A DNA stretch of 64,000 bases. Source: Actinomycetospora termitidis (lineage in GTDB: Bacteria; Actinomycetota; Actinomycetes; Mycobacteriales; Pseudonocardiaceae). The DNA lies in contig NZ_JASVWF010000007.1 of NCBI RefSeq assembly GCF_030286555.1, positions 186,001-250,000 of the forward strand, given 5' to 3'. Positions 1 to 64,000 of this stretch are shown here, one piece after another. The position numbers and the translations under genes are program-made. The notes beneath the pieces were generated by a model that made no database searches, was not told the origin of the DNA, and worked only from the letters and a program-made list of their open reading frames with translations. Numbering within the stretch: the stretch's first letter is position 1; the number at the start of each line of letters is the position of its first letter.

Positions 1-1245
1 GAGCTCGCCGGCCCGCGGCGAGTCCCGCTCCCGCGAATCGGGGCGGTCCAGCATCAGCACGATGTGCGCGTCCTGCTCGAGCGCGCCGGACTCTCGGAGG
101 TCGGAGAGCTGCGGCGTCTTGTCCTGCCGGTTCTCGATGCCGCGGTTGAGCTGGGAGAGAACCACCACGGGCATGTCGAGCTCCTTCGCCAGCAGCTTCA
201 TGCCGCGCGAGAAGCCGTCGACCGCGACGCGACGGTCGCGCTCAGCGCGGCCGTCGGTGGAGTCGAGCAGCTGCAGGTAGTCGAGGAACACGATCCCGAG
301 TCCGTCGGTACGGGCCATCGCGCGGGCGGTGGCCCGCACGTTCGACAGGCTGGCCTCGAAATCGTCCTCGATGGCCAGCGGTAGCTCGGCCACCACTTTG
401 CCCGCGTCGAGGTACTTGCCGCGGTCGGTCTGGTCGAGACGTCGGCCCTCAATGGCGTCGATGCGGACCTGCGCTTGCGCGGCCACGAGCCGGTTCGTGA
501 CCTCGGGGCGACTCATCTCGAGCGAGAAGATCACGGCGGGGTGGCCGCCGTGGGCCGCGCGCAGTGCCCACGCGGTCATGAACACGCTCTTCCCGACGCC
601 GGGGCGGGCGGCGACCACGATCATCTGACCGGGGAGCACACCTCTGCCGCCGCCGAGCATCTCGTCGAGGTCGGGCAGCCCGGTGAGCACACCGGAGGTG
701 AGGGGCTCGTCGTAGGCGGCGAGGTGTTCCTCCATGAAGTCGCTGACCCAGGTGCCGCGGGCGGCCTGCCGGTGCGGTGTCCCGGCCTGGTCAAGAGCTT
801 CGCGGGCGCGGTCGTAGAGCTCGCCCACGTCGGCCTGGGACTGCGTGCCGAGCTGACGCAGCCGTGCGCCGAGGTCGGCGAGTCGGGCACGGGCTGCGTG
901 GTCGGCGACGATCCCGCACCAGTGCTCGGCTAGACCCGGGGACCACTGTGACTCGCTGTAAAGCGTGTGCAGGATCGTCGGCCCGCCAAGCGCTGCCAGC
1001 TCGCCCTGCCAGTCCAGCTTGGCCATCAGCGACACGAGGTCGGTGGGGCGGTCGGACTCCCACTCGCCGACCAGCGCGCAAAACAGAGCGCCGTGAGCGG
1101 GTCGGTAGAAGTCGTCGGGGTTGAGGAGACCGTCCGCCGTCGCGATGGCGTCGCGGGACAGCAGCATGGCGCCGAGCACTGCCCGCTCGGCGGCCAGGTC
1201 GCGCGGGCGGTCGTCGTCGTACTCGTCGACGGTCGACTCGCTCAC
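1..1245 (-). CDS. dnaB: Replicative DNA helicase, DnaB family (3' end beyond the window)
   Basis: This gene encodes a hexameric 5'-3' fork helicase, probably for the element's own replication. The protein starts VSESTVDEYDDD and has the N-terminal helical DnaB domain over about residues 1-110. The RecA-like domain has Walker A (ARPGVGKS, near residue 211), a Walker B segment (IVFLDYLQLLD, near 320) and the DnaB sensor motif LSQLNRGIENR (near 365). The C-terminus runs off the left edge after about 415 residues; the usual length is 430-480, so only a short tail is missing. The GTG start overlaps the TGA of the upstream gene (GTGA), which indicates translational coupling. Family assignment is firm; that this is the element's copy rather than the host dnaB is inferred from the phage-type neighbours. 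Confidence 0.95.
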   Translation of the reverse strand, partial: MSESTVDEYDDDRPRDLAAERAVLGAMLLSRDAIATADGLLNPDDFYRPAHGALFCALVGEWESDRPTDLVSLMAKLDWQGELAALGGPTILHTLYSESQWSPGLAEHWCGIVADHAARARLADLGARLRQLGTQSQADVGELYDRAREALDQAGTPHRQAARGTWVSDFMEEHLAAYDEPLTSGVLTGLPDLDEMLGGGRGVLPGQMIVVAARPGVGKSVFMTAWALRAAHGGHPAVIFSLEMSRPEVTNRLVAAQAQVRIDAIEGRRLDQTDRGKYLDAGKVVAELPLAIEDDFEASLSNVRATARAMARTDGLGIVFLDYLQLLDSTDGRAERDRRVAVDGFSRGMKLLAKELDMPVVVLSQLNRGIENRQDKTPQLSDLRESGALEQDAHIVLMLDRPDSRERDSPRAGEL

Positions 1246-1694
1246 GACGCCGCACCACCCGAGATGGCTCGCAGGTCAGCGGACCGCAGCGCAGCCGTGA
1301 TGCGCTCGCGGCCCTGGTGTCCCTCGATCCACGCCGCCAGGTAGCGGGCGTGGTGGTCAGTAGCGGCCTGGCGCATGAACGCCTGGTACTCGGCGTGCGA
1401 TCCGCGCAACACCTCGTTGGGTACGTCCGGCTCCTGGTAGCAGTCGCGGGCCTCTTGGCGGAGCTCGCGGTAGGCCTGCGTGATATGGCCCGGCTCCAGC
1501 CACACCCCAGGGCGCTCGTTGCGGAACCGGATGATGGCGCGGCGGGCGAAGTCGGCTGACGGCCAGCCGGCGTCCTGTGCGATCGCGAGCCATGTGCGCA
1601 CGTCGAGCTCGCTGATCGTGCGACGATCGGTCGCGGCAACCAGCTCGAGCAGGTCGACCATGGTGTCCCAGTCGTCCTCGGTCCAGACAGTCAT
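1242..1694 (-). CDS. Phage-type hypothetical protein between replication genes
   Basis: A 150-residue, soluble protein rich in Trp, Arg and Glu (begins MTVWTEDDWDTMVDLLELVA). I recognise no named domain. The start ATG shares one base with the stop of the DnaT-like gene upstream (TGATG), and its own stop overlaps the GTG of dnaB, so it is locked into the replication operon. Proteins of similar size often sit between initiator and helicase genes in actinophages, so a helicase-loading or replisome-accessory role is possible. That role is inferred from position only. Confidence 0.7.
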   Translation of the reverse strand: MTVWTEDDWDTMVDLLELVAATDRRTISELDVRTWLAIAQDAGWPSADFARRAIIRFRNERPGVWLEPGHITQAYRELRQEARDCYQEPDVPNEVLRGSHAEYQAFMRQAATDHHARYLAAWIEGHQGRERITAALRSADLRAISGGAAS

Positions 1695-2713
1695 CAGAAG
1701 CCTCCGGCTTCGGCGTAGGGCGCGGTGTCCCCGCGTTGGGATGCGACCCGGAGTGCGGGCTGCTCGGGCTCGCCAGGTCGGGGGTTGCGTCGCAGGGCCG
1801 AGACGGCCGCGACGGCGGATTCAGTGGCCGACGGGCGGGCCGAGGGGCTGCCGGGGCGGTGACGGGCGTGCTGGTCGATGGCCTGCTGCTCGCGGTCGCG
1901 CATCCGGTTGCGCCAGGTGCGGGACCAGCTCGTCTTGCGGGCGTCCTTGCCGGCGCGGGCCAACCAGTAGTCGCGGAACTCCTCGGTCAGCTTCGTGCCG
2001 CGGCCGCCGTCGGCGGCGAGGGTTGGGCAGTGCTCGCGGTACCAGGCGAGGTCGTCGTCGGAGGGCCACCAGTCTTCGGGGATCCGTGCCCCTCGTGGCT
2101 CCTTCGCGGAGCGCTTGCGCGACGCCTCGGAAGGTGACGCGTCTTGGTCGGCCGTCCCCCCGGACCCCCCTCCCGAAGGGAGGGGTGGCTCTGGTTCTGG
2201 CTTTGGCTCTGCCCTGGAGTTGGAGGGCGCGCGCGCAGGCCCGCACGCGAGGGGACGGAAACCGTCCGGATCGGCGTTCCTGTCGTTGCGGATTCCGTTG
2301 GGATTCCGTTCGGAAATCTCGTCGTCCTCGGGGGGTGGCTCGGGCCGTTCCTGCTGGTCATGGAGGTGCGGCGACTTCCGCGCGGTGTCGCGGTGCGCGT
2401 CGTTGAGGATGTCCTCGCGCGTCTTGTTCCAGTTCAACCACGCGACGACTCGATAGCCGCCGTCGACGCGCTGCCACAGCTCGACGTCAACGAGGGCGCG
2501 AGCCCGGGCCTTCAGCGCGGTCATCCCGACACCGACGTGCGCGAGTTGCGCGTCGGTGATGACGCCGTCGTTCAGTACGTCGGCGCAGAACGCGAGGCCC
2601 CGGACGTAGAGCAGCTCGGCCTTCTCGCCCGCGCGAATGATCTTGTCGTCCTTCGCGTAGTGGGCCGAGAGAGGCGCGTAGGAGCCCCGCCGCCTGACCT
2701 TGTTCACCGGCAT
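1694..2713 (-). CDS. Phage replication-initiation protein with DnaT-like C-terminal domain
   Basis: A 339-residue protein starting MPVNKVRRRGSYAPLSAHY. Residues 1 to about 105 resemble the winged-helix region of phage replisome organisers. The middle is an acidic, Pro/Ser-rich linker. The C-terminal part carries a pattern like the DnaT DNA-binding domain: P-x-D-W-W-P, then LTEEFRDYWLARAG, then SWSRTWRNRMR. Such proteins bind origin DNA and recruit DnaB, which agrees with dnaB two genes downstream. An upstream in-frame extension is possible, but it would be Arg/Pro-rich out-of-frame-like sequence overlapping the whiB gene, so the ATG at 2713 was chosen. The initiator role is inferred from domains and context. 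Confidence 0.72.
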   Translation of the reverse strand: MPVNKVRRRGSYAPLSAHYAKDDKIIRAGEKAELLYVRGLAFCADVLNDGVITDAQLAHVGVGMTALKARARALVDVELWQRVDGGYRVVAWLNWNKTREDILNDAHRDTARKSPHLHDQQERPEPPPEDDEISERNPNGIRNDRNADPDGFRPLACGPARAPSNSRAEPKPEPEPPLPSGGGSGGTADQDASPSEASRKRSAKEPRGARIPEDWWPSDDDLAWYREHCPTLAADGGRGTKLTEEFRDYWLARAGKDARKTSWSRTWRNRMRDREQQAIDQHARHRPGSPSARPSATESAVAAVSALRRNPRPGEPEQPALRVASQRGDTAPYAEAGGF

Positions 2714-2778
2714 GGATCGAGTCCTGACGATCGTCGAGCCGCGTCGAGGGGGAGCGTCGCCGGCCCGTGGTGGATGGG

Positions 2779-3150
2779 CTAGGCGACGTCCCGCCGGGCG
2801 GACTTGCGGCGTGCCCGCTCGCGGTCGCGTTCGCCCTCGGTGGTGCCGCCCCAGAGACCGCGCTCGTTGTCTTCGAGAGCCCAGTCGGCGCAGGCCCGGC
2901 GGACCGGGCAGCTGGCGCAGATGCCCTGCGCGAACGCCCACTTCTCGCGGCGGTCCGGGTCGGCGGGCCCGTTGACGAAGAACCACTCCGGGTTCACCCG
3001 GGAGCAAGCGAGCTCATGGTGGCGGGCGTAGCGCAGGACGACCTGCGCGGCGGCGCTACGCGGCTTGATCAGCGTGGCGAGCGCCTTATTGAGCCGGTCG
3101 GTCTGCTCGGCTTCCAACAGCGTCACCGGCGTGTCGTCTACGCTAGACAT
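2779..3150 (-). CDS. WhiB-family transcriptional regulator
   Basis: A 123-residue WhiB-like protein. The four cluster-ligating cysteines are C49 (ACSRVNPEWFF), C78, C81 and C87 (GICASCPVRRACADW), followed by the GLWGG turn (98-102) and a basic Arg-rich tail that would contact DNA. WhiB proteins bind a [4Fe-4S] cluster and usually act with the sigma-70 region 4 of the housekeeping sigma factor. Here it lies inside the mobile element, with its own 5' region behind a strong terminator (3228-3265), so it is probably transcribed separately from the upstream ATPase operon. Phage-borne WhiB proteins are known in actinophages and can antagonise host WhiB proteins. Whether this one regulates the element or the host is not visible. 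Confidence 0.93.
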   Translation of the reverse strand: MSSVDDTPVTLLEAEQTDRLNKALATLIKPRSAAAQVVLRYARHHELACSRVNPEWFFVNGPADPDRREKWAFAQGICASCPVRRACADWALEDNERGLWGGTTEGERDRERARRKSARRDVA

Positions 3151-3227
3151 CAGCGCACCTCGTTTCGTTCTTGTCGAGTCGATCGGGGCGCTCTCAACAC
3201 GGGCGTGGGGCTTTGTGTCGAGAACTA

Positions 3228-3265
3228 CGAAGGGCCGAGTTCCGGGGAAGGAACTCGGCCCTTCG
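3228..3265 (-). terminator. Rho-independent-type terminator after the ATPase gene
   Basis: Perfect 16-base inverted repeat, arms CGAAGGGCCGAGTTCC (3228-3243) and its complement (3250-3265), with a 6-base GGGGAA loop. It lies 54 bases beyond the stop of the minus-strand ATPase gene and before whiB, so it separates the two transcripts. There is no long U tract, as is usual in very GC-rich actinomycetes. Confidence 0.8.
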
Positions 3266-3318
3266 TCATGCCCGGGCAGCCTATCGGAGACTGACTGCGT
3301 CGTGAGTAGTCGTCTTGG

Positions 3319-4230
3319 TCAGCCTGCGACGGCCTCGGGGCGACCCGCGCCGAGCTGGCGGCCCCTCGCCACGATGAGGTCGGCGAGCACCATCGGATGC
3401 CCCTCGGCATCGGTGACGGGGGCGTTCGCGAGTCCCGCGCCGCGGACGTCAGCGTGCAGCTTGCGCAGCTGCTCCACGGTCACATCGTCGGCCAGAGCCT
3501 CGGTGCGGTAGGCCAGCGGGCCCATCGTCTCCTCGCCGTCGGCCAGCCAGTCACGGATGGTCGTGGCGAGCTCCTCGCCCGGCTCGGGGATGACGGCCCC
3601 GCGCAGCATCGGCAGCCGCGTCTTCGAGACGGTGAGTGTGTTCTCGAGGTCCATGTCGCAAACCAGGTCGAACTCGTACTCGATGTTCTCCCGCTGCTCC
3701 GGCTTGAGGCCGATCTTCCGAGGCACCGACTTGCGACGACCGTTCTGTTCGATCTCCTCGACCACGTAGGCCGTCTTCGTGCGCAGAGTGACGATGACGT
3801 GGCCCGGGTAGGAGGTGATGGCGTCGATCATGCGGCGCTCGTCGGGTCGGGCGGCCTTCCACCCGGAAAACGAGTTACCGCCCGTTTGCCGGCGGTCAGC
3901 CTGCTCCTGCATGCCCTCGACCCCAGACCAGTAGTGAGACCACGAGTCGACGACGAGCACCTTGTAGCCGTCGCCCGCAGCGACACCGAGCGCCTCGGTG
4001 AGCGAGGCGGGGGAGTAGGTCTGCGGGCAGGCCACGTCGAAGTCCCAGCCGTTGATGCCCTTGTAGAGCTGCGACTTGCCGCGCTCGGTGTCGATGACAG
4101 CGGGCCGACTGCCGTCGGCGAGCAGGTGTGCCAGGGCGAGCGCCGTGTACGTCTTCCCAGCCCCTGACGGGCCCGTGAGGGCGATGCGGCCGTAGGTGGC
4201 GGCTCGGACCGCGGGGGCGAACATGCTCAC
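3319..4230 (-). CDS. Phage RecA/Sak4-like ATPase (AAA_24 type)
   Basis: A 303-residue P-loop ATPase. Walker A is GPSGAGKT (residues 20-27) and a Walker B-like KVLVVDSWSHYW follows near residue 90. Later segments (VIVTLRTKTAYV, KIGLKPEQRENIEYEFD) match the short RecA-fold proteins of phages called Sak4 or AAA_24 ATPases, which load or assist single-strand annealing recombinases. The start overlaps the end of the upstream gene by four bases (4227-4230). A recombination or replication-fork role inside the element is likely from family and context; no partner annealase or SSB is visible in the window. Confidence 0.8.
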   Translation of the reverse strand: MSMFAPAVRAATYGRIALTGPSGAGKTYTALALAHLLADGSRPAVIDTERGKSQLYKGINGWDFDVACPQTYSPASLTEALGVAAGDGYKVLVVDSWSHYWSGVEGMQEQADRRQTGGNSFSGWKAARPDERRMIDAITSYPGHVIVTLRTKTAYVVEEIEQNGRRKSVPRKIGLKPEQRENIEYEFDLVCDMDLENTLTVSKTRLPMLRGAVIPEPGEELATTIRDWLADGEETMGPLAYRTEALADDVTVEQLRKLHADVRGAGLANAPVTDAEGHPMVLADLIVARGRQLGAGRPEAVAG

Positions 4231-4844
4231 TGCTGCTCTCCGTTCGTCGTGCCAGCCGGGAGCTCAGCCAGCGGGTCCACGTGCCCGGAGGCGACGAGCG
4301 CCCGGTAGGCGTCCAATGCCCCCGCCACGGGGCGGATGGAGACGTGGCCGCGACGGGTGTGCACCGACACCCCAGGGACAGGCTCGTTCGTGGCCTCTGC
4401 GTGGCGCAGCACCTCGTTCCGCGCCCAGTCGGCCGCCACTCGCTCGGGCGGGCGCAACAGGTCGGGGGCGTGCTCGCGGAGCACGGCGTGCAGCTTCGCC
4501 ACGTCGGCCGGAGTCATGGGACGGCGCAGGCCCGTCACGACCTCCTCCACGGCCTCCGGGTAATGCGACTCCAGGTGGTCGAGGAACGCCTCCTCGTCGT
4601 CCACCTCGGCCTTCGGGGACGGCTCGGTCACAGTGAGGGTGCCGAGCTTCGCCTTCGTGACCGGGTTCAGGATCGGCATGCGGGCGCCCTCGGGCAGGTA
4701 GTGCTCGGTGAGGATCAGCTTGGCGGCCTTCTCCTGGGCGGCAGCAGCTTTGGCGTAGGCGGAGACGGCGCCGACGACGAGCACAGCCGTCGGCAGGTCG
4801 ATGACGTGGGCGGGCGCCTCGGCGTCGCTCTCGGTGGTGGTCAC
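4227..4844 (-). CDS. Phage-type hypothetical protein
   Basis: A 205-residue protein starting [20 protein letters not shown]. An Ala-rich helix (about 25-45) follows a short acidic leader; the rest is mixed alpha/beta with no motif I recognise. It overlaps its neighbours by four bases on both sides (4227-4230 and 4841-4844), so it is co-translated with the Sak4-like ATPase and the Ala-rich repeat protein. In actinophage early operons the gene beside the ATPase often encodes a recombination or nuclease accessory factor; that is only a suggestion here. Confidence 0.65.
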
Positions 4845-5578
4845 GCCTGCCCGTCCTTCCCGATGGTCGCCATGCGGCGGTACAGGTCGATCGCGGATCG
4901 CTGCAGCTCGGTGACAGTTGGAGCGAGCACGTCCCAGGCGGCGTCCCCGGCGGCGGCCCAGGCGGCGGCCCAGGCGGCGTCCCAGGCGGCGTCCCCGGCG
5001 GCGTCCCTGGCGGCGTCCCCGGCGGCGTCCCTGGCGGCGTCCCCGGCGGCGTCCCCGGCGGCGGCCCCGGCGGCGGCCCCGGCGGCGACCCCGGCGGCGT
5101 CCCAGGCGGCGGCCCCGGCGGCGTCCCTGGCGGCGGCCCCGGCGGCGTCCCAGGCGGCGGCCGACTTCTCGCGTGCCGCGCGGACGACCGGGCCGGCGGC
5201 CTGCGCGGTCTCCAGGTCGACAATCTGCGCCAGCTCACGCACCGCCCGTGCCTGCTCGTCGAGGTGGGCGAGCTGCAACCACGCGGGCAGATAGGTGCGA
5301 ATCAGCCAGTCCAGCGCCATCAGCGACCGACGCTCGTCGAGTCCGTCCCCGGCGGTACCGATGAGCTGCGGGATCAGCGGCCGGAGTTCCTGGCGAAGGT
5401 CGTCGGGCAGCACGTCGTTGAGTGAGCGCCCGAAGGTTCCGAGCACAATGGAGGTGCAGGCGGGGTGGTCGGAGTGCGGGAGCCCGGCGACGTATGCGAC
5501 CGCCTCCAGCAGGCACAGGCCGTCCTGCGGGTCGTCGTGACCGCCCTTGGCAAGGGTCAGGTCAGCGGGGATGGTCAT
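4841..5578 (-). CDS. Ala-rich tetrapeptide-repeat protein of the element
   Basis: A 245-residue protein. Residues 1-135 are globular, containing [21 protein letters not shown] and a Trp/Leu-rich helix. Residues about 138-222 consist of tetrapeptide repeats of the type G/W/R-D-A-A, encoded by a 12-base DNA repeat. The C-terminal 20 residues ([19 protein letters not shown]) form an amphipathic helix. The repeats should form a long Ala-faced helix with Asp every fourth residue. Related repeats occur in actinophage proteins of unknown function. The gene overlaps the next one by four bases. No function is assigned. Confidence 0.7.
4928..5163. repeat. 12-base GC-rich tandem repeats inside the Ala-rich gene
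   Basis: About 20 imperfect copies of a 12-base unit of the form GGCGGCGTCCCC or GGCGGCGGCCCA (plus strand). They keep the reading frame and encode A-A-x-D tetrapeptides. Variation is confined to the codon for the residue before Asp (Gly, Trp, Arg, Val). Such repeats expand and contract easily, so copy number may vary between strains. Confidence 0.85.
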
Positions 5579-5605
5579 GGTGTCCTCTCTTCGGGGGCGT
5601 GGGGG

Positions 5606-5686
5606 TCAGAACGGAGGGGTCTGGGCGTCGATCTGCTCGTCGGTCATGAGCCACGGGTCGGTGACCTCGGGCTCCGGGTCGCTCAC
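5606..5686 (-). CDS. 26-residue coupled small ORF
   Basis: The GTG start overlaps the TGA of the upstream gene (GTGA at 5683-5686). The ORF encodes an acidic 26-residue peptide containing DPWLMTDEQIDAQTPPF. The overlap style is identical to that of its neighbours, which supports translation. Function is unknown, and it is too short for reliable prediction. Confidence 0.4.
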   Translation of the reverse strand: MSDPEPEVTDPWLMTDEQIDAQTPPF

Positions 5687-5970
5687 GAGCAAACCCAGGT
5701 GGCGCAGCGGCAGAGCCCGTCGACGCCACCGGCGCCGCCGCAGTCCCAACAGGTCGGGTCGTGCTCGGCGTGCTGCTCGCGGTAGTCGACGTACACCTCG
5801 CCGTCCGGTCCGACCGGGGGACCGGTGCGGGGCGAGCACACGTCGCCGTTGACGACGTCGAGGGCGGTATCGGGGTCGGCCTGGACGAGCAGGCGGGCGC
5901 CGCGCTCCGGAGAGCCGAGGGCGACTAGCTTCTCGACCAGCACCTCGGGGGCCAGGGCGGGGGCGCTCAC
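5683..5970 (-). CDS. Small Cys-rich protein with zinc-ribbon-like tail
   Basis: A 95-residue protein starting VSAPALAPEVLVEKLVALGS (GTG start overlapping the upstream TGA). The C-terminal 25 residues hold a CWDC pair and a CRC cluster plus a final Cys, suggesting a small zinc-binding knuckle. The first 50 residues are helical. It resembles the short zinc-finger hypothetical proteins common in actinophage early operons. Its role is unknown. Confidence 0.62.
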   Translation of the reverse strand: MSAPALAPEVLVEKLVALGSPERGARLLVQADPDTALDVVNGDVCSPRTGPPVGPDGEVYVDYREQHAEHDPTCWDCGGAGGVDGLCRCATWVCS

Positions 5971-6140
5971 GACGTCACCGCCCGCTCGATCGCGGCGAGC
6001 GCGTTCAGCGCGTCCACCATGTCCTCGGAGGACATCTCGGCGACGTGCACCGTGTACCGGTCACTTGACGATCCGCGCCGCTCACCCTGAAATCGGCCGA
6101 GCAAGCGACGCAACACGGCGACGGCCTCGCGCGGCGTCAT
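5967..6140 (-). CDS. 57-residue hypothetical protein of the early operon
   Basis: Starts MTPREAVAVLRRLLGRFQGE and ends DMVDALNALAAIERAVTS, two helical segments around a short beta stretch (SSDRYTVHVAEM). The ATG overlaps the stop of the MerR-like gene (ATGA, 6137-6140) and its stop overlaps the next GTG. Coupling at both ends supports it as real. I do not recognise the family. Confidence 0.6.
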   Translation of the reverse strand: MTPREAVAVLRRLLGRFQGERRGSSSDRYTVHVAEMSSEDMVDALNALAAIERAVTS

Positions 6141-6676
6141 GCCGACACCAGCTCGGGGGAGGGCGCCAGAGCCTCGATCACGGCAGAGGCCACGTCGGGG
6201 CGGGTGCGCGACAGCGTGTCCGCCGCACGGGCCGGCATCTCGTGCCCGACCAGCGCGGCCATCGTCTTGGCGTGCGCCACCTCGTCGGCGAGGAACCGCA
6301 GCGGCACCCCCGACGTCGCCTTGATCCGCGGCTCGGACCGCAGGTAACCCCGCCCGTGCCAGAAGATCAGCTGCCGGGACGTGATGCCGGCCGCCTCGAT
6401 CAGGTCCGAGGAGTCCCACACGGGCACGTCCACGGCGACCATGCCGCGGTCGGTCAGCGTCTCCCGGGCCTCGGTCACGGCCACCTCGACGCAGCCGCGG
6501 CAACACACGACGCCTTCGACGAGCTCCTCGTCGGCGTGCGGGGACCGGACGGGCCAGGTGACGTCGGCAACCGCGATGGCCGCCTGGTCGTCGCAGTGCT
6601 GGCACATCGCCGACGGCAGGTCGGTGGGCGGCCCGTAGACGACGTCGACGTCCTGCCCGAGGTTCGCGAAGCTCAT
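6137..6676 (-). CDS. MerR-like winged-helix protein with N-terminal Cys pairs
   Basis: A 179-residue protein starting MSFANLGQDVDVVYGPPTDL. Residues about 25-60 contain two Cys pairs (CQHC and CCRGC), suggesting a zinc ribbon. Residues about 88-150 match a MerR-type winged helix: the recognition part ITSRQLIFWHGRGYLRSE is followed by the wing and VPLRFLADEVAHAKTMAALV. It overlaps the excisionase-like gene upstream by four bases (6673-6676). It may be a DNA-binding regulator of the element or a recombination directionality factor. No MerR effector domain follows the HTH. Confidence 0.7.
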   Translation of the reverse strand: MSFANLGQDVDVVYGPPTDLPSAMCQHCDDQAAIAVADVTWPVRSPHADEELVEGVVCCRGCVEVAVTEARETLTDRGMVAVDVPVWDSSDLIEAAGITSRQLIFWHGRGYLRSEPRIKATSGVPLRFLADEVAHAKTMAALVGHEMPARAADTLSRTRPDVASAVIEALAPSPELVSA

Positions 6677-6888
6677 GCCTTCGCCCCCTCGAGGTCGCCA
6701 CGGCAGTAAGCCTCGACGCGGTGGCGGGGGATGCGGTACGAGCGGCCGAGCTTGGGGAGCTGGTCCTTCGGACCGAACGTCTGCTTGCGGACGAGACCGC
6801 GCACCTGCTCGTAGGAGAAGTCGAGGTGCTTCGCGAGCTGGTCGAGGGTGAGCAGCGGCGGCAGGGCGGCGGCGGTGTCTGTGGTCAC
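6673..6888 (-). CDS. Excisionase-like HTH protein (HTH_17)
   Basis: A 71-residue protein in which nearly the whole length is one helix-turn-helix of the excisionase/MerR-17 type: LLTLDQLAKHLDFSYEQVRG, then GRSYRIPRHRVEAYCRGD. These proteins bend attachment-site DNA to steer integrase, or act as small regulators. It is the first gene of the minus-strand operon, directly behind the control region at 6889-7158. An Xis role agrees with the att-like site at 8320-8346, but the integrase it would serve is not in the window. Confidence 0.78.
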   Translation of the reverse strand: MTTDTAAALPPLLTLDQLAKHLDFSYEQVRGLVRKQTFGPKDQLPKLGRSYRIPRHRVEAYCRGDLEGAKA

Positions 6889-7158
6889 GCATCCTCCGTG
6901 GTCGGAGACCAGCGACGTAGCCAGTCAGGGTGTGTGACCGCAACGATCCGGTCACGAATGGCGAGGCGCCGCCCGTCTGCGACTGGCGACGTAGCCAGAC
7001 TACCGACTACCGACTACCACCGCTAGTCGCCGGTCATGGTTGCTTCCGGCCGATGACCACCACTCGACTGTGGAACATGCCCGGCTGCCGCCATGTGACC
7101 CCGTCTCCGTTGCCAGAAGTTGCAAGCAACAGCACGATGGGCCCCCGTGGAGGAGTTC
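6889..7158. promoter_or_regulatory. Divergent control region of the element with repeated operator-like sites
   Basis: A 270-base gap between the divergent excisionase-like and HTH genes. The 13-mer GCGACGTAGCCAG occurs twice on the same strand (6912-6924 and 6986-6998). The second copy sits inside the inverted repeat CTGGC-GACGTA-GCCAG (6983-6998). It is followed by tandem CTACCGA units (about 7000-7019). This is the layout of a lysogeny switch region with repressor operators; the binding protein is presumably the HTH protein at 7159. No clear -35/-10 pair is claimed. Confidence 0.6.
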
Positions 7159-7581
7159 ATGAGGGTGGTCGCACGCCAGGCCGCCGAGAAGGCGCGCGAG
7201 CTCGGGGAGTCGCGCCCGCTGTCCGACTCCGCCATCGGCCGGCTCGCGAAAGCCGCCGACCCGAGAGGGGAGGGGTTCAACGACTCCCTGCTCTCGCACT
7301 ACCGCACGGGTCGCCGGTCAAAGCCGTCCCCGGGCACCGTGCACATGCTCGCCCTCGCGCTGGCGACCGACGACCACCCCTATTCAGAGCTCCACGCCGA
7401 GCTCCAGGAGGCGGCCAACCTGCCTGTCGGGGCCGCCGGCCAGTGGATCCTGCCCGACGTCGCGAACCTGCTGAACCGACAGGAGCAGCGCGTCGTCGAG
7501 GAAGTCATCCGCGCAATCGCCGCCGCGAAGGTCAGCGCCGACGGGGGTCGGCGGAACCGTGACGAGGACGCCGAGGGATAG
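7159..7581 (+). CDS. Repressor-like HTH protein of the element
   Basis: About 140 residues starting MRVVARQAAEKARELGESRP. Residues about 15-75 fit an XRE-like helix-turn-helix: LSDSAIGRLAKAA, a loop, then FNDSLLSHYRTGRRSKPSPG and LALALATDD. The C-terminal half (NRQEQRVVEEVIRAIAAAKV) is helical and could dimerise. The ATG at 7159 has GGAGGAG just upstream, though close; GTG at 7147 and TTG at 7120 are in-frame alternatives. It is transcribed away from the early operon, the usual position of a lysogeny or copy-control repressor. Its 3' end overlaps the convergent DUF6907-type gene by 50 bases. Confidence 0.75.
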   Translation: MRVVARQAAEKARELGESRPLSDSAIGRLAKAADPRGEGFNDSLLSHYRTGRRSKPSPGTVHMLALALATDDHPYSELHAELQEAANLPVGAAGQWILPDVANLLNRQEQRVVEEVIRAIAAAKVSADGGRRNRDEDAEG

Positions 7582-7903
7582 GCACCACGGGCTCCCCACG
7601 CGCCTCAAGTAGCTTCATCCTGGCCGCGGCGGCCATCTCCGCGAGCCGGCCAAGCTCGTCGGGGTCGTCGATCATGACCGTGGTGCCCTCAAGCGCGAGC
7701 ACCGCGAACGGCTGCCCCGGCTGGATGCCGTGTGGATCGTCGTGCTGCTCGAGGGTCAGCGTGAGCAGCTGCCCGCGGTCGGCCGACGGTGCCAGTGGCG
7801 GCTCGGGGAACTCCCGGTGCACGATCGCCGCACCCGAGTGCTCGGCGCATCCGATGTGGGAGCACCACGGCGGGCATGGGAACGGTTGCCCTGCGTCGTG
7901 CAC
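7532..7903 (-). CDS. DUF6907-type protein
   Basis: About 123 residues. The N-terminal motif PFPCPPWCSHIGCAEHSG, with three Cys and His, then a beta-rich domain (QLLTLTLEQHDD, PFAVLALEGTTVMIDD) and a helix (LGRLAEMAAAARMKLLEAR) match the DUF6907 family, which is common in actinomycete mobile elements. The GTG at 7903 was chosen because GAGGGGG precedes it at good spacing; a much longer 5' extension (to 8059) lacks family-like sequence. The molecular role is unknown; the Cys/His motif suggests metal binding. Confidence 0.72.
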   Translation of the reverse strand: MHDAGQPFPCPPWCSHIGCAEHSGAAIVHREFPEPPLAPSADRGQLLTLTLEQHDDPHGIQPGQPFAVLALEGTTVMIDDPDELGRLAEMAAAARMKLLEARGEPVVPIPRRPRHGSADPRRR

Positions 7904-8064
7904 TGAGTTGACCCCCTCGTCCGTCGGTGCCAGATGCGCCGTGACGGCCCGGAAGGGTGCACCGTAGTCCGCGCCTTGGCCTAGACGTCGGACGGCATCC
8001 GTTCGCGATCCGTGCGCCACCCCCGCTGGTGCGCCTGGGTCCCTACGGCCCAGTACCACGGAGC

Positions 8065-8118
8065 GCCGACTCTAGGTCGGCCTCCCCCTGGGCGCCGCCC
8101 GGTTGGGCGATTTCGCCC
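8065..8118. terminator. Two short hairpins in the gene-free stretch 7904-8648
   Basis: GCCGAC (8065-8070) pairs with GTCGGC (8076-8081), and GGGCG (8105-8109) pairs with CGCCC (8114-8118). They may end transcription entering from the element's border. The stretch 7904-8232 otherwise shows no gene I can support; the 78-residue frame starting at 7957 has no recognisable protein character. Confidence 0.4.
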
Positions 8119-8232
8119 ATAGCGACGAGTCAGACCACGGCCTGTACGCGCCCGGACGAGTCAAGAGGCACGGGACCCAGGATCGCCACTTAGCTCCCCA
8201 CCTACCGCAACCGATGACCCCCGCCCGCTACC

Positions 8233-8290
8233 GCTCGTCACCGATAAACACCGGCCCTGAGCAGGCTCGTCACCGGTAACCACCGGTGAC
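8233..8290. repeat. Direct and inverted repeats next to the att-like site
   Basis: GCTCGTCACCG starts at 8233 and again at 8265, followed in both copies by a TAA-CACCGG-like stretch, so two near-identical units of about 22 bases are spaced 32 bases apart. The second unit is also a perfect palindrome: GTCACCGGT (8269-8277), a 4-base gap, then ACCGGTGAC (8282-8290). Repeats of this kind beside an attachment core are typical arm-type integrase sites or Xis sites. Confidence 0.65.
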
Positions 8291-8319
8291 GACCGCCATC
8301 GCCAGTCAGTCGCAGGGTT

Positions 8320-8346
8320 ACTGGTTCGAGTCCAGTAGGAGGAGCA
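8320..8346 (+). other. tRNA 3'-end remnant, putative attachment site
   Basis: The sequence folds as a complete T arm (ACTGG, loop TTCGAGT, CCAGT at 8320-8336) followed by a 7-base acceptor strand AGGAGGA and discriminator G, but no matching 5' half is present upstream. This is what a tyrosine-integrase element leaves at the end where only the tRNA 3' end is duplicated. A 5' partner TCCTCCT would start with U, which fits actinomycete tRNA-Gln. The intact tRNA would lie beyond the left edge. The tRNA identity is tentative. Confidence 0.7.
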
Positions 8347-8355
8347 CTTCCCCCA

Positions 8356-8370
8356 GGGCCTTCACGGCCC
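8356..8370 (+). terminator. Hairpin after the tRNA remnant
   Basis: GGGCC (8356-8360), loop TTCAC, GGCCC (8366-8370), ten bases past the tRNA-like 3' end. It resembles the terminator of the original tRNA gene. Confidence 0.5.
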
Positions 8371-8403
8371 GGGTGCCTCGTCCGCGATCGTCGGCACACC
8401 GCC

Positions 8404-8469
8404 CATGATCAGCAGTACATGAGGCACCTGATCGAACCGCCCGACGTGCCTCACGTACTCCTGATCATG
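8404..8469. repeat. Long imperfect inverted repeat (24-base arms)
   Basis: Arms at 8404-8427 and 8446-8469 are complementary at 22 of 24 positions around an 18-base spacer. Both ends carry CATGATCAG-like sequence. It lies just outside the element's att-like site and upstream of the acyl-CoA operon. It could be a terminator, a protein-binding cruciform or a short structured RNA; nothing in the sequence decides between these. Confidence 0.7.
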
Positions 8470-8532
8470 ATGGACGGTCTCCGGCGAGCGCGGACTCACC
8501 CGCCTCGCCGTTCGAGATGCCTCCGCGAGTAT

Positions 8533-8626
8533 GAACGATCGTTCGTATCGTGCTCCACCGGTTCACGCGTCGCCTTGACACGCGTCGAGCAGGCCTGCTT
8601 CGGTAGCGGCGTAAGAACGTTCGTTC
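8533..8626 (+). promoter_or_regulatory. Paired TetR-type operators and -35 element upstream of the acyl-CoA operon
   Basis: The 12-mer GAACGATCGTTC (8533-8544) is a perfect palindrome, and GAACGTTCGTTC (8615-8626) differs only in the central bases. Between them TTGACA (8575-8580) could be a -35 box; no convincing -10 follows. The form GAACGNNCGTTC is typical of TetR-family operators. No TetR gene is adjacent, so the regulator must act from elsewhere. Confidence 0.6.
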
Positions 8627-8648
8627 ATGTCGTCGGAGAGGACGGTCG

Positions 8649-9530
8649 ATGAGCAGCTCCCTCGCCGAGGCGGTGACCACGCAGGCGCCGGGCGGGGCGC
8701 CGTACTTCGAGGACTTCGAGGTCGGGCAGGTCGTCACCGGTCCCGCGCGGACGTTCTCCGCCGACGTCGTCGCGGCCTTCGCCGAGCTGAGCGGTGACCG
8801 GGCCGCCCTGCACACCGAGCCCGGACACACGGCCGACGGCCGTCCGCTGGTGCACGGCCCGCTCGCCCTCGCCGGGTTCTTCGGCTGGCACCACGAGCGC
8901 GGACTCTCCGACCACGTCGAGGCGGCCTTCGACACGCACTGGGACTACCTCGCCCCGATCTTCGTCGGGGACGCGGTCACCTACGAGATGACCGTGACCC
9001 GGACCCGCCGGACCTCCTCGTTGGCCGGCGGGGTCGTCGGGCGGCACGTCGTGGTGCGCAACCAGGACGGCGAGGTCGTGCAGGTCGGGCGGACGTCCGC
9101 GCTCGTCACGGCCCGCGAGGCGGTCGACGACCGTGCGGCGCGGCTCGGGCGCGCCTTCCCGTCCACGGCGTGGGCGCGCGGGCTCGCGGCCCGGCTCGGT
9201 GACTCCGCCGCGTTCGCCCGCGAGACCGGCACCTGGGACGGCACGCTCGGCCTGCGGTTCGGCGCGGACGCCGTGCTGTTCCGGGTCTACCGGGGCCGGG
9301 TCCTGGAGGCGGGCACGAGGACGCCGGACGGGCCGACCTTCGTCGTGTCCGCCCCCGACGCCGTCTGGGCCCGCCTGCTCACCGGGCCGGTCAACGACTT
9401 CACGAAGCGGACCATGCGCGACGAGTTCGAGGTGGAGGGCAGCGCGTACGAGTACCTGCGGCTGACCGCCGCGGTCGTCGCGCTGGTCGACGAGGCCCGG
9501 TCGTTCGCCGGGGCGGAGGAGGGACGATGA
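8649..9530 (+). CDS. MaoC-like hydratase fused to an SCP2-like domain
   Basis: A 293-residue protein. Residues about 15-150 form a hot-dog fold of the MaoC / R-specific enoyl-CoA hydratase type (YFEDFEVGQVVTGPARTFSA, FAELSGDRAALHTE, LVHGPLALAGFFGW). Residues about 195-285 resemble the SCP2 sterol-carrier fold (LGLRFGADAVLFRVYRGRVL, then EVEGSAYEYLRL). The fusion suggests hydration of an acyl-CoA or a bulky lipid-like substrate presented by the SCP2 part. ATG 8649 has GGAGAGGA upstream. It is the first gene of a tight operon with a hydrolase and an acyl-CoA ligase. The substrate is unknown. Confidence 0.8.
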   Translation: MSSSLAEAVTTQAPGGAPYFEDFEVGQVVTGPARTFSADVVAAFAELSGDRAALHTEPGHTADGRPLVHGPLALAGFFGWHHERGLSDHVEAAFDTHWDYLAPIFVGDAVTYEMTVTRTRRTSSLAGGVVGRHVVVRNQDGEVVQVGRTSALVTAREAVDDRAARLGRAFPSTAWARGLAARLGDSAAFARETGTWDGTLGLRFGADAVLFRVYRGRVLEAGTRTPDGPTFVVSAPDAVWARLLTGPVNDFTKRTMRDEFEVEGSAYEYLRLTAAVVALVDEARSFAGAEEGR

Positions 9531-10348
9531 AGGCCGACTACCTCGACGTGGGCGGCACCCGCTCGTTCGTCCTCACCGAGGGCGAGGGCCGGCCGGTGCT
9601 GTGCCTGCACACCGCCGGGCAGAGCGGCGTCCAGTGGCGCGACGTGCAGCCGCGGCTCGCCGCGCTCGGGTACCGCGTCGTCGTCCCCGACCTGCCCGGA
9701 CACGGGCGCTCCGAGCCGGCCGCCGGCGGACCCGTGCGCGACCTCGGCGTCTACGCGCAGTGGTGCGAGGAGCTGATGGACACGCTCGGGATGGACCGAC
9801 CGTTCGTGGTCGGCTGCTCGATCGGCGGGGCGATCACCCTGCAGCTCGCGGTGCGCCGCGGCGACCGGCTCGCCGGGGCCGTCGCGATGGCGGCGCACGG
9901 CGGTTCCGCATCCGGGGCGGGCATGGTGCGCGGGCTGGAGCGGGAGCTGGTCGACGCGGCCGCGCCCAGCCGGTCGGACCGCACCTACCTCGGCACCCTG
10001 GCCGTCGTCGGGCGGCGGGTGCCGGCGCAGCGCGCGGAGCTGATCGCGCGGATGCACCGTCGGGAGGACCCGGAGATCTCCACCAGTGACCTGATCGGCT
10101 GGGCGACCCACGACGTGCTCGACCGGCTCGACGGCGTCGCCTGCCCCACCCACCTGGTGGTCGGCGACGACGACCTGTGGCTGGATCCACGGGAGGTCCG
10201 GGCCGCCGCCGACCGGATCCCGGACGCCCGCTACACGCTGCTCGAGGGCATCGGCCACTACCCGATGGAGGAACTCGACGGGTTCGCCGACGTCCTGGAC
10301 GGCTGGCTGACCGACCTCGCCGCGGACCGGGACCGGAGCGTCGCATGA
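9527..10348 (+). CDS. Alpha/beta hydrolase
   Basis: A 273-residue alpha/beta hydrolase. It has an oxyanion-loop HTAGQSG (28-34), nucleophile elbow VVGCSIGG with Ser98, an acid in VVGDDDLWLDP (about 207-217) and the catalytic His in GIGHYPMEE (about 245). No signal peptide is seen, so it acts in the cytoplasm. It overlaps the MaoC-SCP2 gene by four bases (ATGA) and the ligase by four bases, so the three are made together. The operon looks like a short carboxylate or ring-fission catabolic route in which this enzyme cleaves a thioester, ester or C-C bond. Confidence 0.85.
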   Translation: MKADYLDVGGTRSFVLTEGEGRPVLCLHTAGQSGVQWRDVQPRLAALGYRVVVPDLPGHGRSEPAAGGPVRDLGVYAQWCEELMDTLGMDRPFVVGCSIGGAITLQLAVRRGDRLAGAVAMAAHGGSASGAGMVRGLERELVDAAAPSRSDRTYLGTLAVVGRRVPAQRAELIARMHRREDPEISTSDLIGWATHDVLDRLDGVACPTHLVVGDDDLWLDPREVRAAADRIPDARYTLLEGIGHYPMEELDGFADVLDGWLTDLAADRDRSVA

Positions 10349-11962
10349 CCACCCTCGCCGACCTCCTGGCCGACACCGTCGCCGCCGCCCCGGACACGGT
10401 CGCGGTCATCGACGGCGGCCCCGAGCCGCTCCGCGTCACGCGCGGGGCCCTGGCGGCACGGGTCCTCGCCCGGCGCGCGGACCTGCGCGCCCACGGGGTG
10501 GGGCCGGGCGACGCGGTCGGGGTGTGGCTGCCGAACTGGTCGGAGTCGCTCGTCGCCCAGTTCCCTGGGCGCGCACGTCATCGGGATCAACACCCGCTAC
10601 GGCGTCGCCGACGTCGCGCACGTGCTCGACCGGGCCCGGCCCGCCGTCGTCCTGATCGCGCACGACTTCCTCGGGCTGGACCTGCGGGACCGGCTGCACG
10701 CCGCGGTCGCGGAGTCCACCGCCCCCGCGCCGTCGGTCGCCGTCGTGACGGGGCCGGGTCGGGCCCCCGCGGACGACGCCGCCGCCGCGGCCTACGACGT
10801 CGGGTCCGGGGCATGGGTCCCGGCCGGCCCCACCGGAGACGCGGACCTGGACGCGCTGCGCGGCGGCGAGGACGCCCTTGCGGTCGCGTTCACGACGTCC
10901 GGGTCGACCGGCATGCCCAAGCTCGCCGCCCACCGGGGCAGTGCCGTCGTCCGGCACGCCCGCGCGGTCGCGGAGGCGGGCGGCTGGGACGCCGAGGCCG
11001 TGAGCCTGGTCGTGCTGCCCCTGTCCGGGGTGTTCGGCTACGTCCCCGCGATCACGGCGATCGGCGCGGGCGGGGCGGCACTGCTGGAACCGACCTTCGA
11101 CGACGACCTCGTCGTGGCGCACATGGCCGAGTTCGGCGTGACGCACCTGGCGAGCGCGGACGACGTCGCCGGCCGGTTGGAGGCTAGCGTCCGCGCCCGC
11201 GGCGGCGACCTGTCGAGCTGGAGGCGGATGCTCCTCGCGGACTTCTCCGGCCGCTCCCTGCAGGTGGCCGCGTGGGCGGAGGAGGAGACCGGGACGCCCG
11301 CGTTCGGCGTCTACGGGTCCAGCGAGCTGTTCGCGCTGACCTCGTTCTGGCGTGACGACGACCCGGTGCCGGCGCGGTGGCGCGGTGGTGGGCGTCCGGT
11401 CGCGGCGGACACCGAGGTCCGGGCCGTCGATCCCTTCACCGGCGGCCCGCCGCCCGGGGGCGAGCCGGGGGAGCTGCAGTTCCGCGGCGACGTGGTCGTC
11501 GACGCCTACCTCGGCGACGACGACGGGTCGGTCCGGGCCCGGTCGTTCACCGACGACGGCTGGTTCCGGTCCGGCGACCTCGGCACGGTCCGCCCGGACG
11601 GCTCCTTCGACTACGCGGGCCGGATGGGCGACTCGCTGCGCCTGCGCGGCTTCCTCGTCGAGCCCGCCGAGATCGAGGTCCGGATCGCCGAGCACCCCGC
11701 CGTCGCCCGCACCAAGGTCGTCGGGATCGCCGTCGACGGGGACACCCGCGCGATCGCGTTCGTCGAGCCGCACCCCGGCACCGACCCCGATCCCGACGAG
11801 CTCCGGAGCTGGTGCGCCGCGACCCTCGCGCGCTTCAAGGTGCCCGACACCGTCCACGTCGTCGAGGCGATGCCGACCACCGTGGGCACGAACGGCTCCA
11901 AGATCCGGACTGCGGCGCTCCGCGAGCTCGCGCAGCAGCTCCTCGCGGCCGAGCGGACCTGA
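10345..11962 (+). pseudogene. AMP-forming acyl-CoA synthetase, frameshifted
   Basis: The gene starts at ATG 10345 (overlapping the hydrolase stop) and reads MTTLADLLADTVAAAPDTVA to SESLVAQF. Near 10564 the frame breaks, and the family sequence resumes in the next frame (LGAHVIGINTRYGVADVAHV). The alignment suggests loss of two bases (or gain of one). Downstream are the adenylation P-loop FTTSGSTGMPK, YGSSELFALT, the hinge region GWFRSGDLGTV and the C-terminal lysine in TNGSKIRTAAL. Apart from the break, all motifs of the ANL superfamily are intact at about 539 codons. It is either a recent pseudogene or a sequencing error; the second half alone would lack the N-terminal subdomain. Confidence 0.82.
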
Positions 11963-11970
11963 ACGGCCGG

Positions 11971-12696
11971 TCAGCCGCGGCTCGCGCCTTTCTCCTTCTC
12001 GTCCGCGAGCCAGATCGCCACGTCCACGAGCTTCAGGTTCGTGTTCTGCGAGGACGCCACGAGCATCTCGAAGGCCCGGGACTGTCCGACGCCGAAGCGC
12101 TCCATGAGGATGCCCTTCGCCTGGCCGATGACGTCGCGGCTCGAGAGCGCGGTGTGGAGGCCCTCGATCCGCTGCGCGCCGTGCAGGGCGAGGGCGGCCT
12201 GCGAGGCGAACAGCGCCCCGATGTCGGCGGAGCCCTCGTCGAACACGTGCGGCCGGGCGGCGTAGAGGTTCAGGGCACCCGCGCTGCCCGTGCTCGCGAA
12301 CAGCTGGAACGACATCAGCGACCCGACCCCGCGGTCCCGCGCGGCGGCGGAGTAGCGGGGCCAGCGGTCCGCCGCGCCCATGTCGTCGATCAGCGTGCGC
12401 TGCTCGTACCAGATCGAGTCCAGGCAGGGGCCCTCCCGGAGCTCGTTCTGCAGCACGTCGAGGTCGCGGACGACCTCCGAGCTGGGGACGTGCGCCTCGA
12501 CCTTCCCGCCCCGGCGTACCAGGCTGATCCCGGCCTGGTCGACGTGCGGCACGGTCCGGATGGCCCCCTGCACGATGAGTCCGAGGGTGTGCTGGACGCC
12601 CTCCTCGTCACCGGGACCCCGTTCGAGGAGGCGACGGGCTGCGTCCTCCAAGGTCCGGGCGAGCTCGGCCCCGACCCGCTCCTCGTCGTCCGGCAT
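11971..12696 (-). CDS. GAF and ANTAR domain regulator
   Basis: A 241-residue protein. Residues about 25-170 form a GAF sensor domain (VDQAGISLVRRGGKVEAHVP, LREGPCLDSIWYE, FDEGSADIGALFASQAALAL). Residues about 178-232 form the ANTAR RNA-binding domain (RDVIGQAKGILMERFGVGQS, then AFEMLVASSQNTN). ANTAR proteins bind paired hexaloop hairpins in nascent mRNA and prevent termination. GAF-ANTAR proteins are numerous in actinomycetes, and their targets are usually unlinked. It is convergent with the ligase gene (8-base gap) and divergent from the ROK gene. Confidence 0.92.
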   Translation of the reverse strand: MPDDEERVGAELARTLEDAARRLLERGPGDEEGVQHTLGLIVQGAIRTVPHVDQAGISLVRRGGKVEAHVPSSEVVRDLDVLQNELREGPCLDSIWYEQRTLIDDMGAADRWPRYSAAARDRGVGSLMSFQLFASTGSAGALNLYAARPHVFDEGSADIGALFASQAALALHGAQRIEGLHTALSSRDVIGQAKGILMERFGVGQSRAFEMLVASSQNTNLKLVDVAIWLADEKEKGASRG

Positions 12697-12833
12697 ACGT
12701 CGTTCCTACCCGTTGTACGCATGGCCGGAACGGCTGACGCCGGGCGCATCGCCCTCCTCGCGTTCACGCCCGTCACACCCCTGTGGCACGGTGGCCGCTC
12801 CAGGTCGAGCCGGTCGGCGGGGCGGAGTGCGTC

Positions 12834-13928
12834 ATGAGCGGATGGGAGGGCGCCGCCGCCACCCCACCCCCGCACCCGCGTCTGCTGCGGGAGCTCTCCG
12901 AGCGCGCCGTGCTGGAGGCGCTCGCGCGGGAGCAGGGCCCGCTGACCCGCGCGGAGCTCGCCCGCCGGTCGGGGCTCTCCCGGCCCACGATCGGCGACGC
13001 GGTCCGTCGGCTCGAGGTCGACGGCGTGCTCGTCGCGGTCGGCGTGCGCTCGGGCTACCCGGGGGCCGCCGCGACGTTCTACGACTTCGCCCCGACCCTC
13101 GGCGGCGCTCTCGGGGTCGAGCTCAACCAGCACGTCACCCGCGTCGCGGTCGGCGGCCTGCTCGGCGGGACGCTCGAGGAGACCGAGCACCCGCCGACCG
13201 CGGGCACCGAGGACCTGCGCGCCGTCCTGCGCGGACTGGTCGGCGACCCGGCTGACGGCACCGCGCGGGCCGACGGGCCGGTCCGCGCCGTGACGATCTC
13301 GGTGGGCGCCCCGGTGGACCCGGTCGACGAGCGGGCGGTACCGCTGCCGGAGGGCGGGCATCCGCGGGACCCGATCCGGCCGGCGGAGCTGCTGGCCGGC
13401 CTCGACGTCCCGGTGCACGTCGAGAACGACGTCAACCTCGCCGCGGTCGCCGAACGCCGCACCGGCGTGGCCACCGCGACCACGAGCTTCGCCTACCTCT
13501 ACCTCGGTGCGGGCACGTCGCTCGGGCTCGGACTGATGGTCGACGACCGGCTCGTCCGCGGGGCCCGCGGGCTGGCCGGCGAGGTGGGCTACCTCGCCGT
13601 GGACGCGGGCCGCCACGCGCTCGCGCGGGCGGTGGGGGACGCGGACCTCGCCTCCGGCACCGGGGCCGACGCCGCCGTGGTCGCCCTCGGACGGGCGGTG
13701 ACCAGCATCTGCGCCCTCGTCGACCCCGAGATGGTGGTGGTCGGCGGTCCGCGGGAGGTGCACGACGACGTCCTCGTCGGCATCGCCCGGCACGTCGAGG
13801 CCGACGCCCCGCGCGCGGTCCCGCTGGTCCGCAGCGCGCTGGGCGCCTCCGCGAGCGTGCGGGGCGCCCTCCTCAGCGCCCGGCAGCGGGCGTGGACCGA
13901 CCTCCTCGAGTCCCGCCGCGGGCCCTGA
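12834..13928 (+). CDS. ROK-family transcriptional regulator lacking the zinc motif
   Basis: A 364-residue protein. The N-terminal winged helix (ERAVLEALAREQGPLTRAEL, then SGLSRPTIGDAVRRLE) spans about 20-75. The ROK actin-like fold follows (GALGVELNQHVTRVAVGG, VENDVNLAAVAER, YLYLGAGTSLGLGLMVDDRL, GLAGEVGYLAV). The usual GHxxx...CxCGxxGC zinc-binding segment after the GEVG block is absent and replaced by DAGRHALARAVGD, so it is probably a sugar-independent or degenerate repressor rather than a kinase. ATG 12834 has GGCGGAG upstream and was preferred to an upstream in-frame GTG. The target is unknown. Confidence 0.85.
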   Translation: MSGWEGAAATPPPHPRLLRELSERAVLEALAREQGPLTRAELARRSGLSRPTIGDAVRRLEVDGVLVAVGVRSGYPGAAATFYDFAPTLGGALGVELNQHVTRVAVGGLLGGTLEETEHPPTAGTEDLRAVLRGLVGDPADGTARADGPVRAVTISVGAPVDPVDERAVPLPEGGHPRDPIRPAELLAGLDVPVHVENDVNLAAVAERRTGVATATTSFAYLYLGAGTSLGLGLMVDDRLVRGARGLAGEVGYLAVDAGRHALARAVGDADLASGTGADAAVVALGRAVTSICALVDPEMVVVGGPREVHDDVLVGIARHVEADAPRAVPLVRSALGASASVRGALLSARQRAWTDLLESRRGP

Positions 13929-13942
13929 CAGGATCATGGACC

Positions 13943-14635
13943 GTGACGGCGTTCTCGGTGACCGACTGGCTCGAGGACCGCTGGTTCGTGCGGTCCCACC
14001 TGTTGTTGCGGCGGCTGGTCGGCGCGGTCGGGTTCGCGCTGCCGGTCCTGGTGGTGCTGTTCGGTTGGTCGTGGGGCCTCGTCGTGGACGCGGCGGACGG
14101 CACGGACACGGCGCCCGGACTGTGGGACTCGCTCCAGAGCTCGATCAGCGGCTACTACTACACCTATTCCGCGAACATCTTCGTCGGCGCCCAGATCGCC
14201 TTCGCGGTGTTCCTGGTGACCTACCGGTACGGCATCTGGGAGCGCCGCGTCGGCACGGCCGCGGGCGTCGCCTCGGCCGTCGTCGGGCTCTGCCCGACCA
14301 CCCCGGCCGACCCGACGGCCCTCCAGCGGCTCGTCGGCGGCCTGCACCTGACCGCGGCCGCGGTGTTCTTCGTCGGGATGGCCGTCTTCTGCCTGTTCCT
14401 CTTCCCGCGGGACCCGGCGGTCGAGACGAACACCGTCCCCGCCGGCCGACAGCGGCTCTTCCGGGCCTGCGGCATCGTCATCGTGGTGGCGTTGCTCGTC
14501 GCCGTGGTCGGCGGGCTCGTCCTCGACGACGAGGTCCGCGACCGGGTCCGCTTCCTGTTCTGGCTCGAGTCGGTCGCGGTGTTCGCATTCGCGACGGCGT
14601 GGCTGGTCAAGGGCCAGGACCTCGACCCTTCCTGA
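13943..14635 (+). CDS. Six-helix membrane protein (DUF998-like)
   Basis: A 230-residue integral membrane protein starting VTAFSVTDWLEDRWFVRSHL. Six hydrophobic segments are visible, including VGAVGFALPVLVVLFGWSW, NIFVGAQIAFAVFLVTYRYG, HLTAAAVFFVGMAVFCLFLF and ACGIVIVVALLVAVVGGLVL. The loop SSISGYYYTYSANIF after helix 1 recalls DUF998-type proteins. There is no transport signature and the function is unknown. The stop overlaps the convergent DUF2306-type gene by 29 bases. Confidence 0.72.
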   Translation: MTAFSVTDWLEDRWFVRSHLLLRRLVGAVGFALPVLVVLFGWSWGLVVDAADGTDTAPGLWDSLQSSISGYYYTYSANIFVGAQIAFAVFLVTYRYGIWERRVGTAAGVASAVVGLCPTTPADPTALQRLVGGLHLTAAAVFFVGMAVFCLFLFPRDPAVETNTVPAGRQRLFRACGIVIVVALLVAVVGGLVLDDEVRDRVRFLFWLESVAVFAFATAWLVKGQDLDPS

Positions 14636-15299
14636 CGCCGGGTCGCGGCGCGACGCGCAGGTAGGCCTCGGCCACGAGGACGTGGAGCACGAAGGCGATC
14701 CAGAACGCGACCCCGAACCAGGCCGTGCCGCGGTTGTCGGTGATCGAGAGCAGTCCGACCGCGGTGAACAGCCCGATCCAGAGGCGGATGGTCCCGACCC
14801 CGAGGCCCACGGCGTACGCGCGGATCATCCACCGGCGGTGCTCGAGCACGCGCCGCGCCCGGATCGCCCGCGCGCCCAGGACGATCTCGACGACGAACAG
14901 GAGCCCGAACACCACCGACGCGCCCGACTCGGCCGTCCCGCCGTAGGGGAACCACACCCCGATCACGACGGCGAGCACCCCCGAGAGCAGCGCGCCCCCG
15001 ACGAGGAACCGGCCGAGCCGGCGGTGCAGCACGAGGTGCCGGTTGCGGAAGCGGCCGGAGAGCTGCCACGCGCCCCCGAGGAGGAACAGCACGCCGGGGA
15101 CGATGTGGACGTAGGCGGGGACCGGGTGCCGCACGTAGCGCTGCTCGAACGCCGTGGGCGGCGGCACCGTCCCCCGCACGAGCGGGGGCACGTCGGCGAC
15201 CAGGCGGAGGACGAAGAAGACCAGCACGATCGTCGTCAGCACCGCGACGACGGCCCACGTCACGCGCGGCCGGACCCGGACGGTGGACTGCGTGCTCAC
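14607..15299 (-). CDS. DUF2306-like membrane protein
   Basis: A 230-residue protein starting VSTQSTVRVRPRVTWAVVAV with about seven hydrophobic segments. The HPVPAYVHIVPGVLFLLGGA stretch, the HRRLGRFLVGG motif and a third His in EHRRWMIRAYAVGLG are typical of DUF2306, a haem-binding-like predicted membrane family. It begins with GTG at 15299; a far longer upstream frame belongs to the shadow of other genes. Convergent with the DUF998-like gene. The function is not known. Confidence 0.8.
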   Translation of the reverse strand: MSTQSTVRVRPRVTWAVVAVLTTIVLVFFVLRLVADVPPLVRGTVPPPTAFEQRYVRHPVPAYVHIVPGVLFLLGGAWQLSGRFRNRHLVLHRRLGRFLVGGALLSGVLAVVIGVWFPYGGTAESGASVVFGLLFVVEIVLGARAIRARRVLEHRRWMIRAYAVGLGVGTIRLWIGLFTAVGLLSITDNRGTAWFGVAFWIAFVLHVLVAEAYLRVAPRPGVRKGRGPGP

Positions 15300-15347
15300 G
15301 GGACGGAGGATCCCCCGGACCTCCGCGGGACGGAAGGATTCCCGGCC

Positions 15348-15689
15348 ATGCCGCCCTCGCTCTTCGCCGCGCTCGACGTCCGCGACCGCGCCGCCGCGAT
15401 CGCCTGGTACTCCCGCCTGCTCGGCGCCGACCCCGCGTTCCTGCCGAACGACGTCGAGGCCGTCTTCGAGATCGCCGAGGACCGCTACGTCTACGTCGAG
15501 GAGGGGACCGCGCACGTCGGGCACTCGCGCGTGACCGTCTTCCTCGACGACCTCGACGCCTTCCTGACGGCGGCCCGCTCCCGCGGGATCGAGCCGACCA
15601 CGACCGAGATCTACGACAACGGCGTCCGGAAGGCCGTCTTCCGCGACCCCGACGGGAACGAGTTCGGCGTCGGTGGGGGACCGGTCTAG
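15348..15689 (+). CDS. VOC / glyoxalase-fold protein
   Basis: A 113-residue single-module VOC protein: LFAALDVRDRAAAIAWYSRL at the start, DRYVYVEEGTAHVGHSR, and the terminal FRDPDGNEFGVGGGP signature. Two such modules normally build the metal site, so it is expected to dimerise. Metal ligands appear incomplete, as often in carrier or resistance-type VOC proteins. The stop overlaps the convergent SRPBCC gene by four bases. Confidence 0.85.
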   Translation: MPPSLFAALDVRDRAAAIAWYSRLLGADPAFLPNDVEAVFEIAEDRYVYVEEGTAHVGHSRVTVFLDDLDAFLTAARSRGIEPTTTEIYDNGVRKAVFRDPDGNEFGVGGGPV

Positions 15690-16153
15690 CCCTCGATGAC
15701 CTGCTTGATCCGGGCGAGCGTCGTCGGGATCGAGGAGTGGGCGTCGTCCACCCGCAGCGTGACGCCGTCCTCGCCGTAGGTCTCGCGGATGAAGTCGCGA
15801 CCGGCGGGCCGGAACTCCCAGCTCTCGGTGAGCCGCGTGCCCCCGCCGTCGGGGGCCATCGTGAAGCCCCACCGGACGAACCCGTCCCGGACCTCCCAGG
15901 CGAACTCCTGCCCGGGCGTCGCGGCCACGACCTCGCTGCGCGTGGACCAGTCCCGGCCGGGACGGGAGTTGTGGCCCGTGAAGTGTGCCCCCACGACGGC
16001 GCTGGTCGCGTCCTCCCACTCGCAGGAGCGGGTGAACTCGCTCCACTCGCCGTGGCGCGTGACGTCGGAGACCACGTCGTAGACGCGGTGCGGGGTCGCG
16101 TCCACCCAGACGGAGTCGGCGAAGGAGTACGGGTCGGCTTCCACGCCGTCCAT
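15686..16153 (-). CDS. SRPBCC-fold protein
   Basis: A 155-residue protein of the START/SRPBCC (polyketide cyclase-like) superfamily: DSVWVDATPHRVYDVVSDVT and HGEWSEFTRSCEWEDA in the first strand-helix pair, the central GFTMAPDGGGTRLTESWEF strands and the long C-terminal helix ending TTLARIKQVIEG. These proteins bind hydrophobic ligands in a deep cavity. Start ATG 16153. It has no partner gene that reveals a ligand. Confidence 0.85.
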   Translation of the reverse strand: MDGVEADPYSFADSVWVDATPHRVYDVVSDVTRHGEWSEFTRSCEWEDATSAVVGAHFTGHNSRPGRDWSTRSEVVAATPGQEFAWEVRDGFVRWGFTMAPDGGGTRLTESWEFRPAGRDFIRETYGEDGVTLRVDDAHSSIPTTLARIKQVIEG

Positions 16154-16209
16154 CCTCACAGCTCGACGGAACGCCCCGGAATCCCCCGCGTAGCGTCGCG
16201 GCGTCGCCG

Positions 16210-16215
16210 TACGGT
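16210..16215 (+). promoter_or_regulatory. -10 hexamer for a probable leaderless transcript (GDSL gene)
   Basis: TACGGT ends 7 bases before the ATG at 16223 and no Shine-Dalgarno sequence intervenes, so transcription should begin at or next to the start codon. Confidence 0.45.
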
Positions 16216-16222
16216 GACGATC

Positions 16223-17365
16223 ATGTTCCCCGTCGACCTCACGCCCGACCTCGTCCGGGGCGCGCTCGACCTCGAGCGCACCGAGCTGGGCCTGCGCCCG
16301 CACCGCCTGCCGGCGTGGGCCCGCGCGCAGTACGCCGAGCCGCAGATCGCGATGGCGGAGTCGCAGCCCTCGGGCGTGCGGCTGGTGTTCCGGACCGACG
16401 CGACCGCGATCGAGCTCGACACCCACCGCACCGTCGTCACCTACCGGGGCGCGCCGCCCCGGCCCGAGGGTGTGTACGACCTCGTCGTCGACGGCGACCT
16501 GGTGGGGTCGGCGAGCACGACCGGCGGCACGGTCGTCGAGGTCGACATGCAGACCGGCGAGCGGGTGACGACGCCGGGTCCGGCCGGCACGGTCCGGCTC
16601 GGCCTCCCCGACGGCGAGCACGACGTCGAGATCTGGCTCCCGACCCACGAGACCACCGACGTCGTCGCCCTCCGCGCGGACCGGCCCGTGCACCCGTCGG
16701 TGCCGACCGGGCGGACCTGGCTGCACCACGGCAGCTCCATCAGCCACGGCTCCGGGGCGGCCTCCCCGACGACGACGTGGCCCGCTCTGGCGGCGCGGTC
16801 GGCGGGCCTCGAGCTGATCAACCTCGGGTTCGGCGGGAGCGCCCTGCTCGACCCGTTCACCGCGCGCAGCATCCGCGACACCCCGGCCGACCTGATCAGC
16901 CTCAAGCTCGGGATCAACGTCGTGAACGCCGACCTGATGCGGCTGCGCGCCTTCGTGCCCGCGGTACACGGGTTCCTCGACACGATCCGCGAGGGGCACC
17001 CGACGACGCCGTTGCTGGTCGTCTCCGCGGTGCTGTGCCCGATCCACGAGGACACCCCGGGGCCCGGTGCCCCCGACTTCTCGGGCGGGACGATGCGGTT
17101 CGTGGCGACCGGCGACCCGGCGGAGGTCCGGGCGGGCCGACTGACGCTGCGGGTCGTCCGCGACGCGCTCGAGCGGCTCGTGGCTCAACGGGCGGCCGAC
17201 GATCCGCACCTGGCCTACCTCGACGGACGCGAGCTCTACGGCGAGGCCGACGCCGAGACGCTGCCCCTGCCCGACGCGCTGCATCCCGACGCGGCCACGC
17301 ACCGGCTCATGGGGGAGCGGTTCGCGACGCTCGCGCTCGGTCCCGGGGGTCCGCTCGCCGGGTGA
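16223..17365 (+). CDS. GDSL/SGNH-family esterase or lipase
   Basis: A 380-residue protein. An N-terminal beta-sandwich (about 1-165) precedes the SGNH hydrolase domain. Block I has the nucleophile Ser in HHGSSISHGSG (about 172-182); GFGGSALLDP holds the block II Gly, and KLGINVVNADLM holds the block III Asn. The catalytic Asp/His pair is in LPDALHPDAATHRL near the C-terminus. No signal peptide is visible. This two-domain form resembles carbohydrate esterase-like SGNH proteins. The substrate is unknown. Confidence 0.85.
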   Translation: MFPVDLTPDLVRGALDLERTELGLRPHRLPAWARAQYAEPQIAMAESQPSGVRLVFRTDATAIELDTHRTVVTYRGAPPRPEGVYDLVVDGDLVGSASTTGGTVVEVDMQTGERVTTPGPAGTVRLGLPDGEHDVEIWLPTHETTDVVALRADRPVHPSVPTGRTWLHHGSSISHGSGAASPTTTWPALAARSAGLELINLGFGGSALLDPFTARSIRDTPADLISLKLGINVVNADLMRLRAFVPAVHGFLDTIREGHPTTPLLVVSAVLCPIHEDTPGPGAPDFSGGTMRFVATGDPAEVRAGRLTLRVVRDALERLVAQRAADDPHLAYLDGRELYGEADAETLPLPDALHPDAATHRLMGERFATLALGPGGPLAG

Positions 17366-17404
17366 GCCTGGCGTGTCGGGGCGGCGGCGGAGGACCCTGC
17401 CGGG

Positions 17405-17836
17405 ATGCTCCTCGACCCGAGCGACCCGGTGCTGGCCCACGCCCACGAGCGGCTGGCCGCCGAGCCCGTCATCTGGCTGGCGACGACCCGCCCGCACGCC
17501 GTGCCGGTGTGGTTCGGCTGGTCCGACCCGACGGTGACGATCTTCAGCCGGCCCGACACGGCGAAGATCGGCCACCTGCGTCGCGACCCGGCGGTGGCCC
17601 TGCACCTCGACACCGCCGGCGGCGGCGGGGACGTGGTGCTGCTGGAGGGACGGGTGGAGTTCGACGACCGCCCGGCCGGCGAGGAGGCGTTCGCGTCGAA
17701 GTACGCGGGGATGCTGGGTGGGCAGTCGTTCGCGGACTGGCGGTCGGTCTTCTCGACGGCGCTCACGGTCGTCGTCGCGAAGGTCGTGACGTGGCGGCTG
17801 GGCGAGGGCGGCCTGGAGCACCGGTCGGTGCCATGA
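17405..17836 (+). CDS. Pyridoxamine 5'-phosphate oxidase-fold (F420/FMN) protein
   Basis: A 143-residue split-barrel protein: VIWLATTRPHAVPVWFGWSD, TVTIFSRPDTAKIGHLRRDP and VALHLDTAGGGGDVVLLEGR are the core strands. This pattern is that of the F420-dependent or FMN-binding PNPOx-like group numerous in actinomycetes. It probably acts as a small oxidoreductase with F420. Its stop overlaps the following MaoC gene by four bases (ATGA). Confidence 0.8.
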   Translation: MLLDPSDPVLAHAHERLAAEPVIWLATTRPHAVPVWFGWSDPTVTIFSRPDTAKIGHLRRDPAVALHLDTAGGGGDVVLLEGRVEFDDRPAGEEAFASKYAGMLGGQSFADWRSVFSTALTVVVAKVVTWRLGEGGLEHRSVP

Positions 17837-18339
17837 TCGTCGGCGTGACGCAGGTGCTCAGCCCCTCCGACTTCGCCGCCCCGATCGACGACCGGTGGTT
17901 CGCCGACTACGTGGTCGGCGAGACCTACGAGTACGGGACGCTGTCGGTGACCGCCGACGAGATCGTCGCGTTCGGGCGGCAGTACGACCCGCAGCGCCTG
18001 CACACCGACCCCGAGTGGGCGGCCACCGGGCCCTTCGGCGGGTTGATCGCGAGCGGGTGGCAGACCGCGGGCCTGATGATGCGGATGTACTGCGAGCACT
18101 ACATCTCCGCGGTCGCGAGCCTGGCCTCGCCGGGGGTAGACGAGCTGCGCTGGCCCGCGCCGCTGCGACCGGGGGAGCCGGTGCGGCTGCGGGTGACGGT
18201 CGCGGAGTCGCGCGTGTCCCGGTCGAAGCCCGACCGCGGGATCGTCCGGACCCGCATCGAGCTGCTGACCGACGACGACCGCGCGGTCCTGACCGGGCTC
18301 GCGATGAACATGGTGGCCGTGCGACCCGGAAGGGCGTGA
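17833..18339 (+). CDS. MaoC-type R-specific enoyl-CoA hydratase
   Basis: A 168-residue single hot-dog protein. The hydratase motif is visible: FGRQYDPQRLHTDPEWAATG followed by PFGGLIASGWQTAGLMMRM, giving the catalytic Asp and His plus the FGG-IASG loop. The late strand VDELRWPAPLRPGEPVRLRV is also typical. It hydrates trans-2-enoyl-CoA to 3R-hydroxyacyl-CoA in the cytoplasm. It is coupled to the PNPOx-like gene by a four-base overlap. The transcript ends at the perfect palindrome just downstream. Confidence 0.88.
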   Translation: MIVGVTQVLSPSDFAAPIDDRWFADYVVGETYEYGTLSVTADEIVAFGRQYDPQRLHTDPEWAATGPFGGLIASGWQTAGLMMRMYCEHYISAVASLASPGVDELRWPAPLRPGEPVRLRVTVAESRVSRSKPDRGIVRTRIELLTDDDRAVLTGLAMNMVAVRPGRA

Positions 18340-18344
18340 CGGCG

Positions 18345-18413
18345 CTAGGTCGACGAATGCCGTGTGTGGTGCACAGGAAACCTGTGCACCACACACGGCG
18401 GTCGCGGACCTAG
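18345..18413. terminator. Bidirectional terminator: 18-base perfect hairpin inside a second stem
   Basis: CCGTGTGTGGTGCACAGG (18360-18377), loop AAA, then its exact complement (18381-18398). Outside it CTAGGTC (18345-18351) pairs with GACCTAG (18407-18413). It lies between the convergent MaoC and Clp-N-like genes, so it can end both transcripts. It is unusually long and perfect for a terminator. Confidence 0.8.
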
Positions 18414-18454
18414 CAGGGACGCCAGGTCTTCCCGCCCGGCGCGCAGCAATCGCC

Positions 18455-18925
18455 TCAGCGGCCGACGAGGTCCCCGCCCCCGTCGTCGGCGCGCTGGACG
18501 TGCCGGCGCAGGGCGGTGCGCACGCGGCGCCGGCTGCCGAGGGCGGTGAGGACGAGGGCGGCGAGGGAGGGTTCCTCGACGGCGAGCAGGGCGTCGAGGA
18601 CGTCGAGGTCGGGCACCGCCCCGGCGCGCTGCCCGCGGGTGGCGGCCTCCCGGACCAGGGCGAGGACACGGGGCGACACCGCCACCGCGTCGAGGCGGAC
18701 GGACTCGCGGCGGCAGCCGGTCCCGGTGATGCCCTGGAGGGCCGCCAGAACCGCCGGGCGGTCGATCGCGCCGGCGCGCAGCACGGGGGCGACGTCCGGC
18801 TCGGCCCGCGTCACGAGGGCGAGCAGCACGTGCTGGGTCCCGACGCTGCGTGCGCCGGCCGCCGCCGCGATGTCACGCGCGGTCGACAGACCCGGCCACC
18901 AGGGGACCCGTGAACTCGAGGCCAC
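18455..18925 (-). CDS. Clp N-terminal-domain protein
   Basis: A 156-residue protein made of the two helical Clp-N repeats: LSTARDIAAAAGARSVGTQH with HVLLALVTRAEPDVAPVLRA, then VSPRVLALVREAATRGQRAG with LDVLDALLAVEEPSLAALVL. The arrangement is that of the substrate- or adaptor-binding domain of ClpC without any ATPase domain. Stand-alone Clp-N proteins in actinomycetes are thought to be adaptors or decoys for ClpC. The start ATG at 18925 has no strong Shine-Dalgarno site. Confidence 0.8.
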   Translation of the reverse strand: MASSSRVPWWPGLSTARDIAAAAGARSVGTQHVLLALVTRAEPDVAPVLRAGAIDRPAVLAALQGITGTGCRRESVRLDAVAVSPRVLALVREAATRGQRAGAVPDLDVLDALLAVEEPSLAALVLTALGSRRRVRTALRRHVQRADDGGGDLVGR

Positions 18926-19008
18926 ACCTGAGCATCGTCCGGGCGAACCGGAACATCACCCGCCGTCGGGAAACAATCGGGTGACGTCACCGGGGGTGCG
19001 TGCCCGCG

Positions 19009-19014
19009 TACGGT
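19009..19014 (+). promoter_or_regulatory. -10 hexamer for a probable leaderless transcript (small membrane protein)
   Basis: TACGGT ends 6 bases before ATG 19021. No ribosome-binding site lies between. Confidence 0.45.
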
Positions 19015-19020
19015 GCGGCC

Positions 19021-19215
19021 ATGACCAGTGGACCGGGGATGGGCGGGGACTCCTTCACGAACTACGGGTCCGGGCGCGCCGGACCGCAGGGCTCGTCCGC
19101 CGACCACGGGCAGCCGCCCCGACCCTCGCGGCTCGGGGGCGTGGGGTCGACCGCGGTGCTCGTCGTGGCCGTCGTCCTCGTGGTGGCCTTCGTCGCGGCG
19201 GCCCTCTTCCTCTGA
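19021..19215 (+). CDS. Small single-pass membrane protein
   Basis: A 64-residue protein with a Gly/Pro/Ser-rich N-terminal half (TSGPGMGGDSFTNYGSG...) and one C-terminal hydrophobic helix (VLVVAVVLVVAFVAAALFL). It looks like a tail-anchored protein with its disordered part in the cytoplasm. The ATG at 19021 sits right behind a -10-like hexamer. The family is not recognised. Confidence 0.6.
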   Translation: MTSGPGMGGDSFTNYGSGRAGPQGSSADHGQPPRPSRLGGVGSTAVLVVAVVLVVAFVAAALFL

Positions 19216-19286
19216 CCGTTCACCGCGCCGATCGACCGCTCCTCCTGGATGCAGTGAGTGACATCCATGTACTTTGCGTAGCGTCC

Positions 19287-19553
19287 ATGCCCGTGAACGA
19301 TCAGCACCGAACGAGTGAGCAGGCGCGGGTCGCCGCCCGCTCGGTGCTCGCGAACCTGGAGTCGCTGGACGGCCTCGGCGCGGGCGACCGCGCGCAGGTC
19401 GTGGCCCTCGCCGAGGCGCTCTGCCGTGGCCACCTGGACCGGGCGGCGACGCTGTGGACGGCCGCGCAGCTGCGTGCGCTCCTCGGCGCGACGCGGGGGC
19501 TCGCCGCCCGGACCGTCGTCTCGTGGCTCGACGATCTCTGCCTCGCCGCCTGA
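19287..19553 (+). CDS. Small helical hypothetical protein
   Basis: An 88-residue all-helical protein starting MPVNDQHRTSEQARVAARSV and ending TVVSWLDDLCLAA. No domain is recognised. The upstream region is relatively AT-rich (GTGACATCCATGTACTTTGC), a likely promoter. The helical composition is consistent with a small regulator or scaffold. GTG at 19293 is an alternative start. Confidence 0.55.
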   Translation: MPVNDQHRTSEQARVAARSVLANLESLDGLGAGDRAQVVALAEALCRGHLDRAATLWTAAQLRALLGATRGLAARTVVSWLDDLCLAA

Positions 19554-19564
19554 GCGGCGGGTCG

Positions 19565-20242
19565 TCACGCCGGTACCGGCGCCCCGAAGTAGACCTGGAC
19601 CTCGGCGACGCGACCGTCGCGCACCGTGATCACCTCGGTGTTGCGGTGTCGTGCGCCCGTGGTGAGGTCGTAGACGTAGCGGACGAACACCTGGCCCGGC
19701 GCCACCTCGACGACGTCGACGAGGTCCTGGGACCGGACCCGGTCCGCCGTCGGGAAGCAACGGCGCAGCCACTCGTCCCGATCGATCGGCTCGTCCTGCG
19801 GGCTGGTGAAGACGAAGTCGTCGGCCAGGAGAGCGGCGGCCGCCTCCCGATCCTGCGCGAGGTACGCCGCGAACAGGGACCGCACGACCACCGTCGGGGC
19901 GCCGAAGGTCTCGACGAGGGTGACCATCGTGCCCTCGGGATCGGCGAAGGTCACGACCCGGAAGGCGTCGGGCACCGTCATCGGCGTCCCGACCGTGACT
20001 CCCGACGACCGCAGGCGGGCGAGTGTGGCGTCGAGGTCGTCCACGACGAGCGCCACGGAGGAGCTGCCGGCGCGCTCGGCGTTCTCCACCACCTGCAGCA
20101 CCCCGCCACCGGGCACGTGCCATTCCGCGCAGCCCGGCATCGGCACCAGGTCCGGCCCCCGGTCGAGCACCCCGGCGTAGAACTCCTGAGCCACCGTCCA
20201 GTCCTTGACCAGGACGTTGGCCAGCACGGTCGTCGTCGTCAT
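19565..20242 (-). CDS. VOC (glyoxalase) domain fused to a SnoaL-like domain
   Basis: A 225-residue protein. Residues 1-115 form a VOC module (VLANVLVKDWTVAQEFYAGV, VALVVDDLDATLARLRSSGV, VTFADPEGTMVTLVETFG). Residues about 120-225 form a SnoaL/ketosteroid-isomerase-like cone (VVRSLFAAYLAQDREAAAAL, LLADDFVFTSP, QVFVRYVYDLTTGARHRNTE, VRDGRVAEVQVYFG). The two folds are usually separate proteins; the fusion suggests a small-molecule detoxifying or isomerising enzyme. An operator-like repeat lies just upstream (20258-20278). Confidence 0.85.
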   Translation of the reverse strand: MTTTTVLANVLVKDWTVAQEFYAGVLDRGPDLVPMPGCAEWHVPGGGVLQVVENAERAGSSSVALVVDDLDATLARLRSSGVTVGTPMTVPDAFRVVTFADPEGTMVTLVETFGAPTVVVRSLFAAYLAQDREAAAALLADDFVFTSPQDEPIDRDEWLRRCFPTADRVRSQDLVDVVEVAPGQVFVRYVYDLTTGARHRNTEVITVRDGRVAEVQVYFGAPVPA

Positions 20243-20257
20243 CGCGGCCTCCTCGGT

Positions 20258-20278
20258 TTGGTACTAAAACCGTACCAA
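20258..20278 (-). promoter_or_regulatory. Operator-like inverted repeat upstream of the VOC-SnoaL gene
   Basis: TTGGTAC (20258-20264) and GTACCAA (20272-20278) form a perfect 7-base inverted repeat around an AT-rich 7-base spacer, 16 bases upstream of the start codon. It resembles sites of HxlR- or ArsR-type repressors. No such regulator gene is adjacent. Confidence 0.55.
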
Positions 20279-20301
20279 GAGGTCCCGCGAAGAAGTCAAG
20301 C

Positions 20302-20307
20302 TAGGAT
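20302..20307 (+). promoter_or_regulatory. -10 hexamer for a probable leaderless transcript (20314 gene)
   Basis: TAGGAT ends 6 bases before ATG 20314; no Shine-Dalgarno site. Confidence 0.45.
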
Positions 20308-20313
20308 GCGACC

Positions 20314-20544
20314 ATGGTGGAACGCCTCGCGGAGCGGTTCGGGACGACGCCCATGCGGCTGCTCATGGTCGGGTGGGGCGTCAGCGCCGTGCTCCTGCTG
20401 GTCGGCCTGGCGCTCGTGCTCACGGGGACGTCGGCCGTCCTGGGCTTCGTGCTGTTCGTGCTCGGCGTGATCACGACGATGTTCGTCGCCGTCAACCTCA
20501 TGCGCCTCCGGGCCGGGGAGCACGCCCGCAAGCCCTCGAAGTAG
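20314..20544 (+). CDS. Small two-helix membrane protein
   Basis: A 76-residue protein with two hydrophobic helices (LLMVGWGVSAVLLLVGLALV and AVLGFVLFVLGVITTMFVAV), a basic C-terminus (RLRAGEHARKPSK) and an amphipathic N-terminus. No family is recognised. The stretch 20545-20716 after it has no gene that I support. Confidence 0.65.
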   Translation: MVERLAERFGTTPMRLLMVGWGVSAVLLLVGLALVLTGTSAVLGFVLFVLGVITTMFVAVNLMRLRAGEHARKPSK

Positions 20545-20716
20545 CACTCCACCGGGTGAACTCATGTGGTGATCGAGGGTTCTCGCTGGACGAAACAGTG
20601 GTCCGTGCCTCACTGTTCTCCCACCGACGGACGGTTGGTGTCGGTGTTCGGGGAACGCCGACTGCCCGGGTCGGCGGCGGTCGCTGGGGAGCGGACCGCC
20701 GCCGACCCCGGCACCT

Positions 20717-21910
20717 CTAGGAGGCGGCCGACACCCGGTAGAGGCGTTGAGCCCCCCGGATGCCCTTGAACCGTCGCGGCGCCGCCACCCGCCAGCGGAA
20801 CCGGCTGCCCGCGCCCTCGTCACCGAGCTGCGCGACGACCGCGTCGTGCACGGCGGCCGTGACGACGACCTGGCCCGGGCGCGCCGTCGTCGTGACCCGC
20901 GAGGCGAGGTTGACCGGGGGGCCGAACCAGTCGCCGGCGTGGGGCACCCCGATGCCGCTCGCGACGCCGACGCGCACGTCGGGGCGCCCGTCGTCGGCGT
21001 CGGACCACCGGCGCGCCAGCTCGACCGCCGCGTCCACGAGTGACGTGGTGTCCGAGGAGACCAGCATCACCGCGTCGCCGATCGTCTTGGCCAGACGGAC
21101 CGGGCGGACCGCGACGTCGGTCGCGCAGGCCGACAGCAGCTCGGCCACCTCGGAGAGCTCCGCCGCCGACACGTTCTCCCCGAGGTCGGTGAAGCCGACG
21201 AGGTCGGCGAAGCACACCGAGACCTCCTGGGCGCCCTGGAGGCGTCCGGCCGAGGACTCCTCGACCGCGACCGCGTGCGACCGGATGCGGTCGGCCAGGG
21301 CCACCGAGACCAGGTGGGTGAGGTGCAGCAGGTCCTGCTCGGCGATCCGCTTCGCCTCGATCGCGTACCGCAGCGCCAGCTCGGGCTCCGGTTCCCCGGC
21401 CGCCAGCAGCGCCTCGCCGAGCAGTCCGCCCAGCGCGTCGGCCATGTTCAGCACACCGCGGCCAATGGCGCGGACGACCGGCAGCATCTCCTCGTCGGTG
21501 AAGCCCAGCGCCCGGTAGTGCTCGATCCGCTCGGCGATCTCGGCGTCCTCGTCGGTGTACATCTCCTCGTCGGGGTCCGCGGACACCGGGCGCCCCAGGG
21601 CGCGGAACCACTTCGACACGACCTCCGGGTCCTGCCCGGTGTGCGCGCAGATCCCCGACATCGACCAGCCGTCCTCGGGGGAGAGCGTGCGCTCGATCAG
21701 GAGCAGCCCCAGCCGGTCGCGCTCGATCGCCTCGCGCATCGAGTCGACGCCGACGCCGTCGGCCGCGAGGGCGGAGAGCACCTCGACCCGGATGCGGCGC
21801 TGGTCGCCGGTGAGGCCCTCGAGCAGCCCGGCGCGGTCGTAGTCGGTCTCCGCCATCGCCGAACGCAGGCGTTGCGGGATCGGCAGCGACGTCAGGTGGC
21901 GCGGTGGCAC
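20717..21910 (-). CDS. Class III adenylate/guanylate cyclase
   Basis: A 397-residue soluble protein. Residues 1-210 form a helical sensor-like region (GICAHTGQDPEVVSKWFRAL, YRALGFTDEEMLPVVRAIGR). The class III cyclase domain starts near 225: VSVCFADLVGFTDLGENVSA provides the metal-binding Asp, then VRLAKTIGDAVMLVS and VASGIGVPHAGDWFGPPVNL. The second part lacks a clear canonical substrate Lys-Asp pair, so nucleotide specificity is open. ATG 21856 (MAETDYDRAG) is an alternative start. It makes cAMP or a related messenger in the cytoplasm. Confidence 0.88.
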   Translation of the reverse strand: MPPRHLTSLPIPQRLRSAMAETDYDRAGLLEGLTGDQRRIRVEVLSALAADGVGVDSMREAIERDRLGLLLIERTLSPEDGWSMSGICAHTGQDPEVVSKWFRALGRPVSADPDEEMYTDEDAEIAERIEHYRALGFTDEEMLPVVRAIGRGVLNMADALGGLLGEALLAAGEPEPELALRYAIEAKRIAEQDLLHLTHLVSVALADRIRSHAVAVEESSAGRLQGAQEVSVCFADLVGFTDLGENVSAAELSEVAELLSACATDVAVRPVRLAKTIGDAVMLVSSDTTSLVDAAVELARRWSDADDGRPDVRVGVASGIGVPHAGDWFGPPVNLASRVTTTARPGQVVVTAAVHDAVVAQLGDEGAGSRFRWRVAAPRRFKGIRGAQRLYRVSAAS

Positions 21911-21950
21911 TCCATCATCATGACGAATCCCGGCCGGGGCGGCTCGCCAC

Positions 21951-21956
21951 TAGAGT
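21951..21956 (+). promoter_or_regulatory. -10 hexamer for the pptH-pptT operon
   Basis: TAGAGT ends 9 bases before ATG 21966 and no Shine-Dalgarno site is present, so the transcript is probably leaderless or has a leader of only a few bases. Confidence 0.45.
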
Positions 21957-21965
21957 GCGCACCTG

Positions 21966-22862
21966 ATGGCTCCCAGCCTGCTCGCGACCAGCGACCTCCA
22001 CGTGAACCGTACCGAGAACCAGCAGGTCGTCCGCGATCTGCACCCGACCCACCCCGGGGACTGGCTGATCGTCGCGGGTGACGTCGCCGACAACGTGCGC
22101 GACGTCCGGTGGGCGCTCTCGGTGCTGGCCGACCGCTTCGAGCGCGTCATCTGGGTGCCCGGCAACCACGACCTCTGGACCCCGCCCGGCGACGACGTCC
22201 AGCTCGTCGGGCCCGCCCGCTACGACCACCTCGTCGACGTGTGCCGATCGCTCGGCGTGCTGACCCCCGAGGACGAGTGGCCGGTGTGGGGCGACACCCT
22301 CGTCTGCCCGATGTTCCTGCTCTACGACTACTCGTGGCGGGTCCGCCCGGACATGGTCGCGATGTCGACCGACGAGGCCCTGGACGCCGCCCGCGAGGCC
22401 GGTGTGGTGTGCACCGACGAGTTCCTCATGGCCTCCCGGCCGCACGCGGGCCCCGCCGCCTGGTGCGCCGAGCGCCTGGCGCAGACCCGTCGTCGTCTCG
22501 ACGCACGGCCCGCCGGGATGCGGACGGTGCTGATCAACCACTGGCCGCTGACCGCGCTGCCCCTGCAGGTCCTGAGCCACCCCGAGTTCTCGCTGTGGTG
22601 CGGGTCGGCCGAGACCGCCCGGTGGCACGTCGAGTACGACGCTGCGGCCGTGGTCTACGGCCACCTGCACCTCCCGCGCACGACCTGGGAGGACGGCGTC
22701 CGCTTCGAGGAGGTCTCGGTGGGCTACCCGCGCGAGTGGCAGCGCCACGACCTCGTGCGCGGACCGCTGCGCCGCATCCTCCCGGCGCCCGAGCCGCAGG
22801 ACCACGACCCCTTCACCGCGTGGGCGATGGGCCACGGGGCCCGCTGGGAGACCGTGCGATGA
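21966..22862 (+). CDS. pptH: Metallophosphoesterase, PptH-like phosphopantetheinyl hydrolase
   Basis: A 298-residue calcineurin-like phosphoesterase: SDLHVN (9-14), VAGDVADN (37-43), GNHD (66-69), VLINHWPLT (about 184-192) and VVYGHLHLPRT (about 222-232) give the dinuclear metal site. It overlaps the pptT start by four bases. In Mycobacterium tuberculosis the metallophosphoesterase next to PptT (Rv2795c, PptH) removes phosphopantetheine from carrier proteins, opposing PptT. The same gene pair and order here support that role; the activity itself is inferred. Confidence 0.82.
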   Translation: MAPSLLATSDLHVNRTENQQVVRDLHPTHPGDWLIVAGDVADNVRDVRWALSVLADRFERVIWVPGNHDLWTPPGDDVQLVGPARYDHLVDVCRSLGVLTPEDEWPVWGDTLVCPMFLLYDYSWRVRPDMVAMSTDEALDAAREAGVVCTDEFLMASRPHAGPAAWCAERLAQTRRRLDARPAGMRTVLINHWPLTALPLQVLSHPEFSLWCGSAETARWHVEYDAAAVVYGHLHLPRTTWEDGVRFEEVSVGYPREWQRHDLVRGPLRRILPAPEPQDHDPFTAWAMGHGARWETVR

Positions 22863-23518
22863 ACCCCCTCGCCGCCGTGCTGCCGACGTCGGTGGCCACC
22901 GTCGTCCGGTTGGACGACGACTCCGCGGGCCCGCTGCACCCGACCGAGGAACCCGCCGTCGCGAAGGCCGTGGACTCGCGCCGGGCCGAGTTCACCACCG
23001 GCCGGGCGTGCGCGCGGGACGCCCTGGCGGCCCTGGGCGCGCCGGCGGACGCGGTGCCGGTGGGGGAGAAGCGCTCGCCGGTCTGGCCCGACGGCGTCGT
23101 CGGGTCGATCACGCACACGAAGGGCTTCCGCGGTGCGGCCGTGGCCTTCGCGGACGTGGTGCGCTCGGTGGGGATCGACGCCGAGCAGCACGACGTGCTG
23201 CCCGAGGGCGTGCTGGAGGCGGTGTCGTCGGAGTCCGAGCGCGCCGTGCTGGCGTCGCTCGCGGCGCGGCGACCGGACGTGCACTGGGACCGTCTGCTGT
23301 TCTCGGCCAAGGAGTCGGTCTACAAGACCTGGTTCCCGCTGACCGGGCGGTGGCTGGGCTTCGAGGAGGCGGTCCTGACGCCGGGTGCGGACGGCACGTT
23401 CCGCGCGGAGCTGCTCGTGCCCGGGCCGGTCGTCGACGGCGTCGCCGTCGGGGAGTTCCGCGGTCGCTGGACGGTGGCGGACGGGTTCGTCGTCACCGCG
23501 ATCGCGCTCGAGGCCTGA
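22859..23518 (+). CDS. pptT: 4'-phosphopantetheinyl transferase (PptT/EntD type)
   Basis: A 219-residue Sfp-superfamily enzyme of the EntD/PptT group. GSITHTKGF (82-90) binds CoA, SVGIDAEQHDV (103-113) carries Asp107 and Glu109 for magnesium, and FSAKESVYKTWFP (148-160) holds the conserved Lys/Glu. It moves phosphopantetheine from CoA to a carrier-protein serine. Probable clients in this window are the aryl carrier protein at 57119 and the NRPS at 62835. The ATG overlaps the pptH stop (ATGA), so synthesis of the transferase and the opposing hydrolase is coupled. Confidence 0.92.
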   Translation: MNPLAAVLPTSVATVVRLDDDSAGPLHPTEEPAVAKAVDSRRAEFTTGRACARDALAALGAPADAVPVGEKRSPVWPDGVVGSITHTKGFRGAAVAFADVVRSVGIDAEQHDVLPEGVLEAVSSESERAVLASLAARRPDVHWDRLLFSAKESVYKTWFPLTGRWLGFEEAVLTPGADGTFRAELLVPGPVVDGVAVGEFRGRWTVADGFVVTAIALEA

Positions 23519-26383
23519 TCAGCCGACCTCCGACCAGGCGTCGGGTACCGGGTCCCCGGTGGGCCCGGCCGATTCGGGCGACCCGGCCGGCTCAGTAGGC
23601 GGCGCCGGGACGGCCTCGGGCGGCGGGTAGGACGGGTCCAGCGTGACCGTCCGTGCCGCCCCGATCCCGCGGTAGCGCGCCGGGGTGCAGGTCAGCACCA
23701 CGACCTGGTGCGACGAGCCCGCCGCCGCGGCCCCGAAGACCGCGGCGAGCCGTTCCAGCCGGCCCGGGTCGGAGTGGCCGAGCGCGTCGTCGATGAGCAC
23801 CGGCACCCCGTCCTCGGCGTCGACGAGCGCCGCGACCGCGAGCCGGGCGCACAGGCCGAGCTGCTCCTTCGCGCCGGTGGACAGCGCGTCGAACGGGACC
23901 GTGACCCCGTTCAGCGTGCGCGTGACGATCCGCAGGGACGGGTCGACCTCGAGCGTCAGCGACGGCCCGAACACGATTCGCGCGAGGCGCTCCACCTCGC
24001 GGCGGAAGGGCGCGACGTAGGCCCGGCGCACCTCGTCGCGCCGCCGGGCGAGTGTGTCGTGCAGGCGGGTCGCCGCGGCCGCACGGCGGGTCACGGCGGC
24101 GTGCTGGCGCTCCGCCGCGGCGAGCTCGGCACGGGCGGCGGCCAACCGGTCGTGCCGGCCCTCGCCGCCGGCGACCTGCAGGCGCCCGGTGACCTCCGCG
24201 CGGCGCCGGTCGACGTCGGTGGTCCGGGCGACGAGGGCCTCCACCGCCCGCTTCGCCGTGGTGTAGAGCGCCTCCACGGTGGTCGGGTCGTCGGCGTCGA
24301 GCGCGGCCGCCCGCTGCTCGTGGTCGGCCTCGTGGCGCCGCGCCCGGGCGAGCGCCTCGGTCGCCGCGGCGGCGAGCGCGTCGTCGGGCTGCTCGGCCCG
24401 CGCGTCGGCCAGCTCCGCGGAGCGTCGGTCGGCCTCGCTGCGCGCGACGGCGAGCGCGGTCCGGGCGCCGGCGACCTCCGTGCCCGCGGCGACCGCGGCC
24501 TCGTCGGTGCGGCGCCAGGCGTTCTCGGCCTCGCGTGCGGCGCGGTGGGCCGCGTCCGCGGCGTCCAGCGTCCGCACGGCCTCGAGTCGCAGCGGCTCGA
24601 GGTCCTCGGGCTCGGGGTCGTCGGCCGGGTCGTCGAGCAGCCCCGCCTCCTCGAACAGCCCGGGTTCGTCGGGCGCCGCCCGGCGGGCGCCCCGGCGACG
24701 GGGCGGGGTGGCCGGTCCGGGGTCCGCCTCGGCCGGGAGCCGCTCGACCAGCGCGGCGATCGCGGCGCGGACGTCGTCGAGGGTGCGGCCGTCGAGCTCG
24801 CGCTCCACCACCGCGGCGAGCTCGCGCACCCGCGCCGCGGCCTCGCCCGCCGCCCGAAGGGCCGCGCGGGCGGCGGCCGGGTCGGCGACCCCGAGCGTGC
24901 TGCACAGCTCGTCGCGGGCGGCGCGTGCGTCGGCCACGCGGCGCCGCGCCGCCGCGCCGTCGCGACCCGGACGCACGGTCACCCGCACCGCGCCGGGGAC
25001 GCCGACCGTGACCGGGTCGGCGACCGGCAGCGTCGTGGTCGCGCCCTCCGCCACCGCATGCTCGGTGCCGTCGACGGTCACGGTCGCCCCGGCCGCGAGC
25101 CCGGTGACCTCCACGGTGGCGGCCCCGGCGGTCAGCTCCGCTTCGGCCGCGACCACCTCCCGGTCGAGACCCTCGAGGCGTTCCACCGCCGTGGCGTCCG
25201 CGCACGGTCCGCCCGCGGCGCGGGCGGCCTCCCGGCGGGCCTCCTCGGCGGTCCCGGCGCGGCGCAGCCGCCCCCGCAGGACGGCCAGCTCCGCGCGGTC
25301 GCGGGCGGTGGTCAGGGCGTCGGCGGCGGCCCGGGCGGCGGCGGTGGCGGTGTCCGAGGCGGCCCGGGCGGCGTCGGCCGCGGCCCGGCGCTCGGCGAGA
25401 TCGTCCCGGCGGGCCCCGTCGCGCGTCTCGAGACCGGCGAGGACCTGCTCGGCGCGGGCGGCCGCGTCCCGGGCGGAGGTGGTCGCCGTGACCAGGGCCG
25501 CCCGGGCGTCCTGGCGCTCGGTGGCCCGCCCGGCCCGTTCCCGGGCGTGCTCGGCGCGTTCCGCGCTGGTGGCGACCTCCTGGCGGCGCGCCTGCAGGGC
25601 GGACCACCGGTCCTCCAGCTCGCGGACGCGGTCGTTCTGCGCGCGGCGCTCCTCGGCGAGCCCGGCCGCCTCCCGGTCGAGCTCGGCGCGCAGGTCGACG
25701 TCGCGCTCCACCTCGGTGACCGCGGCCGCCGCGCGGTCGACCTCCTCGCGCGCGGCCGTCGTGCGTTCGCCCGCCTCGCGCAGCGGCCCGACCGGCCGGC
25801 CGTGCCCGCCGTGGTAGCGCCGCACCTCGGCCAGCGCCCGCTCGACCAGTCCCTCCGCCGCGGCGTCCGCAGCCGGCCCGGCGCCCTCGCCGCCCGCCCC
25901 GGCCGCGGCGAGGTCCAGGGCGCGGGAAAGCGCGTCGTGCCCGCCGAGGTCGGCCTGCCCGAGCGGGGTGTGCTGTTCGACCCGCAGCGCCAGCCACAGG
26001 CTGCGGTCCATGGTCTCGTCCAGGATCGCGAGCAGCCGGTCGTGCGCCTCGCGGCCCGCCAGCTGCTCGGGCGAGGGGGTGAGGACGGTCAGCTCGGTGA
26101 GCCGCCGGCGCAGCCACCGCTTGCGGTAGACGACGTGGTAGGGCCCGCTGACGAACTCCGCCTCCACCTCGGGCCCGGCGTCCCGGCCGGCCGGGGCCGC
26201 CGCCCGCACCGGGGACGCCTTCGAGTCGTCGCGGAAGTCGACCAGCAGGTCGAGCGCCGCCACCGTGGAGGTCTTGCCGACCTCGTTCTCGCCCTCGAGC
26301 ACCGTCACCCCCGACTCGGCGAGCCGGACCTCCCGGTCGTGCACACCCCGGAAGTCCCGCAGCCGGATGCGCAGCAGCCTCAT
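23519..26383 (-). CDS. SbcC/YhaN-like SMC-type ATPase without zinc hook
   Basis: A 954-residue P-loop protein. Walker A is GENEVGKTST (about 31-40) behind an N-terminal LRIRLRDFRGVHDREV strand. Long Ala/Arg/Glu coiled coils fill the middle. The C-terminal half-ATPase has the signature LSTGAKEQLGLCARLAVAAL and Walker B VPVLIDDALGHSDPGR. At the coil apex (around residue 450) there is a beta-rich insertion (VEVTGLAAGATVTVDGTEHA...) and no CxxC hook, unlike Rad50/SbcC. Size and partner fit the YhaN-YhaO type. The start overlaps the exonuclease stop by four bases. It should act with the nuclease in double-strand break processing. Confidence 0.85.
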   Translation of the reverse strand: MRLLRIRLRDFRGVHDREVRLAESGVTVLEGENEVGKTSTVAALDLLVDFRDDSKASPVRAAAPAGRDAGPEVEAEFVSGPYHVVYRKRWLRRRLTELTVLTPSPEQLAGREAHDRLLAILDETMDRSLWLALRVEQHTPLGQADLGGHDALSRALDLAAAGAGGEGAGPAADAAAEGLVERALAEVRRYHGGHGRPVGPLREAGERTTAAREEVDRAAAAVTEVERDVDLRAELDREAAGLAEERRAQNDRVRELEDRWSALQARRQEVATSAERAEHARERAGRATERQDARAALVTATTSARDAAARAEQVLAGLETRDGARRDDLAERRAAADAARAASDTATAAARAAADALTTARDRAELAVLRGRLRRAGTAEEARREAARAAGGPCADATAVERLEGLDREVVAAEAELTAGAATVEVTGLAAGATVTVDGTEHAVAEGATTTLPVADPVTVGVPGAVRVTVRPGRDGAAARRRVADARAARDELCSTLGVADPAAARAALRAAGEAAARVRELAAVVERELDGRTLDDVRAAIAALVERLPAEADPGPATPPRRRGARRAAPDEPGLFEEAGLLDDPADDPEPEDLEPLRLEAVRTLDAADAAHRAAREAENAWRRTDEAAVAAGTEVAGARTALAVARSEADRRSAELADARAEQPDDALAAAATEALARARRHEADHEQRAAALDADDPTTVEALYTTAKRAVEALVARTTDVDRRRAEVTGRLQVAGGEGRHDRLAAARAELAAAERQHAAVTRRAAAATRLHDTLARRRDEVRRAYVAPFRREVERLARIVFGPSLTLEVDPSLRIVTRTLNGVTVPFDALSTGAKEQLGLCARLAVAALVDAEDGVPVLIDDALGHSDPGRLERLAAVFGAAAAGSSHQVVVLTCTPARYRGIGAARTVTLDPSYPPPEAVPAPPTEPAGSPESAGPTGDPVPDAWSEVG

Positions 26384-27528
26384 CGCGCCACCGCCAGCCG
26401 GTGCAGGAGGGCGAGCGCGTCGAGCGCCTCGGTGTCGGCCGTGTCTCGGGCCGCGTCGGCGAGCTCGCGTGCGGCGTCGGCGGCGAAGCCGGTGAGCCCG
26501 AGGTCCTCGACGTCGGCGTCGTCCGGGCGGGTCACCACCGCGCCCGCGTCGACCTCGAGGGCCGCGAACACCGGCGCGTGCGCCTCGGCGATCGCGTCGA
26601 GCCGGGTGCGCTGCCGCAGCGTCACCGTGCCCTCGACCGCGAGCCGCAGCGCCGTGCGCTCCGGCGCGGCGATCCCGCCGAGCCGGGCGTCGAGGGCCGC
26701 GAGGTCGTCGTCGGTGTCCACCATCGCGTCCTCGCGGGCGAACGCCCACCGCCCGACGCGGACCTGCCGCACCGACGCCCCGTCGGGCCCGGCGTCGACC
26801 ACGAGCACGTTGCCGGGGTCGGTCTCCTCGTGCGAGGTGACCTCGGGCGCCCCGGAGTAGGCGATCCGCGGCTCGCCGTGCAGCTGCCAGGTGGAGTGCC
26901 GGTCGCCCAGCGCGACGTAGTGCACCCGGCCGTCGGCCAGCGCCGCGCGGCACCCGTCGGTGCGGATCACCGCCGGATCGTGCTCGTCGGGGCTCAGCAC
27001 GTCGACCGCCCCGTGCCCGGCGAGCACCCGGACGACGCCGTCGGGCGCGGGCTCCAACGCGCGCAGGCGGTCACCCACGAGATCGGAGAGCGGACGCTTC
27101 GTGGCCCACGGTGCGGCGACCACCTCGATCCCGGGAGCCACCTCGTGGACCCCGGGGGAGTCGAGCACCGTCACGTGTGGCGGGCAGCGTCGGGCGAAGT
27201 CGGCGCGCCGCGTCACCAGGGCGGCGTCGGCCGGATCGTGGTTCCCGGGCAGGAGCAGCACCGGCACCGTGAACGAGCGAAGCGCCTCGCACGCCCGCCC
27301 GACCACGTCGGGGCCCACGAGGTTGGACTCGAACACGTCGCCGCACACGACGACGAACGCGGCGCCCTCGTCGGCCGCGACCCGGCCGAGCGCGGCCACC
27401 GCGTCCAGGCGGGCCTGGGCGAACCGCGCCTGCGCCTCCCCGACCGCCTGCCCGACCCGACCGGCGCCGAGGAACCGCCGGGTCATACCCAGCTGCCAGT
27501 CGGCGGTGTGGACGAAGCGCATGCTCAC
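26380..27528 (-). CDS. SbcD/YhaO-like DNA repair exonuclease
   Basis: A 382-residue Mre11-type metallophosphoesterase: FVHTADWQLG (5-14; Gln where SbcD usually has His), VVVCGDVFESN (57-67), LLLPGNHDPA (94-103), VLAGHGAVDV, and VALGDRHSTWQLHGEPRIAY with SGAPEVTSHEE near residue 225. The C-terminal helical region should dock on the ATPase coils. It is encoded directly upstream of, and overlapping, the SMC-like gene, as in sbcD-sbcC operons. It acts on DNA ends in the cytoplasm. The second residue pair (MSM) gives two possible starts, 27528 and 27522. Confidence 0.9.
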   Translation of the reverse strand: MSMRFVHTADWQLGMTRRFLGAGRVGQAVGEAQARFAQARLDAVAALGRVAADEGAAFVVVCGDVFESNLVGPDVVGRACEALRSFTVPVLLLPGNHDPADAALVTRRADFARRCPPHVTVLDSPGVHEVAPGIEVVAAPWATKRPLSDLVGDRLRALEPAPDGVVRVLAGHGAVDVLSPDEHDPAVIRTDGCRAALADGRVHYVALGDRHSTWQLHGEPRIAYSGAPEVTSHEETDPGNVLVVDAGPDGASVRQVRVGRWAFAREDAMVDTDDDLAALDARLGGIAAPERTALRLAVEGTVTLRQRTRLDAIAEAHAPVFAALEVDAGAVVTRPDDADVEDLGLTGFAADAARELADAARDTADTEALDALALLHRLAVAR

Positions 27529-27632
27529 CTCCCCGTGCGACGAACCGTAGGCGCCGCCGCGGGAGGACCTCCCACCGACACCCCGTGACGACCATGATCA
27601 GGAGAGCACAGGGGTCCGACAGCCTCGTCGGG

Positions 27633-28187
27633 TCACGTCAGCGCGTCGAGGTCCAGCGTCACGCCCAGCCGCAGCTCCGCCGCCCCGCGGTGCAACGCCA
27701 CCTGCCGGTAGGCGCCGTCGACCAGCTCGAACTCGGTGAGCTCCACAGGAGGGCCCGGGTCGACCACCAGGTACGTCGGGATCCCGGCGTCCGCGTACTC
27801 GTGGAGCTTGACGATCCGGTCCAGCCGCCGGCTCCCCGGGGAGAGGACCTCGATCGCGGCCAGGACCTCGCTCGCCGTCCACCGCGGCACCGTCACGGAG
27901 ATGTCCGGCCGGACGAGGACGACGTCGGGCGCACGCACGGTCGCCGCGGGCGCGTCCTCGATCACGATCTCGACCCCGGGGAAGGCTTCCCACCGGCCGT
28001 CGGCGGCGTCGTCGAGCCGGGCGGCGAGCCGCATCACGATGCGTTGGTGGAGGAGGATCGGCTTCGGCGCCACCTGCAGGACTCCCTCGGCGAGCTCGAT
28101 CTGCCGACTCGTGTCCTCGGGGAGGGCGTCCCACTGCGCCAGGTCGAGGAGGTGGCCGGGCCAGGACGCGGACAGCGGCAGCGACAT
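27633..28187 (-). CDS. Uma2-family protein (DUF820, PD-(D/E)XK fold)
   Basis: A 184-residue protein with the Uma2 pattern: QIELAEGVLQVAPKPILLHQ, VRAPDVVLVRPD, SEVLAAIEVLSPGSRRLDRI, then KLHEYADAGIPTYLVVDP. The Glu, the PD and the E-V-LSP-S elements form a restriction-nuclease-like site. These proteins are very widespread and often multicopy; their role is unsettled. ATG 28187 has GGGAG upstream. It stands alone, divergent from the enoyl-CoA hydratase gene. Confidence 0.9.
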   Translation of the reverse strand: MSLPLSASWPGHLLDLAQWDALPEDTSRQIELAEGVLQVAPKPILLHQRIVMRLAARLDDAADGRWEAFPGVEIVIEDAPAATVRAPDVVLVRPDISVTVPRWTASEVLAAIEVLSPGSRRLDRIVKLHEYADAGIPTYLVVDPGPPVELTEFELVDGAYRQVALHRGAAELRLGVTLDLDALT

Positions 28188-28249
28188 GGTCGTCACACTC
28201 CCTTCGACGCAGCCCAGCCTAGAACGGTTCCACCTGGCAGGGTCGCAGC

Positions 28250-29047
28250 GTGACCTCCCCGATCCGCGTCGAGACCGGCTCCGACCCCGCACTCGCCGTC
28301 GTCACGATCGACCACCCGCCGCTCAACCTCTACGACCGCGACCTGCACACCGCGCTCGTCGAGGCGGTGACGCAGCTCGAGACCGGGAAGCCCCGCGGGG
28401 CGCTGTTCCGGGCCGAGGGCAAGGTCGTCAGCGGCGGCGTGGACGTCCGCGACTCGTTCCTGCCGATCTCGCAGGACGCCGACGTCGAGGCCGGCACCCG
28501 CTACTTCGCCGAGCTCGTCGAGCTGGGGGAGCGGGTCCACCGGCTCCCGTTCCCGACCGTCTTCGCCGCCCACGGCCTCACCCTCACCTGGGCCTTCGAG
28601 CTCGCCCTGGCCTGCGACCTCATCGTCGCCGCCGAGTCCGCGAGCTTCGGGCTGATCGAGGCGACCGTCGGCCTCACCCCGGCGATGGGCGGCACGCAGC
28701 GGCTCGCGCAGCGGGTCGGGCAGGGCCGCGCGAAGTACTTCGTCATGACGGCGGGTCGCTTCGGCGCAACGGAGATGGAGCGGTGGGGCGCGGTCGACCG
28801 GCTCGTTCCCGACGGCGAGCTCGACGCGACCGCGCGCACCCTCGCGCAGGACCTCGCCGCCGGCCCGACGACGGCCCACGCGGCGACCAAGGAGATCCTC
28901 GCGACGCTGGCCGCGGACGGGCTCGACACCGCGAACGCCCGCACCGCGGAGATCGCCGGGAAGCTCTTCGCCACCGCCGACCTGCGCGGCGCGATGGACT
29001 CGTTCGTCGAGCGCGGCCACGGGAAGGCGACCTTCCGCGGCGCCTGA
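28250..29047 (+). CDS. Enoyl-CoA hydratase/isomerase (crotonase family)
   Basis: A 265-residue crotonase. Segments include LAVVTIDHPPLNLYDRDLHT, the first oxyanion stretch ALFRAEGKVVSGGVDV, the second TVFAAHGLTLTWAFELALAC, and ASFGLIEATVGLTPAMGGTQ with RLAQRVG. The Glu of the hydratase acid/base pair is in FGLIEATVG; the first catalytic Glu is not clearly present, so isomerase or another crotonase activity is possible. The start is GTG 28250. Monocistronic, convergent with phoD. Confidence 0.87.
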   Translation: MTSPIRVETGSDPALAVVTIDHPPLNLYDRDLHTALVEAVTQLETGKPRGALFRAEGKVVSGGVDVRDSFLPISQDADVEAGTRYFAELVELGERVHRLPFPTVFAAHGLTLTWAFELALACDLIVAAESASFGLIEATVGLTPAMGGTQRLAQRVGQGRAKYFVMTAGRFGATEMERWGAVDRLVPDGELDATARTLAQDLAAGPTTAHAATKEILATLAADGLDTANARTAEIAGKLFATADLRGAMDSFVERGHGKATFRGA

Positions 29048-29062
29048 CGGCACCTACGTCAG
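29044..29062. terminator. Short hairpin spanning two convergent stops
   Basis: CTGACG (29044-29049) pairs with CGTCAG (29057-29062) around a 7-base loop. It covers the ends of the crotonase and PhoD genes. Confidence 0.4.
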
Positions 29063-30688
29063 CGGCAGCACGCTCACCGGCTCCAGGCCGCCCTCGCGCG
29101 TCGAGCGCTCGAAGCGGACGCGGGCGGAGCGACCGGTGAGCTCGAGGGTCGCGATGGAGTTGCCGAAGTAGGGTCCGCCGATCGCGTCCCACTCCACCGG
29201 CTCGGGCTCCACGCCCCACCAGCGGCCGATCCGGCGGACGACCCGGGTCATCGACCGGGTCCAGCCTGCCGCGAACACGTACTCCATGAACCACGGCACG
29301 CTGTTGCGCACGGGGGAGCAGGTGAGCTGGTAGACGTGCGAGCGGCTCGGCGTCGGGAAGCTCGCCCGGGCCGCGTAGCTGTGGTGGACGTCCCCGGAGA
29401 GCACGCAGACCGTGGCCGGGGCCGCCGACGACGCCGCGGTCCGCTCGACCAGCCGGGCGAGGCGGTCGAACGACGCGCGGAACGCCGGCCAGTGCTCCAG
29501 GTCGACGGCCTGGCGGAACCACTCGGCGGCGCGGCTGCCCCGGGCGGCGGAGCGTTCGTCCATGGTCTGCACCTGGCTGATCGCGGGCGGCATCAGCCAG
29601 GGGATGGACGAGCCGACGAGCACGTGGTCGAGGTCGGGCTCGGCGGCCTGCGTCTCCAGCCACGTGAACGTCTCGTCGTTGATCATGAGGCGCTCGTCGT
29701 CGTTGAGCACCCGGCCGCAGCGGGAGTCGACCATGAGCAGCCGGCTGCCGGCGAGGTCCCAGCGGTAGCTCCACCGCACGCCCGCCGGGTTGCCCACCGC
29801 GGCGTCGGCCCGGGCCGCGAACTCCTCGAGCAGCGGGTAGGCGTCGCCCTCGCAGGCCATCACCTTGCGGTAGAGGTCGTCGGTGTCGAGCGTGGCCGGG
29901 TCCATGTTGCCCAGGTGCTGGTAGACCCAGTACGACGCCAGGCCGGCCCGGATCCGCGTCGGCCACCAGTCCAGCTGCGCCATCTCCTCGCGCCAGGCCT
30001 GCGAGGTGTTCCAGTCGTCGCGGACGTCGTGGTCGTCGAAGATCATCGCGACCGGGGCGGTCGACAGCAGCCAGCGCACCTCGGGGTCCTGCCACGTCTC
30101 GGCGTAGAGGTGCGCGTACTCCGGGTAGTCCGCGATCTCCGCGCCCGCGCCGTCGTCGTCGCCCCGGCGCTCACGGAGCCACTGCTGCGTCCGCGGGGTG
30201 GTCTCGTCGGCGTACACCTGGTCGCCGAGCAGGCAGATCGCGTCCGGCAGTTCGGCGGCGGCCGCGTCGCCGTCGGCGGCCGCGGTGATCCGGCGCAGCA
30301 GCCGCGCGGCATAGGCGTCGAGGGCGTCGACGCCGAGCGTGGCCTCGAGCTCGGGGTCCCCGGTCGGGGGGTAGCGGCAGGAGCCGAACACCACGCGCTG
30401 GGTGCGCTCGGACCGCTCCGCGCGGGTCCGGATGCGCGACGGCGGCAGGCCGTCGAACGGCCACACCCGCTCGCCGTCCAGGTGGACCTCGTAGGTCCGC
30501 ACGGAGTCCGGCTCCAGGTCGCGCAGGACCACCAGGGCGTAGTGCTCCCCGCACACGGTGAACGTCGAGGCGCTCTGCCCCAGGATCTCCACCTTGCCGG
30601 GGCGGTCCACCTCGACCCAGACCGTCGCCGTCGTCGTCCCGACGTGGCGCAGGAGGGGCCCGAGCACGAGCAGAGAGCTGTCGGTCAC
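29054..30688 (-). CDS. PhoD-like alkaline phosphatase / phosphodiesterase
   Basis: A 544-residue PhoD-family metallophosphatase starting VTDSSLLVLGPLLRHVGTTT. A fibronectin-like N-terminal part (about 1-90) precedes the catalytic domain: VVFGSCRYPP, DAICLLGDQVYADETTPRTQ, PVAMIFDDHDVRDDWNTSQ, then LLMVDSRCGRVL and VCVLSGDVHHSYAA. These supply the Asp/His metal ligands. No Tat or Sec signal is present, unlike secreted PhoD, so it is probably cytoplasmic and may act on nucleotide or lipid phosphodiesters. The start GTG at 30688 follows the Cys-rich gene by 14 bases. Confidence 0.88.
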   Translation of the reverse strand: MTDSSLLVLGPLLRHVGTTTATVWVEVDRPGKVEILGQSASTFTVCGEHYALVVLRDLEPDSVRTYEVHLDGERVWPFDGLPPSRIRTRAERSERTQRVVFGSCRYPPTGDPELEATLGVDALDAYAARLLRRITAAADGDAAAAELPDAICLLGDQVYADETTPRTQQWLRERRGDDDGAGAEIADYPEYAHLYAETWQDPEVRWLLSTAPVAMIFDDHDVRDDWNTSQAWREEMAQLDWWPTRIRAGLASYWVYQHLGNMDPATLDTDDLYRKVMACEGDAYPLLEEFAARADAAVGNPAGVRWSYRWDLAGSRLLMVDSRCGRVLNDDERLMINDETFTWLETQAAEPDLDHVLVGSSIPWLMPPAISQVQTMDERSAARGSRAAEWFRQAVDLEHWPAFRASFDRLARLVERTAASSAAPATVCVLSGDVHHSYAARASFPTPSRSHVYQLTCSPVRNSVPWFMEYVFAAGWTRSMTRVVRRIGRWWGVEPEPVEWDAIGGPYFGNSIATLELTGRSARVRFERSTREGGLEPVSVLPLT

Positions 30689-30702
30689 GCCGACAGCCTG
30701 CC

Positions 30703-31443
30703 TCACCCGCGCTCGGTCAGCTTCGACAGACGCCGCTGGACCTCGTCGAGCCGCGCCTGCAGCAGCGTGACCTCGGCGGAGAGCAGCGGGATCTCGGCCT
30801 CGGGCGGGAGGTCGGCGGCCGCGGGGTCGTCGGGGCCGGCGGCCTCGAGCGGGGCCAGGGGCGCGAGGACCGTCCGCTCCACGCCCTCGTCGACCGTGAC
30901 CGGCACCCCGGCCAGCCGGCCGAGCCGGTCCAGCGACAGGACCGCGCGGCGCCCGGCGCACTCCCGGCAGACCGCCTCGAGGCGACGCCAGCCGACGATG
31001 CCGCCCCCGACGTCGTCGAGTGCCGCCGCCGCGCGCCCGCAGCGGCACCGGCCCACCCGCACCGCCCGCACCGTCTGGCGCTGGTAGCGCAGCCCCAGCT
31101 CGTAGGAGACGTAGCGGCCCGAGGCGAGCACCTCCAGCAGGACGCTGCGCTCGTACTGCTCGTCGCAGGCCAGGGCGCGGGCCTGCTCGGCCTCGTGGAA
31201 GCAGTAGAACCCGCAGTCGCACCACGTCGACGGGCAGCGGTGCCGCGGGGACTGCACGCAGACGGCCTCGGCCACCGTCCCGTACACCTGGCTGCGCCCG
31301 AGGGCGACGCCGTTGAACCCGAGCGCGGTGCCGTCCGCGGACAGCATCGGGTAGGCGATCTTCCAGCCGGGGAGGGCGGGGCGGGAGCCCGGCGACTCCT
31401 CGGGACGCGGGTGCGTCCGGCCCCGCCACGACGACGGGGGCAC
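30703..31443 (-). CDS. Cys-rich zinc-binding-like protein with C-terminal coiled coil
   Basis: A 246-residue protein. Cysteine clusters are CVQSPRHRCPSTWCDCGFYC (about 61-80), CRCGR (near 133) and CREC (near 159), suggesting two zinc sites around a conserved-looking WKIAYPMLSADGTALGFNG region. The C-terminus (LLSAEVTLLQARLDEVQRRL) is a coiled coil. No family is recognised. The GTG start directly follows the TGA of the 48-residue ORF (TGAGTG), so translation is coupled. A DNA- or protein-binding role is plausible from composition only. Confidence 0.7.
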   Translation of the reverse strand: MPPSSWRGRTHPRPEESPGSRPALPGWKIAYPMLSADGTALGFNGVALGRSQVYGTVAEAVCVQSPRHRCPSTWCDCGFYCFHEAEQARALACDEQYERSVLLEVLASGRYVSYELGLRYQRQTVRAVRVGRCRCGRAAAALDDVGGGIVGWRRLEAVCRECAGRRAVLSLDRLGRLAGVPVTVDEGVERTVLAPLAPLEAAGPDDPAAADLPPEAEIPLLSAEVTLLQARLDEVQRRLSKLTERG

Positions 31444-31590
31444 TCAGCTCCCGGAGACGACCGGGTCCGGCGTCGGCTGCTCGTGCACGTCCACAGTCTC
31501 CACCGGCTCCGGCGTCGCGGCCGGGGCGGGCACGGCGGGCGCGGGCGGGTCCTCGGCGATACCGGCGGTGAGTCGACGGCCCAGGCGCAT
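31444..31590 (-). CDS. 48-residue ORF coupled to the Cys-rich gene
   Basis: Starts MRLGRRLTAGIAEDPPAPAV; basic at the N-terminus, then Pro/Ala/Val-rich and acidic, ending DPVVSGS. A strong Shine-Dalgarno site (GAGGAGG) lies upstream at good spacing, and the TGA abuts the next GTG. This supports expression. It contains no Cys, so it is not a typical modified-peptide precursor for thioether or disulfide products. The function is unknown. Confidence 0.62.
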   Translation of the reverse strand: MRLGRRLTAGIAEDPPAPAVPAPAATPEPVETVDVHEQPTPDPVVSGS

Positions 31591-31676
31591 GTCTGCCTCC
31601 TCGAGGTGGGACTGCACCGATGGTCGGCCGGTGACGGGCGAGATGTCCAGGGATGATCCGCGATCGCAACGAAACA

Positions 31677-31721
31677 CGGGCCCGGCCCGGACCCCAGGGG
31701 AGGTGGTCCGGGCCGGGCCCG
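31677..31721 (-). terminator. Strong GC hairpin terminator after the secreted small protein
   Basis: CGGGCCCGGCCCGGACC (31677-31693) and its exact complement (31705-31721) are separated by an 11-base loop. It lies 19 bases past the stop of the minus-strand gene at 31740. Confidence 0.8.
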
Positions 31722-31739
31722 CGTCCGAGGCGGCGCGAC

Positions 31740-31934
31740 CTACTCGGCGGCCTCGAGCCCGAGGTCGTCGAGGACGGCGCCGACCTCGGCCTCGGTGTCC
31801 GCGACGTTGTGGTCGACGTACTCCGCGATCGGCGTGACCTCGGCGGCGTTCGCGGCCGGCGCGGCCACGCCGAGGGCGAGGGCCGGGCCGACGAGGGCGG
31901 CGAAGCCGAGGCGCAGGGAGCGGTTGGAGGGCAT
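31740..31934 (-). CDS. Small secreted protein
   Basis: A 64-residue precursor: MPSNRSLRLGFAALVGPALA continues into ALGVAAPAANA, a clear Sec signal with cleavage after ANA-A near residue 30. The mature part is about 34 acidic residues (EVTPIAEYVDHNVADTEAEV, then GAVLDDLGLEAAE). GGAAGGA lies 6-7 bases before the ATG. The very strong terminator downstream suggests an abundant transcript. No family is recognised. Confidence 0.75.
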   Translation of the reverse strand: MPSNRSLRLGFAALVGPALALGVAAPAANAAEVTPIAEYVDHNVADTEAEVGAVLDDLGLEAAE

Positions 31935-32287
31935 GGGGGGTCCTTCCCGAAGGGACGGCGGGTACTGCTCGGTCGGACACCGCGGACGGTGTCGATCGGC
32001 GCAACGAGGCCCCTCGGGGACGAACACGGCTCCTGGCCCGGTCGTAACACGAAGATCATCGACAAACGTGTCGGACCCGCCGTCACCGGACGTCCCCGTG
32101 CAGGTCACGGCGGATGCGCGCCGATTTCGCCCGTTCGGGCGCTCGGTGATCTCGTGCTGACGAGTCCGAAACGTCCCGTTCACGGGGCGAGGGGCCGGCC
32201 CCCACCCGGAGTCGGGAACGAGCGTCGTCCCGCTAGGGTGCCCGACACGGTGATCGAGGCGGGCGAGGGCAGCTCGAGGGCCGTACG
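31935..32287. other. 353-base gap between the secreted-protein gene and the tRNA
   Basis: It holds the promoter of the leftward secreted-protein gene. A relatively AT-rich stretch (about 32040-32070) is the best candidate. TAGGGT at 32234-32239 could be the -10 box of the rightward tRNA. No ORF with protein character was found. Confidence 0.5.
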
Positions 32288-32362
32288 GGGGCAGTAGCTC
32301 AGCCGGTCAGAGCAGCGGACTCATAATCCGTCAGGTCGTCGGTTCGAACCCGACCTGCCCCA
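32288..32362 (+). tRNA. tRNA with CAT anticodon (elongator tRNA-Met, or tRNA-Ile2)
   Basis: 75 bases fold as a full cloverleaf. The acceptor GGGGCAG pairs with CTGCCCC with discriminator A; the D arm starts GCTC; the anticodon stem GCGGA/TCCGT carries loop CTCATAA; and the T arm is GTCGG-TTCGAAC-CCGAC. CCA is not encoded. The CAT anticodon can belong to elongator Met or to lysidine-modified Ile2; the sequence alone does not settle it, though Met is favoured. The initiator is excluded by the paired first base. Confidence 0.93.
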
Positions 32363-32475
32363 CGCGCGGGTGCCGAAGGGGTCCTACACCCCCTGTATGC
32401 TGCGCGGACGGTCGACGCTCCGGCCGTTCCCGACCGGTCCGCGGTCCGGGAGGAGCGACGGCCCGGAGGTACCCC

Positions 32476-33456
32476 ATGACCGTCGTCGACGACGCCCTCG
32501 CACCCGCCCCCTGGCGGCCGGGATTCGCGACCACGGACCCCGATCACGCCGCCCAGGTAATCCGCGACAGCTACCAGATCTCCCGCGGCGTCCGGATGCC
32601 CGCCCGCCCCGAGGACTTCCACTTCGCGCAGCAGATGCAGGACGGGGACGGGTTCGCGCTCGGCCGGTTCCGCTGCCCGTCCCCGATCGGCTATCGCGGG
32701 CCGCAGGGCGGGGTGTACTGCATCGACCAGGTCTACCGCGGCCGGGTCGGGTTCCTCACGTCGCGCCACGACCTGCGCGCCGTCGCCGGTGAGGTCTTCC
32801 TCGTCCCCAACGACGAGCCGTGGGAGGCCGCGACCGACGACGTCGACGTGGCCGGGATGATGCTGGACCGGGAACGGGTGGCGGCGTACGCGGCGTCGGT
32901 CTCCGGCTCGGAGGACCTCACCTTCACCGGCCTCGACCCGGTCTCGCCCGGCGCCGCCCACTTCTGGGACGCGACGGTCGCGCACGTGCGCGACACCGTC
33001 CTGGACGACGCCGTCGCCCGGGAGTCCCCGCTGGTGCAGGGGGAGGCGTTCCGCATGCTCGCGGCCGCGCTGCTCACGACCTTCCCGAACACGGCCAGGG
33101 CCGCGGAGGGTGGTCGCGTCCCCCGGGTCGAGCCCGCCGTCGTGCGCCGCGCGGCGCAGTTCATGGACGAGCACGCCCACGACGCGATCGGGCTCGAGGA
33201 CGTCGCCGCCGCGGCCCGCGTGTCCCCGCGCGCCCTGCAGATGGCGTTCCGGCGGCACCGCGACCAGACGCCCCTGGAGTACCTGCGTCGCGTCCGCATG
33301 GCGCGCGCACACCAGGACCTCCGGGACGGCGATCCCACCCGGGGCGACACCGTGGCCGAGATCGCCGCCCGGTGGGGCTTCGGGAACGCGGGCCGGTTCT
33401 CCGGCGAGTACCGGCGCGTGCACGGGTGCTCGCCCAACGAGACCCTGCGCCGGTAG
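32476..33456 (+). CDS. AraC-family transcriptional regulator
   Basis: A 326-residue regulator. The N-terminal half (about 40-200) resembles AraC ligand/dimerisation domains of the AraC_binding_2 type (FALGRFRCPSPIGYRGPQGG, VAGEVFLVPNDEPW). The C-terminal AraC/XylS DNA-binding domain has both HTHs: IGLEDVAAAARVSPRALQMA with FRRHRDQTPLEYLRRVRMAR, then VAEIAARWGFGNAGRFSGEY with RRVHGCSPNETL. ATG 32476 has GGAGG nine bases upstream. Monocistronic just after the tRNA. The target is unknown. Confidence 0.92.
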   Translation: MTVVDDALAPAPWRPGFATTDPDHAAQVIRDSYQISRGVRMPARPEDFHFAQQMQDGDGFALGRFRCPSPIGYRGPQGGVYCIDQVYRGRVGFLTSRHDLRAVAGEVFLVPNDEPWEAATDDVDVAGMMLDRERVAAYAASVSGSEDLTFTGLDPVSPGAAHFWDATVAHVRDTVLDDAVARESPLVQGEAFRMLAAALLTTFPNTARAAEGGRVPRVEPAVVRRAAQFMDEHAHDAIGLEDVAAAARVSPRALQMAFRRHRDQTPLEYLRRVRMARAHQDLRDGDPTRGDTVAEIAARWGFGNAGRFSGEYRRVHGCSPNETLRR

Positions 33457-33688
33457 GGCGGCGGCGACACGTTCGGGTGGTCCTCGGCATGTCGTGCGCT
33501 GCGCTCCCCGGGTCCGCTCGTTGGTCCGCAAGAATGGCGCTCCGGCGAATTCTGTGGGTCGTCGTCACGCAGGATGATCGTCAGGCCGCGTGACGTGCGA
33601 TGATCGGGTCATGATCATTCCGCCGCCCACCACGGGCAGCGACCGGCGCCCGGCTCAAGTCCTCGGCCCGGACGACCGTCGAGGGGAC

Positions 33689-33922
33689 ATGACCGTCTCG
33701 ATCGACCAGCTCGCCGTGCCCAGCTCCCGCCAACCGGCGTCCGGTCCGTTCCCCGCCGTGACCTCGGGCGTCCCCGGCGCGGTCGCCGCCCTCCGGCGGG
33801 CGATCGCCGACGGGACCGTCCACCACCACGGGACCGCCCCCGCCGTCGGGGTCGTGCGGGTCTGGGCCGCCGGCGGCGACCTCGACGCGCAGCGCGACGC
33901 GTGCACCGACTGCGCCGGCTGA
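33689..33922 (+). CDS. Small hypothetical protein
   Basis: A 77-residue protein starting MTVSIDQLAVPSSRQPASGP with a helix (GAVAALRRAIADGTVHHHG), a beta stretch (AVGVVRVWAAGGDLD) and a C-terminal ACTDCAG. GAGGGG lies just before the ATG. It precedes an acyl-CoA ligase by 22 bases and may be co-transcribed with it. The family is not recognised. Confidence 0.55.
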   Translation: MTVSIDQLAVPSSRQPASGPFPAVTSGVPGAVAALRRAIADGTVHHHGTAPAVGVVRVWAAGGDLDAQRDACTDCAG

Positions 33923-33944
33923 GCCGAGGGGGCACGCTCGGGCG

Positions 33945-35357
33945 GTGACCCGCGCGCCCGAGCCCACCCCGCTGTCCCGCCGGCTGCGCGAGCTGGCCGA
34001 GCAGGCCCCCGGCGCCCCCGCCGTCTCCGACGGCGACACCGCGCTGACTCGCGCCGAGCTCGACCGCCTCACCGACCGGCTGGCGCGCACCTTCGCGTCC
34101 CGGGGCGTCACGCGCGGCGACCTCGTGGCGATCGCGCTGCCCAACACCGTGCACCACGTCGCCGCGAGCGTCGCCGCCTGGAAGCTCGGCGCCGTCCCGC
34201 ACCCCCTCCCCGCGCGGATGGCCCCCGCGGAACGGGAGGCGGTGCTCGCCGTCGGGAAGCCCGCCCTCGTCCTGGACGAGGCGCCGGAGCCGGACACCGA
34301 CGACGACTCCCCGCTCCCGGACGTCGTCGGCCCGTCCTGGAAGGCCCCGACCTCGGGCGGGTCGACCGGTACCCCGAAGGTCATCGTGGCCGGTCAGGCC
34401 GCGTGCACGGAGGAGGTCCTGGCGCGGGCCGACGGCCTGCGGATCGACCGCGACGGGGTCTTTCTCGCGACCGCCCCGCTGCACCACAACGCGCCCTACA
34501 TGTTCAGCCTCATGGCGCTGCTGCAGGGCCACCACGTGGTGCTCATGCAGCGCTTCGACGCCGCGCGCACGCTCGAGCTGGTCGCCGAGCAGCGGGTCAC
34601 GTGGCTCTACCTGGTCCCGACGATGATGGCCCGGATCCTCCGTCTTCCCGACGATGCCTGGGGCGACCTGAGCAGCCTCCGCACCGCCCTGCACGTCGGC
34701 GCCCCGTGCCCGCCGGAGGTCAAGCGCGGGTGGTTGGCGCGCCTGCCACGGCCCGAGATCCTCGTCGAGCTCTACGCGGGCACCGAGTCGCAGGCGAGCG
34801 CGATGATCGACGGCCGCGACTGGCTCGCGCACCCCGGCTCCGTCGGTCGGATCACCCGCGGACACGTGCGGATCACCGACGACGAGGGCCACGAGGTGCC
34901 CCCGGGCGTCGTCGGCGAGATCTGGATGCGACCGGAGGGCGGGCCCACGTACCGCTACCTGGGCGCCGAGCCGCGGGAACGGGACGGCTGGGAGTCCCTC
35001 GGTGACATGGGCTCGTTCGACGCGGACGGCTACCTGTACCTCGCCGACCGGCGCACGGACATGGTCGTCGTCGGCGGGGCGAACGTGTACCCGGCGGAGG
35101 TGGAGGCGGCGCTGCTCGCGCACCCCGCGGTCCTCGACGCGGTGGTGGTGGGTGTTCCCGACGACGACCTGGGCCGGGTCGTGCACGCGGTGGTCCGGGC
35201 GGACCCGTCGTCGGAACCGGAGCTGCGGGCGCACCTCGACGGGCGCCTGGGCCGTCACAAGCGCCCCCACACCTACGCCTTCGTCGACCACCCGTTGCGC
35301 GACGACGCGGGCAAGGTCAGGCGTTCCGCGTTCGGATCTGCGCCTCCAGGTCGGTAG
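33945..35357 (+). CDS. AMP-dependent acyl-CoA synthetase / fatty-acid-CoA ligase
   Basis: A 470-residue ANL-superfamily enzyme. The adenylation P-loop is TSGGSTGTPKVI (about 139-150); ELYAGTESQASAMI is the A4/A5 area; GEIWMRPEGG and WESLGDMGSFDADGYLYLAD carry the A7 Asp; RRTDMVVVGGANVYPAEVEA is A8; and the C-terminal lysine is in DDAGKVRRSAFG. It joins a carboxylate to CoA via an acyl-adenylate. It is somewhat short at the N-terminus (usual 500-550). Start GTG 33945. Its last 41 bases overlap the convergent GGDEF-EAL gene. The substrate is unknown. Confidence 0.88.
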   Translation: MTRAPEPTPLSRRLRELAEQAPGAPAVSDGDTALTRAELDRLTDRLARTFASRGVTRGDLVAIALPNTVHHVAASVAAWKLGAVPHPLPARMAPAEREAVLAVGKPALVLDEAPEPDTDDDSPLPDVVGPSWKAPTSGGSTGTPKVIVAGQAACTEEVLARADGLRIDRDGVFLATAPLHHNAPYMFSLMALLQGHHVVLMQRFDAARTLELVAEQRVTWLYLVPTMMARILRLPDDAWGDLSSLRTALHVGAPCPPEVKRGWLARLPRPEILVELYAGTESQASAMIDGRDWLAHPGSVGRITRGHVRITDDEGHEVPPGVVGEIWMRPEGGPTYRYLGAEPRERDGWESLGDMGSFDADGYLYLADRRTDMVVVGGANVYPAEVEAALLAHPAVLDAVVVGVPDDDLGRVVHAVVRADPSSEPELRAHLDGRLGRHKRPHTYAFVDHPLRDDAGKVRRSAFGSAPPGR

Positions 35358-36843
35358 CGGGCACCGGCGGGCTCCAGAAGTAGCCCTGCCCGTACCGGCA
35401 GCCGAGCGTGCGCAGGGCGTGGGCCTCGCTCTCGGTCTGCACGCCCTCGGCGATCGGGATGAGGTCGAACGCGTGGGCCATCACGAGGATCGCGGCGGTC
35501 ACGCGCATCTGCTGGTCGTCCACGTCGAGGTCGGTGACCAGGGACCGGTCGATCTTCACCTCGTCGACGAAGGCCCGGCGGGCGTACCCCAGCGACGAGC
35601 TGCCCGTCCCGAAGTCGTCGATCGCGACCCCGACCTCCGCCTCGCGCAACCCCTCCAGCGCCTCGCGGGTGGCGGCGTCCTCGCCGAGCAGGCGGTGCTC
35701 GGTGATCTCGATGGTCACGTCCTGCGGCCGGAGCCCGTGCCGCCGGGTGCAGTCCACGATGCCGTCGACGAAGCCCGGCGCCCGCAGCTCCACGGGGGAG
35801 ACGTTGACGTGGACCGAGAAGGGCTCGTCGTCCAGGACGTCGCGGCGCCACCGCGCGACCTGCGCCGCCGCGGTCTCCAGCACCCACATGTCCAGCGCGG
35901 TGATCAGCCCGGTGTCCTCGGCGACCGACAGGAACATGTCGGGGGTGAGGAAACCCCGCTCGGGGTGCCGCCAGCGGGCGAGGGCCTCGACCGCGGCCAC
36001 CCGGCCCGTCTCCAGGTCGACGATCGGCTGGTAGAGGACCAGCAGCTGGCCCGTGGTCAGCGCGGTGCGGAGCTCGTCGGCGAGCCGGCTGCGGGCCTGG
36101 GCCTCCCGGCGCATGGCGGGCGCGAACACGCTGACCCCGCCCCGGGCGCGCCCCTTGGCGATGTACATCGCCGTGTCCGCGTCCCGGAGGAAGTTCGCCG
36201 TCGAGCCGCCCCCGCCCGCGCCGAGCCGGACGCCGATGCTGGCGCTCACCCAGCACGACCGACCCTGCACGACGACGGGCGCGGCGAGCGCGGTCCGGAT
36301 CCGCTCGGCGATGTCCAGGGTCTGCTCCGGGGTGGCGTCCTGCACGAGGATCGCGAACTCGTCCCCGCCGAGCCGGGCGACGGTGTCGCTCTCGCGGACC
36401 AGGCCGCGCAGCCGCTCGGCGACCGCGACCAGGAGTTCGTCGCCGATCTCGTGGCCGAAGCTGTCGTTGATCGCCTTGAAGCCGTCCAGGTCGAGGACGA
36501 GCACCGCAGGGACCGTGCCGGCCTGCTCCACCTGCCGCAGGCGCATCCCGAGCAGCGTGCGGTTCGCGAGCCCGGTCAAAGGATCGGAGTGGGCGAGCAG
36601 CTCCAGGGCGGCGTGCGCGTCGGCGAGCTCGCGGGTGCGCTCGGTGACGCGCCCCTCGAGGTCGTGCGTGAGCCCCTGCAGCTCCTCGGCGAGCATGTTC
36701 AGCCCGACGACGATGGCGTCGATCTCGTCGGACTCGTTCGAGGGGTCGAGCCGTGCGTCCAGACGTCCCGCCGCCAGCTCGATCACGAAGCCCGCGAGCT
36801 CGTCCAGCCGACGGGCCAGGTCCTCACCCGCGTGCGTCGTCAT
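35317..36843 (-). CDS. Cyclic-di-GMP enzyme with GGDEF and EAL domains
   Basis: A 508-residue cytoplasmic protein. Residues 1-75 form a HAMP-like helical linker without membrane segments. The GGDEF domain has the intact motif at 159-163 and an RxxD inhibitory site (150-153). The EAL domain begins near 255 with E-A-L at 286-288, VHVNVSPVELR, ITEHRLLG, AIDDFGTGSSSLGYARR and IAEGVQTES. Both catalytic motifs look intact, so it can make and break c-di-GMP. The following STAS-like gene overlaps its start by 20 bases and may be its input partner. Confidence 0.93.
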   Translation of the reverse strand: MTTHAGEDLARRLDELAGFVIELAAGRLDARLDPSNESDEIDAIVVGLNMLAEELQGLTHDLEGRVTERTRELADAHAALELLAHSDPLTGLANRTLLGMRLRQVEQAGTVPAVLVLDLDGFKAINDSFGHEIGDELLVAVAERLRGLVRESDTVARLGGDEFAILVQDATPEQTLDIAERIRTALAAPVVVQGRSCWVSASIGVRLGAGGGGSTANFLRDADTAMYIAKGRARGGVSVFAPAMRREAQARSRLADELRTALTTGQLLVLYQPIVDLETGRVAAVEALARWRHPERGFLTPDMFLSVAEDTGLITALDMWVLETAAAQVARWRRDVLDDEPFSVHVNVSPVELRAPGFVDGIVDCTRRHGLRPQDVTIEITEHRLLGEDAATREALEGLREAEVGVAIDDFGTGSSSLGYARRAFVDEVKIDRSLVTDLDVDDQQMRVTAAILVMAHAFDLIPIAEGVQTESEAHALRTLGCRYGQGYFWSPPVPATDLEAQIRTRNA

Positions 36844-37204
36844 CGAGCAGCCACGTCAGGGCGGCGTCCTCCTCGGTGAAGAACCGGGTCGGTGCCGCCG
36901 GCGGGTTGACGAACAGCGAGAAGTTGGCGATGGTCCGGTCGACCACGGAGCGGCCGAGCATGGCGATCCGCGTGACCGAGGACTCGCGGCCGAACACCGC
37001 GCGGGCCTCCCGCGTGGTGGGCGTCTCCGAGCCGACGATCAGCATGGGACGGCGGGTGTCCCCGTTCAGCTCGTCGACCGCGCGGATCGCGTACTCGGCG
37101 ATCTCCCCGGTGATGCGCAGGCCGGACGCCCACACCAGCCGCACCACGCCCAGGTCGTCGACGTGGAGCGACGCGAAGTAGCCCACGTCCGGCTCGCTGC
37201 TCAC
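36824..37204 (-). CDS. STAS/SpoIIAA-like protein upstream of the c-di-GMP enzyme
   Basis: About 126 residues, from VSSEPDVGYFASLHVDDLGV. Alternating strands and helices (VVRLVWASGLRITGEIAEYA, RRPMLIVGSETPTTREARAV, VTRIAMLGRSVVDRTIANFS, TRFFTEEDAALTWLLDD) fit the SpoIIAA-like fold seen in DUF7793-type actinomycete proteins. It overlaps the GGDEF-EAL start. The start is uncertain: GTG 37204 is preceded too closely by GGAGGT, and GTG 37252 lies 16 codons upstream. A signalling role with its neighbour is inferred. Confidence 0.7.
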   Translation of the reverse strand: MSSEPDVGYFASLHVDDLGVVRLVWASGLRITGEIAEYAIRAVDELNGDTRRPMLIVGSETPTTREARAVFGRESSVTRIAMLGRSVVDRTIANFSLFVNPPAAPTRFFTEEDAALTWLLDDDARG

Positions 37205-37261
37205 ACCTCCAGCGTACGGCAACACTGCGCTGAACGGGCTAAAGATGAACACCCTTTTGGG

Positions 37262-37549
37262 CTACTCTTGCGCGCGTCGCGCCTCCGCTCCGGTCTCCTC
37301 CGCATACGCCGGGTCGTCGCCCGCCACGCGTCCGACGAACTCGTCCGTGTCCCCCGTACCGGTCACCGACATCTCGTCCCAGCTCGTCTCGTCGTCCTGG
37401 TGCACGCCACCGGTGGCGCGGCTGCTCGCGACCCGCGGGTCGGTCGCCACGTCCTGCTCCGACGGCTCCCCGGCGACCGGCGGGTCCAGCGGGCCGTCCT
37501 CGCCCTGCAGTTTCTTGCCGACCCGGGTGATCGCGTCCTTGATGCCCAT
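37262..37549 (-). CDS. Small acidic hypothetical protein
   Basis: A 95-residue, strongly acidic and probably disordered protein starting MGIKDAITRVGKKLQGEDGP and ending EETGAEARRAQE. The basic N-terminal amphipathic helix followed by a Pro/Asp/Glu-rich tail recalls small stress-related CsbD-like actinomycete proteins, but no family can be named. It lies between the IclR gene and the STAS-like gene on the same strand. Confidence 0.6.
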   Translation of the reverse strand: MGIKDAITRVGKKLQGEDGPLDPPVAGEPSEQDVATDPRVASSRATGGVHQDDETSWDEMSVTGTGDTDEFVGRVAGDDPAYAEETGAEARRAQE

Positions 37550-37566
37550 GGATGTGGCTACCCGCC

Positions 37567-37610
37567 AGGTGAGCAGACATCGTCGCCATGACGACAATTT
37601 CTGCTCACCT
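37567..37610 (-). terminator. Inverted repeat after the IclR gene
   Basis: AGGTGAGCAGA (37567-37577) pairs with TCTGCTCACCT (37600-37610), with an inner CGTC/GACG stem. It starts 4 bases beyond the IclR stop and ends 18 bases before the next gene's start, so it may terminate the first gene or act as an operator for the second. Confidence 0.6.
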
Positions 37611-37613
37611 CGG

Positions 37614-38354
37614 CTATGCCAACAGCGGAGCCAGCTCCACCGCGCACCCCTGCAGCACCTCGACCAGGTCCTCGTTCGGCGCCGCGACCCGGGCGGCGGG
37701 GCCGGTCAGGGCGAGGCCCGCGACCAGGTGGCCGTCCCCGGGCGCTCGCACCCCCACGGCGAGGCAGCCGAACTCCGCCCGGAACTCGCCGCACTGCCGG
37801 GCGACCCCGGTCTCCCGGACCTCGTCGAGCCGCCGGCGCAGCTCGTGCGGGTCCACGACGGTGTGCGGGGTCAGGCGGGTGCCGGGCGCGAGGGGCTCGT
37901 CGTGCTCGGCGAGCAGGAGCCGCCCCAGCGAGCTCGCGTGCAGGTGCCGGGAGAGCTCGCCGGGGTCGGCGGGCGGGTGGTCGGGGTCGGGGTCGAGGAA
38001 CACCAGGCGGTGCCCGACGTAGCCCGCGAGGTGCGCGCCCCACCGCACCCGCCCACGCAGGCGGTCCATCACGGCGCGGGCCGCGGTCGGGGTGGCGAGC
38101 GGGGCGGGCGCCAGGTTCGCGGCACGCCGTCCGAGGGCGAATCCCCGCAGGTCGGGCAGCCGGACCAGGTACTCCTCGGCGACGAGCAGGTTGAGCAGCC
38201 GGTAGGTCGTGGCGGGCGGGATGCGCAGCTCCGCGGAGATGTCCTTCGCGGTCGCGCCGATCCCGGCCGCCGCGACCGCCTCGAGGATCGCGAGCGCGCT
38301 GCGCACCGCCTGGGGCTGACGGCCGGTGATCGTCCGCGCGGCGTCCGGGCTCAT
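37614..38354 (-). CDS. IclR-family transcriptional regulator
   Basis: A 246-residue IclR protein. The N-terminal winged helix (VRSALAILEAVAAAGIGATA, KDISAELRIPPATTYRLLNL, LVAEEYLVR) precedes the effector domain (WGAHLAGYVGHRLVFLD, LHASSLGRLLLAEHDE, ARQCGEFRAEFGCLAVGV, HLVAGLALTGPAARV). It overlaps the APC permease gene by four bases. It sits beside two APC permeases and a copper amine oxidase, so an amine or its aldehyde product is the likely effector. That link is inferred from position. Confidence 0.92.
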   Translation of the reverse strand: MSPDAARTITGRQPQAVRSALAILEAVAAAGIGATAKDISAELRIPPATTYRLLNLLVAEEYLVRLPDLRGFALGRRAANLAPAPLATPTAARAVMDRLRGRVRWGAHLAGYVGHRLVFLDPDPDHPPADPGELSRHLHASSLGRLLLAEHDEPLAPGTRLTPHTVVDPHELRRRLDEVRETGVARQCGEFRAEFGCLAVGVRAPGDGHLVAGLALTGPAARVAAPNEDLVEVLQGCAVELAPLLA

Positions 38355-39790
38355 CCGCCGCCCCGCGACGCGAGGTGCAGGTCCGACGCCGTCGTCTCGT
38401 CGTAGACCCCCATCCCGTCGAGCTCGGCCGCGTGCGTCCGGCGCAGCGCCACCCACCCCGCGACCGCCGCGAGCACCACCAGGCCGACCGTCACGGGCAG
38501 CAGCACCCCGCCCGGGCGCACCAGGGCCACCACGATGACGACGGCGAGCACCGGCACCGCCACCCACGCCACCACGACGACGGCGGGGGTCAGCTCGCCG
38601 ATGCGGCGCAGGAAGCGCGGCGCGGCGAGGCACACCAGCAGGTAGGCCGCGAGGAAGCCGACGGTCGCGAGGGCGAGCAGCCCGCCCAGCAGGTCCTGCG
38701 GCTCGACCCCCGCGAGGGTCCCGACGACGGGTGGGAGCGCCAGCAGCGGCACGGCCAGGCCCACCGCGACCGCCGGCGTGTGGTGCCGGCGGTGGGTGCG
38801 GCCCAGCACGGCCGGGGCGACGCCCTCGCGGGCCAGGGAGAACAGCACCCGCACCAGGGTGTTCAGCGCGGCGAGCGTGCAGGCACCGAACGAGGCGATG
38901 ATGCCGGCGTCGAGGAGCAGCGGCGCCCAGTCCCCGATCACGGCCGCGCCGGGCCCGCCGTCGGGGGCGGCCACCGTCAGCGCCGGGAGCACCGTCGGCG
39001 CCGCGAGGTGGACCAGCATCGCCACGAGGTAGAGCAGCGCCGCGCCGCCCGCCGTCACCGCCACCGCGCGGGGGACGCTCGCGAAGGGCCGCCGCGCCTC
39101 GACCCCGAGCGCGGTCGCCGAGTCGAACCCGATGAACGCGGCCACCGCCGGGAGCACGCCGGCGACGATCCCGGCCGCGCCGACCGGCGGCAGGGGAGCG
39201 GCCGGACCGGCCGGGGCCCGCACCGCCAGGGTCACGAGCACGGCCAGGATCAGCGTGATCGACACGCCCTCCACCACGAGCATGACGCGGCCCGCGAGCC
39301 GGACGCCCCGCACCGCGCACGCGGCGATCGCACCGCTCAGTACCACGACGACCGCCACCCCCACCGCGGTCGTGTCCACCGGCCACAGCCGCTCGACCAG
39401 GGCCCGGGCGTACCAGGAGGCGCCGACCAGGGCCGCCGCCACGAGCAGCCCGTAGCCCAGCACCATCGACACCGCGCAGGCGTACGCCCCACCGGGACCG
39501 AGACCCTTCGCGGTGAAGCTGTACAGCCCGCCCGCGGCCGCCATGCGCCGGGCGAACACCGCGATCGAGGCGACCACCAGCCCCACCAGCGCCGCGGCGA
39601 TCGCCACCGACCAGGGCGCACCGCGCCCGGCCGCCGTCGTGACGAGCAGGGGGACCGCGGCCATCGCCCCGGCCGGCGCGGTCGTCGCCACCGACTGCGC
39701 GAGGACCCCGAGCGGCCCGAGCGTGCGCCGCCGCAGACCCGCCACGGGGGACCGGGCGCGCAGTCCCGGGATCCCTCGCGTCGTGCGCAT
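38351..39790 (-). CDS. APC-family amino acid/amine permease
   Basis: A 479-residue protein with about 12 hydrophobic segments and APC hallmarks: LGPLGVLAQSVATTAPAGAM in helix 1, AAGGLYSFTAKGLGPGGAYA in helix 2-3, AAFIGFDSATALGVEARRPF in helix 6, and FGACTLAALNTLVRVLFSLA with REGVAPAVLGRTHRRHHTP in helix 8. The C-terminus is a cytoplasmic tail. It is transcribed with the IclR gene and divergently from a second APC permease. It imports amino acids or amines by cation coupling; the exact substrate is unknown. Confidence 0.88.
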   Translation of the reverse strand: MRTTRGIPGLRARSPVAGLRRRTLGPLGVLAQSVATTAPAGAMAAVPLLVTTAAGRGAPWSVAIAAALVGLVVASIAVFARRMAAAGGLYSFTAKGLGPGGAYACAVSMVLGYGLLVAAALVGASWYARALVERLWPVDTTAVGVAVVVVLSGAIAACAVRGVRLAGRVMLVVEGVSITLILAVLVTLAVRAPAGPAAPLPPVGAAGIVAGVLPAVAAFIGFDSATALGVEARRPFASVPRAVAVTAGGAALLYLVAMLVHLAAPTVLPALTVAAPDGGPGAAVIGDWAPLLLDAGIIASFGACTLAALNTLVRVLFSLAREGVAPAVLGRTHRRHHTPAVAVGLAVPLLALPPVVGTLAGVEPQDLLGGLLALATVGFLAAYLLVCLAAPRFLRRIGELTPAVVVVAWVAVPVLAVVIVVALVRPGGVLLPVTVGLVVLAAVAGWVALRRTHAAELDGMGVYDETTASDLHLASRGGG

Positions 39791-40037
39791 CGCCGTACCG
39801 TAGGGCCCGGGCGTGGCCGGGGGAATCCTCCCGAACGAGAAACCGTCGCCGACGATTCCCGTTCGGGCTCCGGATCGCCGCCCGCATTCTCCGTTGTGGG
39901 AATCGGGCTGCCTCTCCGCCATTCCTCCGAGAAATCGATCGGCGCGCGTACCGCAGTTCCGTACCCGCTCTTGACCGCGCCGCACGTCGCTCGTCAGCGT
40001 GACCCGCGACATATCCGTGGTCGAGAGGAGCGCGAGC
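39791..40037. promoter_or_regulatory. Divergent promoter region of the amine locus with repeated GGAATC-type sites
   Basis: GGAATC (39822-39827), its complement GATTCC (39854-39859) and GGAATC again (39899-39904) lie with CCCGAACG (39830-39837) and CGTTCGGG (39860-39867), giving interleaved inverted repeats. TTGACC (39971-39976) with CAGCGT 18 bases on could be the rightward promoter. The sites are candidates for IclR binding. Confidence 0.5.
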
Positions 40038-41471
40038 ATGGCCGCGCCGGCACGACGATTGTCCGGGACCCTCGGGGCCGGGGCGATCGTGTTCATGGTG
40101 GTCGCCGCGGCGGCCCCGCTCACCGTCATCGCGGGATCGGTCCCGCTCGGCATCGGGGCGGGCAACGGCGCCGCGTTCCCCGCGACGTTCGTGCTCTGCG
40201 CGGTGGTGCTGGCGTTCTTCGCGGTGGGTTTCTGCGCGATGAGCCCGCACGTGCCCGACGCCGGGGCGTTCTTCACCTACATCCGCGCCGGGCTCGGCCG
40301 CCCGCTCGGGCTCGGCGCCGCGTTCCTCGCGCTCGCGACGTACGCCGCCGTGCAGGCGGCGGTGTTCGGGTACGTCGGCGCGGCGCTCGACGAGCTGGTG
40401 ACCTCGTTCGGCGGGCCGAGCCTGCCCTGGTGGGTGTGGACCTTCGTCCTGATGGCCCTGGTCGCGGTGCTCGGCTACCGCCACATCGAGCTGTCGAGCC
40501 GGGTGCTGGGGGTGCTGCTGGTCGCCGAGATCGCCGTCGTGCTGGTGCTCGACGTGGTCGTCGCGGTGTCCGGCGGCGGGCCCGAGGGGCTCTCGACGGC
40601 GTTCCTGCAGCCCGCGCAGATCGGCTCCGGCGCCGTGGGGATCGCGGTGATGTTCGCGATCGCGAGCTTCATCGGGTTCGAGGCGACCGCGGTCTTCCGC
40701 GACGAGGCCCGCGACCCGGAGCGCACGATCCCGCGCGCGACCTACCTCGCCCTCGCCATCGTCGGCGTGTTCTACGCGCTGTCGAGCTGGGCGGTGGTCT
40801 CGGCGTGGGGCGACTCCGCGGTGGTCACCGAGGCGGCGGCCAACCCCGGCACGCTGCTGATCTCCACCGTCACCACCTGGCTCGGCCCGTTCGCCGGCCA
40901 CGTCGTCACGGTCCTGCTCGTGACCAGCATCTTCGCGGCGATCCTGTCCTTCCACAACGTCGCCGCCCGGTACTGGTACGCCCTCGGCGGCCACCGCGCG
41001 CTGCCCGCCGCGTGCGGCCGCACGCACGCCCGGCACGGCTCGCCGCACGTGGCCTCGCTCGCCCAGACCGGTCTCTCGTTCGTGATCATCGCGGTCTGCG
41101 TGCTCGCCGGGCTGGACCCGGTCGCGCAAGTCTTCGCCTGGGCCGCCGGCGTGGCGACCCTCGGGCTGTTGGTGCTGATGGTCGTCACCTGCGTCGCCGT
41201 GCTCGTGTTCTTCGCCCGCACCCGCGCCGACCGGCGGATCTGGCACACGCGGGTCGCCCCGGCGCTCGGCCTGATCGGTCTCGTGGTCTGCCTCGTGCTC
41301 ACGATCGCGAACTTCCCGACCCTGATCGGCGGCTCCACCGGCCTCGCCGTCGTGCTCGGCGGCCTGCTCGTCGTGGTCGCCGTCGCCGGGGTCGTCGTGG
41401 GCCTCACGCGCCGCGAGGCCGCCGCCGCACCCGCCGTCGTGAACCCCTCGTCCGAGAAGGAGCTCGCATGA
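40038..41471 (+). CDS. APC-family amine permease in operon with amine oxidase
   Basis: A 477-residue, 12-helix APC permease. Helix 1 (LGAGAIVFMVVAAAAPLTVI), helix 3 (SPHVPDAGAFFTYIRAGLGR), helix 6 (IASFIGFEATAVFRDEARDP, ERTIPRAT) and helix 8 (FAAILSFHNVAARYWYALGG) carry the family's conserved residues. ATG 40038 has GAGAGGAG upstream and is preferred to GTG 39999. The stop overlaps the amine oxidase start by four bases, so it very probably imports the amine which that enzyme oxidises. Confidence 0.9.
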   Translation: MAAPARRLSGTLGAGAIVFMVVAAAAPLTVIAGSVPLGIGAGNGAAFPATFVLCAVVLAFFAVGFCAMSPHVPDAGAFFTYIRAGLGRPLGLGAAFLALATYAAVQAAVFGYVGAALDELVTSFGGPSLPWWVWTFVLMALVAVLGYRHIELSSRVLGVLLVAEIAVVLVLDVVVAVSGGGPEGLSTAFLQPAQIGSGAVGIAVMFAIASFIGFEATAVFRDEARDPERTIPRATYLALAIVGVFYALSSWAVVSAWGDSAVVTEAAANPGTLLISTVTTWLGPFAGHVVTVLLVTSIFAAILSFHNVAARYWYALGGHRALPAACGRTHARHGSPHVASLAQTGLSFVIIAVCVLAGLDPVAQVFAWAAGVATLGLLVLMVVTCVAVLVFFARTRADRRIWHTRVAPALGLIGLVVCLVLTIANFPTLIGGSTGLAVVLGGLLVVVAVAGVVVGLTRREAAAAPAVVNPSSEKELA

Positions 41472-43366
41472 CCGCCACCGTCAGCACGGTGACCCACCCG
41501 CTGCAGATGCCGACCGAGGCCGAGTACACCGCCGTCCGGGAGGTGCTCGTCGAGGCCGGGCTGCTGTCCGACCGTGTCCGCTACTGCTTCGCCGACCTCG
41601 AGGAGCCGCCGAAGGCCGAGGTGCTCGCGTTCTCCGCCGGGGACGTGGTCGACCGCCGGTTCCGGGTGGTCCTGCTGGACCTGGACTCCGGCCGCTCGTG
41701 GGACACCGTCGTCTCCGCGACCCGCCGCGAGGTCGTCTCGGGCCGCGAGCTCGACCCCGCCCGGGACGGCCAGCCGCCCATCATCGACTCGGAGTTCGAG
41801 CCGATGGAGGACATCCTCAACGCCGACCCCCGCTGGACCGACGCCCTCGCCACCCGCGGCATCGACCCGGCGTCGGTGCGGGCCGTCCCGCTCTCGGCCG
41901 GGGTCTACGACTATCCCGACGAGGTCGGGCGCCGGATGGCCCGCGCGTTCGGCTTCCGCCAGGACGGCCCGGACGACCACCCCTGGGCGCACCCGATCGA
42001 CGGGCTCGTCGCCTACGTCGACCTCACCGCCCGCACCGTCGACCGCGTGATCGACAGCGGCCCGGTGCCGGTCCCGGAGGTGTCGGGCAACTTCCAGGAC
42101 CCCGCCGTCCAGGGTCCGCCGCTGGACTCGCTGAAGCCCATCGAGATCACCCAGCCCGAGGGCCGCAGCTTCACCGTCGAGGGCAACCACGTGCGCTGGG
42201 GCAAGTGGGACCTGCGCTACGGCTTCAACGAGCGCGAGGGCCTGACGCTGCACCAGGTCGCGTTCGACGGGCGCCCGATCGTCTACCGCGCGAGCGTCGC
42301 GGAGATGGTCGTGCCCTACGCCGACCCCGCCCCGGTGCGGTTCTGGCAGAACTACTTCGACTGCGGCGAATACATGTTCGCGCGGTACGCGGATTCGCTG
42401 CGCCTGGGGTGCGACTGCCTCGGGGACATCCACTACACCGACGCCGTGATCGCCGGCGACGACGGCGTCCCGCGCACCATCACGAATGCGATCTGCATGC
42501 ACGAGGAGGACTACGGCGTGCTGTGGAAGCACTCCGACCTGTTCTTCACGCAGGCCTCGGAGGTGCGCCGCCAGCGTCGGCTGGTCATCTCGTTCTTCGT
42601 GCCGATCGGCAACTACGACTACGGCTTCTACTGGTACCTCTACCTCGACGGCACGATCCAGCTCGAGGTCAAGGCGACCGGCCTGGTGTTCGCGTCCGCG
42701 ACGCCGGGGGAGTACGCCGCGGAGGTCGCTCCCGGGCTGGGGGCGCCGTACCACCAGCACCTGTTCTGCGCGCGGCTCGACATGACCGTGGACGGCGTGC
42801 GCAACGCCGTCGACGAGGTCGAGGCCGAGCGGGTGCCGATGGGGGAGGGCAACCCGTACGGCAACGCTTTCCGCCGCAAGGTCACGCGGCTGGGCACCGA
42901 GCAGGGAGCGCAGCGGGACAACGACGGGTCCGTGGTGCGGACCTGGCACATCGTCAACCCGGACAAGCACAACGCCGTCGGGAAGCCGGTCGGCTACGCG
43001 CTGCACCCGGAGAACAAGGCGACGCTGCTGGCCGACGAGAACTCGTCGATCCACGCCCGCGCCGGGTTCTCCACGCACAACCTGTGGGTCACCCCGTACG
43101 CCGCCGACGAGCGCTATCCCGCCGGCGACTTCGTCAACCAGAACCCGGGCGGCGCCGGGCTGCCGTCGTGGACGCAGGCCGACCGCGGGGTCGACGGCGA
43201 GGACATCGTCGTGTGGCACACCTTCGGAACGACGCACTTCCCGCGCCCGGAGGACTGGCCGGTGATGCCGGTCGAGTACACCGGCTTCACCCTCAAGCCG
43301 GTCGGCTTCTTCGACGCCAACCCCGCGCTCGACGTGCCGCCGAACCCGGGGAAGGCCTGCCACTAG
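41468..43366 (+). CDS. Copper-containing primary amine oxidase
   Basis: A 632-residue TPQ/copper amine oxidase, about the length of Arthrobacter globiformis phenylethylamine oxidase. The catalytic base is Asp298 in NYFDCGEY, and the TPQ precursor is Tyr383 in IGNYDYGFYW. The copper ligands are His429 and His431 (YHQHLF) and His590 (TFGTTHFPRPEDWPVMP). It converts RCH2NH2 + O2 + H2O to an aldehyde, NH3 and H2O2. N2/N3 domains occupy about 10-200. There is no signal peptide, so it is cytoplasmic. It is coupled to the APC permease. Tyramine, phenylethylamine or histamine are the usual substrates; choice among them is open. Confidence 0.95.
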   Translation: MTATVSTVTHPLQMPTEAEYTAVREVLVEAGLLSDRVRYCFADLEEPPKAEVLAFSAGDVVDRRFRVVLLDLDSGRSWDTVVSATRREVVSGRELDPARDGQPPIIDSEFEPMEDILNADPRWTDALATRGIDPASVRAVPLSAGVYDYPDEVGRRMARAFGFRQDGPDDHPWAHPIDGLVAYVDLTARTVDRVIDSGPVPVPEVSGNFQDPAVQGPPLDSLKPIEITQPEGRSFTVEGNHVRWGKWDLRYGFNEREGLTLHQVAFDGRPIVYRASVAEMVVPYADPAPVRFWQNYFDCGEYMFARYADSLRLGCDCLGDIHYTDAVIAGDDGVPRTITNAICMHEEDYGVLWKHSDLFFTQASEVRRQRRLVISFFVPIGNYDYGFYWYLYLDGTIQLEVKATGLVFASATPGEYAAEVAPGLGAPYHQHLFCARLDMTVDGVRNAVDEVEAERVPMGEGNPYGNAFRRKVTRLGTEQGAQRDNDGSVVRTWHIVNPDKHNAVGKPVGYALHPENKATLLADENSSIHARAGFSTHNLWVTPYAADERYPAGDFVNQNPGGAGLPSWTQADRGVDGEDIVVWHTFGTTHFPRPEDWPVMPVEYTGFTLKPVGFFDANPALDVPPNPGKACH

Positions 43367-43369
43367 CGG

Positions 43370-45031
43370 TCAGTGGGCCATCGCCGGACCGTCCGACGGC
43401 GCCGGCTTCCCGTGCTTGAGCATCAGCGCGAGCGGGACGCCGAGCGCCGTCAGGATGGCGGTGGCGTAGAGCAGGTCGTTCATCGCGGTGACGAAGACCT
43501 GGCTCTGCAGGTTCGAGTACATCTGGTACGTCTCGAGCATCCCGGAGCCGCCACCGGCTCCGCCGGCCAACGAGGCCGAGCCGCCGACCATCGACGGGTC
43601 GACGAGCCCGCTGCGGTCCGCCGAGGCCTGGGCCTGCTGGATCGTCATCATCGCGGTCATGGCGGCCAGGCCGATCGCCGACGAGGCCCGCTGGACCAGC
43701 GTGTTCACGGCGCTGCCGTTCTCCGAGAGGAAGCTCGGCAGCGAGCCGAGGCCGCCGGTCATGATCGGCATCATCGCGAGCCCGATCCCGGCGGCGCGGG
43801 CGGCGAGCAGCATCTCCAGGTGGCCGTGCGAGACGTCGATCGTCATGCCGGCCAGTTCCCAGGTCGTGTACGCGACGATCGCGAGGCCGATCGCCGCCGG
43901 GATCCGGGCGCCGATCTTGTCGTAGATGAACCCGGCCGCCGGCATCACGAAGGCCATGACGAGCGCCTGGGGCAGCAGGAGCAGGCCGGTCTCGAAGGCG
44001 CCCATGCCCTGGTACTGCTGCAGGAACACCGGGATGTAGAAGAGCACGCCGAACAGGCCCATCGAGATGATGGCGATGAGCAGCAGCGAGTTCGTGAACG
44101 GCCAGTGCAGGAACACCCGCAGGTCGAGCAGCGGCTCGTCGACCTCGAGCTCGATCACCACGAACAGTGCGAGGGCCAGCACGCCGACGGTCAGCAGGAT
44201 CAGCGTCGGGTAGGACGTCCAGCCCCACGTCGGGCCCTCGTGCAGCGCCAGGAGCATGGAGAACAGCCCGACCGCCACCGCGGCGAACCCGGGGACGTCG
44301 AGCTTCCGGCCCCGCGTCTGCGAGAACTTCGGCAGGAAGAAGATCGCCGCGAGGACGCCGACCACACCGATCGGCACGTTGATGAAGAAGATCAGCCGCC
44401 AGTTGACGTACTCGACCAGGTAACCGCCGAGGGTCGGGCCGATCGCCGGGGCGAAGATGATGCCGAGCCCGTAGATGCCCATCGCGGCGCCGAGCTTGTC
44501 CTTCGGCACGATCTTGTAGAGCGCGGCCAGGGCCACGACCGGGATCACGCCGCCGGGGATCGCCTGCAGGATGCGGAAGGCGATGATCGAGTTGATGTCC
44601 CAGGCGAAGCCGCACAGCGTCGAGAAGATCGCGAAGAAGATCATGGCGATCGTGTAGACGCGGCCGAGCCCGTACCGGATGCCGAGCCAGGCGCTGGCCG
44701 GGACGACGACGCCCTCGGCGAGCGAGTACGCCGTCGAGACCCACTGCATCTCGTCGGTCGTGGCGCCGAAGTCGTTCTGCATCGTCGTGATCGCGACGTT
44801 GACGATGCTGATGTCCAGCACGGACATGAACATCCCGGCGACCAGCACGAGCAGCGGGACGATCCACCCGTTGCCCCCGCCCGTTCCCGACGGCGGGTCG
44901 GTGCGGGTCGGGGTCTCGGCCGCCGGCGCGGCGGCCGGCCGGGCCGGGGCGACCGCCGGGTCCCGTGGCTCGGTCCGCGGCGCGTCGTCGACGGTCGCGG
45001 GCCGGGCGTCCAGGTCGGTGTCGGTCGACAT
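43370..45031 (-). CDS. MFS multidrug exporter, DHA2 family (14 helices)
   Basis: A 553-residue protein with a 50-residue Ala/Pro-rich cytoplasmic leader and about 14 membrane segments. DHA2 motifs are clear: VAGMFMSVLDISIVNVAITT (motif D1), WVSTAYSLAEGVVVPASAWL, RYGLGRVYTIAM (motif A), RILQAIPGGVIPVVALAALY, and the motif C-like GIIFAPAIGPTLGGYLVE then NWRLIFFINVP. It is an EmrB/QacA-type drug-proton antiporter. It is convergent with the amine oxidase (3-base gap). No TetR gene is adjacent. Confidence 0.92.
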   Translation of the reverse strand: MSTDTDLDARPATVDDAPRTEPRDPAVAPARPAAAPAAETPTRTDPPSGTGGGNGWIVPLLVLVAGMFMSVLDISIVNVAITTMQNDFGATTDEMQWVSTAYSLAEGVVVPASAWLGIRYGLGRVYTIAMIFFAIFSTLCGFAWDINSIIAFRILQAIPGGVIPVVALAALYKIVPKDKLGAAMGIYGLGIIFAPAIGPTLGGYLVEYVNWRLIFFINVPIGVVGVLAAIFFLPKFSQTRGRKLDVPGFAAVAVGLFSMLLALHEGPTWGWTSYPTLILLTVGVLALALFVVIELEVDEPLLDLRVFLHWPFTNSLLLIAIISMGLFGVLFYIPVFLQQYQGMGAFETGLLLLPQALVMAFVMPAAGFIYDKIGARIPAAIGLAIVAYTTWELAGMTIDVSHGHLEMLLAARAAGIGLAMMPIMTGGLGSLPSFLSENGSAVNTLVQRASSAIGLAAMTAMMTIQQAQASADRSGLVDPSMVGGSASLAGGAGGGSGMLETYQMYSNLQSQVFVTAMNDLLYATAILTALGVPLALMLKHGKPAPSDGPAMAH

Positions 45032-45133
45032 GCCGCCTCCCCCTCAGCGCTCTCGATGGCGGTCCACCGTCGGTGGTACCCGTTCCATCGGGAATGTGGC
45101 AGGCAGTGTCAGCAAGTCGTGCCGAGAGCTATC

Positions 45134-45952
45134 TCACCGGATGCGGCCGAAGTGGTAGTCCCCGAACAGGTTGCCCAGCTTGACGCTCTGTCCGGTCTCC
45201 GGCGCGGTCCACATCTTGCCGTCGCCGGCGTAGATCGCGACGTGGTAGATGCTGTTCTCGCCGCCCATGAACACCAGGTCGCCGGGCTGGGCCTGGCTCT
45301 GGGAGATGTGCTCGGCCTTGTCGTACTGCGCCTGGGAGGTCCGCGGCAGGCTGATGCCCATCTTGCCGAAGACGTACTTGGTCAGCCCGGAGCAGTCGAA
45401 GCCGCTGGGGGTGGTGCCGCCCCACTCGTAGGGCACGCCCTTGAACTCCGCGGCCTGGGCGACGATCCGGTCGCCGAGCGCACCCAGGCTCGCCGGGGCG
45501 GCCGCGGCCTTCTCCTTCTTGGCGGACGCCGCCTTCTGCGCCTCGGCGGCCTTCTCCTTCGCCTGCGCCGCGGCGGCCTTCTGGGCCGGCGACTCGCTCT
45601 TGACGGCGGGGGCGGCCGCGGCCGGCGCGGCCGCCAGCGACACCGGGGCCACGGTCGCGGCGCGCGGCGCGGGCACCGAGGCCGGCGACTGCGCCGACAG
45701 CAGGGTCGCGGCCTGGCTGACGTCCGTGGAGTCGGAGAGCGAGTCGGTGAGGGCCGGGAACGCCCCGGTGGAGCCCGCGACCGCGGCGGCGCTCGCCGTC
45801 ACCAGCGCGGCGGCGATCCCGGCGCGGGTGAGCGAGCCGGTGGTGAACGAGGTGTGCGAGGCGTGCGAGCGGGGCTCGGGGCGGCCGGGGTTGTTGACGG
45901 CGCCGAACGGCATGGTCGCCGGGGTTCCGGCGAGCGCGACGTGACGTCCCAC
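45134..45952 (-). CDS. NlpC/P60 cell-wall endopeptidase
   Basis: A 272-residue secreted or membrane-linked protein. The N-terminus has a hydrophobic stretch (LTRAGIAAALVTASAAAVAG) after a long basic region. An Ala/Lys/Glu coiled segment (KAAAAQAKEKAAEAQKAASA) follows, then the NlpC/P60 domain (about 160-272): Cys in TTPSGFDCSGLTKYVF, ISLPRTSQAQYDK, PGDLVFMG and the His in YHVAIYAGDGKMW. It cleaves peptide stems of peptidoglycan. GTG 45952 has AAGGA seven bases upstream; ATG 45913 is an alternative. A long 5' leader precedes it. Confidence 0.88.
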   Translation of the reverse strand: MGRHVALAGTPATMPFGAVNNPGRPEPRSHASHTSFTTGSLTRAGIAAALVTASAAAVAGSTGAFPALTDSLSDSTDVSQAATLLSAQSPASVPAPRAATVAPVSLAAAPAAAAPAVKSESPAQKAAAAQAKEKAAEAQKAASAKKEKAAAAPASLGALGDRIVAQAAEFKGVPYEWGGTTPSGFDCSGLTKYVFGKMGISLPRTSQAQYDKAEHISQSQAQPGDLVFMGGENSIYHVAIYAGDGKMWTAPETGQSVKLGNLFGDYHFGRIR

Positions 45953-46146
45953 GGGGGTGTCCTTCTCGGCCGTGCACGGTGGTTCGGGGTCCACCGCTCG
46001 TCCTGGCCACTCGGGCGACGACCGCTGGGGACCGGTCGGCTCGCACGCGTGTCCCGATGCACGACGCCCGGGGAGCGGGCCACCGGGACGGAACGGCGAC
46101 CCGGGCGGAGTGCTCGGCGGTCCACCGGGGTGGTGAACCGGCCGAG
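45953..46146 (-). ncRNA. Long structured 5' leader of the NlpC/P60 gene
   Basis: About 190 bases separate the likely transcription start from the GTG. A hairpin (45977-45996, CGGTGG with CCACCG) lies just before the Shine-Dalgarno site, and a similar one (46118-46140) lies near the 5' end. Both contain GGTGGACC. This may be a cis-regulatory RNA; it does not show the hallmark blocks of the c-di-AMP (ydaO) riboswitch often found before such genes. Confidence 0.4.
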
Positions 46147-46176
46147 ACACTAACGAGACCTTTTCGTGATCTACAA
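46147..46176 (-). promoter_or_regulatory. Candidate promoter of the NlpC/P60 gene
   Basis: On the minus strand TTGTAG (46171-46176) and TAGTGT (46147-46152) are spaced 18 bases apart in a locally AT-rich patch. Within the gap 45953-46424 this is the best promoter match. The remainder (46177-46411) shows no gene I support. Confidence 0.5.
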
Positions 46177-46411
46177 GGGCGGCGCGGGCACGGACCGCTC
46201 GACCGTTCGCCCGGTCGGCGTGCTCGGCGACGACCGTCCGGCGCCGACCCGCCGTCACCCGCCGTCCGAACCCCAGGTCGGTACCGCCACGTGGAGCAGG
46301 CCGGCGGCGAACGGTCGAGGGGGACGACGGGGGCGCCGTCCCGAAGACGCGGTTCGTCCGGTTCCGGGTGTCGCGCCCGTCGGAGGGTGCGGCGCGACGA
46401 GTGGACGGGTC

Positions 46412-46417
46412 TACCGT
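46412..46417 (+). promoter_or_regulatory. -10 hexamer for a probable leaderless transcript (GNAT gene)
   Basis: TACCGT ends 7 bases before GTG 46425; no Shine-Dalgarno site. Confidence 0.4.
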
Positions 46418-46424
46418 CGGGCCC

Positions 46425-46877
46425 GTGACGCAGCCAGCCACGGTCGACATCGAGGTCGTCGAGCGGATCGACGACTCCCTGCTCGCCGCCGTCGAGCGCC
46501 TCCTGCCCCAGCTGTCGCGCTCGGCCGCCTTCGACGAGCAGACGATCGCCTGGGTGGTGCAGCACGAGGCGTGCACGCTGTTCACGGCGAGCGTCGACGG
46601 CACGGTCGTCGGCGCGCTGACGCTGGTGATGTACCCGCTCCCGACGGGGCTGCGGGCCCACGTGGACGACGTGGTGGTGGACGAGTCCGCTCGGGGCCAC
46701 GGGGTCGGCGAGGTGCTGGTGCGCGCGGCGCTCGCGCGGGCCACCGAGGTCGGCGCGCGCACCGTGGACCTCACCTCGCGGCCGTCCCGCGAGTCGGCGA
46801 TCCGGCTCTACGAGCGGTGCGGCTTCGTCCGCCGCGATTCGACGCTCTTCCGGTGGACGCCCCCCGCGGCGGGGTAA
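46425..46877 (+). CDS. GNAT-family N-acetyltransferase
   Basis: A 150-residue single-domain acetyltransferase. The acetyl-CoA motif A is VDDVVVDESARGHGVGEVLV (about 78-97), and motif B is SRPSRESAIRLYERCGFVRR. It is soluble. GTG 46425 lies directly behind a -10-like hexamer; a longer upstream frame lacks family sequence. The carboxymuconolactone-type gene follows after 10 bases. The substrate is unknown. Confidence 0.88.
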   Translation: MTQPATVDIEVVERIDDSLLAAVERLLPQLSRSAAFDEQTIAWVVQHEACTLFTASVDGTVVGALTLVMYPLPTGLRAHVDDVVVDESARGHGVGEVLVRAALARATEVGARTVDLTSRPSRESAIRLYERCGFVRRDSTLFRWTPPAAG

Positions 46878-46887
46878 TCGGCGTCGC

Positions 46888-47505
46888 GTGACCCACCATC
46901 CCGCAGCGGACGCGACGGACTGGGGCGGCCGCCTGCCCCGCAACGAGACCCTCGACCTCGACAACGACCAGCAGGCCGCCGTCGGCGAGCTCCACCGGCG
47001 CGCCGCGCGGTGGGCGGAGCACTCCGGCTTCGCGGCGACCGACGACCGGGGTGGGCTGATCGGCCCGTTCAACGCCTTCGCCCTGCGCCCGGGGCAGGGC
47101 CGGGGGTTCAACCGGTGGGTAGCGAACGACCAGCAGAACTCCTCGCTGTCCGCGCCGATCCGCGAGGTCGTGATCCTCACCGTGGGGACCGCGTGGGACG
47201 CCGACTACGAGATCTACGCGCACGTGCTGGTCGCGCGGTCGGTCGGGCTGTCCGAGACCGTCATCGAGGGCATCCGGACCGGGTCGACCGACGGCTTCAC
47301 CGCCGCCGAGCGCGCCGCACACCGGTTCGTCGACGAGCTGGTGCGGAACCACCGCGTGCCCGACGACGTCTACGCGGCGGCCGAGGCGGAGTTCGGCCGC
47401 GACGGCGTGCTGGACATGGTGCACCTGACGGGCATGTACCTCGCGACGTCGGCGCTGCTCAACGCGTTCGAGGTGCCGGCTCCGGAGATCCCGCCGGCAC
47501 CGTGA
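46888..47505 (+). CDS. Carboxymuconolactone decarboxylase-family protein
   Basis: A 205-residue AhpD-fold protein: LIGPFNAFALRPGQGRGFNR, SAPIREVVILTVGTAWDADY, YEIYAHVLVARSVGLSETVI, and VDELVRNHRVPDDVY. The paired CxxC of true AhpD peroxidases is absent; the YEIYAH element keeps the His. It is more like the decarboxylase-like or uncharacterised CMD enzymes. It probably shares a transcript with the GNAT gene. Its final 47 bases overlap the convergent gene. Confidence 0.85.
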   Translation: MTHHPAADATDWGGRLPRNETLDLDNDQQAAVGELHRRAARWAEHSGFAATDDRGGLIGPFNAFALRPGQGRGFNRWVANDQQNSSLSAPIREVVILTVGTAWDADYEIYAHVLVARSVGLSETVIEGIRTGSTDGFTAAERAAHRFVDELVRNHRVPDDVYAAAEAEFGRDGVLDMVHLTGMYLATSALLNAFEVPAPEIPPAP

Positions 47506-48178
47506 ACGCCCGGTCCGCGCGGTCCGCCAGCCGCTGCGCCTGCGCGAGCAGCGCCTCGAGGAGCGGGGGCTCGATCACCCCGCCGCGCCTACCGAAGAGC
47601 CAGTCACCGCGCAGGCACCAGGACGTGCGGTGCGGGTCGGCGGCGAGGTGGACCAGGACGTCGTAGGGGGCGACGGCGGCCGCGTGGGCGCCGTCGTCGG
47701 CGACGATGCGCAGTCGGTGGTCGACGTCCGGGTGACCCGAATGGCGCACGCGGGCCCGGTCGCGGTCGAACAGGACGAAGGTCGGCTGCGGGCCGATCCG
47801 CAGTTCCGGGTGTGCGCCCGCGAGACGCAGGGCGACAACGACGCCGTGGTGCGTCGTCGTCGTGCTCGAGGAGTCCTCGCCGATGCCGCCGCTGTGGGTC
47901 TGGTGGGTCCAGCCGACCGCGACCGCCTCCCGCCCGTCGGCCGTCGTCCCGGCGACGAGGTGCTCCGGCCTCCCGGAGTCGATGAACGGGGCCACGACCC
48001 GGGCGCCGACGGTCCGTGCGGCGGCGCGGTCGGTCTCCCGCCGCCAGCCGCGACCGGCGCACCAGACGTCGAGGGTGTCCCCGCGGGCCCGGACCCTGGA
48101 CCGGCGATGGACCTCGAGGGCGATGCCGACGGCGACGACGACGAGCCCGAACACGACGACCGACACGAGAGCGCTCAT
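47459..48178 (-). CDS. Membrane-anchored hypothetical protein (DUF3137-like)
   Basis: A 239-residue protein with one N-terminal helix (ALVSVVVFGLVVVAVGIALE) and a soluble domain. WCAGRGWRRETDR, TTADGREAVAVGWTHQTH, THHGVVVALRLAGAHPELRI and DRHSWCLRGDWLF-like elements recall DUF3137 proteins. The His/Thr-rich TTTTHHG stretch is notable. ATG 48193 is an alternative start. Function is unknown; the convergent 3' overlap with the CMD gene is 47 bases. Confidence 0.65.
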   Translation of the reverse strand: MSALVSVVVFGLVVVAVGIALEVHRRSRVRARGDTLDVWCAGRGWRRETDRAAARTVGARVVAPFIDSGRPEHLVAGTTADGREAVAVGWTHQTHSGGIGEDSSSTTTTHHGVVVALRLAGAHPELRIGPQPTFVLFDRDRARVRHSGHPDVDHRLRIVADDGAHAAAVAPYDVLVHLAADPHRTSWCLRGDWLFGRRGGVIEPPLLEALLAQAQRLADRADRAFTVPAGSPEPAPRTR

Positions 48179-48480
48179 GCTCTCAGCCTTCATCACCCTG
48201 AGTGACCAGTACAGGGCCGAGCGGGCGAACGCGAGGTGACGGGCGCCGAGTGCGACGTGGCGCAGGGTCCGGGGGTGCCGGGCCTGCGTGGTGTCGCACT
48301 CGGGACGGCCGGGCATCCGGCCTGCGCTCGGCGCGTGAGCGGAGGCCGGACGGCAGCAGCCGATGTCTGTCCGCCGGGTGATCTCCTGCGGCAACCGGAC
48401 CAATGCGCTCGACCCGGCGTACACGAGTCGTCACCGTCGGCTGTGGTGGGGCCGACACGGCGGTTGAAATCGGGCTGCGG
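48179..48480. other. Gap between the membrane-protein gene and the siderophore operon
   Basis: About 300 bases with no supported gene. A hairpin GGCCGG/CCGGCC lies at 48307-48322. TTGAAA (48464-48469) is a likely -35 box for the siderophore operon, with its -10 region covered by the iron box at 48481. Confidence 0.5.
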
Positions 48481-48499
48481 CAAGGTGAGGCTTCCCTAA
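48481..48499 (+). promoter_or_regulatory. Iron box (IdeR/DmdR-type) of the siderophore operon
   Basis: CAAGGTGAGGCTTCCCTAA matches 14 of 19 positions of the actinomycete consensus TTAGGTTAGGCTAACCTAA. It covers the expected -10 region 17 bases after TTGAAA and lies 28 bases before the first ATG, so iron-loaded IdeR should repress transcription. Confidence 0.7.
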
Positions 48500-48526
48500 G
48501 GTGTCGTCGCAGGAGACGGGAGGCCG

Positions 48527-49882
48527 ATGAACGCCGTGGCGGGGGTCGCACAGCATGACGACGTCCTGGACGTCCTCGGGGTCGGGTTCGGGCCGTCGAA
48601 CCTGGCACTCGCCATCGCCGTCGAGGAGCACAACGCTCGCGGCGATCGTCCGGTCCGGGCCGGGTTCGTGGAACAGCAGGAGCGCTTCGGCTGGCACCGC
48701 GGGATGCTGCTGCCGGGCGTGACGATGCAGGTCAGCTACCTCAAGGACCTGGTCACGATGCGGAACCCGACGAGCCCCTCGTCGTTCCTGTCCTACCTCC
48801 ACGAGCACGACCGGATCGCCGACTTCATCAACACCGGCACCGCCTACCCGACCCGGCTCGAGTTCCACGACTACCTGGAGTGGGCCGCGCGGCGGGTGGA
48901 GCACCTGGTCGACTACGGCACCCGGGCCGTCGCCCTGACCCCGGTGTACGACCTCGAGGACACCGAGACCGTGGTCGCCGTCGACGTCGCGCTGCGCGAC
49001 GCCGTGGGCAGCGACGGCGCCGTGCGCACCGTCCGCACCCGCAACGTCGTCCTCGCGAGCGGGCTCCAGCCGTGGCTGCCGGAGGGCATCGAGCGCAGCG
49101 AACGGGTGTGGCACACCAGCGAGCTGGTGCCGCGCCTGGCCGAGCTCGACGACGACGTCCGCCGCTTCGTGGTGGTCGGCGCCGGCCAGAGCGCCGCGGA
49201 GGCCACCGCCCACCTGCACGACCGCGGCGACACCGAGGTGCACGCGGTGTTCGCCCGCTACGGCTACAGCCCCGCGGACGACTCCGCGTTCGCCAACCGG
49301 ATCTTCGACCCCGAGGCGGTCGACGACTTCTACGCCGCGACCCCGCAGGTCCGCGACCTGCTCATGAGCTACCACGCGAACACGAACTACTCCTGCGTGG
49401 ACGGCCCCCTGATCGACGACCTGTTCCGCCGGGTCTACGCGGAGAAGGTCGCCGGCCGGCCGCGGCTGTTCGTGCACCGGGCGAGCCGGGTGACCAAGGT
49501 GCGGGTCCCGGAACTCGGCGCGGACCCGGTCGAGCTCGACGTCGAGTTCCTCCCCACGGGCGAGGCGGAGACCCTGACCAGCGACGTCGTCCTGTACGCG
49601 ACGGGGTACCGCCCGGTCGACCCGACCGGGATGCTCGGCGAGGTCGGCGCGTGGTGCCGCCGCGGGGCCGACGGCGAGCTGGTGATCGCCCGTGACTACC
49701 GCGTGGAGACCGCCCCGTCGATGCACGCGGGGGTCTACCTGCAGGGGCCGACCGAGCACAGCCACGGCATCTCGTCGACCCTGCTGTCCAACACCGCGGT
49801 GCGGGCCGGGGAGATCCTGTCCTCGCTGCTCACGGACGGGAGACGCAGCGCAGCGGAGCTCGACCTCGGATCGGGGTCGTGA
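48527..49882 (+). CDS. L-ornithine N5- (or L-lysine N6-) monooxygenase
   Basis: A 451-residue SidA/PvdA/IucD-family flavoprotein. The FAD site is VLGVGFGPSNLALA (16-29); substrate-side sequence is MLLPGVTMQVSYLKDLVTMR with NPTSPSSFLSYLHEHDR; the NADPH site is FVVVGAGQSAAEATAHL; and NTNYSCVDGPLIDDLFRR and VVLYATGYRP close the family pattern. It N-hydroxylates a diamino acid with O2 and NADPH to make a hydroxamate ligand. The PvdA-like KDLVTMRNPTSP block favours ornithine. ATG 48527 has GGGAGG four bases upstream. First gene of an eight-gene operon. Confidence 0.93.
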   Translation: MNAVAGVAQHDDVLDVLGVGFGPSNLALAIAVEEHNARGDRPVRAGFVEQQERFGWHRGMLLPGVTMQVSYLKDLVTMRNPTSPSSFLSYLHEHDRIADFINTGTAYPTRLEFHDYLEWAARRVEHLVDYGTRAVALTPVYDLEDTETVVAVDVALRDAVGSDGAVRTVRTRNVVLASGLQPWLPEGIERSERVWHTSELVPRLAELDDDVRRFVVVGAGQSAAEATAHLHDRGDTEVHAVFARYGYSPADDSAFANRIFDPEAVDDFYAATPQVRDLLMSYHANTNYSCVDGPLIDDLFRRVYAEKVAGRPRLFVHRASRVTKVRVPELGADPVELDVEFLPTGEAETLTSDVVLYATGYRPVDPTGMLGEVGAWCRRGADGELVIARDYRVETAPSMHAGVYLQGPTEHSHGISSTLLSNTAVRAGEILSSLLTDGRRSAAELDLGSGS

Positions 49883-50628
49883 CGGCACTCGTCACCGGCG
49901 CCGCACGGGGGATCGGCGCCGCGGTCGCGCGCGAACTCGCCGGGAGGGGGGTCCCGGTCGCCCTGGTCGATCGTGACGGCGGGTCGGTGACGGCCCTGGC
50001 CGCCGAGCTCGGCGCGGGCTGCGTCGGTGCGGAGGCCGACGTCACCGACGCCGGCGCGGTCGAGGACGCCTTCGCGCACGCCGAGGCCGAGCTCGGGCCG
50101 GTGACGATGCTCGCGAACGTCGCGGGCGTGCTGCGCACCGGTCCGGTCGCGGAGCTGGACGACGCCGACTGGGCGGACTGTCTCGCGGTGAACGCGACCG
50201 GCGTCATGCACGCCTGCCGGGCGGCCGCGCGCCGGTGGAACACCGCCGACCGGGCCGACCGCGCCATCGTCACGGTCGCCTCGAACGCCGCGGGCGTGCC
50301 GCGCACCGGCATGGCCGCCTACGCCGCGTCCAAGGCCGCGGCGCTCGCGGTCACCCGCTGCACCGGCCTGGAGCTGGCGGGCCACGGTGTGCGCGCCAAC
50401 GTCGTGTGCCCGGGCTCGACCGACACCACGATGCTCGCCGACATGACCCCGGACCCGGCCGCGCTGGTCGACGGCCGCCCGGACGACTTCAAGCTCGGCA
50501 TCCCGCTGGGGCGTCTCGCCCAGCCCGACGACGTCGCCGCGACCGTCGCGTTCCTGCTCTCCGACGCGGCCCGGCACGTGACCCTGCAGACCCTCTACGT
50601 CGACGGTGGAGCCTCCCTTGGACCGTGA
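49879..50628 (+). CDS. dhbA: 2,3-dihydro-2,3-dihydroxybenzoate dehydrogenase
   Basis: A 249-residue short-chain dehydrogenase: VTGAARGIGAAVAREL (5-20) binds NAD, and ANVAGV (about 75-80) and the catalytic triad Ser (VASNAAGVPRTGMAAY; Ser near 135), Tyr and Lys (AAYAASKAA) are in place. The VASNAAGVPR stretch is characteristic of EntA/DhbA. It oxidises dihydro-dihydroxybenzoate to 2,3-dihydroxybenzoate, the last DHB step. Start overlaps the monooxygenase stop by four bases (the first codon is GTG). Confidence 0.92.
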   Translation: MTALVTGAARGIGAAVARELAGRGVPVALVDRDGGSVTALAAELGAGCVGAEADVTDAGAVEDAFAHAEAELGPVTMLANVAGVLRTGPVAELDDADWADCLAVNATGVMHACRAAARRWNTADRADRAIVTVASNAAGVPRTGMAAYAASKAAALAVTRCTGLELAGHGVRANVVCPGSTDTTMLADMTPDPAALVDGRPDDFKLGIPLGRLAQPDDVAATVAFLLSDAARHVTLQTLYVDGGASLGP

Positions 50629-51894
50629 CCGCCCCGACCACCCCGGGGACCTCCTGGTGCCACCCCCCGACCCGGCCGCCGACGAGGCGCCCCCGGAGGC
50701 GGCGGACGTGCTGGAGCCCCCGACGGTCGTCTCCGATCCCGGCCGCACCCCGGCCCGCTTCATGTTCGACGGCCCCTCGGGTCGTCTCTCGACCACCGGC
50801 ATCCGGACCCGGCTCGCGCCACGTCCCGGCGAGTCGCTCGGCGACGCCGCCGAGCGCGTCCTGGCCGAGGCCGGGCCCGACGAGGTGCTCGTCGGGGCGG
50901 TCGGGTTCGACGACGCCGAGCACGCGCTGGTCGTGCCCGAGGACCGTCGCTGGGGCGCCGACCCCGACGTCGCGGACCCGACCGCGCCCGCGCCGGAGGA
51001 CGCTGCCCCGATCCCGCCCACCGACCTGCCGCCGACGGCGCCCGCGGCGCTCGGCACCCGCTTCGACGTCCGCGCCGAGCCGACCCCGGCCACCTACGCC
51101 GCGGCGGTGCTGCGGGCCCTGGGGGCGATCGACGAGGGCCTCGTCGAGAAGGTCGTGCTGTCCCGCACCCTGGCCGTGACCGCCCCGGAGGAGATCGACA
51201 TCGGGGCCGTCCTCGCCCGCCTCGCGGCTGCGCACCGCAGCTCCTACGTGTTCGCCGCGGATCTCGACGGCGACCGGTCGCTGGTCGGGGCGAGCCCGGA
51301 GCTGCTGCTCTCGCGCCGCGGGCGCACGGTGGTGTCGAACCCGCTCGCCGGCACCGTCCCACGCAGCCCGGACCCGGAGGAGGACGCGCGGCGGGCGGAC
51401 CGGCTCGCCGCGTCGGGCAAGGACCGTCACGAGCACGCCCTGGTCGTGGCGCAGGTCGCGGAGCGCCTGGCCCCGTTCTGCCGGCACCTCGACGTGCCCG
51501 AGGGCCCGGAGCTGACCGCGACGGACTCGTTGTGGCACCTCTCCACGCGCATCACCGGGGAGCTGGCCGACCCGGCCCCGTCGAGCCTGCGGATCGCGAC
51601 GGCGCTGCACCCCACGGCCGCGGTGTGCGGTGCGCCCACCGACGACGCCCGGGTGCTGATCGGCGCGCTCGAGGGGGTCCCGCGCGGCTACTACACGGGC
51701 CTGGTCGGCTGGTGCGACGCGTCCGGCGACGGCGAGTGGGCGGTGACGATCCGCTGCGCCGAGGTCTCCGGGCGGCACGCGCGGCTGCACGCCGGCGCCG
51801 GGATCGTCGCGGGCTCGGTGCCCGAGGCCGAGGTCGCCGAGACCACCGCGAAGCTCCGCCCGCTGCTCGACGCCCTGGGCCTGGAGGCGGCGCC

Positions 51895-51898
<4 letters not shown>
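50606..51898 (+). CDS. dhbC: Isochorismate synthase
   Basis: A 430-residue chorismate-binding enzyme. After an acidic Pro-rich leader (1-50) come [80 protein letters not shown] and [14 protein letters not shown], which carry the Mg-binding Glu and active-site residues of EntC/DhbC. It converts chorismate to isochorismate. GTG 50606 would overlap dhbA by 23 bases; TTG 50618 is an alternative. Confidence 0.92.
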
Positions 51899-53489
<1,591 letters not shown>

Positions 53490-53493
<4 letters not shown>

Positions 53494-54161
53494 GCCTCCC
53501 GTCCATCGCTCCCTATCCGATGCCGCGGGCGGAGGAGCTGCCGTCGGGCCGCGCCGGGTGGGACGTGGATCCCGCCCGCGCCGTCCTGCTGGTCCACGAC
53601 ATGCAGCGCTACTTCCTCGCGCCGTTCCGCCGGGACGCCGAGCCGGTCAGCGTGCTCGTGGACCACGTCGCCGAGCTGGCCGCGGCGGCCCGCGCGGCCG
53701 GCGTCCCCGTGGTCTACACCGCCCAGCCCGGCGAGCAGCCGCCCGAGGACCGGGCGCTTCTCATGGAGTTCTGGGGCGAGGGTCCGGCCGCGGCCTACCG
53801 CGAGGACCCGGACGTCGTCGCGATCATCGACGAGCTCGCGCCGCAGCCGGGCGACGAGGTGCTGACCAAGTGGCGGTACTCGGCGTTCTCCCGCACCCCG
53901 CTGGCCGACCGGCTCGCCGACTGGGGACGTGACCAGCTCCTCGTCACCGGGATCTACGCGCACATCGGGTGCATGGTGACGGCCGTGGACGCCTTCATGC
54001 GCGACGTGCAGCCCTTCCTGCTCGCGGACGCTCTCGCGGACTTCTCGCGCGACCGGCACGACCAGGCCCTCGAGTGGACCGCGCAGCGCTGCGGGATGGT
54101 GACGACGACGGCCCACGCCCTGGCCGGGTTGAAGACGGGCGCGGTGGTGGCCACGCCGTGA
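53490..54161 (+). CDS. dhbB: Isochorismatase, lacking the aryl carrier domain
   Basis: A 223-residue isochorismatase: [15 protein letters not shown] (33-47) carries the catalytic Asp, [18 protein letters not shown] the Lys, and [20 protein letters not shown] the Cys-loop. It converts isochorismate to dihydro-dihydroxybenzoate and pyruvate. EntB/DhbB usually continue into an aryl carrier domain; here the protein ends at TGAVVATP without one, and the carrier is encoded separately at 57119. ATG overlaps the dhbE stop. Confidence 0.93.
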
Positions 54162-55213
54162 GTGCGCCGCCCTCGACGCGACCGGCCCCGGAGACGGGCG
54201 GGCCCCCGCGCCGCCCGCGCTCGCGGCGGGCGACCGGGCTCGTCGTCGGGCTCGTGGCGCTCGTCGTGGTGCTGCTCGCGTCGCTGGCGGTGGGCGCGCG
54301 GGCGATCCCGCCGGAGACCGTCCTGGACGTGCTCCTGAACCCGACGTCAGGAAGCTTCGACGCCGTCGTCGTGCTGGAGCAGCGCCTGCCGCGGACCCTG
54401 CTCGGGCTCGCCGTCGGGCTCGCGCTCGGCGGCGCGGGCGCGCTGATGCAGGCGCTGACACGCAACCCGCTCGCCGACCCGGGGGTCCTCGGGATCACGT
54501 GGGGCGCGTCGGCGGCGGTCGTCCTCGGCATCGTGGCGTTCGGCGTCGCGAGCGTGACCGGCTACGTGTGGTTCGCCCTGGTCGGCTCGGCCGTGGTGGC
54601 GGTGGTGGTGTACCTGCTGGGGCAGTCCGGGCGGTCGGGGGCGACACCCGCCCGGCTCGCGCTGGCCGGGACCGCGATCGGGGCGTCGTTGCAGGGCGCG
54701 GTGTACGCCGTCGTGCTCGTCGACTCGCGCAGCTTCGACCAGTTCCGCGTGTGGCGGGTGGGCTCGCTGTCCGGGCGCGACCCGGATGCGCTCGTGCAGG
54801 TCCTGCCGTTCCTCGCGGTCGGCGCCCTGCTCGCGCTCGGGGTGTGCCGGGCGCTGAACGCGCTGGCGCTGGGGGAGGAGACCGGTCGCGCGCTCGGGGT
54901 CAAGGTCCCGCAGGTGCGGGTGCTGACCGGGCTCGCGATCGTGCTGCTGTGCGGTGGCGCGACCGCCGCGTGCGGCCCGATCGCCTTCGTCGGCCTGGCC
55001 GTGCCGCACTTCGCGCGCTGGGTGACCGGCCCCGACCAGCGCTGGGTGGTGCCGTACTCGATGGTGCTGGGCGCGGTGCTCGTGGTCGGGGCGGACGTCG
55101 TCGGACGCGTGGCGGCCTCGCCCGCGGAGGTCGAGGTCGGAGTCGTGACGGCGTTCGTCGGCGCCCCGGTCTTCCTCGCGATCGCCCGGCGACGGCGGGT
55201 GGTGGCGCTGTGA
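54158..55213 (+). CDS. FecCD-type siderophore ABC permease (first)
   Basis: A 351-residue BtuC/FecCD permease with about 9-10 helices. RLPRTLLGLAVGLALGGAGA, LMQALTRNPLADPGVLGITW (the coupling-loop Gly-rich motif), FRVWRVGSLSGRD, and GPIAFVGLAVPHFAR are family landmarks. It forms a heterodimer with the next protein to import ferric siderophore. No substrate-binding lipoprotein is in the window. GTG start overlaps dhbB (GTGA). Confidence 0.93.
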   Translation: MSAPPSTRPAPETGGPPRRPRSRRATGLVVGLVALVVVLLASLAVGARAIPPETVLDVLLNPTSGSFDAVVVLEQRLPRTLLGLAVGLALGGAGALMQALTRNPLADPGVLGITWGASAAVVLGIVAFGVASVTGYVWFALVGSAVVAVVVYLLGQSGRSGATPARLALAGTAIGASLQGAVYAVVLVDSRSFDQFRVWRVGSLSGRDPDALVQVLPFLAVGALLALGVCRALNALALGEETGRALGVKVPQVRVLTGLAIVLLCGGATAACGPIAFVGLAVPHFARWVTGPDQRWVVPYSMVLGAVLVVGADVVGRVAASPAEVEVGVVTAFVGAPVFLAIARRRRVVAL

Positions 55214-56241
55214 GCGCTCCGACCGACGTGCGGGTGGGCGAGTACTCGGTGCGGGTCCGCCCGCGCCCGGTGGTCGTGGTCGTCGTCCTGCTCGCGCTGG
55301 CGGTGGTGCTCGGCGCGGTGGCGCTGACCCTGGGTGAGTTCCCGCTGCCGCTGTCCGGGGTGGTGGACACCCTGCTCGGCTCCGGCACCCGGGCGCAGCA
55401 GTTCGTGGTGCTGGAGCTGCGGGCGCCCCGGGTGGTGCTCGCGCTGGTGGTCGGCGCGACGCTGGGGGTGGCCGGCGCCGTGTTCCAGGCACTGGCCCGC
55501 AACGCGCTGGCGAGCCCGGACCTGCTCGGCTTCACCACCGGGGCCGCGTCCGGGGCGCTGGTGGCCATCGTCGCGTTCGGCGCGGGGGCGCTCGGGACCG
55601 CGGGCGGGGCGGTGGTCGGGGTGCTCGTCACCGCGGGGATCGCCCTGGCCCTGCTGGGCGGGGAGACCGGCGGCTACCGGCTCGTGCTCGTCGGGATCGG
55701 GCTGAACGCGATCCTGTACTCGCTGAACAACTACCTGATCCTGCGCTCCGACCTGTCCACCGCCTCGGCCGCGCAGACCTGGCTCGTCGGCAGCCTGAAC
55801 GGACGCGACTGGACCACGGTCGCCGTCGTCGGGATCGGGCTGGTGGTGCTGCTGGTGCCGGCGCTCGCCGTCGCCCGTCGCCTGGACCTGCTGGGGATGG
55901 GCGACGAGGCGGCGGGCTCGATCGGGGTGCCGGTCCGGTCGACGCGGGTCGTGGCGCTCGTCGTCGGCGTCCTGCTGGTGGGCACGGCGACGGCGGCCGT
56001 GGGGCCGATCGCGTTCGTCGCGCTGGCCGCGCCGCAGCTCGCGCGCCGGTTGGCCGGCACGACGGGCCCGACCATGATCGCGTCCGGGGTGCTGGGCGGG
56101 GTCCTGCTGCTCGCGGGCGACGTGCTCGGCCAGCGGCTCGCGGCGCCCGCGCAGTTCCCGGCGGGCACGATGACGGCGTCGATCGGAGGGCTGTACCTGG
56201 TGTGGCTGTTGGCACGGGAGTGGAAGGCGGACCGCGGATGA
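55210..56241 (+). CDS. FecCD-type siderophore ABC permease (second)
   Basis: A 343-residue partner permease: RAPRVVLALVVGATLGVAGA, VFQALARNALASPDLLGFTT, TWLVGSLNGRDW and GPIAFVALAAPQLARRLAGT. The C-terminus ends with the usual APAQFPAGTMTASIGGLYLV helix. GTG start overlapping the preceding stop (GTGA). Pairs with the preceding permease and the ATPase that follows. Confidence 0.93.
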   Translation: MSAPTDVRVGEYSVRVRPRPVVVVVVLLALAVVLGAVALTLGEFPLPLSGVVDTLLGSGTRAQQFVVLELRAPRVVLALVVGATLGVAGAVFQALARNALASPDLLGFTTGAASGALVAIVAFGAGALGTAGGAVVGVLVTAGIALALLGGETGGYRLVLVGIGLNAILYSLNNYLILRSDLSTASAAQTWLVGSLNGRDWTTVAVVGIGLVVLLVPALAVARRLDLLGMGDEAAGSIGVPVRSTRVVALVVGVLLVGTATAAVGPIAFVALAAPQLARRLAGTTGPTMIASGVLGGVLLLAGDVLGQRLAAPAQFPAGTMTASIGGLYLVWLLAREWKADRG

Positions 56242-57080
56242 CGCGCCTGGAGGCGCGGGGGGTGACCCTCGCCTACGAGGCCCGCACGGTCAGCCGGGAT
56301 CTGGACGTCGCGATCCCGGACGGGTCGTTCACCGTCGTGGTGGGTCCGAACGCGTGCGGCAAGTCCACGCTGCTGCGCGGGCTCGCGCGGATGATCCGCC
56401 CGTCGTCGGGAACGGTCTCGCTGGACGACCGGCCGGTCGCGGACTACGGGGCGAAGGAGTTCGCCCGCCGGCTCGCGCTGCTGCCGCAGAGCCCGGTGGC
56501 GCCGGACGGGATCGGCGTCGCCGACCTCGTCGCCCGCGGCCGGTACCCGCACCAGTCGCTGCTGCGGCAGTGGTCGCCCGCCGACGAGGAGGCGGTGTCC
56601 GGGGCGATGGCGGCCACCGGGGTCGCGGAGCTGGCCGAGCGCGCCGTCGGGGAGCTCTCCGGCGGCCAGCGTCAGCGGGTCTGGATCGCGATGGTGCTCG
56701 CCCAGGACACCCCGCTGCTCCTGCTCGACGAGCCGACGACGTTCCTCGACATCGCCTACCAGCTCGAGGTCCTCGACCTGCTCGCCGACCTGCACGCCGC
56801 GGGCGACCGCACGCTCGTCGCGGTGCTGCACGACCTCAACCAGGCCTGCCGGTACGCGACCCACCTGATCGCGATGCGCGACGGGGCGGTCGTCGCCGAG
56901 GGGCCGCCGTCCGAGATCGTCGACGCGGACCTGCTCGAGCGCGTGTTCGGGCTGATCGGCGACGTCGTCCCGGACCCGCGGACGGGGACGCCCATGATCA
57001 TCCCGGCCGGTCGCGAGGCGCGGCAGGCGATGCGCGCGGGTGTGAGTGCGGCCACTGGCCACGACGGCTCGTCAGGTTAG
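56238..57080 (+). CDS. Siderophore ABC transporter ATP-binding protein
   Basis: A 280-residue FepC-type ATPase: Walker A VGPNACGKSTLLRG, Q-loop LLPQSPVAP, signature VGELSGGQRQRVWIAMVLAQ, Walker B LLLLDEPTTFLDIAYQ and the switch His in AVLHDLNQACRYATHLIAMR. It drives ferric siderophore uptake. ATG overlaps the permease stop (ATGA). This is the last gene of the operon beginning at 48527; an iron box overlaps its final codons. Confidence 0.95.
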   Translation: MTRLEARGVTLAYEARTVSRDLDVAIPDGSFTVVVGPNACGKSTLLRGLARMIRPSSGTVSLDDRPVADYGAKEFARRLALLPQSPVAPDGIGVADLVARGRYPHQSLLRQWSPADEEAVSGAMAATGVAELAERAVGELSGGQRQRVWIAMVLAQDTPLLLLDEPTTFLDIAYQLEVLDLLADLHAAGDRTLVAVLHDLNQACRYATHLIAMRDGAVVAEGPPSEIVDADLLERVFGLIGDVVPDPRTGTPMIIPAGREARQAMRAGVSAATGHDGSSG

Positions 57081-57090
57081 GGTGGGCTAA
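57072..57090 (+). promoter_or_regulatory. Iron box before the aryl carrier protein gene
   Basis: TCAGGTTAGGGTGGGCTAA matches 14 of 19 positions of the IdeR/DmdR consensus. It covers the end of the ABC ATPase gene and lies 28 bases before the GTG at 57119. It marks a second iron-regulated transcript. Confidence 0.7.
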
Positions 57091-57118
57091 GACGACGACG
57101 AGGACGGGAGACGACGGC

Positions 57119-57343
57119 GTGGCCCTGGACCGGGACCGGATGCGGGCGGACGTGGCGGACGCGCTCGGCGAGCCGCCGGAGCAGATCTCCGACACCGACG
57201 ACCTCCTCGACCGCGGGCTGGACTCGATCCGCCTGATGGGCCTCGTCGAGCGCTGGCGGGAGACCGGGGTGGAGGTCGGCTTCATCGACCTCGCGGAGGA
57301 ACCCACCCTCGAGGCCTGGTCCCGCCTGCTCGCCCGTTCCTGA
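57119..57343 (+). CDS. Stand-alone aryl carrier protein
   Basis: A 74-residue carrier protein: helix 1 LDRDRMRADVADALGEPPEQ, the phosphopantetheine Ser in LLDRGLDSIRLMGLVERW, then VEVGFIDLAEEPTLEAWSRL. The sequence around the Ser matches the ArCP part of EntB/DhbB, which the isochorismatase here lacks. It should receive DHB from DhbE and present it to the NRPS condensation domain. It needs priming by a PptT-type transferase. Start GTG 57119. Confidence 0.92.
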   Translation: MALDRDRMRADVADALGEPPEQISDTDDLLDRGLDSIRLMGLVERWRETGVEVGFIDLAEEPTLEAWSRLLARS

Positions 57344-57373
57344 GCCAGCCCCATCCGAGGAGGTCGCACCCCG

Positions 57374-57709
57374 ATGACCAACCCGTTCGACGACGAGCAG
57401 GGCCGGTTCCGCGTCCTGGTCAACGACGAGGACCAGCACAGTCTGTGGCCGGTGTTCGCCGCGGTGCCCGAGGGCTGGACGGTGGTGTTCGGCGAGTGTG
57501 ACGACGGCGCGGCGCGCGCGGAGGCGGTGGCGTACGTCGAGGAGCACTGGACCGACCTCCGCCCGCGCAGCCTGCGGGAGCGGATGGCCGCAGATCGCGC
57601 CGGGTCGACCGCTGACGTCACGGGTGCTGACCCGAATGGCCCAGCAGGGCAAGAAAGCCTAGCCTCACCCGCAACGTCGTCGGCGCCGTCCGGGGGGAAC
57701 CAGGGATGA
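57374..57709 (+). CDS. mbtH: MbtH-like protein with C-terminal extension
   Basis: A 111-residue protein. Residues 1-66 are a canonical MbtH domain: [40 protein letters not shown] and [13 protein letters not shown] with the three conserved Trp. The remaining 45 residues ([20 protein letters not shown]...) are low-complexity and not seen in standard 70-residue MbtH proteins. MbtH proteins bind and activate NRPS adenylation domains. The stop overlaps the next ATG (ATGA). Confidence 0.93.
57654..57672 (-). promoter_or_regulatory. Weak iron-box-like sequence inside the MbtH extension
   Basis: On the minus strand it reads GCGGGTGAGGCTAGGCTTT. The GGTGAGGCTA core equals that of the box before the EntS-like gene, but only 11 of 19 consensus positions match. 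It precedes the siderophore-interacting protein gene by 33 bases. Confidence 0.35.
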
Positions 57710-58560
57710 CCAGCAGCGAGACCGCCGTCCACCCGTGGATCGAGAGCGCCCCGGCGCCGGTCGAGCGGGAGCTCTACGCGGTCACGCCCCGGCTGGCCGA
57801 GGTCGTGCGCGTGGTGCCGCTGACCCCGCGGATGACCCGGGTGACCCTCTCCGGGGACTTCTCCGAGCTCCTCGGGCGGGCACCGACGGACCACGTCAAG
57901 GTGTTCTTCCCGCCGGCCGGCGAGGAGCTGCCGGTGATGCCGCAGGTCGGGCCGAACGGGCTCATCCCGCCGCCGCCCGGGTCGCCGCGGCTGTTCCGCG
58001 ACTACACCCTGCGCCGGGTCGACCGGGCCGGCGGCGAGATCGACATCGACATGGTGCTGCACGCGGGCGGGCTCGGCTCCACGTGGGCGGCCGCCGCGGC
58101 ACCGGGGATGAAGGTCGGGGTGCTCGGGCCGCGGGGCTCGGAGGTCGTGGACCCGGCGCTGGACTGGCTCGTGCTGGCCGGCGACGAGACCGCGCTCCCG
58201 GCGATCGGGCGCTGGCTCGCGGAGCTGCCGTCGGCGGTGTCGGTGCGGGTCGTCGTCGAGGTGGCGGGCCCGGAGGAGGAGCAGACGCTGCCCTGTTCCG
58301 CGGACGTCGACCTGGTGTGGCTGCACCGCAACGGCATCCCGGCGGGGGAGTCGACCCTGCTCGCGGACGCCCTGGCCGGCTTCGAGTTCGAGTTCCCGAC
58401 CGGCCGTGGCTTCGTCTGGGTCGCCGGTGAGGCCGTCTCGCTGAAGCCGGTCCGCCGGATGCTGCGCAACCACCCGGCCCTGGACGCGGCGTGCGTCGAC
58501 GTGGACGGGTACTGGCGGCGTGGGGTGGTCAACCACGACCACCACGCGGCGTCGGACTGA
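57706..58560 (+). CDS. Siderophore-interacting protein (FAD/NAD(P)H ferric reductase)
   Basis: A 284-residue SIP/ViuB-type flavin reductase: [20 protein letters not shown] starts the FAD domain; [38 protein letters not shown] and [20 protein letters not shown] bind flavin; [20 protein letters not shown] and [20 protein letters not shown] form the reductase half. It releases iron from the imported ferric siderophore by reduction in the cytoplasm. Coupled to mbtH. Its TGA lies within the first palindromic element. Confidence 0.93.
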
Positions 58561-58620
58561 TCAACGAGCACCTGCGGTGGTCGGCCGGGGTGGTCGACCG
58601 TCGAGGGTGTTCGCTCGTCA
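58558..58620. repeat. Palindromic element copy 1 (degenerate)
   Basis: Left arm TGATCAACGAGCACCTGCGG is identical to the other copies; the right arm has diverged (GTGTTCGCTCGTCA). It covers both the stop of the siderophore-interacting protein gene and the stop of the convergent AbiEi-type gene, so it may also terminate both. Confidence 0.8.
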
Positions 58621-59526
58621 CAGGAGCTTCCGGCGGAACCGCTCCACCAGGCGGGCGGCGTGCCGGGGTACCGCGAGCTGGACGGGCGCGACCCGCGTGA
58701 TGTCCCAGTCGAGGTCGTCCAGGTCGCCGTCGCGCAGGCAGTCCTTGCCCTGACCGAACGGGGACCGGTGCTCCGGACCGTCGTACTCGGCGCCGACCGG
58801 ACGCCGGCCGGGTGGCGGATCGGGCCAGCCGAGGTCGAGGTGCGCGTCGAAGCCGGACTTCAGCAGGATCGGGTATTGCGTCTCCGGCCGTGGCAGCCCG
58901 GCGAGCACGAACAGCAGGCGGAGCCGGGTCTCCTGCGGAGACATCGCGCCGCCGTCCATGAACTCCGCGACCCGTCGAACCTGGACGATGCCGCGCGCCC
59001 TCGGGTGCCGTGCCGCGACCTCGAGCAGGTGCTCGGCCGTGAGGTGGCACCGCCAGGCGACGGCATCCACCGCGGCCACGGCCTCGACGAACGGGGTGCG
59101 CCGAGCGAGGTCGAAGGCGGTCCGCGCGGGCGTCGTGATGCGGGCGCCGTACCGCTCGGTGACCTCGTCGTCGGGTAGCCGGTCCACGCGTACCCGGACG
59201 CCCGCGGGTGTGATGCGCCGCGGCGTCGGCATGATCAGCTCCGCGTCGTCCCACGGGCAGTCGGCCTTCCAGGCGAGAGCAGCCAGCGGTCCGGCGATGA
59301 CGCCGACGCCGCCGCTCCACACGCTGAGCGTCTGCACCCGGAGGGCGGCCGTCTGCTCGGCGCCCGCCGCGACCCAGGTGTTCGGGGCGACGCGGAGGTA
59401 GCCGGGTCCACGGAGCTTGCCCCACGAGGTGTCGCCGGCCGCAACGGCATCCGAGGCGCGAAAGGGTTCCACACCCGCTTGGAGTGCCGGTGCGGCCGCT
59501 CGGTTCCCGCGAGTTCCGCCGGCCAT
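58618..59526 (-). CDS. AbiEi-antitoxin-like protein with DUF559/Vsr-like nuclease fold
   Basis: A 302-residue protein starting MAGGTRGNRAAAPALQAGVE. The first 110 residues (GVEPFRASDAVAAGDTSWGK, RVAPNTWVAAGAEQ) resemble the AbiEi-type winged-helix region of actinomycete proteins. The C-terminal 100 residues (SGFDAHLDLGWPDPPPGRRP, VGAEYDGPEHRSP, KDCLRDGDLDDLDWDITRVA) fit the DUF559/Vsr PD-(D/E)XK-type fold with D, E and a YDG-H signature. No AbiEii toxin partner is nearby. The gene is bracketed exactly by palindromic elements at its stop and start. It interrupts the siderophore locus. Confidence 0.82.
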   Translation of the reverse strand: MAGGTRGNRAAAPALQAGVEPFRASDAVAAGDTSWGKLRGPGYLRVAPNTWVAAGAEQTAALRVQTLSVWSGGVGVIAGPLAALAWKADCPWDDAELIMPTPRRITPAGVRVRVDRLPDDEVTERYGARITTPARTAFDLARRTPFVEAVAAVDAVAWRCHLTAEHLLEVAARHPRARGIVQVRRVAEFMDGGAMSPQETRLRLLFVLAGLPRPETQYPILLKSGFDAHLDLGWPDPPPGRRPVGAEYDGPEHRSPFGQGKDCLRDGDLDDLDWDITRVAPVQLAVPRHAARLVERFRRKLL

Positions 59527-59587
59527 GATCAACGAGCACCTGCGGCGGGGATCCGGCGGGTGGATCGCCGAGAGTGCTCGTTGATCA
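59526..59587. repeat. Palindromic element copy 2
   Basis: Perfect 14-base arms TGATCAACGAGCAC (59526-59539) and its complement (59574-59587), 62 bases in all, abutting the start codon of the AbiEi-type gene. Confidence 0.95.
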
Positions 59588-59639
59588 CCGGGAAGGGGGG
59601 CCGTGCGGTGTGCGGGGTGGGCGGACGGCGGCTGCCCCA

Positions 59640-59701
59640 TGATCAACGAGCACCTGCGGCGGGGATCCCGCGCGCGGACCGCCGCGGGTACTCGTTGATC
59701 A
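59640..59701. repeat. Palindromic element copy 3
   Basis: 62 bases; same left arm, right arm GTACTCGTTGATCA with one change from perfect pairing. The centre differs from the other copies but keeps partial self-complementarity. Confidence 0.95.
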
Positions 59702-59783
59702 TCGGCCGGGTCACGGGCCCCTGGGCCTGGGGCGGAGCGGGTGCGGCTCAGAGCGGATCGTCGGGCGGCGCGCCCCCCGACCT

Positions 59784-59845
59784 TGATCAACGAGCACCTG
59801 CGGCGGGGATCCGGCGGGTGGATCGCCGAGAGTGCTCGTTGATCA
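59784..59845. repeat. Palindromic element copy 4
   Basis: 62 bases, identical to copy 2. The 51-52 bases that follow copies 2 and 4 are also nearly identical (one G differs), so a longer block was duplicated with a 258-base offset. Confidence 0.95.
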
Positions 59846-59896
59846 CCGGGAAGGGGGCCGTGCGGTGTGCGGGGTGGGCGGACGGCGGCTGCCCCA

Positions 59897-59958
59897 TGAT
59901 CAACGAGCACCTGCGGCGGGGATCCGGCCCGCAGAGCGCCGAGGGTGCTCGTTGATCA
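59897..59958. repeat. Palindromic element copy 5
   Basis: 62 bases with perfect 14-base arms and a different centre. It is followed by the amidohydrolase gene. The region 59527-60016 holds no protein gene beyond the 19-codon frames inside the repeats. Confidence 0.95.
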
Positions 59959-60004
59959 ACCGACCCGCCGTCGGGAATGGTCGCGACGAGCCCTCCGGGA
60001 GCGG

Positions 60005-60010
60005 CAGACT
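60005..60010 (+). promoter_or_regulatory. -10-like hexamer before the amidohydrolase gene
   Basis: CAGACT ends 6 bases before ATG 60017; no Shine-Dalgarno site. A leaderless transcript is likely. Confidence 0.35.
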
Positions 60011-60016
60011 CGCCGG

Positions 60017-61267
60017 ATGGGCACGACCATCGTGGGCGCGCGGGTGTTCGACGGCGAGCGGTCGCTGGGGGTGGCGACGGTCGTCGTGGACGACGCCGGG
60101 GTCATCGCGTCCGTCGACCCGGGGGAGCGAGACCCGGGCGCGGGGGAGGTCGACGGGCGCGGGCGGACCCTGCTGCCGGGGCTGATCGACGCCCACGTGC
60201 ACCTGCGCGGGGCGGGGAACCTGGGGCAGGACCTGCGCCACGGGGTCACGACCGTCCTCGACATGTTCTCCGCCCCGCCCCAGTTCACCGCGATGCTGCG
60301 CCGTCGGGCGGCCACGCGGGACGACGAGGCCGACCTGCGCAGCTCCGGGCTCATGGCCGGGGCGGTCGACGGGTGGCCGGCGGTGATGCTGCCGCCGGAC
60401 CCGAACGGCTGGCGGATGCCGGGGCTCTCGGGTCCCGACGACGCCGAGCGCTTCGTCGCCGACCGGGAGCGCGAGGGCTCGGACTACCTCAAGGTGTTCG
60501 TGGAGAACGCCGCGGACGTGAACCGCCCGACGCTGACACCGGAGACGGTCGCGGCGGTGTGCGGGGCGTCGCGGCGGCGTGGACTGCTGACCGTCGCGCA
60601 CGCGCCCACCCGGTGGGCCGCCGCCACGGCGCGGGCGGCCGGGGTGGACGTGCTGACCCACCTCCCGCTGGACGGCCCGCTCGACGACCCCGCCGGTCTG
60701 ACCGTGGTCCCGACGATGACGATGATGGCCGCCCTCACGTCGGCCGATTCCGTGCGTGAGCTGCTCGCCGACCCGCGGCTGACCGCCCGCCTCCCGGTGC
60801 CGGTCGTCCACGGTCTGGAGGCGGGCGACCGGGGCGGCCTCCCGACGTCGTCTGCCGTCGGGGCGTCCTACGAGCACGCCGCCGCGAACCTCGCACGTCT
60901 CCTGGAGGCGGGCGCGACGATCGTCGCCGGGACCGACGCGAACGACGTGCCCGGCCGGCCCGCGGCCGTGCTGCACGGCGCGTCGATGCACCTGGAGCTG
61001 GAGCTGCTGGTGCGGGCCGGGATGACGCCGGCCGACGCGCTCGCGGCGGCGACCTCGCGGGCGGCCGACGTCTTCTCCCTCCACGACCGCGGCCGGATCG
61101 CCCCCGGGCTCCGCGCCGACCTGCTGCTGGTCGACGGCGACCCGCTCGCCGACGTCACCGCGACCCGCGACCTGCGCACGGTGTGGCGACGCGGCGTCGC
61201 GCACGAGGAGTCCGACCCGGTGCGCGCGGTCGACGTCGACCAGGTGGGGGCGCCGCGCCGGCGGTGA
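60017..61267 (+). CDS. Amidohydrolase (imidazolonepropionase-like)
   Basis: A 416-residue metal-dependent hydrolase. TLLPGLIDAHVHLRGAGNLG gives the HxH metal site, EGSDYLKVFVEN the (carboxylated) Lys, LLTVAHAPTRWAAATARAAG and DVLTHLPLDGP two more His, and IVAGTDANDVPGRPA the Asp. The C-terminal small beta-sandwich ends GRIAPGLRADLLLVDGDPLA. This is the amidase/imidazolonepropionase-like subgroup. It is cytoplasmic. Its role in the siderophore locus is not clear; it may be a passenger or may recycle an acylated product. Confidence 0.9.
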   Translation: MGTTIVGARVFDGERSLGVATVVVDDAGVIASVDPGERDPGAGEVDGRGRTLLPGLIDAHVHLRGAGNLGQDLRHGVTTVLDMFSAPPQFTAMLRRRAATRDDEADLRSSGLMAGAVDGWPAVMLPPDPNGWRMPGLSGPDDAERFVADREREGSDYLKVFVENAADVNRPTLTPETVAAVCGASRRRGLLTVAHAPTRWAAATARAAGVDVLTHLPLDGPLDDPAGLTVVPTMTMMAALTSADSVRELLADPRLTARLPVPVVHGLEAGDRGGLPTSSAVGASYEHAAANLARLLEAGATIVAGTDANDVPGRPAAVLHGASMHLELELLVRAGMTPADALAAATSRAADVFSLHDRGRIAPGLRADLLLVDGDPLADVTATRDLRTVWRRGVAHEESDPVRAVDVDQVGAPRRR

Positions 61268-61270
61268 GGC

Positions 61271-62587
61271 TCAGCGCTGCTCGGGCTCGTGCGCGGACAC
61301 CTCGACGACCTCCGGCTCGAGCGGGGCGTGGTCGGTGACGCCGGGAGTCGGTTCCTCCTCCGGCTCCGGCGTGTGCAACGAGGCCTGCCGTAGGGGTGGC
61401 AGGAACGTCGCCAGGGCCGCCGTCGCGACCACGCAGACCGCACCGCCGGCCGCGATCGCCGGGCCGGGACCGAGGAGCCGCGAGGCCACCCCGGCCTCGA
61501 CGCCACCCGCCGACGGGCCGACCGTCGCCTGGGCGAGCCAGACGCTGGACACCCGGCCCTGCAGGTGGTCCGGGGTGGCGTCGGCGAGCAGCGCGCGGCG
61601 CAGGATCTCCGAGACCATGTCCGCGGCGCCCGCGATCGCCAGGAACGGCAGGGCCCACGCCAGCGAGCTCGACAGGCCGAAGGCGGCGATCGCCGCGCCG
61701 TAGAGGCCGACCGCGATCAACAGGACGCGGCCCGTCCGGCGCACCGTCGACGTCCATCCGCTGGTCAGCGCCGCGATCATGGCTCCGACGGCGGGTGCGG
61801 TGTAGAGCAGGCCGGCCGCCTGCGGTCCCTGCTCCAGGACCTCCACGACCACCTGCGGGAAGAGCACGTGCGGCAGGGCGAACAGCATCGCGGCCACGTC
61901 GACGAGCAGCACCCCGCGCACCACGCGGTTCCGGACGACGAAGCCGGCGCCCTCCCGCAACGACTCCAGCGGGTGCGCCGTGATCACTCCGGACGGGCGC
62001 AGCGGCGGCAGGAACCAGAGCAGGGTCGTCGTCACCGCGGACGCGACGGCGCAGAGCCCGAAGTTGACCGCGAGCCCGGGGCCGGCGATGAGCAGACCGG
62101 CCACGGAGGGCCCGACCACCGCCCCGATCTGCGTGGACAGCGCCACGAGCGCGCCGGCCGCGGCGAGCTGCTCCCGCGGCACGATCGCCGGCGTGACGGC
62201 CATCAGCGCGGACTGACTCACCGCGGTCGCGCCGTTGAGCGCGACGCAGACGTAGAGGACCCACAGCTGCGGGTTCGGGACGGCGGCGTTGACCGCCAGC
62301 ACCCCGAACACCACCGCCGCGGCGCCGCGGCTGACGAGGATGATCTTGCGGCGGTCCCAGCGGTCGGCGACGACGCCCCCGGCGAGCGTGCCGACCAGCG
62401 TGGTCGCACCCACCAAGGCCGCCGCCAGGCTGACGTGCAGCGACGAGCGAGTCATGTCGTAGACCTGCCAGGGCACGCCGACCGTGGTCAGCGCGATCCC
62501 GAACAGCGAGACCACCCGGGCGGCGAACACCAGCCGGAACTCGGCACTCGACCGCAGGGGCGAGACGTCGATCATCAACAGCCGCAT
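61271..62587 (-). CDS. EntS-like MFS siderophore exporter
   Basis: A 438-residue, 12-helix MFS protein: FRLVFAARVVSLFGIALTTV, GVPWQVYDMTRSSLHVSLAA, VGATTLVGTLAGGVVADRWD and RRKIILVSRGAA (motif A). SVWLAQATVGPSAGGVEAG is in helix 11. This fits the EntS / DHA3 group that exports catecholate siderophores. The C-terminus is an acidic Pro/Glu tail. GAGGAGG lies before ATG 62587, and an iron box lies 44 bases upstream. It is divergent from the NRPS gene. Confidence 0.9.
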   Translation of the reverse strand: MRLLMIDVSPLRSSAEFRLVFAARVVSLFGIALTTVGVPWQVYDMTRSSLHVSLAAALVGATTLVGTLAGGVVADRWDRRKIILVSRGAAAVVFGVLAVNAAVPNPQLWVLYVCVALNGATAVSQSALMAVTPAIVPREQLAAAGALVALSTQIGAVVGPSVAGLLIAGPGLAVNFGLCAVASAVTTTLLWFLPPLRPSGVITAHPLESLREGAGFVVRNRVVRGVLLVDVAAMLFALPHVLFPQVVVEVLEQGPQAAGLLYTAPAVGAMIAALTSGWTSTVRRTGRVLLIAVGLYGAAIAAFGLSSSLAWALPFLAIAGAADMVSEILRRALLADATPDHLQGRVSSVWLAQATVGPSAGGVEAGVASRLLGPGPAIAAGGAVCVVATAALATFLPPLRQASLHTPEPEEEPTPGVTDHAPLEPEVVEVSAHEPEQR

Positions 62588-62630
62588 CGCGCCTCCTCGC
62601 GTGTCGGACAACTGCGCCGTTCGCCGCACC

Positions 62631-62649
62631 ATAGGTGAGGCTAGCCATA
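62631..62649 (-). promoter_or_regulatory. Iron box between the EntS-like exporter and NRPS genes
   Basis: On the plus strand ATAGGTGAGGCTAGCCATA matches 14 of 19 positions of the IdeR/DmdR consensus and contains the palindromic GGCTAGCC core. It lies 44 bases upstream of the exporter's start. Confidence 0.7.
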
Positions 62650-62777
62650 CCATCCCCGCGCGGGGGTGGGCCACCGGAGAGAGACCGAACCCTCACTCTG
62701 TGCGACGGCCGCCCGCGCCGGGTAGGGAGCCGACGACGTGGCGAGCGTCGCGTCCCGGCGGCGGTTGTCGAGCGAAC

Positions 62778-62796
62778 TTAGGGTTGCTTTACTCGC
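62778..62796 (+). promoter_or_regulatory. Possible second iron box for the NRPS gene
   Basis: TTAGGGTTGCTTTACTCGC keeps the TTAGG half-site but little of the other half. It lies 39 bases before the NRPS start. A weak candidate. Confidence 0.35.
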
Positions 62797-62834
62797 CGAC
62801 CGGGCACGGTTGCACCGGAGCGAAGGAGGAGCAG

Positions 62835-64000
62835 GTGGCGGCAGGCACGGTCGAGGTCGACCCGGCGACGACCACCGAGCTCCCGCTGACCGCGGCGCAG
62901 GCCGGCATCTGGTTCGCGCAGGCGATCGACCCGGAGAACCCGATCTACACGACGGGCGAGCGGGTCGATCTGCACGGTCCGCTGGACGCCGAGGCGTTCG
63001 TGCGCGCCGTGCGGGTCGCGGTCGACGAGGCGGACGCGCTGCACGTGCGGGTGCGCGAGGTCGACGGCGAGCCCCGCCAGCGCTTCCTCGGCCCGGACGA
63101 GCGCCCCGACTGGACCGTGGACCGCGTCGACCTGCGCGCCGAGGCCGACCCGGAGGCCGCCGCCGTCGCGTGGATGCGCGACGCGCTCGCGGAGCCGATC
63201 CACCCGGCGTCGGGAACGGTGCTCTTCGGGCAGGCCCTGCTGCGTCTCGGCGACGACCACCACGTCTGGTTCCACCGCTACCACCACCTCGTCACCGACG
63301 CGTACGGCTTCTCGCTGATCGCCCGGCGCGTCGCCGCCGTGGCGACCGCGCTGGCCACGGGGGAGGAGGTGCCGCCGCGGCGTTTCGGGTCGGCGGCCGA
63401 CCTCCTCGTCGGGGAGCACGAGGTGAGCGCGACGCAGCGGAAGGCCGACCGGGCCTTCTTCGCCGACCGCTTCCCCGCCGCCCCGGCCGCGGTGACCCTC
63501 GGTCCGGGGGCCGCGCTGACGTCGCACACCTTCCTGCGGGAGGGGACGACGCTGCCGGCGTCGGTCGTGGAGGGCCTCGGCTCGTCGTGGCCCAACGCGG
63601 TCGTCGCGGCGGTGGCGGTGCTGCTGGCCCGGCACGGGTCGGGCGGGCCCGAGGACGCGCCGGGAGAGATCGCGATCGGCGTCCCGATGATGAACCGGCT
63701 CACGGGGCCGAACCGGTCCGTGGCCTCCCGGACGCCGGGCATGCTCGTGACGATCGTGCCGGTGCGCGTGACGGTGGACCCGTCCGCGACCGTGGGCGAC
63801 CTCGTCGTCGCGGTCGAGGCCGAGGTGACCGAGGCGCGGGGCCACGCCCGGTACGGGCTGGAGGACCTGCGGCGGGACCGCGGGGCACGGGCGGAGCGGT
63901 CCGTGCCGTGGGTCAACGTGAAGCCGTTCGCCGACGCGCCGACGATCGGGTCGGACGTCACCGGGACCGCCCGGCCGGTCTCCGGCGGGCCGGTCCACGA
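62835..64000 (+). CDS. Siderophore NRPS, N-terminal condensation domain (continues past the window)
   Basis: The first 388 residues of a large NRPS start VAAGTVEVDPATTTELPLTA. The condensation domain has ELPLTAAQAGIWFAQAIDPE (C1), the C3 motif FHRYHHLVTDAYGFSLIARR (near 145-165; Ala replaces the usual Gly in HHxxxDG), and later IAIGVPMMNRLTGPNRSVAS (C4-C5). It resembles the EntF/DhbF loading-side C domain that accepts DHB from a carrier protein. AAGGAGG lies 5-6 bases before GTG 62835. Adenylation and later modules lie to the right, so amino acid specificity cannot be read. Confidence 0.93.
   Translation, partial: MAAGTVEVDPATTTELPLTAAQAGIWFAQAIDPENPIYTTGERVDLHGPLDAEAFVRAVRVAVDEADALHVRVREVDGEPRQRFLGPDERPDWTVDRVDLRAEADPEAAAVAWMRDALAEPIHPASGTVLFGQALLRLGDDHHVWFHRYHHLVTDAYGFSLIARRVAAVATALATGEEVPPRRFGSAADLLVGEHEVSATQRKADRAFFADRFPAAPAAVTLGPGAALTSHTFLREGTTLPASVVEGLGSSWPNAVVAAVAVLLARHGSGGPEDAPGEIAIGVPMMNRLTGPNRSVASRTPGMLVTIVPVRVTVDPSATVGDLVVAVEAEVTEARGHARYGLEDLRRDRGARAERSVPWVNVKPFADAPTIGSDVTGTARPVSGGPVH

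Follow-up and report, generated by a model that had tools for sequence, protein, structure and literature searches.

A single gene in the 64,000-nucleotide stretch of Actinomycetospora termitidis DNA analysed here (“the window”) is predicted to encode an AbiEi-like part joined to an EDxHD/Vsr-like nuclease part, and it stands between closely related palindromes. The question raised by this locus is whether gene and palindromes constitute one system in the manner of REP palindromes, which to our knowledge have so far been tied to one enzyme class, the HUH transposases related to IS200/IS605. The initial annotation took the locus for a possible self-mobilising cassette of a new REP-nuclease type that had split a siderophore locus. 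The core of this idea, a REP-nuclease-like element, has strong comparative support, but the free mobility of the gene and the split of the siderophore locus do not. The association between gene and palindrome is itself well supported.

Palindromes and predicted protein at the locus

Five palindromes had been reported at positions 58558, 59526, 59640, 59784 and 59897, and all five are present there on the forward strand: copy 1 at 58558..58620, copy 2 at 59526..59587, copy 3 at 59640..59701, copy 4 at 59784..59845 and copy 5, the outer boundary of the cassette, at 59897..59958. Their description as 62-base elements with common arms needs some refinement. Copy 2 does measure 62 bp and the family 62-63 bp, but copy 1 measures 63 bp; the arms do recur, but copy 1 has the full motif in its left arm only, and copy 3 has a single mismatch in its right arm. 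Each element consists of two inverted half-sites, whose consensus starts TGATCAACGAGCACCnnCGGCGG, flanking a variable centre. The sequence TGATCAACGAGCAC has 33 matches with at most three mismatches in the 64-kb window, compared to 3.25 expected, and the nine matches with at most one mismatch all fall at the cassette palindromes. Alignment confirms that copies 2 and 4 are identical. The duplicated block described as 258 bases long also exists, but 258 is its spacing; the aligned repeat is about 177 bp, the first ~142 bp being identical except for one indel, with several mismatches beyond.

Copy 1 is situated between two convergent genes. Its first three bases (58558-58560) are the stop codon of the siderophore-interacting reductase (SIP) gene at 57706..58560 on the forward strand, which lies outside the cassette, and its other end coincides exactly with the stop codon (58618-58620) of the nuclease gene, as had been noted. 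The nuclease gene occupies 58618..59472 on the reverse strand. Its reading frame can be extended to an ATG at 59526, which copy 2 touches, and this is the basis of the earlier statement that copy 2 abuts the start codon. The alternative start, a GTG at 59472, is nevertheless favoured, because most homologs start a few residues ahead of the PFR motif, and the gene caller agrees; judged from the sequence, the gene probably starts ~53 bp inside from copy 2 rather than at the palindrome.

Fold prediction assigns an AbiEi fold to the N-terminal two thirds of the protein and a Vsr/EDxHD nuclease fold, similar to that of homing endonucleases, to the C-terminal part. Acidic and histidine residues of the nuclease core are conserved across the family (the assignment of residues to EDxHD positions is our reading, made without a residue-level superposition). 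A Pfam scan of 42 family members returned MTES_1575, DUF559, AbiEi_1 and one DUF5609, and no Y1 HUH transposase (PF01797). No close relative of the window protein was confirmed in named genomes, records of near-identical genomes possibly lying outside the search.

Dispersed copies and the cassette in related genomes

A sequence-only model built from 22 copies was run on the source genome (G000, a 6.56-Mb draft), and the family was found in at least 43 distinct places, whose best E-values do not exceed 4.1e-6 (the next place has an E-value of 0.026). By the gene caller, 41 of these 43 places are intergenic, some of them reaching as much as 14 nt into the end of a gene, and two lie within called genes. 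In five cases the element provides a neighbouring gene with its stop codon, and one of these five does so on both sides. The flanking genes are divergent at 12 places, convergent at 11 and tandem at 20, so the family fits neither promoters nor terminators, and both readings are disfavoured by these counts. The proposal that the palindromes are ordinary transcription terminators would accommodate the position of copy 1 between convergent genes, as well as the stable hairpins formed by four copies folded as single-stranded DNA (z −2.8 to −6.6), but it is hardly credible given that there is no preference for gene 3′ ends and that the primary sequence is conserved among family copies without compensatory changes. 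Compensatory covariation at hairpin-paired positions does not exceed that in shuffles (81.4% paired, compared to 81.8% shuffled), from which it appears that the half-site sequence is conserved, rather than pairing as such. An RNA hairpin under compensatory selection was rejected on the same comparison.

Among 18 Actinomycetospora genomes the family is present in at least six. Homologs of the gene occur in all 18, while a close ortholog, 77% identical, is found only in G005 (the next best homolog is 56% identical), where an element stands on either side of it, the two being spaced 968 bp apart as in the source genome. The two genomes with the close gene are also the two richest in listed copies, with at least 43 and at least 18 places; genomes without it have at least 8 (G002), at least 6 (G009), at least 1 and at least 1, and twelve have none listed. 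These counts are lower bounds, the best 150 of about 39,000 candidates per genome having been scored, and the contrast involves one clade and two gene-bearing genomes. Nuclease homologs in G002 (L153 and L191) and G009 (L157), where copy numbers are low, are split in two fragments and are possibly decayed. When 15 element stretches of G005 were compared with those of the source genome, eight were found to be homologous to element stretches there, and these eight have therefore probably been inherited.

The suggestion that these palindromes cluster at DUF559/AbiEi-type genes fails if it is taken literally, since the family is genome-wide and the six other paralogs in the source genome have no clear copy at a distance of 1.5 kb or less (model search, E below 1e-3); enrichment of this one family at all paralogs was rejected accordingly. 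Uncounted weak candidates are an arm-scan match at each of L037 and L040 (three mismatches each), a degenerate one beside L036 and, roughly 1 kb away from the C22 paralog, a place with an E-value of 0.09.

The gene and its repeats are not shared by all relatives at this position: the cassette is present in two of the 18 genomes (G000 and G005), and cassette-free sites were found. In G005 the order is an MbtH-like gene, the cassette and an amidohydrolase gene. In G009 the MbtH-like and amidohydrolase genes are joined directly at the MbtH stop codon, with sequence matching on both sides; the outermost palindrome ends therefore mark the limits of the cassette, which measures 1031 bp in G005. G014 likewise has no cassette, and G010 has the reductase and amidohydrolase genes with the cassette absent. 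The left neighbour of the cassette thus differs, being the reductase in G000 and MbtH in G005, and the cassette may have been inserted once and lost later in some genomes, or inserted twice. At the sites compared, no target-site duplication could be identified. The claim that a siderophore locus is split does not stand, because the cassette lies at the edge of that locus, after the reductase, and the amidohydrolase gene beyond it (60017..61267 on the forward strand in the window, outside the cassette) is found in all 18 genomes. The protein might instead be a homing endonuclease, whose gene would spread by cutting gene-free alleles, with the palindromes serving for recognition or immunity and being scattered as a by-product; this is improbable, as homing alone does not predict tens of dispersed palindromes.

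Private palindromes across the gene family

Many paralogs and homologs of the nuclease gene carry palindromes of their own that are unrelated to the window family, and enrichment must therefore be evaluated gene by gene. Evaluated in this way, it holds. The 200-nt flanks of 61 nuclease-family genes from the genus were compared with those of 98 controls, which are genes of the window and of the same stretches. The two flanks share an exact run of 14 nt or longer for 20/61 genes and 0/98 controls; an upstream palindrome with a score of at least 14 was found for 24/61 and 2/98, and palindromes with a score of at least 11 in both flanks for 9/61 and 0/98. Downstream palindromes counted alone (score at least 11) are not enriched (12/61, compared to 14/98). 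A wider set of 83 genes, drawn from 80 named loci and 30 further loci, was compared to 65 controls; it includes Actinomycetospora genes, some of which also belong to the first set, and the two sets are thus not independent. Shared exact matches of at least 14 nt again separate genes from controls (28/83 and 0/65), as do palindromes in both flanks (12/83 and 1/65), and downstream palindromes alone (score at least 11) again do not (25/83 and 18/65). Examples come from Actinomycetospora, Pseudonocardia, Mycobacterium, Skermania, Agromyces and Cryobacterium.

By the criterion used, 36 of the 61 genus genes have a palindromic segment and 25 have none. Upstream segments end 35-64 nt ahead of the called start in 23 of 36 cases, and downstream segments begin -5 to +4 nt relative to the stop codon in 9 of 12. 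Across families, most palindromes measure ~56-80 bp, and TGATCA and CTAG are examples of their ends. In several families the gene next to the palindrome often takes its stop codon from the terminal bases, TGA in the case of TGATCA and TAG in that of CTAG. In G014 and G002, sites that lack the palindrome carry TGATCA and CTAGGTC at the stop codon; these sequences could reflect a target preference or a footprint.

The positions of these segments bear on the possibility that the protein is an AbiEi-like autoregulator, with the upstream palindrome as its operator, the scattered copies as regulated promoters, and no mobility. The AbiEi antitoxin binds an imperfect palindrome just upstream of its own gene (excerpts of PMC3985639), and the enrichment seen here is on the upstream side. 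Even so, such a regulon is unlikely: promoter bias is absent among the 43 copies in the source genome, a quarter of which (11/43) lie between convergent genes, the downstream segments are placed at stop codons, copy numbers are species-specific, inversions and cassette-free sites occur, and the conserved nuclease core is left unexplained.

Individual families show the same dispersal. A second palindrome in the window (18344..18414, forward strand, 71 bp, near-perfect, with CTAG ends) belongs to an unrelated family. The GTGTGTGGTGCRCAGGA sequence of that family has 14 exact matches in the source genome, one of them at window position 18362, and five matches in four other genomes of the genus; copies lie upstream of a different nuclease paralog (C22) and of its orthologs in two relatives. 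At the site orthologous to 18344..18414 the palindrome is present in G009 and missing from G002 and G014, and G005 has a different palindrome, which resembles the ones that accompany a further nuclease gene of its own. A family with the arm TGATCANCAGGNSGAAANGCAC has 19 matches in five of the 18 genomes, and four of those five have a gene flanked by it. In a second genus of the same taxonomic family (g5), an arm motif has 25, 23, 12, 11, 1 and 0 matches in six genomes, compared to 1, 1, 0, 0, 0 and 0 in six genomes of other genera and three matches for the backward control over all twelve. This genus is probably Pseudonocardia, because locus L273 of P. ammonioxydans carries the g5 motif. Two g5 genomes (G066 and G135) have 11 and 15 matches to the nuclease protein family in a single genome.

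Whether the palindromes diverge together with their genes was evaluated on the 36 of 61 genes that have a palindrome by the criterion, the other 25 being dropped; the similarity cut-off (score 18) and the identity bins were chosen without prior registration, and gene pairs and triplets are non-independent observations. Similar palindromes were found in 1/580 gene pairs below 55% protein identity, in 6/30 at 55-65% and in 17/20 above 65%, and the Mantel rho is 0.23, a value equalled or exceeded in 1 of 2000 permutations. Within the same slot, mean palindrome similarity is 34.5 for similar genes (n=18) and 8.1 for dissimilar genes (n=11). It is thus well supported that palindrome sequence tracks the gene rather than the chromosomal slot, and since gene and palindrome co-diverge, each gene clade would have its own private palindrome family. 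The palindromes could also be independent REP/MITE elements that are moved by another enzyme and merely settle beside nuclease genes, and the persistence of copies in genomes without a close ortholog agrees with this; it is very improbable, however, because it explains neither the gene-by-gene matching and co-divergence nor the lack of shared flanks in both control sets (0/98 and 0/65).

The nuclease genes evolve faster than their surroundings, with a mean identity of 56.7% compared to 85.3% for neighbours, and fall below them in 146 of 150 syntenic pairs; for pairs of at least 50% identity the values are 65.4 and 87.4 (lower in 104/108). The gene is inverted between unchanged neighbours in 12 of 72 colinear triplets and in none of 113 control triplets; the 12 represent two slots, and a separate comparison shows such an inversion in a third (L140). 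In many cases the position of the gene is stable, family members occupying slots common to several species. Free self-mobilisation of the gene, as first proposed, is therefore not supported, and it is mainly the palindrome that spreads, not the gene. One slot, found in 14 of the 18 genomes between conserved neighbours, holds two nuclease clades, about 33-37% identical, in either orientation (L098, L145, L146, L150, L151, L164, L167-L171, L173, L178 and L180).

Known systems and a possible mechanism

The closest parallel is the RAYT (TnpA-REP)/REP system of Gammaproteobacteria, as its traits are reported in excerpts of Nunvar 2010 (PMC2817692). Shared with it are a gene flanked by its own matching palindromes (the window gene, its G005 ortholog and part of the family, not all), scattered and mostly intergenic copies, gene-palindrome co-divergence, and a gene that evolves faster than its neighbours in a stable position. 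Palindrome abundance, which in RAYT/REP is tied to the cognate gene, can be compared here on two gene-bearing genomes. The enzyme, in contrast, is AbiEi-like and EDxHD/Vsr-like and not a Y1 HUH transposase, the hosts are Actinobacteria, and the palindromes have their own lengths and ends. Since the features match except for the enzyme, the system appears to work like RAYT/REP without membership in it.

Each part of the protein also has known relatives, described here from excerpts of the sources. The AbiEi antitoxin of the AbiE type IV toxin-antitoxin system (PMC3985639, PDB 6y8q) shares the AbiEi fold, and it binds 23-bp inverted repeats with a 3-bp gap upstream of its own gene; the present protein differs in its extra nuclease domain, and no AbiEii toxin gene adjoins the window gene, whose immediate neighbours are the SIP reductase and the amidohydrolase. 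The EDxHD homing endonuclease I-Bth0305I (PMC3943268, PDB 3r3p) forms a dimer on a target that spans nearly 60 bp; here the nuclease is fused to an AbiEi-like part, and its target would be a dispersed palindrome that also lies next to the nuclease gene itself. As to Vsr, TnsA and the MTES_1575-type Vsr REase (excerpts of PMC3710099), no mismatch-repair or Tn7-type context was noted beside the gene. Among the matches listed from open-access PMC full texts, a body that mostly leaves subscription papers outside, nothing joins DUF559, MTES_1575 or AbiEi-like genes with dispersed palindromes.

The explanation that we consider rather probable is that an unrelated nuclease runs a REP-like system, in which it would recognise, cut and copy the palindrome. 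An AbiEi-type DNA-binding module and an EDxHD/Vsr-type nuclease would be joined in one protein, and such a protein would be expected to bind a long palindrome, because AbiEi binds inverted repeats and the related nuclease forms dimers on a target of comparable length. It would recognise its own ~62 bp palindrome family through the two inverted half-sites, with one palindrome ~50 bp upstream of the gene and a second at the stop codon, and would nick or cut at or near them. Repair from another copy may occasionally place the palindrome at a new, mostly intergenic site and may sometimes flip the gene between its palindromes, while the whole cassette would only rarely be inserted or removed. A broader proposal, which we hold to be an even call, is that an AbiEi-like operator-binding protein gained the EDxHD domain and that its operator palindrome became a replicating element, giving rise to a widespread, undescribed class in Actinobacteria. 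This class would be a convergent counterpart of RAYT/REP that does without HUH enzymes; each genome would hold several private gene-palindrome pairs, and the gene would invert between its palindromes.

Many natural gene-palindrome pairs are available for direct recognition tests. If the explanation is true, a function would be provided for DUF559/AbiEi-like genes currently listed as unknown or antitoxin-like, and the REP-like genome lifestyle would have arisen more than once, by way of a second, unrelated nuclease.
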